This document shows positions 1 through 38,636 of a DNA stretch of 38,636 nucleotides, piece by piece (the stretch's first letter is position 1; every line of letters begins with the position of its first letter). The position numbers and the translations under genes were made by a program. Source of the DNA: an uncultured Synergistales bacterium (GTDB lineage: Bacteria > Synergistota > Synergistia > Synergistales > Aminobacteriaceae); contig CAJODC010000022.1 of the NCBI GenBank assembly GCA_905233215.1, positions 1 to 38,636 of the forward strand, read 5' to 3'. The notes under the pieces are model-generated. The model was not told the origin of the DNA, did not search any database, and saw only the letters and a list, made by a program, of their open reading frames with translations.

Positions 1-160
1 AATAAGGACATTCTGAAGCGGTATTATGCGAGTTCAGACGTTTAGTCCGTGTGTCAAACTTCTCTGAAAGCCCTTGCCTTTAGGAATAGGGATGTTTACT
101 GATAAGCCTCCTGAGTATCAGTCCGATAATCGTTCCGCCGAGATAACCGCACATTATCAT
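1..160. other. Left flank of IS element, no assignable gene
   Basis: Plus-strand frame 1 is open from the window edge to a TAG at 43-45 and could be the last 14 codons of a gene entering from the left. On the minus strand an ATG at 164 opens a 26-codon reading frame with a hydrophobic centre (GGTIIGLIL) that ends near 85; it may be a fragment cut by the neighbouring IS. Neither is long enough to identify. No terminator or RNA gene is visible here. Confidence 0.25.
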
Positions 161-262
161 CGTGAACTACCCCCGCTTATAGAAGCGGGGGCTTCCTAAT
201 TCTACGAGGCTGCAACACAAATCTTCCGACTCATGTCGTCTTACGTCCTCTCCAAAGGCGTT
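161..262 (-). ncRNA. Predicted omega/reRNA-like 3' end of the tnpB element
   Basis: TnpB guide RNAs are known to derive from the 3' end of tnpB plus the right end of the element, with the guide taken from flanking DNA. Read on the minus strand, this segment has a possible 9-bp wobble-containing stem with a GGAA loop (215-236), followed by a 9-bp GC-rich stem (170-191) just before the element edge. Both stem positions recur in the solo copy in ogt (34464-34562), where the first stem has a different sequence. The RNA identity is inferred from position and structure only. Confidence 0.5.
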
Positions 263-1444
263 AATTCCCTGCGTCCCACAGGTATATTTTCTCGACAGCA
301 ATATCATATTTCGCGCCGCATGGATGTCTCGGTCTTCTTCATATCCGCACGAACACTTATATACTCGGTCTGCTAATGTTATATCCTTCTTTAGCTTTCC
401 GCAGCAGGGACAATATTTCGTTGTCGGTTCTCTCGATGACAGCACTGTTACTCGTTCATTATGTATCATTTTTGCTTTCACTAGTCCTAATACAGAATGC
501 TGCACTGTCCTGCCGAACAAGCCTTTATGCCAGCCGGAAATATTTTCATCCTGCATATATACTTGCTCATGCTCTAATAGCTCATGCACGATTTTATTCG
601 CCACATCTTTTTTACGGCTCGTTAATTTCTGATATGCTCTCTGCAATAACTTCCTCGCTTTGTACCGATTGTTTGAACCTTTTTTACGCCGTGCTATTAA
701 ACGCTGGCACTTCTTTATTCGTTCACTTTCTTCAATCAGCACTTTATATTTCATGCCGTCTGAGGTTGTTATTGTCGTTTTTATTCCCATGTCTATTCCG
801 ATTTCGGGCTTATATTTCTTCATCTCACCTCCCTTATTCTGATACGTTGTTATTGCCAGATAATAGCCATCCGGAAGATTCAAAAGTTTCGCATTTGCAA
901 ATTCTAAGTCCGGTATATTCCAGAACTGATTAGCTCCCCTAATTCGTATACGTTCCTTGAAACCCTGAAGCCCTATGTGCCATTGGTCATAAAACCTATA
1001 CGTTATTTTATGTTGTTTAAGATTTATCGACACATAATCAGACTTGTAACGCAGACTGCCTACTGTGTGATTATTTTTCTTCAATGTTGAAAGAGATTTA
1101 AGGCTACACTTTATCCCTTGAATAACAGACTGCCTCATTTGCGATGAGATATATTGCAATTCATGTGTTATCGGCTGCCTGTCTTTATCAAGTGCATTTA
1201 CTGTCTGTGTTGTTGTATCGTAGTCGTTAATGTCGTGTTCAATCATGAAAGTTAGTGCGTCGTTGTAGAGCCATTTAGCTTCGACAAAAAGCATTTTGAG
1301 ATGAGTTCTCTGAGCTTGACTAAGATGAGAGAAGTCGATTTTTACACGGTATACACGACAAATCTGACGCTTGCGTTTTTGCTTCGTCATTATGCTCTGT
1401 TCGCGGATTCTTTGGTTTTTCGCTAATCTCTCTTCTTCTGTCAT
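167..1444 (-). CDS. tnpB: TnpB, RNA-guided RuvC-type endonuclease of IS605 family
   Basis: TnpB is the IS-encoded nuclease that uses an RNA made from the element's 3' end to cut DNA. It is the ancestor of Cas12 and helps the element persist after excision. The RuvC-like residues are visible (numbered from an upstream ATG at 1483): Asp231 in GIDMGIK, Glu313 in MQDENI, and Asp384/386 in EEDRDIHAARN. A zinc ribbon sits between them (CPCC at 358-361, CSC at 377-379). The ATG at 1483 lies inside the left-end hairpin, so the ATG at 1444 is preferred; neither has a clear Shine-Dalgarno. The last ~40 residues, after the ARNM motif, read through the right-end hairpin and are probably dictated by RNA structure, not protein function. 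All catalytic residues are present, so the nuclease looks intact. Confidence 0.9.
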   Translation of the reverse strand: MTEEERLAKNQRIREQSIMTKQKRKRQICRVYRVKIDFSHLSQAQRTHLKMLFVEAKWLYNDALTFMIEHDINDYDTTTQTVNALDKDRQPITHELQYISSQMRQSVIQGIKCSLKSLSTLKKNNHTVGSLRYKSDYVSINLKQHKITYRFYDQWHIGLQGFKERIRIRGANQFWNIPDLEFANAKLLNLPDGYYLAITTYQNKGGEMKKYKPEIGIDMGIKTTITTSDGMKYKVLIEESERIKKCQRLIARRKKGSNNRYKARKLLQRAYQKLTSRKKDVANKIVHELLEHEQVYMQDENISGWHKGLFGRTVQHSVLGLVKAKMIHNERVTVLSSREPTTKYCPCCGKLKKDITLADRVYKCSCGYEEDRDIHAARNMILLSRKYTCGTQGINAFGEDVRRHESEDLCCSLVELGSPRFYKRG

Positions 1445-1476
1445 AAAATTATTATATCCTAAATAGCGCAATTCAT

Positions 1477-1498
1477 CTCCCACCTAAAGAGGTGGGAG
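1477..1498. repeat. Left-end subterminal hairpin of tnpB element
   Basis: CTCCCACCT at 1477-1485 and AGGTGGGAG at 1490-1498 form a perfect 9-bp stem with a 4-nt loop. It lies upstream of tnpB, where IS200/IS605 elements carry the hairpin recognised by the Y1 transposase. Confidence 0.7.
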
Positions 1499-1503
1499 CC
1501 TTC

Positions 1504-1531
1504 TTGCGCTGAGAATTTTTAGGATTATAAC
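1504..1531 (+). promoter_or_regulatory. Sigma70-like promoter ahead of the flagellar genes
   Basis: TTGCGC (1504-1509), a 16-nt spacer and TATAAC (1526-1531) resemble a -35/-10 pair. It lies just outside the IS left-end hairpin and 21 nt before a small ORF with a strong ribosome site. It could drive that ORF and flgM onward. The IS may have replaced whatever stood upstream. Confidence 0.4.
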
Positions 1532-1551
1532 AGACACAAGGAGGCTTAGTC

Positions 1552-1632
1552 ATGAAAGATTATCCGAAACCTTATAGCGTCATAAATATTTTTCATTGCC
1601 TCAATAAAACTACTATCACTGTTATCAGGTAG
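1552..1632 (+). CDS. Small ORF (26 aa) with strong ribosome binding site
   Basis: An ATG at 1552 follows a near-perfect AAGGAGG (1538-1544) at 7-nt spacing and opens 26 codons ending in TAG at 1630-1632. The predicted peptide starts MKDYPKPYSVINIF and is not recognised. It lies between a plausible promoter and flgM, about 110 nt before the flgM start. It could be a genuine small protein, a leader peptide, or the 5' stub of a gene lost when the IS arrived. Expression signals are good; coding evidence is otherwise nil. Confidence 0.35.
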   Translation: MKDYPKPYSVINIFHCLNKTTITVIR

Positions 1633-1742
1633 ACGCATAGCGAACGAAAACTATTTACCCATCAGCTAAAGATAACCCCTCAAAGCTCCGAAAAGTTACA
1701 TGAGTCGAGGACAATGAATTTTTCAAGGAGGAGGAACGGGAA

Positions 1743-2036
1743 ATGATCGGCAGAATATCAGGGCATTATTCAGCAGAAGCCCTCAACAATAAAAAATCAA
1801 AGCGCAGTGTCTCATACAACAACGGATCATTCACCGAGACTGACAACGCTAATATCAGTTCGTTCGGTTCACTGCTCGCTAAAGTAAACGCTGAAATGAA
1901 AAATATACCCGATGTGCGTGAAAATTTAGTGGCAGACTTAAAGTCAAAAATAGAATCGGGAACTTATAACCCACCGCTCGATAAACTGGCTAACATTCTA
2001 TACATGGCCGGAATGTTGAACGCTGCGGAAGAATAA
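1743..2036 (+). CDS. flgM: Negative regulator of flagellin synthesis FlgM (anti-sigma-28)
   Basis: FlgM binds the flagellar sigma factor FliA (sigma-28) and holds late flagellar genes off until the hook-basal body is finished, when FlgM is exported. The 97-aa length is typical. The conserved C-terminal sigma-binding half is visible: IPDVRENLVADLKSKIESG, then a PPLDKLANIL helix at about residues 57-88. The N-terminal half is polar and low in hydrophobics, as expected for a disordered exported protein. The ATG at 1743 follows AAGGAGGAGG with good spacing. It begins the flgM-flgN-flgK run; flgN starts only 6 nt after its stop. A weak sigma-28-like match (TAAAGATA, 10 nt, GCTCCGAA) lies at 1667-1692. 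Confidence 0.85.
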   Translation: MIGRISGHYSAEALNNKKSKRSVSYNNGSFTETDNANISSFGSLLAKVNAEMKNIPDVRENLVADLKSKIESGTYNPPLDKLANILYMAGMLNAAEE

Positions 2037-2042
2037 TTCATC

Positions 2043-2498
2043 ATGCGGGCTGAAGTTGACGAACTGATTGACGCGGTTCTTGACGAAGCTGACTGCATTG
2101 ACGACATGATTGACGCTATCCGTGAACAGCGTGCTGCAATGCGTGTCAGAGACACTGAGACCGTCAACGCTATCATGGACGAGGCTCGTGACTTGTCGTT
2201 CGAGGCACAGTCTCAAGAGAAGCTGCGTGAAGATCTGACAAGAAGATTCGCACAAAAATATTCATGCGGCACTAACGCTAGTTCTCTTGCCTCAGTCATG
2301 GAAGATGATGAGAAAATTGAATTTAACAGGGCTGTGGATAAATTAACCCAGTCCGTTTTTGTGTTGAAATCGGAAATGATGATTTTGACAGGACTTATTG
2401 ACCAGCACGAACAGTATACATCAATGTTATTGTCCGAGTGGCGGAGAATTAACGGTGATATGATGTCTCAGTCTGGTTCGGCTGATTTCAGGGGGTAG
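2043..2498 (+). CDS. flgN: Flagellar export chaperone FlgN-like
   Basis: FlgN is the cytoplasmic chaperone that keeps the hook-filament junction proteins FlgK and FlgL export-competent. The 151-residue protein is almost entirely charged alpha-helix and has the features of the FlgN family (PF05130): an N-terminal helical hairpin, a KLREDLTRRFAQKY segment in the middle, and a C-terminal helix around HEQYTSMLLSEWR. FlgN sequences are poorly conserved, so position carries much of the weight. It sits between flgM and flgK, the usual order, with 6 nt to each neighbour. The extreme C-terminus is the chaperone's substrate-binding part in known FlgN proteins. Confidence 0.75.
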   Translation: MRAEVDELIDAVLDEADCIDDMIDAIREQRAAMRVRDTETVNAIMDEARDLSFEAQSQEKLREDLTRRFAQKYSCGTNASSLASVMEDDEKIEFNRAVDKLTQSVFVLKSEMMILTGLIDQHEQYTSMLLSEWRRINGDMMSQSGSADFRG

Positions 2499-2504
2499 AG
2501 TAGA

Positions 2505-5500
2505 ATGAGCAGCACTTTCGGAGGAATAGAACTGGGACGCAGCGCACTTAATGCCTTCAGGCTTGGTATGCAGACAGTCGGCCATAATATCTCGAATATG
2601 GACACTGAAGGCTATTCCCGTCAGCGTGTGAATTATGTTACCGCAGTGCCTGAGGACATACCCAATGTAGGCCAGCTCGGAAACGGCATGATCGTCTCAA
2701 GCATAGAGAGAATACGAGATGAATTTCTTGATTTCCAGTTCAGGGACGTACAATCTACGCTAGGATATTGGGAAAAAATAAACGATCTTTATGAGACCAT
2801 ACAGAACTATATATCAGAGCCAAATTCTTCCGGGATACGTTCGGCGATGGATACATTTTTCACAAGTATGCAGGCCATGCAGGAGAAGCCCGAAGATACT
2901 TCAGCTCGTCAGGCTCTCGTAACATCGGCAAATTCTCTAGGCTCAATGCTGGGCAATCTTGTTTCAAGTTTCAACACATATAACGAAAGTATCAATCTTG
3001 AGATTAAACAGGCCGTTGACGATGCCAACGGAATGCTTCACAACATAGCAGCACTCAATAAAGAAATTTACGAGGCCGAAACTTTAGGCCAAAACGCAAA
3101 CGACCTCCGGGACAAGCGTGATGTTATCGTTGACAAGCTCTCAAAAATGATGGACATCTCCTATAATGAGCCTTATGAGAGCAACGGTGTCAAAGGAGAA
3201 TTTTTCCTGTCGGTCAACGGAAAAGTCCTCGTTCAGGGTATAAATGTCAGAGAACTTAAAGCTCACGCCTTCATGTGGGACAATCAGGTATATTATGACG
3301 TTCAAGTTGCTGAAAACGAGTTCGACATAGTTGACGATCCAAGCATAGCCGAAGCATTAGCCACAGGGGCGGAAGGATCGTATCAGCTTTCGGTTGACAG
3401 GACAGCTAACGGCGTTGAGTGGACTGTTGGAGGCGGTAACGCTCACTGCCTTGAGACTTATGCGGTAAAGACTTCGGAGTTTAACGGCGGTGTGATACTC
3501 ACTGAGGGTAGCTCGGATATATCGCGTAAATTACAGTTCAGAGTGCTTGATACGGACAATAACCCAAGTGTACTCACGGTGAAAATCGACAAGACTTCTG
3601 ATGGCTGGAAGCTGAGAGCAGAGAAAAACGGCAACCCAGAGCTAGACTCTGACGGCAATGTTGTATCAGAGTCAGTAACAGGAGACTTGACAGCGGCAAA
3701 ATTAGTAGAGTTCATCAACAAAAAAGCGAAAGCGACAAGCACTGAAGTTGGAGTTACAGCGACTCTTGACGGAAATTCGATAATATTCACGGCAAAGGCT
3801 TCAAATTCTCCCGTTGAACTCACGGACTACAGCGGAATGCTCGGTCTACTGACTGAGGCAAAACGTGAGATGACAGGCGTAAACATGCGCGTTGAACCTG
3901 CAAGCGTTGACGATCCTTTGAACATTTCCGGCTCTTTCAGAATACAAGTCGGCACTCAGGGCACTCGCGTAACGTCCAACAATTTCGGCGGGAATACCGG
4001 CAAAAATCTCGAACAAGGCGACATACTCGGACCAATAGCAGAAGGCGACACAAAATCAACGAGAAAGCACACTTTCAGAATCGGCGTGTCAGGCGATCAG
4101 GTTGACATAACTGCTTCGTGGAACGCTTCGACGGAAAAATGGATTCTCAGTTCCGATCTGGCTAACTCCAAAGAAGTCGGAGAAAAATTAACGGTTGAAG
4201 ACTTGACCGACTTCCTCGAAGAAACTTTCAGCAAGGCTAGAGACACTGACACTCCATCACTCGCAAAAATGAAAGTAACAGCGGGTAAAACTTCAAAGGG
4301 CGATAAAACACAGTTCTACATCGAGTCAGGAGAAAATCATCTGCTCTCAATCTCTGATGTTGAAGGAAATTTGGCCGAAATTATGGGCATGGTCAACAAA
4401 AGCCCCGTCATCACTATTGACGTTGAGAACTCCGACAGCCTCGTTACCATTCGCAACAAGATAAACGAAAAGTATCAGGCTGAGTTCGGATTGACCGCGC
4501 CGGAACATTGGGTTCACGCTTCTGTCGATAATGGCTACCTTGAGATTTCAGCCAACGTTGCCGGTGAAGCTCAGAGAATAACACTCATGGGCGGTGAAGA
4601 TGGAAACATGCAGGTCTTGCGCCGACTGGGACTGACACAAAATCAGCCTGTAGACACTGACATTCAGATTGGAACAGATGATGACGGCAAACCTATCTAT
4701 GCTACAACTTTCAGGGAAGTCGCCTATATTCCGCCGACAGGAGTCTCAAATGACGCATCGTTCAGCCTCAACGGTGTTCACTACCTCTCAAGCGACAACA
4801 TGTTCAACATGGCCAGAAGAGTCCCGGCCACATCAGGCGACATTCACAGCAGGTACAAAGCTACAGAACTCACCGAAGTCAACCCCGGCATGTGGCTCAA
4901 CCTCAAGAGTACTGGAACAACAACAATCAGGGTCATTCACCACATCAGGGACGGAAGCATTAAAGGCCTCGAAGAAGCAAGAGACGGAATCATTCCCGGC
5001 CTCAAAGCAAGCATTGATGAAATGACTTACGGCCTCGCAAAGCATGTCAACGCATATCAATATTCAGGTTACGGCGTTTCGTCTGACCTCAACACAACAG
5101 GTGTCGCATTCTTCAATAGTCTTGCGTTCAAAGCAGGAGCAGCTAAGAATCTCAGCGTTACCGACAGAGTCAGTTATGACCCTTCGCTTATCGGTGCAGC
5201 TATGGGAAGCAAAAACGCTGACGGCAAAGCGGTCTACGGTAAAAGCGGAGGTGCTGGAGACGGTACTAACGCTGCGAGAATGGTCAACCTCAATTTCGAC
5301 AAAGTGCTTGAAAACGGAACAATGACAATCAGCGGAATCTATGACGCTATGCTCTCACAAATCGGAACTGAGGCAGGACACGCAAAGCTCATGTACACAA
5401 CAGAAGCTACAGTGTCAGACCAAATCAATTCACAGCGTCAGGCTTGTTCAGGCGTTAATCTTGACGAGGAACTAATGGACATTGTGATACTCAACAGGGC

Positions 5501-5585
5501 GTTCGGAGCGATGTCGAGATATATCACGGCGTTTGACGAAATGTTGAACACTATCATTAACGGAATGGGTCTTGTCGGCCGATAA
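2505..5585 (+). CDS. flgK: Flagellar hook-associated protein 1 FlgK, enlarged
   Basis: FlgK forms the first junction ring between hook and filament. The N-terminus (residues 1-50, with FGGIELGRSALNAFRLGMQ and VGHNISNMDTEGYSRQRV) and the C-terminus (LDEELMDIVILNRAFGAMS, then a TAFDEMLNTIINGMG helix) are the signature rod-like D0 parts that coil together in the axial structure. At 1026 aa it is roughly twice the usual ~550. The extra length lies in the middle (about residues 250-850), in surface-exposed D2/D3-type beta domains. It contains repeated motifs resembling flagellin IN modules, such as LVEFINKK and LTDFLEETF helices followed by beta hairpins and LGL turns. The start has a purine-rich GGGGGTAGAG upstream. 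A terminator follows. Confidence 0.93.
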   Translation: MSSTFGGIELGRSALNAFRLGMQTVGHNISNMDTEGYSRQRVNYVTAVPEDIPNVGQLGNGMIVSSIERIRDEFLDFQFRDVQSTLGYWEKINDLYETIQNYISEPNSSGIRSAMDTFFTSMQAMQEKPEDTSARQALVTSANSLGSMLGNLVSSFNTYNESINLEIKQAVDDANGMLHNIAALNKEIYEAETLGQNANDLRDKRDVIVDKLSKMMDISYNEPYESNGVKGEFFLSVNGKVLVQGINVRELKAHAFMWDNQVYYDVQVAENEFDIVDDPSIAEALATGAEGSYQLSVDRTANGVEWTVGGGNAHCLETYAVKTSEFNGGVILTEGSSDISRKLQFRVLDTDNNPSVLTVKIDKTSDGWKLRAEKNGNPELDSDGNVVSESVTGDLTAAKLVEFINKKAKATSTEVGVTATLDGNSIIFTAKASNSPVELTDYSGMLGLLTEAKREMTGVNMRVEPASVDDPLNISGSFRIQVGTQGTRVTSNNFGGNTGKNLEQGDILGPIAEGDTKSTRKHTFRIGVSGDQVDITASWNASTEKWILSSDLANSKEVGEKLTVEDLTDFLEETFSKARDTDTPSLAKMKVTAGKTSKGDKTQFYIESGENHLLSISDVEGNLAEIMGMVNKSPVITIDVENSDSLVTIRNKINEKYQAEFGLTAPEHWVHASVDNGYLEISANVAGEAQRITLMGGEDGNMQVLRRLGLTQNQPVDTDIQIGTDDDGKPIYATTFREVAYIPPTGVSNDASFSLNGVHYLSSDNMFNMARRVPATSGDIHSRYKATELTEVNPGMWLNLKSTGTTTIRVIHHIRDGSIKGLEEARDGIIPGLKASIDEMTYGLAKHVNAYQYSGYGVSSDLNTTGVAFFNSLAFKAGAAKNLSVTDRVSYDPSLIGAAMGSKNADGKAVYGKSGGAGDGTNAARMVNLNFDKVLENGTMTISGIYDAMLSQIGTEAGHAKLMYTTEATVSDQINSQRQACSGVNLDEELMDIVILNRAFGAMSRYITAFDEMLNTIINGMGLVGR

Positions 5586-5612
5586 AATTGACAGAACCCG
5601 TTGAGAATTTCT

Positions 5613-5646
5613 CACCCTCCTGGAAGGAAACGGGAGGGATTTTTTT
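5613..5646 (+). terminator. Rho-independent terminator after flgK
   Basis: CCCTCC (5615-5620) pairs with GGAGGG (5633-5638) across a 12-nt loop and is followed by a T run at 5640-5646. It lies between flgK and flgL, so flgL may be partly uncoupled from flgM-flgN-flgK. Confidence 0.75.
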
Positions 5647-5670
5647 GTAACAGAAAAGGAGACTTCAAAT

Positions 5671-8600
5671 ATGTACAACAGGCTGACTACGGCAACAATG
5701 TACGGGAGCTTAATGGACTCTCTGTCGCAAAGCCAGAGGAACATTCAAAATCTTCAACAGCAAATAGCTTCCGGGAATAAATACAATAAACTTTCCGATA
5801 ATCCGTCGGCAATATCACGCTCGCTTTCTGTTCAGTCGGCAATAAACGCTAATGACAGATACCAGACCAATTCCGTCAATGGTATAACAATGCTGCGTTA
5901 CGCTGACAGTGCTTTGAATAATGTTCTTGACGCTGTGCAGTCTATCAGGAGTCTAGTCATACAGGCTGGTGACGGAGCGTTGACGGCTGACCAGCTCGAA
6001 GACATTAACGCTCAGATTGAAGCGAACAAGAAAATCATGATAGACAACCTCAACACTAAAGTGGCAGGCCAGTACTTATTCGGCGGAACTGACACAAGCA
6101 CTATGCCTTTTGTTACCATGTCTGACGGAAGCATCAAGTATCAGGGCAATGACGAACGCATAAAATACGCGTTAAGCGAGAGCCTTCTCGGTGATGTTTC
6201 GTTCACTGGAAGCGATATTGTCCCTGAGAACGAAGACTCATACTTCATATGCTCACACTTTGTTGACTTGGACTGGACATGGCAGGGACGTGAAGAGAAA
6301 GTACAAATCACCGTAGGAAACAGGACTCTTTCCGTGTTTATTCCGGAAGACTGGAGAGACTACGATCACGATCTGACCAACAAGTACCCCGATAATGACA
6401 CGAACGCCAAACTCGTCAATTACTCAGACGATAACGGCTACAGAGACCCCGATGAATTAACAGGAATAAGCCTTCAGGACTTGGCCGACATAGTGAACAG
6501 CGCGCTTGAAGAACAGGGAGCCGACATGCTTGTACACGCTTACATTGAACGAGATGAACAGGCAGGGACTCAACAGCTCATCATCAAGTCGAACACAGGC
6601 GAGAAAGTCGGCATTACCGGCTGGCCTGACACTGACTACATGCCTACGGAAGCCACTGTAACGAGTCTTGATTTAAGTTCTGGCGACTGGAAGCCTGCAT
6701 CAGGATACGAATACATTTCGTTTGCTGTCGGTGATAATTCTCTTCCTTCAACAGACGGAATCGACCTTGACAGTAAGAGCGACACAGAGCTTGCTGCAAT
6801 GTCAATGGTAAGAATCGAGTCAACCGATACGGCCATAACAGTCGCTGAGAAAATCAACTCGATTAACGGCATCTTCTCACGAACATCGGCTGACGGTAAA
6901 AGAATCGTAATCTCAGCCGAAAGAACTGGTGATTTACCTGCCGACAGACTCCACATTGACGAAGCACAGGAATCGCTGCATTACCCTTCATTGACGATTA
7001 AAGCCGAAGGCAACGCAAGGGCAATGTTCGATCTTCCCAAGAATGACAACAACGAATACACCGATGACACAATCACGGCAAGAAGCGAGAACAGGAAACT
7101 TGACCACAGCCACATGGACGTTTTTGACGTTCTCGGAATGGAGACGGCCATGAAGTCTCGTGAGTTCGGAATGAATGACACTCTAACGGTTGAAGACGGC
7201 GAGCAGCTTCATTGGCGTGTTACGAGCGGAGGAAGAACGGCTGACATCAAGCTGAACTCAGGAACTTACACGCTCACGGAATTAGCCGAGAGACTCAAGA
7301 ACGCTGGAACGGGCTGGCTTGAAGTTACGGTGAGCGAAGATGTTGATGATGACTCTGTGCCGACTCTTGATTCTGAGAAAAAAACTCAAAGGCTCGTAAT
7401 TCGAGGCTACAACGGCGAACAGGTCGTATTTCTCGACATGAACAAGAATCATTACGCTGATGTTCTCGGACTGTCAACAGCTCTCAGGACTGACCCTTAC
7501 ACTGAAAATGACATCGGCACTGGCATGAGGTGTGTTACGTTCCCGTCAGCCCCTTGTGTCGATGACAACGTTGGAATACCCATGAGAGTTCAGATGAATT
7601 GCGGAATGTATTACGATGTCAACATCAAAAAAGCTGAAGTCATTGACGAAGAGACAGGCTTTGTTGACCGCTCAAAAGTCATGAAGTCAATCGTTGAACA
7701 GGTGAACGAACAGGAAGGCCATGACATTATGGGCTTTGTGAGACATGTTGACAGCGATGGGAAAGCACTCGGCGAGTCTTCAGCGATGTATTTTCTTTCT
7801 GGCGAAGCGTTCACGGTTGTTGATATGCCGTTCAATGATCCGCAATGGGACAGTTATTCCGGCGGTCTTGCCGCTCAAATGGGCATTCACGGCGGTGTAA
7901 CGTCAAATCTTCATCAAACAGCCCAAGAAATGACGGACAAAGCAACTTTCGGCTCAGAAGGGACTATACGTTTCTCGAATTTGTCTCATAGCGTTGAAAT
8001 TGACGTTAGCGCAGAAGACACAGTGAAAGACGTTTTAGACCGACTCAGGACTCAAGCAGGCGACTGGCTCTATGTCAACTACTACGATACACACATGGGA
8101 CAGTCGGGAAGAAACTCAGGGGATTACCCGATAATCTCACTCTCAAGCGTTGACGGTTCAGCCGTGAACGTTCTCGACATCAAGGGACATTTAGCCGAAG
8201 ACGCTCTCGGACTGTCAACGGGCGTTCAGGGGCGACTCGATGACGATGACGGGATAATGGCTTTTGAGTGGAAGATGGCAACTGAGACAGAAGCAGCGAG
8301 TTTCCCGGCTGACACGATGAACATCACCGTTGCAGGCTACACACACACACTTGACTTGACGGCCATGCGTGATGTTACCGCTGACGACAAGATAAAGGCT
8401 GACGACCTCGTTCAGTTCATCAACGCAAGAATGCAGGACTATGACGTTCAAGCCGAAATCAGCGAGGACAATCAGTTGATGGTGTGGTCTCCTAGAGGCT
8501 ACTCGGTGAAAATCGGTTTTGGCGAACGTAACACAGACAATGACACTTTCGACTACGCGAACATCGAGACAAACGAATTGAACGTAATCATTGATAAGAA

Positions 8601-9285
8601 GACATACACCGTTGACCTCTCAAATGCTAAAACCGCTGACGAAAGAAAAGACGCAATCATAACGGCGTTCAACAGTGTAAAAGGGATTAAGGCGGTTGCG
8701 GACGAAAGCGCAGGGACAATATCTTTTGAGGACGGCAGCGGTAATGCTTTGAGCGCGGAAATTTCATACATTACCGAAAAAAGTTCTGATGATTTTCTTG
8801 GAACAGGCACATCAGCCAGAACTTACTACAGAGGCGGTTACAACCTCGAAGGGGACGCACAGACACGAGGGATTGACGGCAACGGAATGTACGATGACGG
8901 CATTCACACACAGAACGCAACAATCAGGAGCGGTGCCAACACGATGCGTCAAAACGGCTTCGGCGTAATCAATGACGTTATAGCCGCTGTAAAAGCCGGT
9001 AACAGGGACGACCTTGCCGACAAGATGTTACCGAGAATCGACAGCTTCATCAGCAACATTCTTTCAGTCATGGCTGAAGACGGAGCATTACAGGCACGTT
9101 ACCAGTACAACACGGAGCGTCTTGTCGATGAGAACGGAATCATGACAGAACAGTATGACGATCTCGTAAAGATTGATCCTGCTGAGGCGATTTCACAGCT
9201 CATGATTGCCGACTACATGTATCAGGCTAACCTCGCTGTAATCTCAAGACTGATTCAGCCGAGTCTCCTCGATTTCCTTCACTAA
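5671..9285 (+). CDS. flgL: Flagellar hook-associated protein 3 FlgL, giant
   Basis: FlgL is the second junction protein, linking FlgK to flagellin. The first ~150 residues are canonical: MYNRLTTATMYGSLMDSLS, then LQQQIASGNKYNKLSDNPSA, then VAGQYLFGGTDT. The last ~85 match too, ending DPAEAISQLMIADYMYQANL and the terminal helix SRLIQPSLLDFLH. At 1204 aa it is about four times the common ~300. The inserted ~950 residues (about 160-1110) are acidic and beta-rich. They repeat a theme of a beta strand, an ELAERLKN- or DLVQFINAR-like helix, a hairpin, then LGL/LGM plus ST/ET (for example DVLGMETA, DVLGLSTA, DALGLSTG). This suggests duplicated flagellin-IN-like domains forming a large surface projection. 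AAAGGAG precedes the ATG. Confidence 0.92.
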   Translation: MYNRLTTATMYGSLMDSLSQSQRNIQNLQQQIASGNKYNKLSDNPSAISRSLSVQSAINANDRYQTNSVNGITMLRYADSALNNVLDAVQSIRSLVIQAGDGALTADQLEDINAQIEANKKIMIDNLNTKVAGQYLFGGTDTSTMPFVTMSDGSIKYQGNDERIKYALSESLLGDVSFTGSDIVPENEDSYFICSHFVDLDWTWQGREEKVQITVGNRTLSVFIPEDWRDYDHDLTNKYPDNDTNAKLVNYSDDNGYRDPDELTGISLQDLADIVNSALEEQGADMLVHAYIERDEQAGTQQLIIKSNTGEKVGITGWPDTDYMPTEATVTSLDLSSGDWKPASGYEYISFAVGDNSLPSTDGIDLDSKSDTELAAMSMVRIESTDTAITVAEKINSINGIFSRTSADGKRIVISAERTGDLPADRLHIDEAQESLHYPSLTIKAEGNARAMFDLPKNDNNEYTDDTITARSENRKLDHSHMDVFDVLGMETAMKSREFGMNDTLTVEDGEQLHWRVTSGGRTADIKLNSGTYTLTELAERLKNAGTGWLEVTVSEDVDDDSVPTLDSEKKTQRLVIRGYNGEQVVFLDMNKNHYADVLGLSTALRTDPYTENDIGTGMRCVTFPSAPCVDDNVGIPMRVQMNCGMYYDVNIKKAEVIDEETGFVDRSKVMKSIVEQVNEQEGHDIMGFVRHVDSDGKALGESSAMYFLSGEAFTVVDMPFNDPQWDSYSGGLAAQMGIHGGVTSNLHQTAQEMTDKATFGSEGTIRFSNLSHSVEIDVSAEDTVKDVLDRLRTQAGDWLYVNYYDTHMGQSGRNSGDYPIISLSSVDGSAVNVLDIKGHLAEDALGLSTGVQGRLDDDDGIMAFEWKMATETEAASFPADTMNITVAGYTHTLDLTAMRDVTADDKIKADDLVQFINARMQDYDVQAEISEDNQLMVWSPRGYSVKIGFGERNTDNDTFDYANIETNELNVIIDKKTYTVDLSNAKTADERKDAIITAFNSVKGIKAVADESAGTISFEDGSGNALSAEISYITEKSSDDFLGTGTSARTYYRGGYNLEGDAQTRGIDGNGMYDDGIHTQNATIRSGANTMRQNGFGVINDVIAAVKAGNRDDLADKMLPRIDSFISNILSVMAEDGALQARYQYNTERLVDENGIMTEQYDDLVKIDPAEAISQLMIADYMYQANLAVISRLIQPSLLDFLH

Positions 9286-9290
9286 AAATA

Positions 9291-9319
9291 AATCCCCCTT
9301 CAAAGCGAGGGGGATTTTT
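9291..9319. terminator. Bidirectional terminator between flgL and ftsB
   Basis: AATCCCCC (9291-9298) and GGGGGATT (9309-9316) form an 8-bp stem with a 10-nt loop. The plus-strand side ends in TTTTT; the minus-strand side gives a T-rich tract as well. It serves the converging flgL (plus) and ftsB (minus) transcripts. Confidence 0.85.
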
Positions 9320-9323
9320 CGTC

Positions 9324-9617
9324 TCAAAATTCCGGCTCATTGTCGGGGCTTCTCAGCAAGATGACTCTCTCGCCAGGCCCGACAAGATTATACTGTTCAC
9401 GCGCTAAATGTTCGACTCCTTCCTGCGTCTTGTAGAACTCTACTTTCTCTTTGTAGGCTCGGACTGAGTCTCGTTTCTCTTTCAGCACAATCTCACTCTT
9501 GCCGATCTGTTCTCGTATCTGCGCTATCCTGTCAAGTTCAAACCTGTAGTAACTCAACGTTATCGCAAGCAAGACAACCGCCAGCGCAAACAGTAATATA
9601 TTCTTGAGCGAAGGCAT
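9324..9617 (-). CDS. ftsB: Septum formation initiator FtsB/DivIC family
   Basis: This is a small bitopic division protein of the FtsB/DivIC family (PF04977), which forms a complex with FtsL and FtsQ/DivIB at the septum. The 97 residues show the standard layout: a short cytoplasmic start, one membrane helix (about residues 6-22, ILLFALAVVLLAITLS), a periplasmic coiled coil (about 25-65), and the family's C-terminal signature HLAREQYNLVGPGERVILL (about 69-88). It starts 1 nt beyond the argS stop, so it is translationally linked to argS and is the last gene of the minus-strand operon. FtsB and DivIC cannot be told apart from the sequence. Confidence 0.85.
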   Translation of the reverse strand: MPSLKNILLFALAVVLLAITLSYYRFELDRIAQIREQIGKSEIVLKEKRDSVRAYKEKVEFYKTQEGVEHLAREQYNLVGPGERVILLRSPDNEPEF

Positions 9618-9618
9618 C

Positions 9619-11280
9619 TCACATTCTCTCTGGAGCGTTCACCCCAAGAAGATCAAGACATTCCGCTATGACAATTTTTGCCGCCCTCACAAGGTTGACC
9701 CTTCCTGCCCTTATCTTCTCGTCTGCCTCGTCAATGATCCTGTTGGTGTTGTAGAAAGAGTGAAACACTCCGGCCAAGTTCAACACATAGCCCGTTATGG
9801 CCTGAGGTGCTAATTCTTCGGAGGCTTCTTTCACCGTGTCAGGGAAACGGGACAATGAGTCGGCCAATTCTCTTGCGTCCTTGTTCGTGAAAACTTCCGG
9901 CGCAATCTCATCGTCTGCAAGCGTTCCGCCCCTGTTAGCGTACTCCCGGAGAATACCGCTGATTCTTGCGTGTGCGTACTGGACGTAGTAGACGGGATTG
10001 TCATTGCCCTCTTTCTTTGCGAGGTCCAAATCAAAATCAAGCTGTGAGTCGCTCCGTCTCGTCAAGAAAAAGAATCTCGCTGCGTCAACTCCTGCTTCGT
10101 CAAGAACTTCACGCAATGTGATAAATTCTCCTGCTCTTGTTGACATTGTTACGATTTTCCCGTCACGTAACAAATTCACCAGCTGTATCAGCAAAACGAT
10201 AAAGTCATCGGGATTCTTTCCCATCGCTTTTACCGCCGCTTTCATTCTGGCGATGTAGCCGTGATGATCCGCTCCCCAAACATCAATGACACGCTCGAAT
10301 TTTCTCGTTATGAACTTGTCCCGGTGATAGGCAATGTCAGAGGCGTAATATGTCGGTATTCCGTTCGCACGGATTAACACTCTGTCATTGTCATCGCCGA
10401 TCGTGTCCTCTGTCTTGAACCATAAAGCTCCGTCCTGTTCGTATGCGTAGCCGTTCGCTTGAAGCTCATTCATGGCCGACTTGACAAGCCCGTTTTCGTG
10501 TAAATATCCTTCAGGGAAAAATTTATCGAAACTCACACGGAAATGTTCGAGGTCTTCTTTGATACCGGCCATGATTTTATCGGCTGCGTATTTCTTGAAG
10601 TATTCGAGGCTTTCTTCTGGTGGAACGTTCAAGAACTTGTCGCCTTCGAGAGCGATTATCTCCTTCGCAATGTCGTAGAGATACGCTCCCCTGTAGCCGT
10701 TTTCGGGAAAGTCGAAATCTTTTCCGAGAAGCTCAAAGTAACGAGCCTGAGTCGATTTCCCCAAGTTCGTTATCTGTAATCCAGAGTCGTTCACATAGTA
10801 CTCTCTCTGAACGTCCCAGCCTGTGAACTTCAAGATTCTTGCTACCGAATCGCCGACCGCCGCGCCTCTTCCGTGTCCGATGTGCAACGGCCCTGTAGGA
10901 TTTGCGCTGACGAACTCGACTTGAACCCGCCGATTGTTTCCGAGATTGACGGCACCGTATGATTTCCCCTGTCTCAGGACATCAACGGCAGCGTCAGCGT
11001 AAAATTTCCCTGACAGAAAGACATTGACGAATCCCGGCCCTGCTATCTCGGATTTCTCGATGACATCGGACTTCAAGCCGTCAATAATTTTCTGTGCAAC
11101 ATCACGGGGATTAGCCTTGAGTTTTTTCGCAATCCTCATCGCCGTACTTGCTGCCCTGTCTCCGTGTCCTTCGTGTTTCGGACGCTCAAATTCTGTTACA
11201 ATGTCATCAACTCCCAGTGCCTTCACTGCGTCATTGAGAGCCTCATTCAGTTTTGTTACCGCTGTATTTTCACCTGTCAT
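9619..11280 (-). CDS. argS: Arginyl-tRNA synthetase
   Basis: This class I aminoacyl-tRNA synthetase charges tRNA-Arg. The HIGH motif is in GPLHIGHGRGAAVGDS (about residue 133) with FVSANPTGP just before it, which is diagnostic of ArgRS. The KMSKS-equivalent loop is the degenerate VTMSTRAGEFITL, normal for this enzyme. An N-terminal Arg-tRNA D-loop-recognition domain (about 1-90) and a C-terminal anticodon-binding helical domain with SFYNTNRI complete a full-length enzyme of 553 aa. The ATG at 11280 has AGGTGA at good spacing and is preferred over an in-frame GTG three codons upstream. It follows the DUF3857-like gene closely and precedes ftsB. Confidence 0.95.
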   Translation of the reverse strand: MTGENTAVTKLNEALNDAVKALGVDDIVTEFERPKHEGHGDRAASTAMRIAKKLKANPRDVAQKIIDGLKSDVIEKSEIAGPGFVNVFLSGKFYADAAVDVLRQGKSYGAVNLGNNRRVQVEFVSANPTGPLHIGHGRGAAVGDSVARILKFTGWDVQREYYVNDSGLQITNLGKSTQARYFELLGKDFDFPENGYRGAYLYDIAKEIIALEGDKFLNVPPEESLEYFKKYAADKIMAGIKEDLEHFRVSFDKFFPEGYLHENGLVKSAMNELQANGYAYEQDGALWFKTEDTIGDDNDRVLIRANGIPTYYASDIAYHRDKFITRKFERVIDVWGADHHGYIARMKAAVKAMGKNPDDFIVLLIQLVNLLRDGKIVTMSTRAGEFITLREVLDEAGVDAARFFFLTRRSDSQLDFDLDLAKKEGNDNPVYYVQYAHARISGILREYANRGGTLADDEIAPEVFTNKDARELADSLSRFPDTVKEASEELAPQAITGYVLNLAGVFHSFYNTNRIIDEADEKIRAGRVNLVRAAKIVIAECLDLLGVNAPERM

Positions 11281-11289
11281 GATTTTCAC

Positions 11290-13155
11290 CTATCTTTTGC
11301 CCTGTTTGACGGGAATATTTTTTGACGAAAAGACGCGCCAATTTTCCAGACAACGCCGAAGCAATGACATGTTACCAGATGATACGCTCGTCATGTTAAG
11401 TTCAAACCTCGCTTCAGCCAAAAGTCTGTGTCGTCTGTTCTGGTAGTTTGCGCTGTAATTTATCTTGTCGGGATTCTTGGCCGTCTTGCCCGAAACAAGA
11501 GCCTCAGTAGCGTTCTTAGGGAACGAGAGCGTAATATTCTGGTCGATTATGAACGGGAATTTTATTTCCACAGGAGGCTCAAAAATTCCCAGCTTCCTCA
11601 CCGTTACAGGCTCAAAAAAAGGAAGTATCGCCAAAATTCCCCGGCCTGTTCCGCCTATGCCCGGCCTGTTGTCGATAACAAAAGAAATTTCAGCAGTACC
11701 CTTCACCGTTTTGTATTTAACGTCCTTGTAGTTCGCAAGTCCCGGAAAAAGTGAAAGCACCACGTCTCTTGCTTTCCCGTCATTCGGGTTATTACCGAGA
11801 AGAAACGCTCTCCACGCTCCACGAGGTATGAGTCTGACAGTACCGTTCATGATTCCGTTCTCGTCAAGCCTCAAGTCCATTACTGCGCTCAATCTGTTCT
11901 CGCTTGATTTTGATGACGGTATCCGCCTTGAGTAGAGTTTGCCTTCGTTGTTGAGCGCAAAAACTTTCATTCCTCCGAGAACTTCAGGGTTGTTCATGTC
12001 GTGGACCGTTACGCCCTTAACCCCTTGAACATCAAGAACAGGATCGGCGAACATGGCCTGACAGATTGGAGTCCTCTCGTCAGCCTCAAAAGGAATCTTC
12101 CAGTAAATTGAGGCGTTGACTTTCTGCTGTGTCAGCCAAGACTTTGCCAGCAAAATTTTTTCACGCTTCGTCAATGCTCCCGTTGACGGCATACGGCGCG
12201 GAGTCCCTTCGGCAAAAGTAATCTCAGGCTGAGACATAAGCCACTCGATGAGTCTGACGGTTCCTGCTTCGTCCGAACGCTTGAAGCCCGAAAGAGCCTC
12301 CGATGACGGCGGAACGTTCCCGATTTCTTCGGCCTCACGGATTATTGACTGTAACCCGGAATTGCCCTGCCTCGTTCCGAAAGCTATTCCTGCTCTCGGA
12401 AGGCGTGCTATCTCGTCAGCATCGTTGAGAGGGTCAATGTTAATCTTCCGCCATGTGTAGACCGTCTCTGTTCCTAAATCGTCAACTTCTGGTTTAATCG
12501 GCTCAGGAAAACTAGTGTGAAAAATCTTCAGCGGTGAATGTATCTCGGCTACAGCCTCCCAAACTCTCAAATCTTCCTGAAACCACACAAGCCCCTCAAC
12601 GTTGAGCATGTCGGGAAGAGTCTCACGCCAAGAAAGAGCAACAACAAAAACATCAGGAAGCCCCATGAATCTTATCGTCTTAACGCCCGCTGTTGTGTCC
12701 TCTTCGACTGGAACGTTGCTCACTCGTGCCAAGTTCCTGAAATCGTAAATGCTTGCGTCAAGAATCTCAGTGCTTCCCTTTTCGGGGGTCTGAATGTTCC
12801 ACGTCAGCCACCTTTCAGAAAGTCCACGCCGACCGAGTATCACGTAAAGATGAGTGATGTCGAGTCCTCCTGACGCTGAGGGAGAATACGTTACGTTTTT
12901 GCGCCAGATGATTCCATGAGCTTCGGGGTAAGTGTTGAAGTCGGGATTCATATGCTTCATGCGCTGAAGGTCGTAGCCCGGTGTCTCGGTCTCAACAAAA
13001 ACTCCCGTCCCCGTGTAATTCCGCATGACTTTTCCCATGCTCATTTCGTCAAGCTGAGGCATTCTCATTGTTGACGTGTCCATAAGATCGCTTGCGTTTG
13101 ACGCTGTGAAAGCCAGCAGGACAAGGAGCATTGACAGTAAAAATTTTCTTGACAC
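11290..13155 (-). CDS. Exported DUF3857/transglutaminase-like protein, probably non-catalytic
   Basis: The protein has a clear signal peptide (KFLLSMLLVLLAFTASNAS), then an N-terminal beta-rich region resembling DUF3857 (about residues 40-260), a helical segment (about 290-370) matching the place of a transglutaminase-like core, and a C-terminal beta domain (about 400-600). The core seems to lack the transglutaminase triad: where GxCxD is expected there is STGALTKREK, and the expected His site reads FADPVLDV. It is therefore likely structural or binding, acting in the periplasm. The GTG at 13155 is chosen because it follows GGAAGGGGG by 8 nt and lies just after the secA stop; a TTG eight codons upstream would overlap secA. 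Family assignment is by pattern only. Confidence 0.55.
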   Translation of the reverse strand: MSRKFLLSMLLVLLAFTASNASDLMDTSTMRMPQLDEMSMGKVMRNYTGTGVFVETETPGYDLQRMKHMNPDFNTYPEAHGIIWRKNVTYSPSASGGLDITHLYVILGRRGLSERWLTWNIQTPEKGSTEILDASIYDFRNLARVSNVPVEEDTTAGVKTIRFMGLPDVFVVALSWRETLPDMLNVEGLVWFQEDLRVWEAVAEIHSPLKIFHTSFPEPIKPEVDDLGTETVYTWRKINIDPLNDADEIARLPRAGIAFGTRQGNSGLQSIIREAEEIGNVPPSSEALSGFKRSDEAGTVRLIEWLMSQPEITFAEGTPRRMPSTGALTKREKILLAKSWLTQQKVNASIYWKIPFEADERTPICQAMFADPVLDVQGVKGVTVHDMNNPEVLGGMKVFALNNEGKLYSRRIPSSKSSENRLSAVMDLRLDENGIMNGTVRLIPRGAWRAFLLGNNPNDGKARDVVLSLFPGLANYKDVKYKTVKGTAEISFVIDNRPGIGGTGRGILAILPFFEPVTVRKLGIFEPPVEIKFPFIIDQNITLSFPKNATEALVSGKTAKNPDKINYSANYQNRRHRLLAEARFELNMTSVSSGNMSLLRRCLENWRVFSSKNIPVKQGKR

Positions 13156-13157
13156 TT

Positions 13158-15776
13158 TTACAGCCCCCTTCCGTGACAATATTTGTATTTCTTGCCTGAA
13201 CCGCAGGGGCAGGGATCATTACGCCCGACTTTTGCGGCTTTCTTGACGGGTTCACGGGGAGAATCGCTGACGTTCGCTCCAGACATCTGAAACTCCTGCT
13301 TCTCCATCGTCATTTTTCGTTCACGCCTCGATTCGCTCATCAGTCTGACTCTGAATATCTGTTCGGTGAAAGCCTCTTTGACTCTCTCCATCATCTCCGT
13401 GAAAAGATTGTAGCTCTCGAACTGGTACTCTATCAGCGGATCTTTCTGGCCGATTGCACGAAGACCGATTCCGCGCCTCAGTTCGTCCATTCCAGTTAAG
13501 TGTTCACGCCATGATGAGTCGAGATTCTCAAGGAGAATGTAACGCACGATTGAGCCAGCAACGTTCGGAGCGTCTTGGTTAGCGTTGAGTTCGGAAATTT
13601 TCGAGTCATAACGTGATTTCACACCGTCAAGAATTTCCTCTCTCATTCCCTCCATGTCAAGGCGTGTGTCAACCTCAGCGATTTTCCCTTCAGCACCAGC
13701 TCCGAAAAGAGAACGAAGTTTTGACGCTGCCCTTGACGAATCTATTTCGGCTTCATGGCCTTCAGGGAAATACTTGTCGAGAATGTCATTGACGACTCCG
13801 CGAATGACCTCCCAGCCGTATTGTGTCATCTCATCATCAGATGTCGAAAGAATTTCGCCTCGTTCGGAATATATTGCTTCTCTCTGCTGATTCATAACGT
13901 TGTCGTAAGCTAGAAGCTGTTTTCTTATGTCGAAGTGTAACTCTTCAACTTTCTTCTGAGAGTTCTCGATGATTTTGCTCAACATTGACGACTCGATAGC
14001 TTCGCCGTCTTTCAGTCCCAACTTGCCCATTAACGGCTGAATCTTCTCAGAGCCGAAGAGTCTCAACAGGTTATCCTCAAGCGACAGGAAAAATCTCGAT
14101 ACGCCCGGGTCTCCGCGTGACTCGTGGCGTTCCGTTCCGATTATCGCCAGTCCTCCTGCGTTGACGACTCTTTCGTGTTCGGCACTGCATGAGGCTGTAT
14201 ATTCCTTCAGCAGTCGTTCGTATTCTGACTGGTCATCGTGTGCTTTGTCCTTTGCGAGAAATTCGGGATTTCCGCCAAGCATGATGTCAGTTCCTCGACC
14301 GGCCATGTTAGTTGCTACCGTAACAGCACCTTCACGGCCTGCCTGAGCAACGATGTAGGCTTCCTTCTCGTGATACTTAGCGTTGAGGACTTGATGAGGA
14401 ATTTTTCGGGCTTTGAGGAGCTTGCTTACACGCTCGGAATTTTCGATTGATGTTGTTCCGACAAGGACGGGCTGACCTCTCTTGTGGCACTCTTCAACCT
14501 GATCGGCAACAGCTCTGTACTTCTCAATTTCTGTGGCGAAGACTACATCAGGGTTATCGATTCGAATCATCGGCCTGTGAGTCGGAATGCTGACCACCTG
14601 AAGGCCGTAAATCTCTTTGAACTCTTCAGCCTCAGTCGCTGCCGTACCTGTCATTCCAGCGAGCTTGCGATACATTCTGAAGTAGTTTTGGAGCGTTATT
14701 GTAGCAAGCGTCTGACTCTCTCTGCCGACTTTGACACGCTCTTTAGCCTCTATTGCCTGATGTAAACCGTCAGAGTAACGCCGACCGATCATCAATCTTC
14801 CGGTGAACTCGTCAACGATTATCACTTCACCGTCTTTCACGACATAATCAGTGTCTTTCTTGTAGAGCCTGTGAGCCTTGAGAGCCTGAACGATTCTGTG
14901 CGCCAAATCCGAGTGTGCAGCGTCCGAGAAGAGGCCGGGCATTTTGAGAAAGTCCTCACATTTCTGAATGCCTGTCTCGGTCATCGAGATGCTTTTCTCT
15001 TTCTCGTCCTTCTCGTAGTCGATGCCTTCTTTGAGCGTTCTTGCTGCACTGTCGGCCTTGATGTAAAGTCCTGCGTCATCGTCTGAAGGCCCGGAGATGA
15101 TTAACGGTGTTCTTGCCTCGTCAATCAAAATCGAGTCTACCTCGTCAACAATGCAGAAGTTATGACCTCTCTGCACCATCTCTGACGGACTCATGACCAT
15201 GTTGTCACGGAGGTAATCGAAACCGAACTCGCTGTTTGTTCCGTAAGTGATGTCGGCTTTGTAGGCTGATATGCGTTCATCGGGGGGCATGTAGGGGTAA
15301 ATGACACCGGCGGTTAATCCCAAAAAGTTATACACCGGCGACATCCATTCAGCGTCACGCTTTGCGAGGTAGTCATTGACCGTAACGAGATGAACGCCGT
15401 TTCCCTTCATGGCGTTGAGGACGATAGCGAGAGGAGCAACGAGTGTTTTTCCTTCGCCTGTCTTCATCTCGGCTATGCGTCCGTCATGGAGTGCCATTCC
15501 TCCGATTAACTGAACGTCATAATGCCTGAGACCGATTGTGCGCTGACTGACTTCCCGGACTATTGCGAAGACTTCGGGGAGAAGGTCATCAAGTTCTGCG
15601 GAATTGTCTTGAACTTGTGATTTCAGTTCGTTGAAACGGGATTTGATTTCGCCGTCTGATTTTGACTGTAAACTTTCCGAATATGAATTGACAATTTCAA
15701 CGAGGGCTGAATATTTCTGTAAAGCCTTCTCGTTTGGATCGAGTCCCAATAATTTTTTTACGCTGTCTAAAAACAT
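13158..15776 (-). CDS. secA: Preprotein translocase ATPase SecA
   Basis: SecA is the motor that drives unfolded preproteins through SecYEG. Features in order: Walker A MKTGEGKT (104-111), the DEVDSILIDEARTPL DEAD-like motif in nucleotide-binding domain 1, the preprotein cross-linking domain, ATNMAGRGTDI in domain 2, the helical scaffold and wing domains, and a C-terminal zinc-binding tail NDPCPCGSGKKYKYCHG that contacts SecB or phospholipid. The 872 aa length is typical. AAAAGGAG precedes the ATG at good spacing. It is separated from the upstream vat-like gene by 91 nt and is followed at once by the DUF3857-like gene. Confidence 0.97.
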   Translation of the reverse strand: MFLDSVKKLLGLDPNEKALQKYSALVEIVNSYSESLQSKSDGEIKSRFNELKSQVQDNSAELDDLLPEVFAIVREVSQRTIGLRHYDVQLIGGMALHDGRIAEMKTGEGKTLVAPLAIVLNAMKGNGVHLVTVNDYLAKRDAEWMSPVYNFLGLTAGVIYPYMPPDERISAYKADITYGTNSEFGFDYLRDNMVMSPSEMVQRGHNFCIVDEVDSILIDEARTPLIISGPSDDDAGLYIKADSAARTLKEGIDYEKDEKEKSISMTETGIQKCEDFLKMPGLFSDAAHSDLAHRIVQALKAHRLYKKDTDYVVKDGEVIIVDEFTGRLMIGRRYSDGLHQAIEAKERVKVGRESQTLATITLQNYFRMYRKLAGMTGTAATEAEEFKEIYGLQVVSIPTHRPMIRIDNPDVVFATEIEKYRAVADQVEECHKRGQPVLVGTTSIENSERVSKLLKARKIPHQVLNAKYHEKEAYIVAQAGREGAVTVATNMAGRGTDIMLGGNPEFLAKDKAHDDQSEYERLLKEYTASCSAEHERVVNAGGLAIIGTERHESRGDPGVSRFFLSLEDNLLRLFGSEKIQPLMGKLGLKDGEAIESSMLSKIIENSQKKVEELHFDIRKQLLAYDNVMNQQREAIYSERGEILSTSDDEMTQYGWEVIRGVVNDILDKYFPEGHEAEIDSSRAASKLRSLFGAGAEGKIAEVDTRLDMEGMREEILDGVKSRYDSKISELNANQDAPNVAGSIVRYILLENLDSSWREHLTGMDELRRGIGLRAIGQKDPLIEYQFESYNLFTEMMERVKEAFTEQIFRVRLMSESRRERKMTMEKQEFQMSGANVSDSPREPVKKAAKVGRNDPCPCGSGKKYKYCHGRGL

Positions 15777-15867
15777 AATGACTCCTTTTCATGTACAAAT
15801 GCGGAAAGATTATCACGAATCCCAAACTGCTACAACAAAAATAAATTGATGTTCTCTCATTTCGTCA

Positions 15868-16506
15868 TCACCGCAACGCTCTCAATTCCTTTTTAACCTC
15901 CTCCAAATCACTGCAAGTGAGTATAGGAATGAGGCTATTTATTTCATCAATACGTCTATCCCACCATTTGATTTTGAGCAGCAGGTCAATCAATTCATCA
16001 TCAAAGCGTTTTCGCAGTACCATCGCAGGATTACCAATTACTATGGTGTAAGGCTCAATATCGCTTCCTACAACACTATTGGCTCCAATGATGGCACCAT
16101 CGCCAATATGAACACCGGGTAGAATAACCGCATTCTGCCCGATCCATACATCATTGTCGATTACAGTATCGCCCTTAAGCGGAAGGTCAGCCTGTGCTGG
16201 AGGATTCATATTCCAGCCTTCAAGCGCGTAAAACGGGAAGGTCGATACCGCATTCATCTGATGATTTGCGCCGTTCATCACAAATTCCACGCCTGCCGCT
16301 ATCTGGCAGAACTTACCGATAATCAGCCTGTCGCCGTTCCACTCGTAATGATGCGTTACATGGCTCTCAAACTCCGAATCCGCAATATAAGTAAATTCAC
16401 CGACAATAATATTCGGGTTCGTGATAGTTGGCTTTACGTAGATTTCCTTATCATATCCGGTAATAGGATATATCACATTTGGATCAGGCGTTTTACCGTT
16501 TTTCAT
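15868..16506 (-). CDS. Vat/CatB-type xenobiotic O-acetyltransferase
   Basis: This is a left-handed beta-helix hexapeptide acetyltransferase that uses acetyl-CoA. It closely resembles streptogramin A acetyltransferases (Vat) and type B chloramphenicol acetyltransferases: KPTITNPNIIVGEFTY, then LIIGKFCQIAAG, FVMNGANHQM and DNDVWIGQNAVILPGVHIGD. The catalytic His falls at residue 82, as in VatD, and the length (212 aa) is right for the family. The hexapeptide coil runs from about 60 to 170, with a WW-containing C-terminal helix. Its ATG lies inside the last codons of rlmD (14-nt overlap) with no obvious Shine-Dalgarno, so it probably depends on rlmD translation. Chromosomal Vat relatives often have unknown substrates; resistance is a possibility, not shown here. 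Confidence 0.8.
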   Translation of the reverse strand: MKNGKTPDPNVIYPITGYDKEIYVKPTITNPNIIVGEFTYIADSEFESHVTHHYEWNGDRLIIGKFCQIAAGVEFVMNGANHQMNAVSTFPFYALEGWNMNPPAQADLPLKGDTVIDNDVWIGQNAVILPGVHIGDGAIIGANSVVGSDIEPYTIVIGNPAMVLRKRFDDELIDLLLKIKWWDRRIDEINSLIPILTCSDLEEVKKELRALR

Positions 16507-17911
16507 ATCGTGTTAGTACACAGACGCTCTCAACATGTGCAGTCTGCGGAAACATGTCAAACGCCCTCAAGCTCTCAAGCCTGTAGCCCTTCCCTGAAAG
16601 AATCTTACAGTCCCTCGCCAATGTCGCCGGGTTGCACGAAACATAAACGACTCGTCTCACACCGAAATCACTCACTGCCTCAATCACCGATCTTTCACAG
16701 CCGTCTCTCGGTGGATCAAGAACAACAGCGTCATAATTCTCTCGAAGGTCAGCTATAACTTCCTCAGACTTTCCGCAAAGTGTCCTGACGTTACCGAAAC
16801 CGTTGGCCTCAAGATTCCTCATGGCCATCTTCACCGCTCCTTTGTAGTCCTCAACGCTCGTAACGCTTTGAGCGTTCTCAGCGAGAAAGCACGTCAATGA
16901 GCCTGTACCGCTGTAGAGTTCGAGAATGTTCTTCGCTCCGTATGCCTGTGATGAGGCGTAAGCGAAAAGTTTTTCGGCCTGTCCTGTGTTGACCTGAAAG
17001 AATGACCCCGTGTCAAATGTCAGTCTGTACTTTCCGAGTCTCTCCGCAATAAGTCCCGAACCCGTGAGATTTTCCGTGTACGTTCCTAAAATCACGTTGC
17101 CCGGCTTCGAGTTGTGATTGAGCGTCAATGTGTCAGGCCGTGCCAGATTTCCCAACGATGCCAGAGCCTTCACGCTTTTCGCCGATAACTTACCGTTGAT
17201 GACGAATGACAACAATGACTCGTCCGTGTTGATTCCTGTTCTTGCGATGATGTGCCGTAACTTTCCTGTGTGATTCGATTCATCGTAACCGTCAAAGGGA
17301 TAACGATTATTTTCGAGACCGTCAAGAATTTTCCCGTAAATTTCGTTGAGACGCTTGGCGTTGACCGGACATGTTCGGATAAATTCGAGCCGGTGAGTTC
17401 CTGCCCTGTAAAAACCTGTAGCAATCCTCCCGTTGATGCCTTGAACGGGAAAAGCCGCTTTGTTCCTGTAACCGAAAGATTCGGGCGATGCTTCACAGGT
17501 TAGGCCGTCAAAAATTTCTGCCGGGAATCCTCCAAGCCTCGTCATCGCGTCCCGGACAATTCCGGCCTTCAGCGTCAACTGCGTGGCGTAATCAGCGTGT
17601 TGAAGCTGACAGCCTCCGCAGCGTCCGTAATATTTGCACTTCGGACGAACTCGCCCTGACGCTTCAACTTCAACCGAAACTGTATCGGCAACAGAAAAAT
17701 CTTTCTTTCTTGCCACAATAGAAGCCCTCACAGTTTCGCCCGGCAACGCTCCATGTACAAACACAACGCCTCTCTCAGTCCTCGAAATTCCAGCTCCCTC
17801 GCTCGTGAGCCCTGAGATTGTGAGAGTAACAGTGTCGTTATGATTCCTGATGATGATGCACCCCTTGCCACTCAAAATTTTCACCGAGATAGAATTTTCT
17901 TGCCATCTCAT
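16493..17911 (-). CDS. rlmD: RlmD/TrmA-family 23S rRNA (uracil-5-)-methyltransferase
   Basis: This SAM-dependent enzyme makes 5-methyluridine in 23S rRNA. An N-terminal TRAM RNA-binding domain (about residues 26-85) is followed by an iron-sulfur cluster motif (C92, C98 and C101 in CKYYGRCGGC), a Rossmann SAM domain (ILELYSGTGSLTCFLA), the VVLDPPRDGCE motif, and the catalytic Cys in YVSCNPATLARD. Length (472 aa from 17911) is normal. The start is uncertain: the ATG at 17911 overlaps lptB by 74 nt, a GTG lies at 17884, and a good GGCAAGGGG ribosome site just upstream of the TRAM domain has no canonical start codon after it. RlmD, RlmC and RlmCD cannot be separated here. Confidence 0.88.
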   Translation of the reverse strand: MRWQENSISVKILSGKGCIIIRNHNDTVTLTISGLTSEGAGISRTERGVVFVHGALPGETVRASIVARKKDFSVADTVSVEVEASGRVRPKCKYYGRCGGCQLQHADYATQLTLKAGIVRDAMTRLGGFPAEIFDGLTCEASPESFGYRNKAAFPVQGINGRIATGFYRAGTHRLEFIRTCPVNAKRLNEIYGKILDGLENNRYPFDGYDESNHTGKLRHIIARTGINTDESLLSFVINGKLSAKSVKALASLGNLARPDTLTLNHNSKPGNVILGTYTENLTGSGLIAERLGKYRLTFDTGSFFQVNTGQAEKLFAYASSQAYGAKNILELYSGTGSLTCFLAENAQSVTSVEDYKGAVKMAMRNLEANGFGNVRTLCGKSEEVIADLRENYDAVVLDPPRDGCERSVIEAVSDFGVRRVVYVSCNPATLARDCKILSGKGYRLESLRAFDMFPQTAHVESVCVLTRYEKR

Positions 17912-18584
17912 TTTCTGCTACTTCTTCGGGAGAGCCTGACAGAAATATTTTCCCGTCATGAATCAAATATGTTCTGTCGGTAATCGAAAGAGTTTCCCTT
18001 ACATTGTGATCCGTAATCAATATTCCGTAGCCCTGAGATTTTAATTCGTCAATCATCGACTGAATATCTGCCACTGCTATCGGGTCAATTCCGCTGAAAG
18101 GTTCATCAAGCAGAATGAATTTCGGCTTCAGCGTCAAGGCTCTCGCTATCTCAACACGTCTCCTCTCACCGCCTGAGAGAGCATAGCCCATTGTGTCGGC
18201 AATGTGTGTAATCTTGAACTGTTCGAGCAGAGCATCTGTGAGTTCTTTAGCCTTCTTTCGCCTTCCGGTTTCCTCCCATACAAGATTGATGTTTTCACGG
18301 ACGGTCAAGTTTCGGAATACTGAAGCCTCTTGCGGAAGATAACCGATTCCCTTCCTTGCGCGTTCGTAAACAGGAAGAGCGGTGATCTCTTCGCCGTCAA
18401 TCATCACAGTACCCGAGTCAGGCCGAATCAGTCCGACAATCATGTAGAACGATGTAGTTTTGCCAGCTCCGTTCGGACCGAGAAGTCCTACAACTTCGCC
18501 AGCGTCAACACTAAAACTTACGCCCCCGACAACCATACGGCCTCCATAACCTTTGCGGAGGTCTTTTGCTGTTAATCCGTTCAT
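17838..18584 (-). CDS. lptB: LPS export ABC transporter ATP-binding protein LptB
   Basis: This is the ATPase of the LptB2FG complex, which extracts lipopolysaccharide from the inner membrane and pushes it along the Lpt bridge. Walker A GPNGAGKTT (36-44), Q-loop near YLPQEASVF, signature LSGGERRRVEIARAL, Walker B FILLDEPFSGID and switch ITDHNVRE are all present. The wording around the signature and IGYLPQEASVFRNLTV is characteristic of LptB as opposed to other ABC ATPases. It overlaps the lptA stop by 4 nt (ATGA), so the two are translationally coupled. Its presence is direct evidence of an LPS-bearing outer membrane. Confidence 0.95.
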   Translation of the reverse strand: MNGLTAKDLRKGYGGRMVVGGVSFSVDAGEVVGLLGPNGAGKTTSFYMIVGLIRPDSGTVMIDGEEITALPVYERARKGIGYLPQEASVFRNLTVRENINLVWEETGRRKKAKELTDALLEQFKITHIADTMGYALSGGERRRVEIARALTLKPKFILLDEPFSGIDPIAVADIQSMIDELKSQGYGILITDHNVRETLSITDRTYLIHDGKIFLSGSPEEVAENEMARKFYLGENFEWQGVHHHQES

Positions 18585-19510
18585 TTCTTGCGTGTCTTTC
18601 TTGTTTTTGACTGTGAAGATTTTTTCTTCGGTTCTTCTTCCTTCTGAGGTATCGAAATTTTTTGCTGCTTGCGTTCACGGTTGACATCTATTGTGATTTC
18701 GGCTCTGTCTGAACTTACCGCGCCTGTGTCTTTCCTCCTCGTAAGACCTCCGAGAGCCTCGACTCTGTTTTGGTCAGGGAAGTAGACCACTGAGTCGGAC
18801 CTTAGAGTCCTGCCTCCCTGAACAGCAACGACATGACCGCTGACAACAACGCTTCCCCGTTCCAGTGAGTAGAGAGCGTTATCGCCTCTGAGGCTCACGG
18901 GGTCTCCTTGAGCTTTCGGTTTGCCCTTGAGCCAGACTTTTCGTTTCGCTGTGAGTTCGTGAAGGTCTCCACGTCTGAGCAAGCCTTCAATGTTATCAGC
19001 ACCGAAACTGAGTCCCCTTGAAGTGTCCTCGATGTTGCGAGCCTTAGTGAGCCAGAATTTTGTCTGAGTGTCATTGCCAGACGGCTTGTCGATGCCTCCC
19101 GTGCCGGTTATGGTCAGCCTGTCAGCGTCAAGTTTCATCGTACCCATACTGCCGTTGACACCGCCCTGAAATTTACACGTCGGAATGTCCTGAAACGACA
19201 GCGAGACATTAGCGGCTTTGATGTTCACTTTGTCGCCGTACCATTTGCCGGAAGCGATGATTCCCTTGTTGAAGTTCACGACTCTTGCGTCAACATTCCC
19301 TGAACCTTCGGGAGCTGTGAGCTTGAGTTCTCCTGCTGTGATGATTACGTTACCTTCGGCGAGAAAGTCTCCCGTCTCAGCATCAAAACGCATTCTGTTT
19401 GCCGACAGTGTAGCCTGATCCGGCATCTGTGAATTGTCAACCGCTTCTGAAGGCATTGTAAACCATAGCGATAACAAAATTGCTGTGTACGCAAAAAATT
19501 TTCGTGTCAT
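18581..19510 (-). CDS. lptA: LptA/OstA-like LPS transport periplasmic protein
   Basis: LptA polymerises into the periplasmic bridge that carries lipopolysaccharide to the outer membrane. From the ATG at 19510 the protein begins MTRKFFAYTAILLSLWF with a signal peptide cut near PSEA. It then has an OstA/LptA beta-jellyroll (ATLSANRMRFDAETGDFLAE followed by GNVIITAGELKL), and a second OstA-like stretch near residues 225-285 (GDNALYSLERGSVVVSGHVV). The tail is very basic and low-complexity (KKKSSQSKTRKTRKK). About 309 aa is longer than E. coli LptA (185). The longer reading frame to 19582 is rejected because the signal peptide and an AAGGAAGGGG site fit the later ATG. Confidence 0.8.
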   Translation of the reverse strand: MTRKFFAYTAILLSLWFTMPSEAVDNSQMPDQATLSANRMRFDAETGDFLAEGNVIITAGELKLTAPEGSGNVDARVVNFNKGIIASGKWYGDKVNIKAANVSLSFQDIPTCKFQGGVNGSMGTMKLDADRLTITGTGGIDKPSGNDTQTKFWLTKARNIEDTSRGLSFGADNIEGLLRRGDLHELTAKRKVWLKGKPKAQGDPVSLRGDNALYSLERGSVVVSGHVVAVQGGRTLRSDSVVYFPDQNRVEALGGLTRRKDTGAVSSDRAEITIDVNRERKQQKISIPQKEEEPKKKSSQSKTRKTRKK

Positions 19511-19575
19511 TTTGAAAGTGTCTGTCCCCTTCCTTTGATGAGATAAGTAAAATATATCACAGAAAAATACAAACG

Positions 19576-19604
19576 TTGCCATAAGCGAGAGAGTATACTA
19601 CAAT
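19576..19604 (+). promoter_or_regulatory. Sigma70-like promoter for the subtilisin gene
   Basis: TTGCCA (19576-19581), a 17-nt spacer and TACAAT (19599-19604) lie 38 nt before the ATG of the secreted protease, in the short divergent region with lptA. Confidence 0.55.
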
Positions 19605-19641
19605 TTTTTACACAAAGTAAATATGAAAGGATTGATCGTCA

Positions 19642-22600
19642 ATGAGAAGGAAATTTATCGGGCTTGTTGTCTTTATTTTGACACTGGCGTTTTCTTTCAC
19701 GGCTTCAGCAAAAGATGATGTCATTCCCGGCGATGTCATTGTTTTGATGAAAGCTCCTTCAGTTTCGACTAACTCGACATTCGGGATCATGGCCGAAAAA
19801 GCAAGGGTCAGCCAAGTTGCAGTCAAGTCAGGCGCAAAGGTCAAGAAGAATTACACAGCCTTGTCGAAAGCAGCGGGAAAGAGTTTCGCACTTCTTCACT
19901 CCGACACTCAATCAGCCGAAAAACTCCTCAAGGAACTGAAGAAGAATCCTGACGTTCTCGGAGTGTCCCTGAACTACGTAGTACACGCGTTCGATCAACC
20001 TGATGATGAGTATTACAGCAAACTCTGGGGGCCTCACGCCATTTCAGCCGATAAGTTATGGGACGAAGGCTTCACGGGTACGGCAAGCACATATGTAGCG
20101 GTTCTTGACACTGGAATATCGTACACTCACAGCGATTTGGCCGCTAACTTTGACACGAAGGGTTACAGCAGAAACTTCTCAACAGCTTCTGATTACTCCG
20201 ACGTTAAAGGACACGGAAGCCACGTAGCCGGAACGATAGCGGCTGTCGGCAACAATGGAATCGGTGTCGCTGGCGTGAACTGGAAAGCAAAAGTATTCGC
20301 CCTGAAAGTACTCGGTGACGATGGCAAGGGCCAATGGGCATGGACGACTGAAGCACTGAATTACCTCTGTGAACTTGTTGACGCTAACCCGAATTTGAAT
20401 CTAGCGTCAATCAACCTGTCATTAGGCGGTTGGATCTCGAAGACACCTGACGAAATGATTTCCGGGAACGATCCGATGTGGGCAGCGTTCAAGGCGTTCA
20501 GCGACAAGAACAGGGCGGTAATCTGCGTGTCTGCCGGAAACGAATCTCAGGAAGTCGGCAAAGTCGGAACAGGCGAATACGCCGGGAAGTATGTTTACCC
20601 TGCTTCGTTCAAGAACATCAGCAACATGATCGTTGTAGCTGCTGCCGATAACAATTCGTCATACTCGAAGGCGTATTACAGCAACTACAGCAAGACATAC
20701 GTTGACGTTTCAGCACCCGGCTCAGGAATTTACAGCACGATACCCGGCAACAGTTACGGCAGCAAGAGCGGAACATCAATGGCGGCTCCTCACGTAACAG
20801 GAGCAGCAGCCCTCTTGAAGTCGATAATTCCGTCAGAGACTGCAAGCCAGATCAAAGCAGCCATAAAGAGCGGAGCTAACACGAAAATTGCCAAAGATTA
20901 CACGGCAAGCGGCTTCCTTGATGTCAAAAAAGCTCTTCAGACGTTGCAGTCAACAAGCAAGACGAAGCCGAAAATACTGACCAGTTCTCTTCCTGAAGGT
21001 ATAGTCTCGGAAGATTACGGCGTTATGCTCTCTGCTCAAGGTGCTACCCCGATGACTTGGACGAAAAAAAGCGGAACATTGCCGAAGGGACTGACTCTGA
21101 CGAAAGCGGGCTGGCTCGGAGGGACTCCAACGAAAGCCGGGAGTTACACATTCACGCTTCAGGCCAAGAACAGCAAAGGCACCGACACAAAGAAGTTCAC
21201 CGTCAATGTCAAACTCTATGACATGTCGATAACGTCATCGTTCAAAGATGCCACTAACGGAAGCACATATTATGATTATGTCGAAGTTAGCGGAGGTTAC
21301 GCCAATTACACATGGAAGAAAGTCAGCGGTACAGTGCCTAATGGTTTATCGCTGAGTTACTCAGGGAACAGGGCAAAACTTTCAGGAACTCCGACAAAAC
21401 CGGGAACGTACACGTTCAAGCTCAGAGCTACCGACAAGAACAAAGTAACCGCTGAAAAGGAGTTCACGGTACAAATCAGTCAGTATGTCATCACGATAAA
21501 CTACAGTTTCTACAACGCTACAATGGGCCGTGAGTATTCTGACTGGACATCAGCGAGCAACGGAGTTATGCCTTACACGTGGAAGAAGGTCAGCGGTGAT
21601 CTTCCGCCCGGTCTGACTCTCTCTTACTCCAATTCCGACAACAAAGTAAGGCTCACAGGTACGCCGAAAGTGCCGGGAACGTATAACTTCAAGCTCCGTG
21701 TTACCGACAAGAACAAAGTAACGGCTGAAAAAACGTTCTCGATTACGGTGGCGATGCCGTCGCTCTCCATTTCTCGGAGCTTCAAGAACGGAGCGTTAAA
21801 GGCTGTCTACTCTGATTATGTATCAGTCAGCGGAGGCACAACGCCTTACACCGTCAAGAAAGTCAGCGGTACTCTTCCTACAGGGCTGAAACTTTCGGTG
21901 TCAGGAAGTTCCGTTTACCTCAAAGGGACTCCGACAAAGGCGGGCGCGTTCACATTCACACTTCGTGTTACAGATGCCAACAAGGTAACTGCTGACAGGG
22001 CGTTCACGGTGAACATAATCGCGCCGGAAATGTTGTGGACTTTCAGCAACGGTACACTGAAGACGGCTTACGGCGACTACGTAACGATCTCGGGCGGAAC
22101 TGCACCGTACACTTGGTCGAAGACGAGCGGAACAATTCCCACAGGCTTGAAGCTGAAGTATTCGGGAGCGGTGGCCATGCTTTACGGTACGCCGACAGCG
22201 ACAGGAACGTTCAAATTCACGCTCAAAGTTACGGACGCTAACAAAGCAGCGGTGTCAAAAACATTCACGGTGAAGATAACGAAAGCGTCATCATCGAGCA
22301 GCAAATCATCAGGCACTGACACAGGCACGAAGGGCGGAACTTCATCGGGTGTTGTTGACGAGAAGAAGTCATCATCTGGAAGCAAATCAGTCGTACAGAA
22401 TGCTCCGAGCGGAGGCGGTAAGAGCGTCAATAATCTTCGGGCGTTGCTGACTGTAGCAGAAGATGACATCGTGGAATCTTACGAAGGCAAGGACAGCGAT
22501 TTAGTGAAAGTCCGAGCAGGAAAGCCTCTGAATTTCACTGTCAGCGGTTGGAGCAAAGATGTTACTGGCGTAACCGTTTATGTTGACGAGAAAGCTCTCA

Positions 22601-22725
22601 AGAACATCAAGGTCACCAAGAAAGGAACATTCACGCTGCCTGCTGAGATTGTGAGAGGAGATTTCAAGGTCAGCGTAAAAGCGGGCGAACTTGAATCGGA
22701 AGAACTGTTTATCATCGCAGATTAA
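19642..22725 (+). CDS. Secreted S8 subtilisin-like protease with five putative-Ig repeats
   Basis: This is an exported serine protease. The signal peptide (residues 1-23, ending FTASA) is followed by an I9-like propeptide (about 28-117) and an S8 catalytic domain (about 125-435). Asp156 in VAVLDTGI, His191 in GHGSHVAGTIA, Asn300 in SAGNE and Ser379 in SGTSMAAPHVTG form the complete active site. Five tandem He_PIG/cadherin-like repeats of about 85 residues follow (about 443-523, 527-612, 616-702, 707-792, 796-880), each with a SGTLPTGLKL-type and GTPTKAGTYTFTL-type motif. A Ser/Lys/Gly-rich linker (about 881-930) leads to a last beta domain. No sortase or membrane anchor is seen. AAAGGA precedes the ATG; a terminator follows. 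Confidence 0.93.
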   Translation: MRRKFIGLVVFILTLAFSFTASAKDDVIPGDVIVLMKAPSVSTNSTFGIMAEKARVSQVAVKSGAKVKKNYTALSKAAGKSFALLHSDTQSAEKLLKELKKNPDVLGVSLNYVVHAFDQPDDEYYSKLWGPHAISADKLWDEGFTGTASTYVAVLDTGISYTHSDLAANFDTKGYSRNFSTASDYSDVKGHGSHVAGTIAAVGNNGIGVAGVNWKAKVFALKVLGDDGKGQWAWTTEALNYLCELVDANPNLNLASINLSLGGWISKTPDEMISGNDPMWAAFKAFSDKNRAVICVSAGNESQEVGKVGTGEYAGKYVYPASFKNISNMIVVAAADNNSSYSKAYYSNYSKTYVDVSAPGSGIYSTIPGNSYGSKSGTSMAAPHVTGAAALLKSIIPSETASQIKAAIKSGANTKIAKDYTASGFLDVKKALQTLQSTSKTKPKILTSSLPEGIVSEDYGVMLSAQGATPMTWTKKSGTLPKGLTLTKAGWLGGTPTKAGSYTFTLQAKNSKGTDTKKFTVNVKLYDMSITSSFKDATNGSTYYDYVEVSGGYANYTWKKVSGTVPNGLSLSYSGNRAKLSGTPTKPGTYTFKLRATDKNKVTAEKEFTVQISQYVITINYSFYNATMGREYSDWTSASNGVMPYTWKKVSGDLPPGLTLSYSNSDNKVRLTGTPKVPGTYNFKLRVTDKNKVTAEKTFSITVAMPSLSISRSFKNGALKAVYSDYVSVSGGTTPYTVKKVSGTLPTGLKLSVSGSSVYLKGTPTKAGAFTFTLRVTDANKVTADRAFTVNIIAPEMLWTFSNGTLKTAYGDYVTISGGTAPYTWSKTSGTIPTGLKLKYSGAVAMLYGTPTATGTFKFTLKVTDANKAAVSKTFTVKITKASSSSSKSSGTDTGTKGGTSSGVVDEKKSSSGSKSVVQNAPSGGGKSVNNLRALLTVAEDDIVESYEGKDSDLVKVRAGKPLNFTVSGWSKDVTGVTVYVDEKALKNIKVTKKGTFTLPAEIVRGDFKVSVKAGELESEELFIIAD
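20968..22281 (+). repeat. Five tandem ~260-bp repeats encoding PIG domains
   Basis: The five Ig-like units inside the subtilisin gene recur about every 260 bp. Units 2-5 are most alike, sharing VSGG or SGGT near the start, a KVSGT(L/V)P-type turn, GTPT(K/A).GT, and (V/A)TD.NK before the last strand. The first unit is the most divergent. Confidence 0.8.
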
Positions 22726-22740
22726 CAGGAGAAAAAAAAT

Positions 22741-22772
22741 TTCCCCTCTGTTTGAAACAGGGGGGATTTTTT
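22741..22772. terminator. Terminator after the subtilisin gene
   Basis: CCCCTCTGTTT (22743-22753) pairs with the facing AAACAGGGGGG (22755-22765), followed by TTTTTT at 22767-22772. The A-rich left side (22732-22739) makes it able to act for the converging minus-strand gene as well. Confidence 0.8.
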
Positions 22773-22776
22773 GTTT

Positions 22777-23172
22777 TTATCCTTTCCAGTATTGGAACAA
22801 AGCCATCAGCAGAGCAAGTACAGCGAGCCACAAATTCATTCTAGTCTGCATGGCCGAGAAACTTCCGGATAATTCTTTCACGTCTCCGCGAAGTTCGCTT
22901 AACTCTTTGCGCAGTTCCTTCAAATCTTCTTTTGTCTCGGTCAGTCGGTGTTCTGTTACTCCTGTAGTTATCTTCAAGTCTGACATTTCAAACTTCAAAT
23001 TCGACACTTCTGACTTCAACGTAGACAAGTCTTGCGCCATCTTTGTGTTATCTCTGCGTATATCGAACACTTCATCTTTCAGTTCTCGGACACTTGCGTC
23101 TATTCCCTGCAACAGTCCGTAGACTCCCTGTTTACCCTCGATGTCGATCGTCAACTGTCGGTCATATTTCAT
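22777..23172 (-). CDS. Small coiled-coil protein with C-terminal membrane helix
   Basis: The 131-aa protein is not matched to a named family. Residues about 25-105 are a continuous heptad-rich coiled coil (LSTLKSEVSNLKFEMSDLK, then LKELRKELSELRGDVKELS). One membrane helix follows (about 112-127, LWLAVLALLMALF) and the end is short (QYWKG). It has no signal peptide, so a tail-anchored topology with the coiled coil in the cytoplasm is likely. TATAAT lies upstream and AGGAAG precedes the ATG, so it can be transcribed on its own after recX. It shares architecture with the proteins at 33651-34007 and 37585-38019. XhlA-like or Bdr/DUF1640-like proteins are possible comparisons. Confidence 0.65.
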   Translation of the reverse strand: MKYDRQLTIDIEGKQGVYGLLQGIDASVRELKDEVFDIRRDNTKMAQDLSTLKSEVSNLKFEMSDLKITTGVTEHRLTETKEDLKELRKELSELRGDVKELSGSFSAMQTRMNLWLAVLALLMALFQYWKG

Positions 23173-23196
23173 GCTTCATCACTTCCTGCAAGATGA

Positions 23197-23604
23197 TTAT
23201 ACATTACTGACAGCTCTCCCAGAGAAACCGCGAGACATCAACCTTGATTTTATTTTCCTCTCGTCAATCCCTGAACGCCTCAAACTCTCGGCGATCTCCC
23301 TCGCTCTGTCGGACTCGTCATCAATCTCATCAAGTGCCGACATTATGTCCCTGCGCGAAATCCCTCTAGCTCCAAGCTCATACGTTATCTTAGCGTTGCC
23401 CCAATGCCTGTGGCCGTCAGCAAAAAGTCTAGCGTAGCCTTCATCATCAATTATCCCGATGTCCTCAGCTTCATTCATGAAAGACTCTTTCACCTCGTCA
23501 GGAACACGGAAGCCCGATAGAATTTCAGCGGCTCTCTTTCTTGTACATGCTTTGCGAGTGAGTAAGGCGAAAAATTTTTCTCTCTCTTCATCGTAAACAC
23601 TCAT
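23197..23604 (-). CDS. recX: Regulatory protein RecX
   Basis: RecX binds RecA filaments and tunes recombination. The 135 aa of three-helix repeats show the family marks IIDDEGYARLFADGHRHWGN and YELGARGISRRDI, then MSRGFSG near the end. The ATG overlaps the recG stop by 4 nt. It is placed in a DNA-repair pair with recG, not beside recA as in many genomes. Confidence 0.85.
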   Translation of the reverse strand: MSVYDEEREKFFALLTRKACTRKRAAEILSGFRVPDEVKESFMNEAEDIGIIDDEGYARLFADGHRHWGNAKITYELGARGISRRDIMSALDEIDDESDRAREIAESLRRSGIDERKIKSRLMSRGFSGRAVSNV

Positions 23605-25673
23605 GATGTTACCGCCAGTTCTAAAACTTTACCGAGCTTTCTGAAAATTTCGCGCCTCAGTTCGGGTTCATTCTTCAATTCCGGGTCAGCCTCAAGCAAA
23701 ATTGACGCTTCGTTCTTGGCAAGAGTCAAAATTTTCTCGTCCCTCACAATGTCGGCTACCCTGAAATCCGTGACTCCATGCTGATGAGTTCCGCAGACTT
23801 CGCCGGGCCCTCGTTGAATCAAATCACGTTCGGAGAGCCTGAAGCCGTCAGAGATTTCTACCATCGCTGAGACTCTCTCACGGCCTGTCTCGGTAATGTC
23901 GGCGTTCTCGATGAGTACACAGTAACTTTGCGCATCTCCTCGACCGACTCTGCCTCTGAGCTGGTGAAGCTGTGCGAGTCCGAACTGTCCTGCGTCCTGA
24001 ATCACTATCATCGTTGCGTTGGGAACGTCAACGCCGACCTCAATCACTACGGTTGCGACTAGGAGATCAATTTTCCCCGATGCGAAATCGCTCATGATCC
24101 TCGACTTCTCGTCAATCGCCAACTGTCCGTGAAGTATTGCTGTCTTGATTCTGGGCATGGCCTTCTTGAGGCGTTCATTCGCTGATGTTACGCTCGCTAA
24201 ATCCCGTTCGCCCTCGTCAATCAGAGGACACACCCAGTAAACTTGATGGCCTTTGCTGACTTGTTCAATGATTTTTTTGCAGACTGAATCAAAATCTTTC
24301 GCTTTTACTGCTACCGTCTTTATCTCTTTTCGGCCTTTCGGAAGTTCGTTGAGTGTAGAAACTTCAAGGTCTCCATACACCGACATTATCAGCGTTCTCG
24401 GAATCGGTGTCGCCGTCATGGCCAAGACGTGAGGTGCTTTTGCCTTCGCAGTGAGTCCGCTCCTCTGTAACACTCCGAATCTGTGCTGTTCGTCAACAAT
24501 AACAAGAGCGAGATTCTTGAACGTTACAGCCTCCGAGAAAAGAGCGTGAGTGCCGACAGCGATGTTAATTGTTCCGTCAGACAGTCCCGCTAAAATTTCA
24601 CGCCTTTCTGAAAGTTTGAGGCTTCCAGTCAAAAGAGCCGTTCTGACTCCGAGAGGGTCAAGAAACTTTTTGAGGCTCATGTAGTGTTGTTGAGCGAGAA
24701 TTTCCGTTGGTGCCATGAATGCTGACTGAACGCCGGAGTCAAACGCTGCCAGCATTGCGAACACTGCCACGATTGTTTTTCCCGAACCTACATCGCCCTG
24801 TAAAAGTCTGTTCATCGGGCAGGGTTGCCTCATGTCTTCAAGTATTTCGTAGACGGCGACTCTTTGAGCGTCAGTGAGTTTGAAGGGAAGAGAGTCTCGG
24901 AATTTTGAGAAGGTTTGACCGTCGCTGATGATTTCGGCTTTGTACTTTTCGGAAAATTCCTGCCGTCTCATCATCACTCCCGTCTGTAACAAAAAGAACT
25001 CGTTGAATGCTAACCTGTTTCTTGCTCGTATGAACTTGTCCTCATTTTCGGGAGAATGAACTTGACGCACAGCCTCTTTCAAACTCATCATGCTGTAGCG
25101 TTTTATTATGCTTTCTGGAAGAAAATCAACAAGACACCAGCCGTAAGCGTCAAAAGCAGTGCCAATAAATTTCTTGATGGCATTCTGAGTCAAGTCAGCG
25201 GTGCCGGGATAGATCGGTACGATTTTGCCGATTAAGTTCGGGACTTGCGATTTTCTGTAGAGTATTTCAAACTCAGGGTGAGTGAATTGCGGTTTATCGT
25301 AGTAGCTGCTGACTTGTCCGTAGATAGCCAGCTTCGTTCCTGTACGGAGGAAACCGGCTATCTTGTCCGTGAACCAGACGACCCGGGCAGTTCCTGTGTC
25401 ATCGGCGATAACTGCCTCAGTTCGTCCCCTTATGCGTGAAATTTCGATGATGAATGCGATTGTACACTCAATGTTTCCGGGCTGAATGTCTCGGAGCTGT
25501 TTCGGGAATCTCCTGTCCTCGTAGCGTCTCGGCATCAAGTAGAAAATATCTTCGAGGGTTGAGACTCCTATCTTCGACAAAGCCTGAGCCTTTTTCGGGC
25601 CTACACCGTCAAGAATGCTGACGGGAGAAGCGAGAAGGCTGCTAGGCTTCGGATTGCTGCGTATCGTTGTCAT
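23601..25673 (-). CDS. recG: ATP-dependent DNA helicase RecG
   Basis: RecG remodels stalled replication forks and branched DNA. The N-terminal wedge (OB-fold) domain carries LDGVGPKKAQALSKIGV and LFHY-equivalent YLMPRRYEDR. The helicase core has Walker A LLQGDVGSGKTIVA, DEQHRFGVLQR (DExH), TATPIPRTL, and motif VI QLRGRVGRGDAQSYC. The C-terminal RecG signature LSERDLIQRGPGEVCGTHQHG is present. The 690 aa length is typical. The start overlaps the end of divIVA by 32 nt. Confidence 0.96.
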   Translation of the reverse strand: MTTIRSNPKPSSLLASPVSILDGVGPKKAQALSKIGVSTLEDIFYLMPRRYEDRRFPKQLRDIQPGNIECTIAFIIEISRIRGRTEAVIADDTGTARVVWFTDKIAGFLRTGTKLAIYGQVSSYYDKPQFTHPEFEILYRKSQVPNLIGKIVPIYPGTADLTQNAIKKFIGTAFDAYGWCLVDFLPESIIKRYSMMSLKEAVRQVHSPENEDKFIRARNRLAFNEFFLLQTGVMMRRQEFSEKYKAEIISDGQTFSKFRDSLPFKLTDAQRVAVYEILEDMRQPCPMNRLLQGDVGSGKTIVAVFAMLAAFDSGVQSAFMAPTEILAQQHYMSLKKFLDPLGVRTALLTGSLKLSERREILAGLSDGTINIAVGTHALFSEAVTFKNLALVIVDEQHRFGVLQRSGLTAKAKAPHVLAMTATPIPRTLIMSVYGDLEVSTLNELPKGRKEIKTVAVKAKDFDSVCKKIIEQVSKGHQVYWVCPLIDEGERDLASVTSANERLKKAMPRIKTAILHGQLAIDEKSRIMSDFASGKIDLLVATVVIEVGVDVPNATMIVIQDAGQFGLAQLHQLRGRVGRGDAQSYCVLIENADITETGRERVSAMVEISDGFRLSERDLIQRGPGEVCGTHQHGVTDFRVADIVRDEKILTLAKNEASILLEADPELKNEPELRREIFRKLGKVLELAVTS

Positions 25674-26448
25674 TCATCGTCGCTTCAGGCTCGGTTTCAT
25701 GTTCCTGTTCCTGTTCATGGTCTGTATTTTCGGAATGAGCTTGAGTTTCCATGTCTTCTTGAGCGCGGTCGATAACTTTTCCGAAATCAATCAGCAGAGA
25801 GTAAGCGTCATTCAGGAATTTTTGTTTCTGAACGCTGAGATGTCTCATCTGACTCGTGTAACTTTCTGCTTGATTTTCAGCATCGGCCAATAGTTTTTTG
25901 GCTTCCGCTTTTGCTGACGATAAAATTTCTTCGGCTCTGATTTCGGCTTCTCGTCTTCTCGCTTCAAGTTCGCTCTCAATGTTGGAGAGGGACTCTTCAG
26001 CCTTTGAGCGTCTGTCCTGTGAAGCCTGAGTGATTTCTTCGGCTGAAATTCTCGCACGTGCCATTATATCGGAGGCTTTGCGCTCTGCTTCATCAATTCT
26101 TGACTGTACCATTCCGTCAGCCTCATCAATGTGTTTCTGAGCTTCTTCCTTTGCGTCAGCGATGATCTTCTCGGTTTGGGACTTGGCTTGCTCTTCCATG
26201 TCCTTTGCTGCCTTGCGTGCCTGAATCAGTGCGTCCTTTATCGCATCTGTCATGGTCTCCTGTTTCTTCACGAACGCTTCAAGCTCTTGAATCTTCGCGT
26301 CCTTCTCGAAGAGCTGTGAGACATAAGCCTCAAGATCATCGGCAACTTGATTCAAAAAATCTTCGACTTCAGGGACTGAATAGCCTCCGAAACGTACTTT
26401 CTTGAATACTTTTACTTCAACGTCTTTGGCTGTCAAAAGTTCACTCAT
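25642..26448 (-). CDS. divIVA: DivIVA-family polar/septal coiled-coil protein
   Basis: DivIVA proteins sense membrane curvature at septum and poles and recruit partners. The N-terminal lipid-binding domain is recognisable (LTAKDVEVKVFKKVRFGGYS, then VPEVEDFLNQVADDLEAYV, residues 5-43). A long coiled coil rich in Ala, Glu and Lys follows (about 44-225). The last ~35 residues are a very acidic, disordered tail (EQEQEHETEPE). It overlaps sepF by 4 nt. The sepF-divIVA pair is the arrangement found in Gram-positive bacteria, and here it occurs beside LPS genes. Confidence 0.85.
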   Translation of the reverse strand: MSELLTAKDVEVKVFKKVRFGGYSVPEVEDFLNQVADDLEAYVSQLFEKDAKIQELEAFVKKQETMTDAIKDALIQARKAAKDMEEQAKSQTEKIIADAKEEAQKHIDEADGMVQSRIDEAERKASDIMARARISAEEITQASQDRRSKAEESLSNIESELEARRREAEIRAEEILSSAKAEAKKLLADAENQAESYTSQMRHLSVQKQKFLNDAYSLLIDFGKVIDRAQEDMETQAHSENTDHEQEQEHETEPEATMNDNDTQQSEA

Positions 26449-26852
26449 TCTCTCGACTCCTCTTCAGGCCAAATCTCATACATTCCTACGCCGGGTGTGA
26501 AAAGATACTGTGACGGCTCAATGAATCTCCCTTCGCCCTCATGAGCATAGGCCAAGCCTCCCATGAAGGTTATGAACTCTTTGCCTTCCTCGTCATATTC
26601 GCGCTGGTTCAGCTCGTGAAGGTCAACGAGAATAATCGCGCCGTTGTTGAAGGCCTCGCGCAGTTTCCTTTTGTCGGCATCTGAGGCTACTCCGTTATAG
26701 ATGATAAGTTTACCGTTTGAACTGCCTGATGAGGATTTTGATGAGCGTTCTTTGCGTGATGGTGATTTTCTGCGTCTTTCTTCTGAGTAGTCGTCGTTTT
26801 CGTCGTAGTCGTCCTCGTCTGTCTCAAAACCAAAAAATTTCATTAGATTCAA
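26445..26852 (-). CDS. sepF: Cell division protein SepF
   Basis: SepF bundles FtsZ and tethers it to the membrane. The N-terminal amphipathic helix (MNLMKFFGF) is followed by an acidic/basic linker (about 10-45) and the SepF core, with AFNNGAIILVDLHELN, EFITFMGGLAYAHEG and FIEPSQYLFTPGVGM. Total length is about 135 aa. GGGAGG lies 9 nt before the TTG at 26852, which is chosen over a TTG at 26861 with no spacing and an ATG at 26843 that is too distant. Confidence 0.9.
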   Translation of the reverse strand: MNLMKFFGFETDEDDYDENDDYSEERRRKSPSRKERSSKSSSGSSNGKLIIYNGVASDADKRKLREAFNNGAIILVDLHELNQREYDEEGKEFITFMGGLAYAHEGEGRFIEPSQYLFTPGVGMYEIWPEEESRE

Positions 26853-26909
26853 GTCAAACAACCTCCCGTAATTCTATGTATCAATCAATACGCTAAATAT
26901 ACCATAAAA

Positions 26910-28160
26910 ACGGCAGCTAGTGTTTACTTTGACATACTCCTCTAGCTTAAAGGCGGAGGATTGTAGCATCAACAACGCTGCCTGATTGCTCAGGTCTTGT
27001 TACGTCTCCACTAATGGCTGATGCCCCAGCCACATGAATATTCTTTGCTGCGTTTCGGTCGCGGTCGTGATGCGTTCCACAGCTCGGACATGTCCACTTC
27101 CGCACCTTCAAATCTTTCACAGCTTCATTCTTGTACCCGCAAACACTACAAAGCTGGCTTGACGGATAGTATCGGTCTACAAAAACTATTCTCGTTCCTA
27201 GTTCTAGGGCTTTGTATTCCAGTATCTTCACAAACTCTGAAAACCCTAGACTATGGATTTTCCTGCCCCATAATCTTGCCATTCCCTTAATATTCAAGTT
27301 CTCAAGGCAGATTACAGCATATTGCTCGCAAAGTTTCCTTGCTGTCTTAAAGTGAAAATCATGCCGCTGATTTTTCAGTTTCCGATATGCTCTGGCTAGT
27401 TCAAGCCTTGCTCGTTCTCGGTTGTTTGAACCTCCTTTCTTGCGGGATAAGTTACGACACTTTATTTTGATTCGTTTGGCATTAAGCGCGAAGAAGTCTG
27501 GCGATAATATATCGTGCCCGTCTGAACCTGTGAGAAATATTTTCAGCCCAAAATCGAAACCGACGCTTTTACCTGTTCGTGCCTCGACTGGCTCTCGCTG
27601 AACATCGCACACCAGATACACGTATATATCACCGACTGAATCTCGCTTTACCGTTACTGTCTTGATTTTTCCCTCTATGTTTCGGCTCTTAAAGTATCCG
27701 TACCACTTCTTGCCCAGTCTTATTCTCCCTTTATATTCATTCAATGCCCAGCCTGCTTGCTTGAGCGTGAAGGATTTGTATTTCTTCACCTTCTTGAATT
27801 TAGGCGGTGAACTCTTTGTATTTCTCTTCATATTCTCGAAGAAAAGGTTATATCCTCGCTCTATTCTCTGCGCTATATCCTGCACCGCCTGTGAACCTAA
27901 CTTGTTCATGTATGCAAATCTTTTTGTCCGCTTCAGCTTGGTCAGGTGTTTCATCAGCGTATATGCTGTGATGTGTTTCTTGAAAAGACGATAATAACGG
28001 CGATGGAGAGCTACGCAGTGATTATAGATTAACCCTGCTATGTTTATCTGTCTCATCAAGGCTGTGTTGTGGTCAGACTTATAGAGCTTAAAACAAAATA
28101 TTTTCATAATATCAATTATACTCTTAGAGCCTTATATCCCCACAGCTATACCCTACGGGC
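26910..28160 (-). mobile_element. Second IS200/IS605-type tnpB-only element
   Basis: A tnpB gene unlike the one at 167-1444 fills the gap between sepF and yggS, genes normally adjacent. No tnpA is present. The right end carries a short imperfect hairpin around 26937-26958 (CTCC paired with GGAG). The left end abuts the yggS stop and includes an imperfect hairpin near 28130-28160. Exact ends cannot be fixed without an empty site. Confidence 0.7.
26947..28107 (-). CDS. tnpB: TnpB, RNA-guided RuvC-type endonuclease (second family)
   Basis: This is an apparently intact TnpB of 386 aa. RuvC residues are Asp185 in GFDFGLK, Glu269 in LENLNIKGM and Asp348/350 in HHDRDRNAAKNI. The zinc ribbon is Cys320, Cys323, Cys340, Cys343, all CxxC spaced. 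The N-terminal half is basic (KFKKVKKYKSF), as needed for RNA binding. The sequence differs clearly from the TnpB near the left edge (for example GFDFGLK instead of GIDMGIK), so two element lineages coexist. The C-terminal tail after KNIH probably overlaps its guide RNA, as is known for TnpB. A TATAAT sits 11 nt before the ATG. Confidence 0.92.
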   Translation of the reverse strand: MKIFCFKLYKSDHNTALMRQINIAGLIYNHCVALHRRYYRLFKKHITAYTLMKHLTKLKRTKRFAYMNKLGSQAVQDIAQRIERGYNLFFENMKRNTKSSPPKFKKVKKYKSFTLKQAGWALNEYKGRIRLGKKWYGYFKSRNIEGKIKTVTVKRDSVGDIYVYLVCDVQREPVEARTGKSVGFDFGLKIFLTGSDGHDILSPDFFALNAKRIKIKCRNLSRKKGGSNNRERARLELARAYRKLKNQRHDFHFKTARKLCEQYAVICLENLNIKGMARLWGRKIHSLGFSEFVKILEYKALELGTRIVFVDRYYPSSQLCSVCGYKNEAVKDLKVRKWTCPSCGTHHDRDRNAAKNIHVAGASAISGDVTRPEQSGSVVDATILRL

Positions 28161-28161
28161 T

Positions 28162-28848
28162 TTACGGCTCGTTTCGGTAATCTCTTTCGCCGAAAAGAAG
28201 CGTCCCTATCCTCACAAGAGTACTTCCCTCAAGTATGGCCAAGTCAAAATCTCCGCTCATTCCCATTGACAAGACAGGAAGAGGAAGACCCGTTCTGACT
28301 CTCGCGTCATCATTGAGAGTCCTGAGAGCCGCAAAGGCACTTCTGATTTCACGTTCGCTGTCAGTTATCGGGCCTACTGTCATTAAGCCGTCAAGCCTGA
28401 GATTTTCGAGTCCTGTTACTGTGTCAAGAAGTTCGCCGAATTTTTCGGGGTCAACGCCTGACTTGCTCGCCTCGCCTGAAGTGTTGACCTCGATTAAGAC
28501 CGGCACGGATTTATTCATCTCTCCTGCTATTCGGTTGAGCCTTACTGCAAGTTCAACACTGTCAACGCTGTCTATCGTGTCAAAAATCTCAATGGCCTTT
28601 CGTGCTTTGTTGGCCTGAAGATGACCGATTAAACGCCACATTAAGCGTGATTGTCCGTAGGCTTTACGTTTTGACTCGGCTTCCTGTACTCTGTTTTCGC
28701 CGAAAAAGTCAACCCACGAAATTTTTTCAGCCTCTTTCATTTCTTCAACAGTCCGTGTCTTGCTGACCGCAGCGAAAAATACTTTATCGTTTCGGCCTGC
28801 TTTGAGTTTTGCGTTCTCTATGCGTTCAAGGATTTTTTCAGCGTCCAA
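28162..28848 (-). CDS. yggS: YggS family pyridoxal phosphate homeostasis protein
   Basis: YggS/PLPBP carries PLP without known catalysis and keeps vitamin B6 and amino-acid pools balanced. It has the alanine-racemase-like TIM barrel with the PLP Lys30 in FFAAVSKTR, then FGENRVQEA, WRLIGHLQANKAR, LIEVNTSGEASKSG, LDGLMTVGP and LSMGMSGDFDLAILEGSTLVR. The 228 aa length is typical. It lies 3 nt after the HlyD-like gene. The gene normally precedes sepF; here a tnpB element separates them, though yggS itself is complete. Confidence 0.93.
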   Translation of the reverse strand: MDAEKILERIENAKLKAGRNDKVFFAAVSKTRTVEEMKEAEKISWVDFFGENRVQEAESKRKAYGQSRLMWRLIGHLQANKARKAIEIFDTIDSVDSVELAVRLNRIAGEMNKSVPVLIEVNTSGEASKSGVDPEKFGELLDTVTGLENLRLDGLMTVGPITDSEREIRSAFAALRTLNDDARVRTGLPLPVLSMGMSGDFDLAILEGSTLVRIGTLLFGERDYRNEP

Positions 28849-28851
28849 CTT

Positions 28852-29781
28852 TCACCATATCCTTTCTTTTTCGTCTCTTATCATTTCAGCGTCTAGTATC
28901 AATTTATCGCCGTGCCTCACGCCCTTTTCGATGAAGAAATTTTTTTCATCAGCAGGGAATCCTTCGACTTCTTGAGCTACGGGGCTGTTGCCTTTCAGGA
29001 TATATACTTTGTTCTTGCCCTCTTTCGTGATAACCGCTGTGTCGGGTACTAATATTCCCTTCTGAACGTCAGTGATTACGCTTGCCGTGAATTTCCTCGA
29101 ACGAAGAACGGCTGGAGGAAAGAACGGTAAACGAAGGTAGACTTTCAGCTTCAGTCCCGATGATTTTACGGCGACAACTTCGGCTTTTCTCTCTTTGCCC
29201 TCGTATTCAGTCCGTATTCTGATTACGGGGTTGTTCTTGTCCTTGATTGCGTTTTCGAGGGACGGCGTGGAGTCAAGATAGGCGATGCAGCGGAGTACTT
29301 GAGGCTGAGGGACTAACTTACCGATCGGCTCATCTCGTCTCATCATGGTGCCGTTTTCGATTAAATGAGCGTCATCAAATTCAGGGAAAGGCGCGAAATC
29401 AGGCCATAACTTTGGGTAGACCCAGTTGCCTTCCTGACCGTCAAGACCCGGATAAAAGTACGCAGGATAAGGAGCGTGTACCGGCGAACCGTCAAGAGCT
29501 GCGAGAATTTCGCCTTTCGCTACAATTCTCGGACGCGGTGAAGGGTAGGTCAGTATTCCGTTCTGCGTGGCGTAGATCAACTGTTCGTCCCACAACAAGA
29601 TTCCTTCTAGGGGCTGTTCTTCGCTGTAATTTGTCGTTACTGCCTCGATGATTTGAGGGTGTGAGAGCCTGTAATCCTCAAGCCATGAGCGATAGACCCT
29701 GTAACCCATGAGGCATATGAACATTATGATAGAGTAATACAGAAGCCTTTGAGGGAGGTGCTTCAGTCTTCGCCGTCTCAT
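28852..29781 (-). CDS. HlyD-like membrane-anchored periplasmic protein
   Basis: The 309-aa bitopic protein has one N-terminal membrane helix (about residues 13-29, LLYYSIIMFICLMGYR) preceded by a basic stretch (MRRRRLKHLPQR). The outside part is beta-rich with a lipoyl-like split (GILLWDEQLIYATQNGILTY, then VAKGEILAAL) and a C-terminal barrel ending ILVPDTAVITKEGKNKVYI, as in HlyD/membrane-fusion adaptors. No coiled-coil hairpin and no transporter gene are nearby. Similar HlyD-like genes occur next to yggS-sepF in Clostridia and relatives (from memory), which suggests an envelope or division role. It overlaps folE2 by 4 nt. Confidence 0.65.
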   Translation of the reverse strand: MRRRRLKHLPQRLLYYSIIMFICLMGYRVYRSWLEDYRLSHPQIIEAVTTNYSEEQPLEGILLWDEQLIYATQNGILTYPSPRPRIVAKGEILAALDGSPVHAPYPAYFYPGLDGQEGNWVYPKLWPDFAPFPEFDDAHLIENGTMMRRDEPIGKLVPQPQVLRCIAYLDSTPSLENAIKDKNNPVIRIRTEYEGKERKAEVVAVKSSGLKLKVYLRLPFFPPAVLRSRKFTASVITDVQKGILVPDTAVITKEGKNKVYILKGNSPVAQEVEGFPADEKNFFIEKGVRHGDKLILDAEMIRDEKERIW

Positions 29782-30551
29782 TTCGTGCGCTCAATCTCGG
29801 CGAATGCGTTGTGTTCGTGAATGCTCTCTTGGCTCTCAACGTTTGCGCTGTACCACGTTATTCTGTCGTCAGAGTCAAGCCTTACAGCAAGTTCCCGGAT
29901 AACGTCCTCGACAAATCTAGGGTTCTCGTAGGAGTGTTCAGTGATGAATTTTTCGTCCTCACGTTTCAACAGAGTGTAGAGCGGTGAAGATGAAGAGTCC
30001 TCAATCATCGTTATCATTTCCTCAAACCACACAAGACCTTTGCACCTTATCTTCAACGTGACCAAAGCTCTCTGATTGTGCGCTCCGTACTGTGATATTT
30101 CCTTTGAACAAGGACAAAGGGTCTGAACGTTCAATGACAGGCCGATGATCATATCGAAATGTTTTCCCTCGCTGTAATGCGCTTGAAGCTCAATGTCGCA
30201 CTTGCTGAAGCTCTCTATTTTTGAGACTGGAGCTTTCTTTCGGAAGTAGTAAGGGAAGAAGAAACTCACGGAACTTTCAGAGGCGTTCAACTTTTCGCAC
30301 AGCCTCCTAGTGAAACCCTCAAGGTTATGAGGCGATACACGGCCTCGATATTCTTCGAGCGTCTCAATGAATCGGCTCATGTGAGTCCCTCGATATTCAC
30401 GGGGTAACATGACGCTCATTGAGATTCTCGCTACAGTGTTCTGTGTTCCGCCGTCATGACACAACGCTGTGATAGGGCATGAAACGTTCTTGACACCTAC
30501 ACGGTCGATCTGAATATTTCTTAGATCAAATTCTTTTTGTACGTCCTTCAT
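29778..30551 (-). CDS. folE2: GTP cyclohydrolase FolE2 (type IB)
   Basis: FolE2 converts GTP to dihydroneopterin triphosphate, the first step of folate (and queuosine precursor) synthesis, and can use metals other than zinc. Family marks are GVKNVSCPI, YRGTHMSRFIE, TLCPCSKEISQYGAHNQR (metal/active-site Cys and His) and HEHNAFAEIE near the end. The ATG at 30551 is preferred because GGAA stands 7 nt before it; another ATG lies two codons upstream. It is the first gene of the minus-strand operon; TATAAT lies upstream at about 30579-30584. Confidence 0.93.
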   Translation of the reverse strand: MKDVQKEFDLRNIQIDRVGVKNVSCPITALCHDGGTQNTVARISMSVMLPREYRGTHMSRFIETLEEYRGRVSPHNLEGFTRRLCEKLNASESSVSFFFPYYFRKKAPVSKIESFSKCDIELQAHYSEGKHFDMIIGLSLNVQTLCPCSKEISQYGAHNQRALVTLKIRCKGLVWFEEMITMIEDSSSSPLYTLLKREDEKFITEHSYENPRFVEDVIRELAVRLDSDDRITWYSANVESQESIHEHNAFAEIERTK

Positions 30552-30578
30552 ATACATCTTCCGTTCTCACTTTTGATA

Positions 30579-30584
30579 AAATTA
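30579..30584 (-). promoter_or_regulatory. Candidate -10 element for the folE2 operon
   Basis: A TATAAT on the minus strand in the 78-nt divergent gap between folE2 and pepF lies 28 nt upstream of the folE2 start. No good -35 is visible. Confidence 0.35.
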
Positions 30585-30629
30585 TAGCAAAAAAAGGAGG
30601 TCTCAGCGCAAAGCCTAGCGCATCACTAA

Positions 30630-32429
30630 ATGAACAAAAACAACGAAGTCCCGGAAAGAAAAGATATTCCGGCGCAATACAAATGGAACTTGGAAGCAAT
30701 ATACTCATCGTTTGAACAGTGGCAGGAATCATTTGATAAGACATCAGAGAGAGTTGAGAGACTGAAAGATTATTCCGGCAGACTGGGCGAAGGCTCAGGC
30801 GTTTTACTCTCGTTCATAAAGGACGATGAAGAAACTTCGCTGGAGCTTGAGAGATTATACGTCTACGCAAACATGAAGAGCCACGAAGATTTACGGGAGA
30901 CTAAGCCGATGGAATTGGCCGGACTCGCTGAGAGTCTTTTGGTGAAATACTCGGCTGCCGTAGCGTTCTTTGAGCCTGAGATTCTCGCTCTTCCTCACGA
31001 TTACATCAACGACTGCATCAAGAACGAACACGAATTGACTCGTTACGAGTTCTTTTTCCGTAAACTTCTTCGAGAACGTGAACACATACTCCCTCATGAA
31101 CAGGAAGTTTTACTCGCAAAGGCCGGAGAAATGAGAGCGGTACCCGAAAACGCTTTCACTCTTCTGACCGATGCCGACATGAAATTCCCCGACATAACCG
31201 ACGATGACGGCAACAAGTCCGAACTCACCGAAGAACGATGGTACAGGTTCAGCCGTTCACGAAACAGGCAGGTAAGACATGATGCTTTCGTCGGAATCTA
31301 CGGGACTTACGCGAAGTTCCGAAACGCAATCGCAGCGATGTATTCAGGCTCAGTGAAGGGCGACATATTCTACTCACAGTCAAGAAAGTACAAGAACTCT
31401 CTCGACATGGCCTTATTCGCCGAAAACGTCCCTGAAGATGTTTACTCACACGTTGTTGACACCGCCAAATCATACTCAAAGCCATTGATGCACCGTCTTG
31501 TATCGCTAAGAAAGAAAGTACTCGGCCTTGATGATTTTCACTTCTACGACTTGAACGCACCGATGACCGCTGACCCTGAAACGAGAATTGATTTTGATGA
31601 AGCTGTTGACTTGGCGTTGAAAGCCCTTGAACCTTTAGGCGATGAATATCTTGCTGACTTCAAGAAGGGAATCAGCGAACGATGGATTGACATTTACGAG
31701 AACAAGGGCAAGAGGAAGGGCGCATATTCATGGGGGTCTTACGGTACACAGCCTTATGTGCTGCTGAACTATGACGGGACTATTCACGATGTATTCACGC
31801 TTGTTCACGAGATGGGACACAGTATGCACAGCTACTACTCACGAAAGAGTCAGCCTCAAGTCTACGCCGACTACACAATACTTTTGGCCGAAGTCGCTTC
31901 AACAACGAATGAGGCGTTATTGCTTGAGTACCTGTTGAAGAACTCAAAGAGTCAGGAGAATCGGAAGTGGCTTCTCAATTATTATTACGACATGGTGAGA
32001 ACAACTTTCTTCCGTCAGGCCATGTTCGCTGAGTTTGAGAGAGAGACTCATTCATACGCAGAGGCCGGGAATGTTTTGACACCTGATTACCTGTCGTCAT
32101 TATGGGAGAGATTGAACGCTGAATGTTACGGGCCTGACATGACGATTGACAGTGAACTTTGCGCTGAATGGGCGAGGATTCCGCACTTCTACACGGCGTT
32201 CTACGTCTACAAGTACGTTACGGGCTTCACGGCTGCGAATGCTTTTGCGTCCGCTATACTGTCGAACGAAGACAAAGCCGTTGAACGTTACCTGCGTTTC
32301 CTGAAGAGCGGTGGAAGCGATTACAGCCTTAACATTTTGAGAAGAGCCGGTGTTGACTTGACGAGTGCTGAACCTTTTGAGAGGACGATGAAATTTTTTG
32401 AGGAGAGGCTGAACGCATGGGAAGAATAA
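30630..32429 (+). CDS. pepF: Oligoendopeptidase F (M3 family)
   Basis: This zinc metallopeptidase degrades short peptides in the cytoplasm. The HEMGH zinc motif is at residues 393-397 (LVHEMGHSMHSYYSR), with the third ligand Glu in LLAEVASTTNEALL about 25 residues on. The PepF N-terminal domain and the C-terminal FYVYKYVTGFTAANAFA complete a full-length protein of 599 aa. An in-frame TAA just before the ATG fixes the start at or after 30630. The strong AAAGGAGG at 30593-30600 is about 29 nt away, an unusual gap. Its 3' end overlaps the HAD gene. Confidence 0.94.
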   Translation: MNKNNEVPERKDIPAQYKWNLEAIYSSFEQWQESFDKTSERVERLKDYSGRLGEGSGVLLSFIKDDEETSLELERLYVYANMKSHEDLRETKPMELAGLAESLLVKYSAAVAFFEPEILALPHDYINDCIKNEHELTRYEFFFRKLLREREHILPHEQEVLLAKAGEMRAVPENAFTLLTDADMKFPDITDDDGNKSELTEERWYRFSRSRNRQVRHDAFVGIYGTYAKFRNAIAAMYSGSVKGDIFYSQSRKYKNSLDMALFAENVPEDVYSHVVDTAKSYSKPLMHRLVSLRKKVLGLDDFHFYDLNAPMTADPETRIDFDEAVDLALKALEPLGDEYLADFKKGISERWIDIYENKGKRKGAYSWGSYGTQPYVLLNYDGTIHDVFTLVHEMGHSMHSYYSRKSQPQVYADYTILLAEVASTTNEALLLEYLLKNSKSQENRKWLLNYYYDMVRTTFFRQAMFAEFERETHSYAEAGNVLTPDYLSSLWERLNAECYGPDMTIDSELCAEWARIPHFYTAFYVYKYVTGFTAANAFASAILSNEDKAVERYLRFLKSGGSDYSLNILRRAGVDLTSAEPFERTMKFFEERLNAWEE

Positions 32430-33247
32430 AACTTATTGCGTTTGACTTGGACGGTACGTTATTCAACGACAAGAAAGAAGTTACCGCCGGGACATTTGAG
32501 ACTCTTGAACGTGCCGCAGGAATGGGAATTGAAATAGTCCCCTGCACCGGCCGTTTCTGGGAGGCTATCCCCGAAAGCATCAAGGCCATGAAATTTGTTC
32601 GTTACGTCATAAGCCTCAACGGGGCAGCAATCTTTGACGTTAAAGAGATGAAGACTCTTGCTGAGTTTCTGATACCGTCAGAGAGAGCTGTAACACTGCT
32701 GAAAGTTTTTGATGAACTCCCTGTAATTTACGATGCTGTAGCGAACGGCAAAGGCTACATGAAGCGTGAACATTACGAACGGTTAGCCGAAGTGATGATC
32801 GGCGAATGGCAGGTGAAAGTAGTCAAAGATCATAGGATTCCTGTTGATGATATATTTGACGTTATCGCTAAGGCTGGAGGCTCTCAAAAAATGCAGATGT
32901 ACACGCTTGATGCAAAGCTGAGAGAAAATTTGCTGAGTTCACTGCCTCATGTGTTCCCAAAAGCGTTATTCACGTCATCAGTTCCCAATAACATTGAGAT
33001 TAACGACCTTAAAGCCAACAAAGGCGAGGGCTTGAAGTTTCTTGCTGACTACTTGGGGATACCGATGGAGTCGACTCTTGCGTTTGGCGACGGACTGAAT
33101 GACATCAGAATGATTCAGAACGCTGGAATCGGAGTCGCTATGGCCAACGCTGTTGATGAAGTGAAAGGGATTGCCGATTATGTTACGCTTGATTGCAATC
33201 ATGACGGAGTAGCTGAAGGGATAAAGAAATTTTGCTTCAGACAATAA
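32417..33247 (+). CDS. Cof-type HAD-superfamily phosphatase
   Basis: This is a haloacid-dehalogenase-type hydrolase of the Cof subfamily (type IIB cap), which acts on small phosphorylated metabolites such as sugar phosphates or nucleotides. The motifs are all present: FDLDGTLF (nucleophile Asp and acid/base Asp), CTGR (Ser/Thr motif), a Lys in LKANKGEGLKFL, and FGDGLNDIRMI (metal-binding Asp pair). The cap domain spans about residues 85-190. At 276 aa it is typical. It overlaps pepF by 13 nt and lspA by 16 nt, so the three are one translational unit. The substrate cannot be read from sequence. Confidence 0.9.
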   Translation: MGRIKLIAFDLDGTLFNDKKEVTAGTFETLERAAGMGIEIVPCTGRFWEAIPESIKAMKFVRYVISLNGAAIFDVKEMKTLAEFLIPSERAVTLLKVFDELPVIYDAVANGKGYMKREHYERLAEVMIGEWQVKVVKDHRIPVDDIFDVIAKAGGSQKMQMYTLDAKLRENLLSSLPHVFPKALFTSSVPNNIEINDLKANKGEGLKFLADYLGIPMESTLAFGDGLNDIRMIQNAGIGVAMANAVDEVKGIADYVTLDCNHDGVAEGIKKFCFRQ

Positions 33248-33615
33248 CTATTGCCGCGCTCTGTGTGAATCTTGAGCATATATGCAGAATTTTCTTCTCG
33301 AATCCTGACTCGATCGTGCTAAATTCGGGAATGGCTTTCAGTCTCCTGCAAGATATGCCGATGCTGTCATCTGCTTTGTCTTACGTGGCATTGGCGACGA
33401 TATTGGCGGTGTTTTTTCTGGCTGACCTGAACGGAGGCGAACGCTTAGGATATTCGATGATTCTTGGCGGAGCTTTGTCGAACTGCGCGGAGAAATTTTT
33501 TCTAGGCTATGTGATTGACTGGATACCTTTACCGTTGATTCCTTTGACGATTAACATTGCTGACGTTGAGATTTCGCTGGGTGTACTGATTGCGTTTTTG
33601 AGTTTTGAGAGATAA
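33232..33615 (+). CDS. Compact signal peptidase II-like protein (LspA homologue)
   Basis: The 127-aa membrane protein has four hydrophobic segments. It aligns in order with LspA motifs: a first helix ending NLEHICRIFF (usual VLDQVSK), LNSGMAFSLL (usual N.G.AF), GGALSNCAEKFFLGYVIDW (usual GGALGNL.DR...VVDF) and INIADVEISLGV (usual FN.AD..I..G). Both catalytic aspartates, in VIDW and IAD, are kept. Several normally invariant residues differ (Asp to Glu in helix 1, DR to EK), and the ~15-residue extracytoplasmic segment before the NSG motif is missing. Start is a TTG with GAAGGG upstream, overlapping the HAD gene. It could be a divergent lipoprotein signal peptidase or a paralogue with a new substrate. 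Confidence 0.7.
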   Translation: MLQTITIAALCVNLEHICRIFFSNPDSIVLNSGMAFSLLQDMPMLSSALSYVALATILAVFFLADLNGGERLGYSMILGGALSNCAEKFFLGYVIDWIPLPLIPLTINIADVEISLGVLIAFLSFER

Positions 33616-33619
33616 TGAT

Positions 33620-33652
33620 GACTCCTCTGGCTGACAGTCAGGGGAGTCTTTT
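33620..33652 (+). terminator. Terminator after the pepF-HAD-lspA unit
   Basis: GACTCCTCTG (33620-33629) pairs with CAGGGGAGTC (33639-33648) with one G-T wobble and a 9-nt loop, followed by TTTT at 33649-33652. It overlaps the end of the convergent coiled-coil gene. Confidence 0.8.
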
Positions 33653-34007
33653 ACGCACCTAACTTGAGTTTTGCTAATTCTTCATGAAAGATTCTGCGTA
33701 CATCATCTTCCGTTACGTTTTGCTTCTTGTCTTTTGATTTATCTCGGAGTATCGGCACGATTGCTATCAGAAAACCTACAATAGCCACCACTGTTGTTAA
33801 AGTCGAAAAATGCCAGTTCATAGACGTTTTTATCTCCTCTATCCTAACGGCATTGACTCTAATTTCAGTTTTAAGCGCATTCATTTCTCCTTTGAGTTCT
33901 TCTTTGACACCATCGATTTTTTTGCCAAGCTCAACGACCTGATCATTTATATATACTTTCAGCCCCTCAATTTCTGCCCTTGTTACTGCTTCTTCATTGC
34001 CTGCCAT
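33651..34007 (-). CDS. Small coiled-coil protein with membrane helix and C-terminal motif
   Basis: This unnamed protein is about 118 aa. An N-terminal coiled coil (about residues 10-62, LGKKIDGVKEELKGEMNAL, then KTEIRVNAVRIEEI) is followed by one membrane helix (about 70-88, TTVVAIVGFLIAIVPIL), a basic patch (RDKSKDKKQ) and a terminal amphipathic helix, VTEDDVRRIFHEELAKLK. That last element closely matches ITLEDVKRLIAENNAELLK at the end of the 37585-38019 protein. The ATG at 34007 follows AGGAG by 9 nt; a TTG two codons upstream is less likely. TATAAT lies upstream, within the duplicated metY terminator region. Confidence 0.65.
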   Translation of the reverse strand: MAGNEEAVTRAEIEGLKVYINDQVVELGKKIDGVKEELKGEMNALKTEIRVNAVRIEEIKTSMNWHFSTLTTVVAIVGFLIAIVPILRDKSKDKKQNVTEDDVRRIFHEELAKLKLGA

Positions 34008-34040
34008 TTTCAAACGCTCCTTTCTTTACATGTATTATAA

Positions 34041-34198
34041 CAAAAAAACTCCCCAGCAATTTCTCACAGGGGAGCCTGCCTCTTCCTGCCTCACAGCGTC
34101 TTATACTACATGAAAATAATTCTTCCTCGCTCAACTGTGAGTGAGGCGTTGACGCAGAATGAATGACCAGTAACTTAACGTCAACAACATTCGCAATC
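34041..34198 (-). pseudogene. Decayed duplicate of the metY 3' end with its terminator
   Basis: On the minus strand this reads ANVVDVKLLVIHSASTPHSQ, then LSEEELFSC, almost identical to the C-terminal region of the intact metY at 34769-36043 (ANVADVKSLVIHPASTTHSQ, then LSEEELLSCG). The coding stretch (about 34100-34198) joins directly to a copy of the metY terminator (34042-34074). About 75 nt of coding sequence present in the intact gene is missing between them. It is an old partial duplication, broken and with substitutions. It now supplies the promoter region of the adjacent coiled-coil gene. Confidence 0.85.
34042..34074 (-). terminator. Terminator copy in the metY fragment
   Basis: On the minus strand CTCCCC (34069-34074) pairs with GGGGAG (34049-34054), followed by TTTTTTT (34042-34048). 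It is the sister of the terminator at 34727-34757. Confidence 0.75.
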
Positions 34199-34209
34199 TG
34201 TCATCTCTT

Positions 34210-34680
34210 TCAATGCTTATTATGGCTTTGTTCAATTTCCAGTAACTTTATTTTTCTATCAATTCCACCTGCGTAGCTTGTCAATTTTCCGTTTGAGGCT
34301 ATTACACGATGACAGGGAATTATTATTGAGATTGCGTTATGAGCAACAGCACCGCCGACAGCTCGTGCCGAAACTTTAGAAAAGATTTGTCCGTAGGTCA
34401 TAGTGTGTCCGTATGGAATTGTGAGCAGAATTTCCCACACGGACTTTCTAAAATTCGTTGTCTTCGTGAACTACCCCCGCTTATAGAAGCTGGGGCTTCC
34501 TAATTCAACGAGGTCAGCGTTGCGGCATTTCTGCCTCCGTCTTACGTCCTCTCCAAAGGCGTTTGCAAGATTATCCGCAAAATATTTTTGACCGTCAAAC
34601 CATAATCCCGTTAAACTTTTTCCATCGCTTGCCAAAGTTATTCCGCCGAGTGGTGAATCATAATGACACGTATATTCCAT
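34210..34680 (-). pseudogene. ogt: Methylated-DNA--protein-cysteine methyltransferase, broken by IS remnant
   Basis: The N-terminal piece (ATG at 34680, EYTCHYDSPLGGITLASDG, then LTGLWFDGQKYFADNLA) and the C-terminal piece (NFRKSVWEILLTIPYG, then ISIIIPCHRVIASNGKLTSYAGG, with the alkyl-acceptor Cys in PCHR) are parts of one Ogt-type enzyme that removes alkyl groups from O6-guanine. About 98 bp of a tnpB-element right end (34464-34562) lies between them. About 45 codons of the normal middle are absent, so the loss is not a clean insertion. The N-terminal piece runs into the IS frame and stops at 34471; the C-terminal piece has an internal ATG at 34440 but no ribosome site. AGGGAG and TATACT upstream mark the old expression signals. 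Confidence 0.88.
34464..34562 (-). mobile_element. Solo right-end fragment of the tnpB element inside ogt
   Basis: This segment matches the last ~100 bp of the element at 161-1510: the hairpin next to the edge (34474-34495, one mismatch), and the conserved runs CTTCCTAATTC and CGTCTTACGTCCTCTCCAAAG. The central ~25 bp differ in sequence, yet still form a hairpin (GGCA, GAAA loop, TGCC; plus-strand 34524-34535). No left end or nuclease-coding part remains. It could be the scar of a deletion or a non-autonomous RNA-encoding remnant. Confidence 0.8.
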
Positions 34681-34726
34681 AATTCGCTCCCTGCTAATTC
34701 AAAAATTATGGCGTTGAGTATAGCAC

Positions 34727-34757
34727 AAAAAAACTCCCCCGCATTATCACAGGGGAG
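34727..34757 (-). terminator. metY: Terminator after metY
   Basis: On the minus strand CTCCCC (34752-34757) pairs with GGGGAG (34734-34739), followed by TTTTTTT (34727-34733). The ogt promoter lies directly beyond it. Confidence 0.8.
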
Positions 34758-34768
34758 CCTGCTTCTTC

Positions 34769-36043
34769 CTACTTCACAGAGTCAAAACCCTTCGACAGGT
34801 CAGCAATAATATCGTCAATGTGTTCAGTGCCGATTGAGAGTCGAATAGTTGTCGGCCTTATACCGCATGACAATAACTCTTCCTCGCTCAACTGTGAATG
34901 AGTCGTTGACGCAGGGTGAATTACCAGCGACTTGACATCGGCAACATTCGCAAGAAGCGAGAACAGTTCGAGACTCTCAGTGAACTTTTTAGCGGTCTCA
35001 GACGTTCCCTTGATGTCAAACGTGAAGATTGAGCCTGCTCCGTTCGGGTAATACTTCGCGTAAAGCTCTGCCTGTTTTCCGGTCTCAAGTGAAGGGTGAT
35101 TGACTCTCTCAACTTTTGAATGACCCTTCAAAAATTCAACAACCTTCAAAGCGTTCTGAACATGACGCTCAACCCTTAGCGACAGAGTTTCAAGCCCCTG
35201 CAAAAGCAAGAACGAGTTAAACGGCGAAAGGCACGCGCCTAAATCACGCATAAGAGTGCAGCGAAGTTTGACGATGTACGCAGCGTTCCCGGCAATCTCG
35301 GTGAACTTCACGCCGTGATATGACGGGTTAGGCTCGCTCAGTCCCGGAAATTTCCCCGAAGCTGACCAGTCGAATTTTCCGCCGTCAACAATCACTCCTC
35401 CCATGACCGTGCCATGACCGCCGATGAATTTCGTTGCCGAGTGAACAACAATGTCAGCACCGTACTCGATCGGCCTGCACAAAAACGGCGTGGCAAAAGT
35501 ATTGTCGATGACCAGCGGCAATCCGTGTTCATGAGCGATTTTTGCTACCGCTTCAATGTCGATGACATCAGAATTGGGGTTGCCGAGTGTCTCAGCGTAG
35601 AGCAATTTCGTGTTAGGCTTGATGGCTTTTGCGAAGTTCTCAGGCTTTGAGGGGTCAACAAAAGTCGTGGTCAATCCCTGTTCAACGAGAGTGTTTGCGA
35701 ATAGGTTGAACGTTCCGCCGTAAAGGTTTGTTGACGATACTATATGGCTTCCGGCTGTGGCGATGTTCTGGACTGCGTAAGCGATGGCCGATGAGCCTGA
35801 CGATGTTGCCAACGCTCCTACGCCTGATTCGAGTGCGGCGATTCTCTTCTCGAACACGTCATTTGTCGGATTCATCAAGCGTGTGTAAATATTTCCCGGT
35901 TCAGTCAGAGCGAATCTTCCTGCTGCCGTTGACGAGTCTTTGAAGACGTATGATGTAGTAGCGTAAATCGGCACCGCTCTAGCGTCAGTAGTAGGGTCTG
36001 CGGTTTCCTGACCTGCGTGTAACTGTAATGTCTCGAACTTCAT
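34769..36043 (-). CDS. metY: O-acetylhomoserine sulfhydrylase / aminocarboxypropyltransferase
   Basis: This PLP enzyme of the Cys/Met-metabolism family makes homocysteine from O-acetylhomoserine and sulfide. The N-terminus FETLQLHAGQ, then ARAVPIYATTSYVF is the family start; PLP Lys205 is in VVHSATKFIGGHG, and the end has HPASTTHSQLSEEEL. The ~424 aa length fits O-acetylhomoserine types, which carry an insertion absent from cystathionine enzymes. The ATG at 36043 with AGGA 9 nt upstream is chosen over an ATG at 36127 that would overlap the upstream gene. It is the last gene of the argF operon, and a terminator follows. A decayed copy of its 3' end lies at 34041-34198. Confidence 0.92.
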   Translation of the reverse strand: MKFETLQLHAGQETADPTTDARAVPIYATTSYVFKDSSTAAGRFALTEPGNIYTRLMNPTNDVFEKRIAALESGVGALATSSGSSAIAYAVQNIATAGSHIVSSTNLYGGTFNLFANTLVEQGLTTTFVDPSKPENFAKAIKPNTKLLYAETLGNPNSDVIDIEAVAKIAHEHGLPLVIDNTFATPFLCRPIEYGADIVVHSATKFIGGHGTVMGGVIVDGGKFDWSASGKFPGLSEPNPSYHGVKFTEIAGNAAYIVKLRCTLMRDLGACLSPFNSFLLLQGLETLSLRVERHVQNALKVVEFLKGHSKVERVNHPSLETGKQAELYAKYYPNGAGSIFTFDIKGTSETAKKFTESLELFSLLANVADVKSLVIHPASTTHSQLSEEELLSCGIRPTTIRLSIGTEHIDDIIADLSKGFDSVK

Positions 36044-36047
36044 TTCA

Positions 36048-36521
36048 TCATTTCCTTTCCTTTCCGAATGATAATACTTTATTGTAGCCTTCAGGCAAAT
36101 AGTCATAAATGAGAACGTATATCGCACTGCTGAGTCTGTTCAGTACGTGGCAAATGTTCAAGCTGTCGTCATTACCGAATGCCCTGACAGCGCACAGTTC
36201 AGCCTCACGCACGAGAGTCCTCAAAACGTTGAGAGCTGCTGCACTGCGTCCCATTTCGTGATGAGGCATGATGTGTCCGCCTGAAGGATTGTGAGAACGC
36301 TTGTGTAACTCTTCGCCGTCAACCCCCCAGAGCGTTAAGGCCTCGTCAAAAACTTTCTCACATGCTTCACAGCGTTGAAGACGATTCACGACTGCTCTCA
36401 ATTCTTCGAGGTCATCAATAAATTTTTGAGAGTCTGACTCTGACTGTAACAGTATGATTTCTGCGTTGAGGCTGTCGAGTTTACCGCGAAGTTCGATTCT
36501 CGGCGATGATTTGTAGCTCAT
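36048..36521 (-). CDS. Cobalamin adenosyltransferase-like protein
   Basis: The 157-aa helical protein resembles the cob(I)alamin adenosyltransferase fold (PF01923), which makes adenosylcobalamin from ATP. Matching parts are [20 protein letters not shown] at the N-terminus (usual RIEARG..DELNA) and, near the end, [13 protein letters not shown] followed by [19 protein letters not shown] (usual ARTVCRRAER ... YLNRLSD.LFV.AR). The nucleotide-binding Arg and Glu positions are largely kept. The middle has [15 protein letters not shown] in place of the usual GG loop, and the sequence is shorter than PduO. It overlaps argF by 4 nt and nearly touches metY. A relative such as EutT-like or a non-catalytic homologue is possible. 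Confidence 0.6.
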
Positions 36522-37456
36522 GCTCCGAGAGTTGCGACCATAACGGCCTTGATTGTGTGCATTCTGTTTTCTGCCTCGTCAAAAACTTTTGACTGTTCCG
36601 ACTCGAAAACTTCCTCAGTAACTTCAGCACCTTTGACGGCCGGTAAACAGTGAAGGAAAATTGTTGACTGTTTGCCAGTTGACTTCATGATTTCTGCGTT
36701 GACCTGCCACGCTCTGAGAAGCCTGAAACGTTCTTCCTTGAGTGCTTCTTCGCCCATTGAAACCCAAACGTCAGTATAAATTGCGTCAGCACCTTTGACG
36801 GCTTTGAAGGGATCATTTATGACAGTTATTGTTGAATGAGCTGCAATCTCCCGGCATTTTGCGAGAAGATTGGGATCGGGCTCTAATTCCTGCGGAGTGC
36901 TTACGACGTAATCGACTCCCATTTTCGCACAGCCTATCATGAGGGCGTTGCTCATGTTGTTACGGCCGTCACCGAGATAGGCGAGTTTGAGTCCCTTCAA
37001 CGTTCCGAAATTTTCACGGAGCGTCAAGAAATCGGCGAGAACTTGAGTCGGGTGATCGGAGTCTGTTAGACCATTCCAGACCGGGACACCTGAATATTTT
37101 GCGAGGTCCTCAACGACTGACTGTTTGAAGCCTCTGAACTCTATGCCGTCGAACATTCTGCCCAAGACTCTTGCTGTGTCTTTAACGTCTTCTTTTGCGC
37201 CGAGCTGAATATCATTCTTGTTGAGGTATTCCGGGAAAGCTCCTTCATCGTTGCAAGCGACAGTGAAAGCGCAACGAGTTCTAGTTGAAGACTTCTCGAA
37301 AAGGAGAGCGATATTTTTCCCTGCGAGTGTATTGCCTCGAATGCCTGAGCGTTTTTTGGCTTTGAGGTCAGCTGCGAGTGTGAGAAGGTAATCTATTTCG
37401 TTTGGTGTGAAATCCATTAGTGTCAAAAAACTTCTGCCTCTGAGATTTACTGACAT
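36518..37456 (-). CDS. argF: Ornithine carbamoyltransferase
   Basis: This enzyme joins carbamoyl phosphate and ornithine to form citrulline, in arginine synthesis or, in reverse, arginine fermentation. The carbamoyl-phosphate motif STRTR is at residues 57-61. [15 protein letters not shown], the ornithine loop VWVSMGEE and HCLPA (with the catalytic Cys) are all present. The 312 aa length is typical. AAAGGAG precedes the ATG. It leads the argF-cobalamin adenosyltransferase-like-metY operon. Anabolic and catabolic forms cannot be separated without other arginine genes. Confidence 0.95.
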
Positions 37457-37584
37457 GTTGACGCTCCTTTGTGAAAGTTTCAGATATTATATCAACAGAC
37501 AGCAATTCCGAAGAAAGAGAACTTGACGGTGGACGGTAAGAATGTCAACATAATATTAACTGTGTGAAGAAAGGAATATGAAGC

Positions 37585-38019
37585 ATGAGGAAGATATTAA
37601 CATTAACGTTTATATTTGTGATGATTGGGACTAGTTACGGAGCAGTGTCAGATGATGTGTACGTGCGCAAAGATGTATTTGAAGTGTACATGCGTAATAT
37701 CAGCGACACACAAGAGAGGATATTGCAAAAGCTGGATAGACTCGAAACTTCTGTGGCAGATTTATCGAATAGGGTATCAGAGTTGGCCGGGCGTGTAGAC
37801 GGAATAGACAAGAGAATGGACATATTGTCATCACGAATAGATGACCTTCGGAATGGAATATATTTGTGGCTTGTGGCAATAGGGCTTGTGGTCTCGTGGC
37901 CGAAAGTGCGAGAGATCTTCCGTAACATGGGCAGCTCATCACCGTCAATAACGCTGGAAGATGTGAAGCGTTTGATTGCCGAGAACAACGCTGAACTTCT
38001 GAAAACTCTGAAAGCATGA
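37585..38019 (+). CDS. Exported or membrane coiled-coil protein, first tandem copy
   Basis: The 144-aa protein is not assigned to a named family. It has an N-terminal signal peptide (MRKILTLTFIFVMIGTSYGA), a coiled coil (about residues 45-88, RLETSVADLSNRVSELAGR, then VDGIDKRMDILSSRIDDL), one membrane helix (about 92-108, IYLWLVAIGLVVSW) and a C-terminal amphipathic segment, ITLEDVKRLIAENNAELLK. A coiled coil outside and the tail inside the cell is the simplest topology. AAAGGA stands 9 nt before the ATG. The last third repeats almost exactly 545 bp downstream. It looks like Borrelia Bdr/DUF1640-type coiled-coil membrane proteins in design, but homology is not shown. Confidence 0.7.
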   Translation: MRKILTLTFIFVMIGTSYGAVSDDVYVRKDVFEVYMRNISDTQERILQKLDRLETSVADLSNRVSELAGRVDGIDKRMDILSSRIDDLRNGIYLWLVAIGLVVSWPKVREIFRNMGSSSPSITLEDVKRLIAENNAELLKTLKA

Positions 38020-38091
38020 AAAGTAGAGAAAGGAATGACTGATAATGCGTAAGATACTAGCAACATTAGCACTAGTGCTGTTGACGTGGAG
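37993..38091 (+). repeat. Exact 99-bp direct repeat of the tandem array, copy A
   Basis: The same 99 bases occur at 38538-38636, exactly 545 bp on. The repeat covers the last codons of one gene, the intergenic ribosome site and the signal-peptide codons of the next. It is exact as far as the window edge, so it may be longer. Confidence 0.9.
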
Positions 38092-38564
38092 AGGACGTAT
38101 TTGACGCTAAAATGGAAGCGTTCATGAGTGAGATGCGTAATGGATTTCAGATGCTGAACGCAAAGATAGACGCTCAATCACAGCGAACGGACGATAAATT
38201 TCAGAGCCTTGAAGCACGAATGGACGAGAAATTTCGAGGAGTCGATGAGAAATTTCAGAGCCTTGAAACGAGAATGAACGAGAGATTTCGAAGTGTAGAC
38301 GATAAATTTCAGAGCCTTGAGACGAGAATGAACGAGGGGTTTAGAGGTGTAGACGATAAAATTCAAAATCTTGACACACGTATAAGCGATTTGAGGAATG
38401 GAATATATTTGTGGCTTGTGGCAATAGGACTTGTGGCAACATGGCCGAAAGTGCGAGAAATCTTCCGTAGCATGAGCAACTCATCGCCATCAATAACGCT
38501 GGAAGATGTGAAGCGTCTGATTGCCGAGAACAATGCCGAACTTCTGAAAACTCTGAAAGCATGA
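38045..38564 (+). pseudogene. Second tandem coiled-coil gene copy, frameshifted
   Basis: The ATG at 38045 opens a signal peptide (MRKILATLALVLLTW) that hits TGA at 38102-38104 out of frame. In another frame, coding resumes with EDVFDAKMEAFM, similar to RKDVFEVYM in the first copy, and runs to 38564. Compared with the first copy, about eight to ten codons after the signal peptide are missing, and the frame is lost. An ATG at 38112 could give a 150-aa protein lacking the signal peptide. The body has three and a half copies of an 18-aa unit, then the same membrane helix (GIYLWLVAIGLVATW) and C-terminal motif as copy 1. AAAGGA precedes the first ATG. Confidence 0.7.
38190..38390 (+). repeat. 54-bp tandem repeats encoding an 18-aa coiled-coil unit
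   Basis: Units start at 38190, 38244, 38298 and 38352 (last one partial). The unit reads approximately DDKFQSLETRMNERFRSV and keeps hydrophobic positions suited to a coiled coil. The first three units are nearly identical in DNA, which suggests recent slippage or unequal exchange. The first copy of the gene lacks these repeats. Confidence 0.85.
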
Positions 38565-38589
38565 AAAGTAGAGAAAGGAATGACTGATA

Positions 38590-38636
38590 ATGCGTAAGAT
38601 ACTAGCAACATTAGCACTAGTGCTGTTGACGTGGAG
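38590..38636 (+). CDS. Third tandem coiled-coil gene copy, cut by window edge
   Basis: The ATG at 38590 with AAAGGA upstream repeats the signal-peptide codons of the second copy without change (MRKILATLALVLLTW) before the window ends. Whether it stays in frame after this point cannot be seen. Confidence 0.55.
   Translation, partial: MRKILATLALVLLTW

Follow-up and report, generated by a model that had tools for sequence, protein, structure and literature searches.

Right end of an IS605-type element within ogt, its probable assembly-made left edge, and tnpB-less relatives that carry structured modules beside a candidate TnpB guide RNA

The window, by which we mean the whole 38,636-nucleotide stretch of DNA that was analysed, contains two right ends (REs) of IS605-type elements, one belonging to a copy with a tnpB gene and a left end (LE), and the other lying between the two parts of a split ogt gene. 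The features that concern us are as follows, in window coordinates.

162–261, minus strand: RE of the tnpB-bearing copy, of the other inner-hairpin subfamily, with a RAGATH-18-like core at 193–258
167–1483, minus strand: tnpB of the full copy, with OrfB_IS605 and Cas12f1-like_TNB domains, a possible source of TnpB in trans
1464–1509, minus strand: LE hairpin of the full copy, 89% identical to the LE on contig C50 and resembling the LE of tnpB-less elements
34210–34465, minus strand: 3′ part of ogt (TTNFRKSVWEIL...PCHRV...), whose first bases would be the guide; the end coordinate comes from codon counting
34466–34562, minus strand: IS605-type RE made up of the scaffold core and the terminal hairpin (3′ end ...GTAGTTCAC), an architecture seen in 17 copies in the genome and 101 in the genus
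34466–34564, minus strand: word of 99 bases that recurs exactly at the end of contig C7, the left end of the word being the apparent 'solo' left edge (contig overlaps are 99 bases)
34497–34559, minus strand: RAGATH-18-like (RF03064) guide-RNA core at full model length (cmscan, 23.2 bits, E 0.021 in 181 bases)
34524–34535, minus strand: inner hairpin GGCA-GAAA-UGCC, from the fold and from stem covariation inside its subfamily
34564–34565, no strand: apparent left junction, ogt ...CTTGC / AAACGCC..., a probable contig-join artefact judging by the 99-base overlap, the scan for upstream hairpins and the LE side on C50
34565–34680, minus strand: 5′ part of ogt (MEYTCHYDSPLGG...KYFADNLA), from comparison with relatives

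Several properties of the RE inside ogt are clear from its relatives. First, it is homologous over about 97 bp of the minus strand to the end of the window's tnpB element, with 82% identity to positions 160–261 (E 1e-21), which rejects chance similarity, and it is 100% identical over 97 bp to the copy at the end of contig C7, after which the two diverge; the proposal in the initial annotation that ogt carries a real right end of a tnpB element is therefore upheld. Secondly, the order along the minus strand of 34466–34562 is ACGCCTTTGGAGAGGACGTAAGAC-GGAGGCAGAAATGCCGCAACGCTGACCTCG-TTGAATTAGGAAGC-hairpin-GTAGTTCAC. The element had been taken to end at 34464, but because the match to the C7 copy breaks off at query base 97 we place the end at 34466; bases 34464–34465 (GA) belong to ogt, and their agreement with the flank of the other copy is chance. 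Thirdly, a search across the 80 contigs (1.74 Mb) of the genome to which the window belongs gave 17 copies of the RE. The inner hairpins described earlier are present, with GGCA-GAAA-UGCC at 34524–34535 and a long stem with a GGAA loop in the full copy, but RNAfold gives the latter 11 pairs and not 9. They were also thought to differ copy by copy, and in fact define two RE subfamilies, both of which recur across the genus.

RAGATH-18 is the top Rfam match for both window copies at a relaxed threshold, with alignment over the full model in each case. At the gathering threshold (44.9) the Rfam scan gave no RAGATH-18 match, the scores being 23.2 bits for the ogt copy and 20.7 bits (E 0.096) for the full copy, and the core is thus termed RAGATH-18-like only. 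RNAalifold applied to 87 distinct RE copies recovers the same long-range helices as RAGATH-18. Alignment of these copies and inspection for covariation, a check suggested by the initial annotation, was positive, with 60 double-changed cells compared to 15.6 ± 6.5 in shuffled alignments; 98.3% of the tested cells pair, while slid structures reach only 25–68%. Most of this covariation comes from the terminal hairpin, which could be under selection as DNA for the transposase. The central helix also covaries (one pair is GC in 79 copies and AU in 6), as does the 4-bp stem with the GAAA loop in the subfamily of the ogt copy, whose outer pair 18–29 is AU in 8, GC in 4 and GU in 3 of 16 sequences. 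Folding energies are unremarkable relative to shuffles for the 99-nt ogt RNA (z −1.6), and likewise for a unit of the alpha type described below and a further miniature element; the full copy alone is exceptional (z −4.4), and the case for an RNA therefore rests on covariation. The family as a whole lies at the 3′ end of tnpB and has a conserved, covarying structure, as is characteristic of TnpB guide RNAs, the ogt copy being without an adjacent tnpB.

The ogt gene is itself incomplete. By comparison with relatives, about 37 codons (~110 bp) are absent between its 5′ and 3′ parts, and a search for the missing segment elsewhere in the genome did not find it. The sequence across the apparent junction of ogt and RE is ...AATCTTGC/AAACGCC..., and in the assembly neither a nuclease gene nor a left end adjoins the RE, as had been noted previously. 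An exact 99-base overlap with another sequence is found at eight of the contig ends inspected (both ends of C16, together with ends of C25, C18, C7, C22, C35 and C44), and we therefore take 99 to be the overlap length of the assembler; because the C7 end is the same as window positions 34466–34564, the 'solo' left edge coincides to the base with the end of an overlap word. In one further copy (L004, on contig C23), a single N, which marks a scaffold gap, separates 99-base words that are common to the end of C18 on the LE side and to the start of C44 on the RE side. A further overlap signature is seen at the end of the window's contig, where the last 99 bases (38538–38636) repeat 37993–38091 exactly.

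The DNA upstream of the other REs bears on the same question. A pattern search finds a conserved upstream hairpin in 85 of the 91 copies with at least 60 bp of upstream sequence. The six exceptions are two plain variants (L008 and L212), a degenerate copy (L232), a divergent relative (L263), the ogt copy and the copy with the N gap; the hairpin is clearly absent only from the last three, and the ogt and N-gap copies are the only ones among the 91 whose RE begins at the 99-base word without it. Contig C50 carries an alpha-type LE side that ends in a 99-base word, no second copy of which was found among the sequences compared. The bin holds this one alpha LE side (C50), with its unmatched terminal word, and one RE side (ogt) lacking an LE side, which fits the loss of a left half at ogt; C50 could end for another reason. 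A search of GTDB contigs, from which this genome and its closest neighbours may be missing, returned no second assembly of this species. Going only by some of the named relatives in that search, the genus appears to fall within Synergistaceae. We conclude that the 'solo' look of the ogt RE, with its defined left edge, is most likely an assembly join. The description of this site as only the last ~98 bp of an element is not one that can be assigned to the genome, because the left boundary coincides with the end of a 99-base overlap, next to which ogt lacks about 37 codons; taken alone, the ogt observation is ordinary or artefactual.

Counting against a join are the lack of an N at the junction and the loss of ~110 bp of ogt, which simple repeat collapse, where the left contig should run into an LE, does not explain. 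The same facts favour a genuine deletion scar, in which a full or miniature element would have lost its LE, its body and ~110 bp of adjacent ogt, with the terminal ~99 bp left as a dead relic: the missing codons lie exactly beside the junction, as an adjacent deletion would leave them, and internal deletions are known in IS605-type elements (PMC3119063). The breakpoint of such a deletion, however, must match the 99-base overlap of the assembly to the base, and the sole other RE to start at the 99-base word, among the 91 copies with upstream sequence, is the one with the N gap. We regard a true deletion, with a right breakpoint that fell by chance 99 bases from the element end, as unlikely, but leave it a minority share because the junction has no N and the loss of ogt codons is unexplained.

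A single match to Y1_Tnp is found in the genome (G000, C65:54–416, 136.9 bits), and we infer that this Y1 transposase moves these elements; contig C65 also holds a divergent RE at about 1574–1610. The RuvC-II motif in the TnpB clade to which window 167–1483 belongs is YMQDEN(L/I)xGW in almost all copies, with a QDKNL variant in the TnpB of L136. Aligned with a solved TnpB, this clade has Gln at the position of the catalytic Glu or, if the alignment is shifted by two, the next Glu. On the former alignment a dead TnpB was considered, and is not claimed because the motif YMQDEN(L/I) is common to nearly every copy in the clade.

The 101 RE copies of the genus differ greatly in what lies upstream: a tnpB of at least 250 aa is present in 33 and fragments of one in 15, contig ends truncate 18, and of the rest 23 have an LE and no tnpB and 12 have neither. 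The tnpB-less class is defined by an LE within 420 bp of the RE and by less than 40 aa of tnpB similarity, and its 23 loci include the N-gap copy (L004) and one that is probably a decayed tnpB copy (L227); modules of the alpha or beta type persist in several of the 12 copies with neither feature. In the genus, about 20 loci consist of an LE, the guide-RNA core and an RE, often with a TATAAT box and with no tnpB, and in a minimal kind the LE is followed by the RE with little between. These tnpB-less loci have IS605-type ends with neither a transposase gene nor tnpB between them, an arrangement that is not seen in the ogt copy as assembled. Subterminal hairpins are present at the RE in the 87 aligned copies and at the LE in the full and tnpB-less copies, the ogt copy having only that of the RE in the assembly. 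The motif TTTA(A/C/T)C precedes the LE in most copies, whether tnpB-bearing or tnpB-less, the exact element ends and an insertion without target duplication being putative. Many of the tnpB-less elements have TATAAT shortly after the LE, as tnpB copies do, which suggests a −10-like promoter just inside the LE; exact TATAAT occurs in 14 of 34 short 'LE' hits with a mean shuffle probability of 0.5, a value owing to several false LEs and an AT-rich region, and the promoter is for this reason suggested only. A sigma-70 consensus scan of one alpha unit gave no forward-strand promoter.

Had all copies kept some of tnpB with random breakpoints, the initial annotation would have counted as refuted; instead, many have no recognisable tnpB and carry defined internal modules. 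Nuclease-free guide-RNA units, as envisaged in the initial annotation, do exist in the genus, but as elements that run from LE to RE and not as solo right ends; judged by their sequences, these elements look like TnpB guide RNAs acting in trans. The more specific proposal, that the ~98-bp RE in ogt is itself transcribed and works as a guide-RNA-only unit with TnpB supplied in trans and ogt sequence as its guide, draws on the RAGATH-18-like core, on a TnpB encoded in the same genome and on the presence of tnpB-less units in the genus. Against it, three features retained by the other tnpB-less copies are missing from the ogt RE, namely the LE, the −10-like box and the upstream hairpin, of which the box and 5′ hairpin occur in essentially all other copies; transcription of the RE would need the ogt promoter, and its left edge is suspect as a likely contig join at the 99-base overlap. 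The evidence thus fails to support such a unit at ogt, and we consider it very improbable.

The internal regions of the tnpB-less elements include two recurrent modules, represented by the following loci.

L127:1609–1700 and relatives (alignment A4): alpha, a module of ~90 nt on the 5′ side of the RE in tnpB-less elements
L234:1472–1700 and 13 relatives (alignment A2): beta, a non-coding module of ~230 nt between a TATAAT-like box and the guide-RNA core

Alpha is composed of GTTGAATAACTGGAAT...ATTCCGACAAC, a CCTAC..GTAGG hairpin, and then a CCTGGAC..GTCCTAA hairpin directly before the RE. The structures of both modules were drawn partly by eye from the same alignments, so that slid controls favour them by construction, and the shuffles ignore relatedness; with this reservation, the 21 pairs of alpha (13 sequences) are formed in 97.4% of cells and have 16 double changes compared to 6.3 ± 2.1 in shuffles, and the 35 pairs of beta (14 sequences), in six helices of which one is pseudoknotted, are 97.0% paired, with double changes at 9 pairs compared to 2.1 ± 1.0 and no shuffle as high. 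In alpha, the hairpin adjoining the RE has double changes at all four of its four pairs, and is precisely what would precede the 99-base word in ogt. Among 101 genomes searched, alpha was found in 15, each of them a member of this genus, and by DNA in 14 of 43 genus genomes; beta is in 11 of the 43, and outside the genus a search of 188 genomes of the phylum gave only 24–27-bp matches, which are of chance size. Translation of three beta examples revealed stops in nearly every frame and no long frame in common, and beta was rejected as a coding region. An Rfam scan of alpha, beta and a third module, gamma, gave no match beyond the RAGATH-18 core at the RE; a single sub-threshold match to the L20 leader is taken as chance. 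Gamma marks a third, smaller kind of tnpB-less element (L016, L226, L249, L250, L235, L098 and L092) with the internal sequences GTGCAGACTAC... and ...AACGAAAACCAAGTG..., and possibly comprises two kinds. One alpha element (L297, G003:C233, about 30168–30274) holds tandem TACAGCGCACTACGTG-type units in the inner-hairpin region of its RE.

IS605 transposases bind single-stranded DNA at the terminal hairpin, and the hairpin covariation could on that account reflect recognition by the Y1 transposase only, and not an RNA, the more so as the terminal hairpin (columns 85–126 of alignment A1) gives most of the covariation in that alignment. Covariation is nevertheless also seen in central helix 12–15/68–71, the inner hairpin and the helices of alpha and beta, all at a distance from the terminal hairpins, and the core is similar to a guide-RNA family that has been established by experiment (PMC11061315); we therefore think an exclusively DNA-level explanation improbable.

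Our preferred reading, to which we assign a probability of roughly 70%, is that ogt harbours a normal element whose left part was lost together with some of ogt in a contig join, and that the complete tnpB-less elements are trans-acting guide units. On this reading, ogt took up an IS200/IS605-type element, probably behind a TTTANC-like target, and the 3′ part of a TnpB guide-RNA scaffold of the RAGATH-18-like kind would be encoded by the RE of that element, such that the ogt sequence just downstream would be the guide. The original element was probably a tnpB-less alpha element of ~260–280 bp, a tnpB-bearing copy being less likely. The inner-hairpin class of the ogt copy and its 'AA/ACGCC' junction are common to alpha elements and support this origin, but membership is not certain because class-A inner hairpins also occur in tnpB-bearing copies, such as two decayed ones in the window's genome (L012 and L013). 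The assembler would then have fused the left part of ogt straight to a contig that starts with the 99-base RE word, dropping the left part of the element and ~110 bp of ogt.

As for the complete tnpB-less elements, those with both LE and RE would be moved in trans by the Y1 transposase. Transcription from the −10-like box inside the LE, of the type seen in tnpB copies, would yield a composite RNA with a 5′ module, the guide scaffold and a flanking guide, and this could be loaded by TnpB from the full-length copies; guided by flanking DNA, the complex would cut empty sites, and the element would be retained. More tentatively, and at somewhat less than even odds, we propose that the genus has undergone a radiation of nuclease-free IS605-type elements in which tnpB is replaced by alpha (~90 nt) or beta (~230 nt, with a pseudoknot) fused to the TnpB guide scaffold, giving a two-domain trans guide RNA whose 5′ domain would act beyond TnpB binding, by stabilising, regulating, catalysing or serving as a TnpB decoy. 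Stabilising or regulating the guide RNA is our first guess for this domain, with a TnpB decoy as the alternative.

The ogt site illustrates how, in metagenome assemblies, spurious 'solo' ends of mobile elements can arise from k-mer overlaps at repeats, and looking for a word of the overlap length at the element boundary is a simple test for them. Through nuclease-free elements that retain a guide RNA and a promoter-like box, non-autonomous transposons would be open to maintenance by TnpB in trans; alpha and beta are candidates for new RNA families associated with RNA-guided nucleases.

Comparison with known systems reveals several likenesses. In IS200/IS605 elements such as ISDra2, the scaffold of the TnpB omega-RNA (reRNA) shares sequence with the 3′ end of tnpB and stops at the element RE, flanking DNA serving as the guide. 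The family described here shares the position of the scaffold and the predicted flanking guide, but its tnpB-less copies have no nuclease gene and have the extra 5′ domains alpha and beta. Guide RNAs without an adjacent nuclease gene are also familiar as stand-alone omega-RNAs reported for IscB and as guide-bearing palindrome-associated transposable elements (PATEs), from which the elements here differ in nuclease family or host. The guide RNAs of IS607 TnpB have RAGATH-18 as their scaffold (PMC11061315). That study reports the RNA only with IS607 TnpB, which 64% of its occurrences adjoin (10,258 of 16,029), the other 36% lying away from one. The core here agrees with RAGATH-18 in the conserved CCU..GGAG.G ... 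C.CG.UGAA..AGGAA sequence, in both long-range helices and in its position at the tnpB 3′ end, where the flank would be the guide, but it scores at about half the gathering threshold and belongs to elements whose hairpin ends are of IS605 type and whose putative target is TTTA(A/C/T)C-like. PATEs are short, transposase-free and thought to be mobile in trans, and are described by their IS605-type near-terminal palindromes (PMC3119063; a PATE-like case is given in PMC7290912), some having arisen by core deletion (PMC3119063, PMC7290912). The tnpB-less elements resemble them in these palindromes and in having no transposase gene, and differ in keeping a guide-RNA core to which many add a defined structured RNA module. 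Transposase-free palindromic elements and stand-alone guide RNAs are thus already known, and the new part is the alpha and beta domains.
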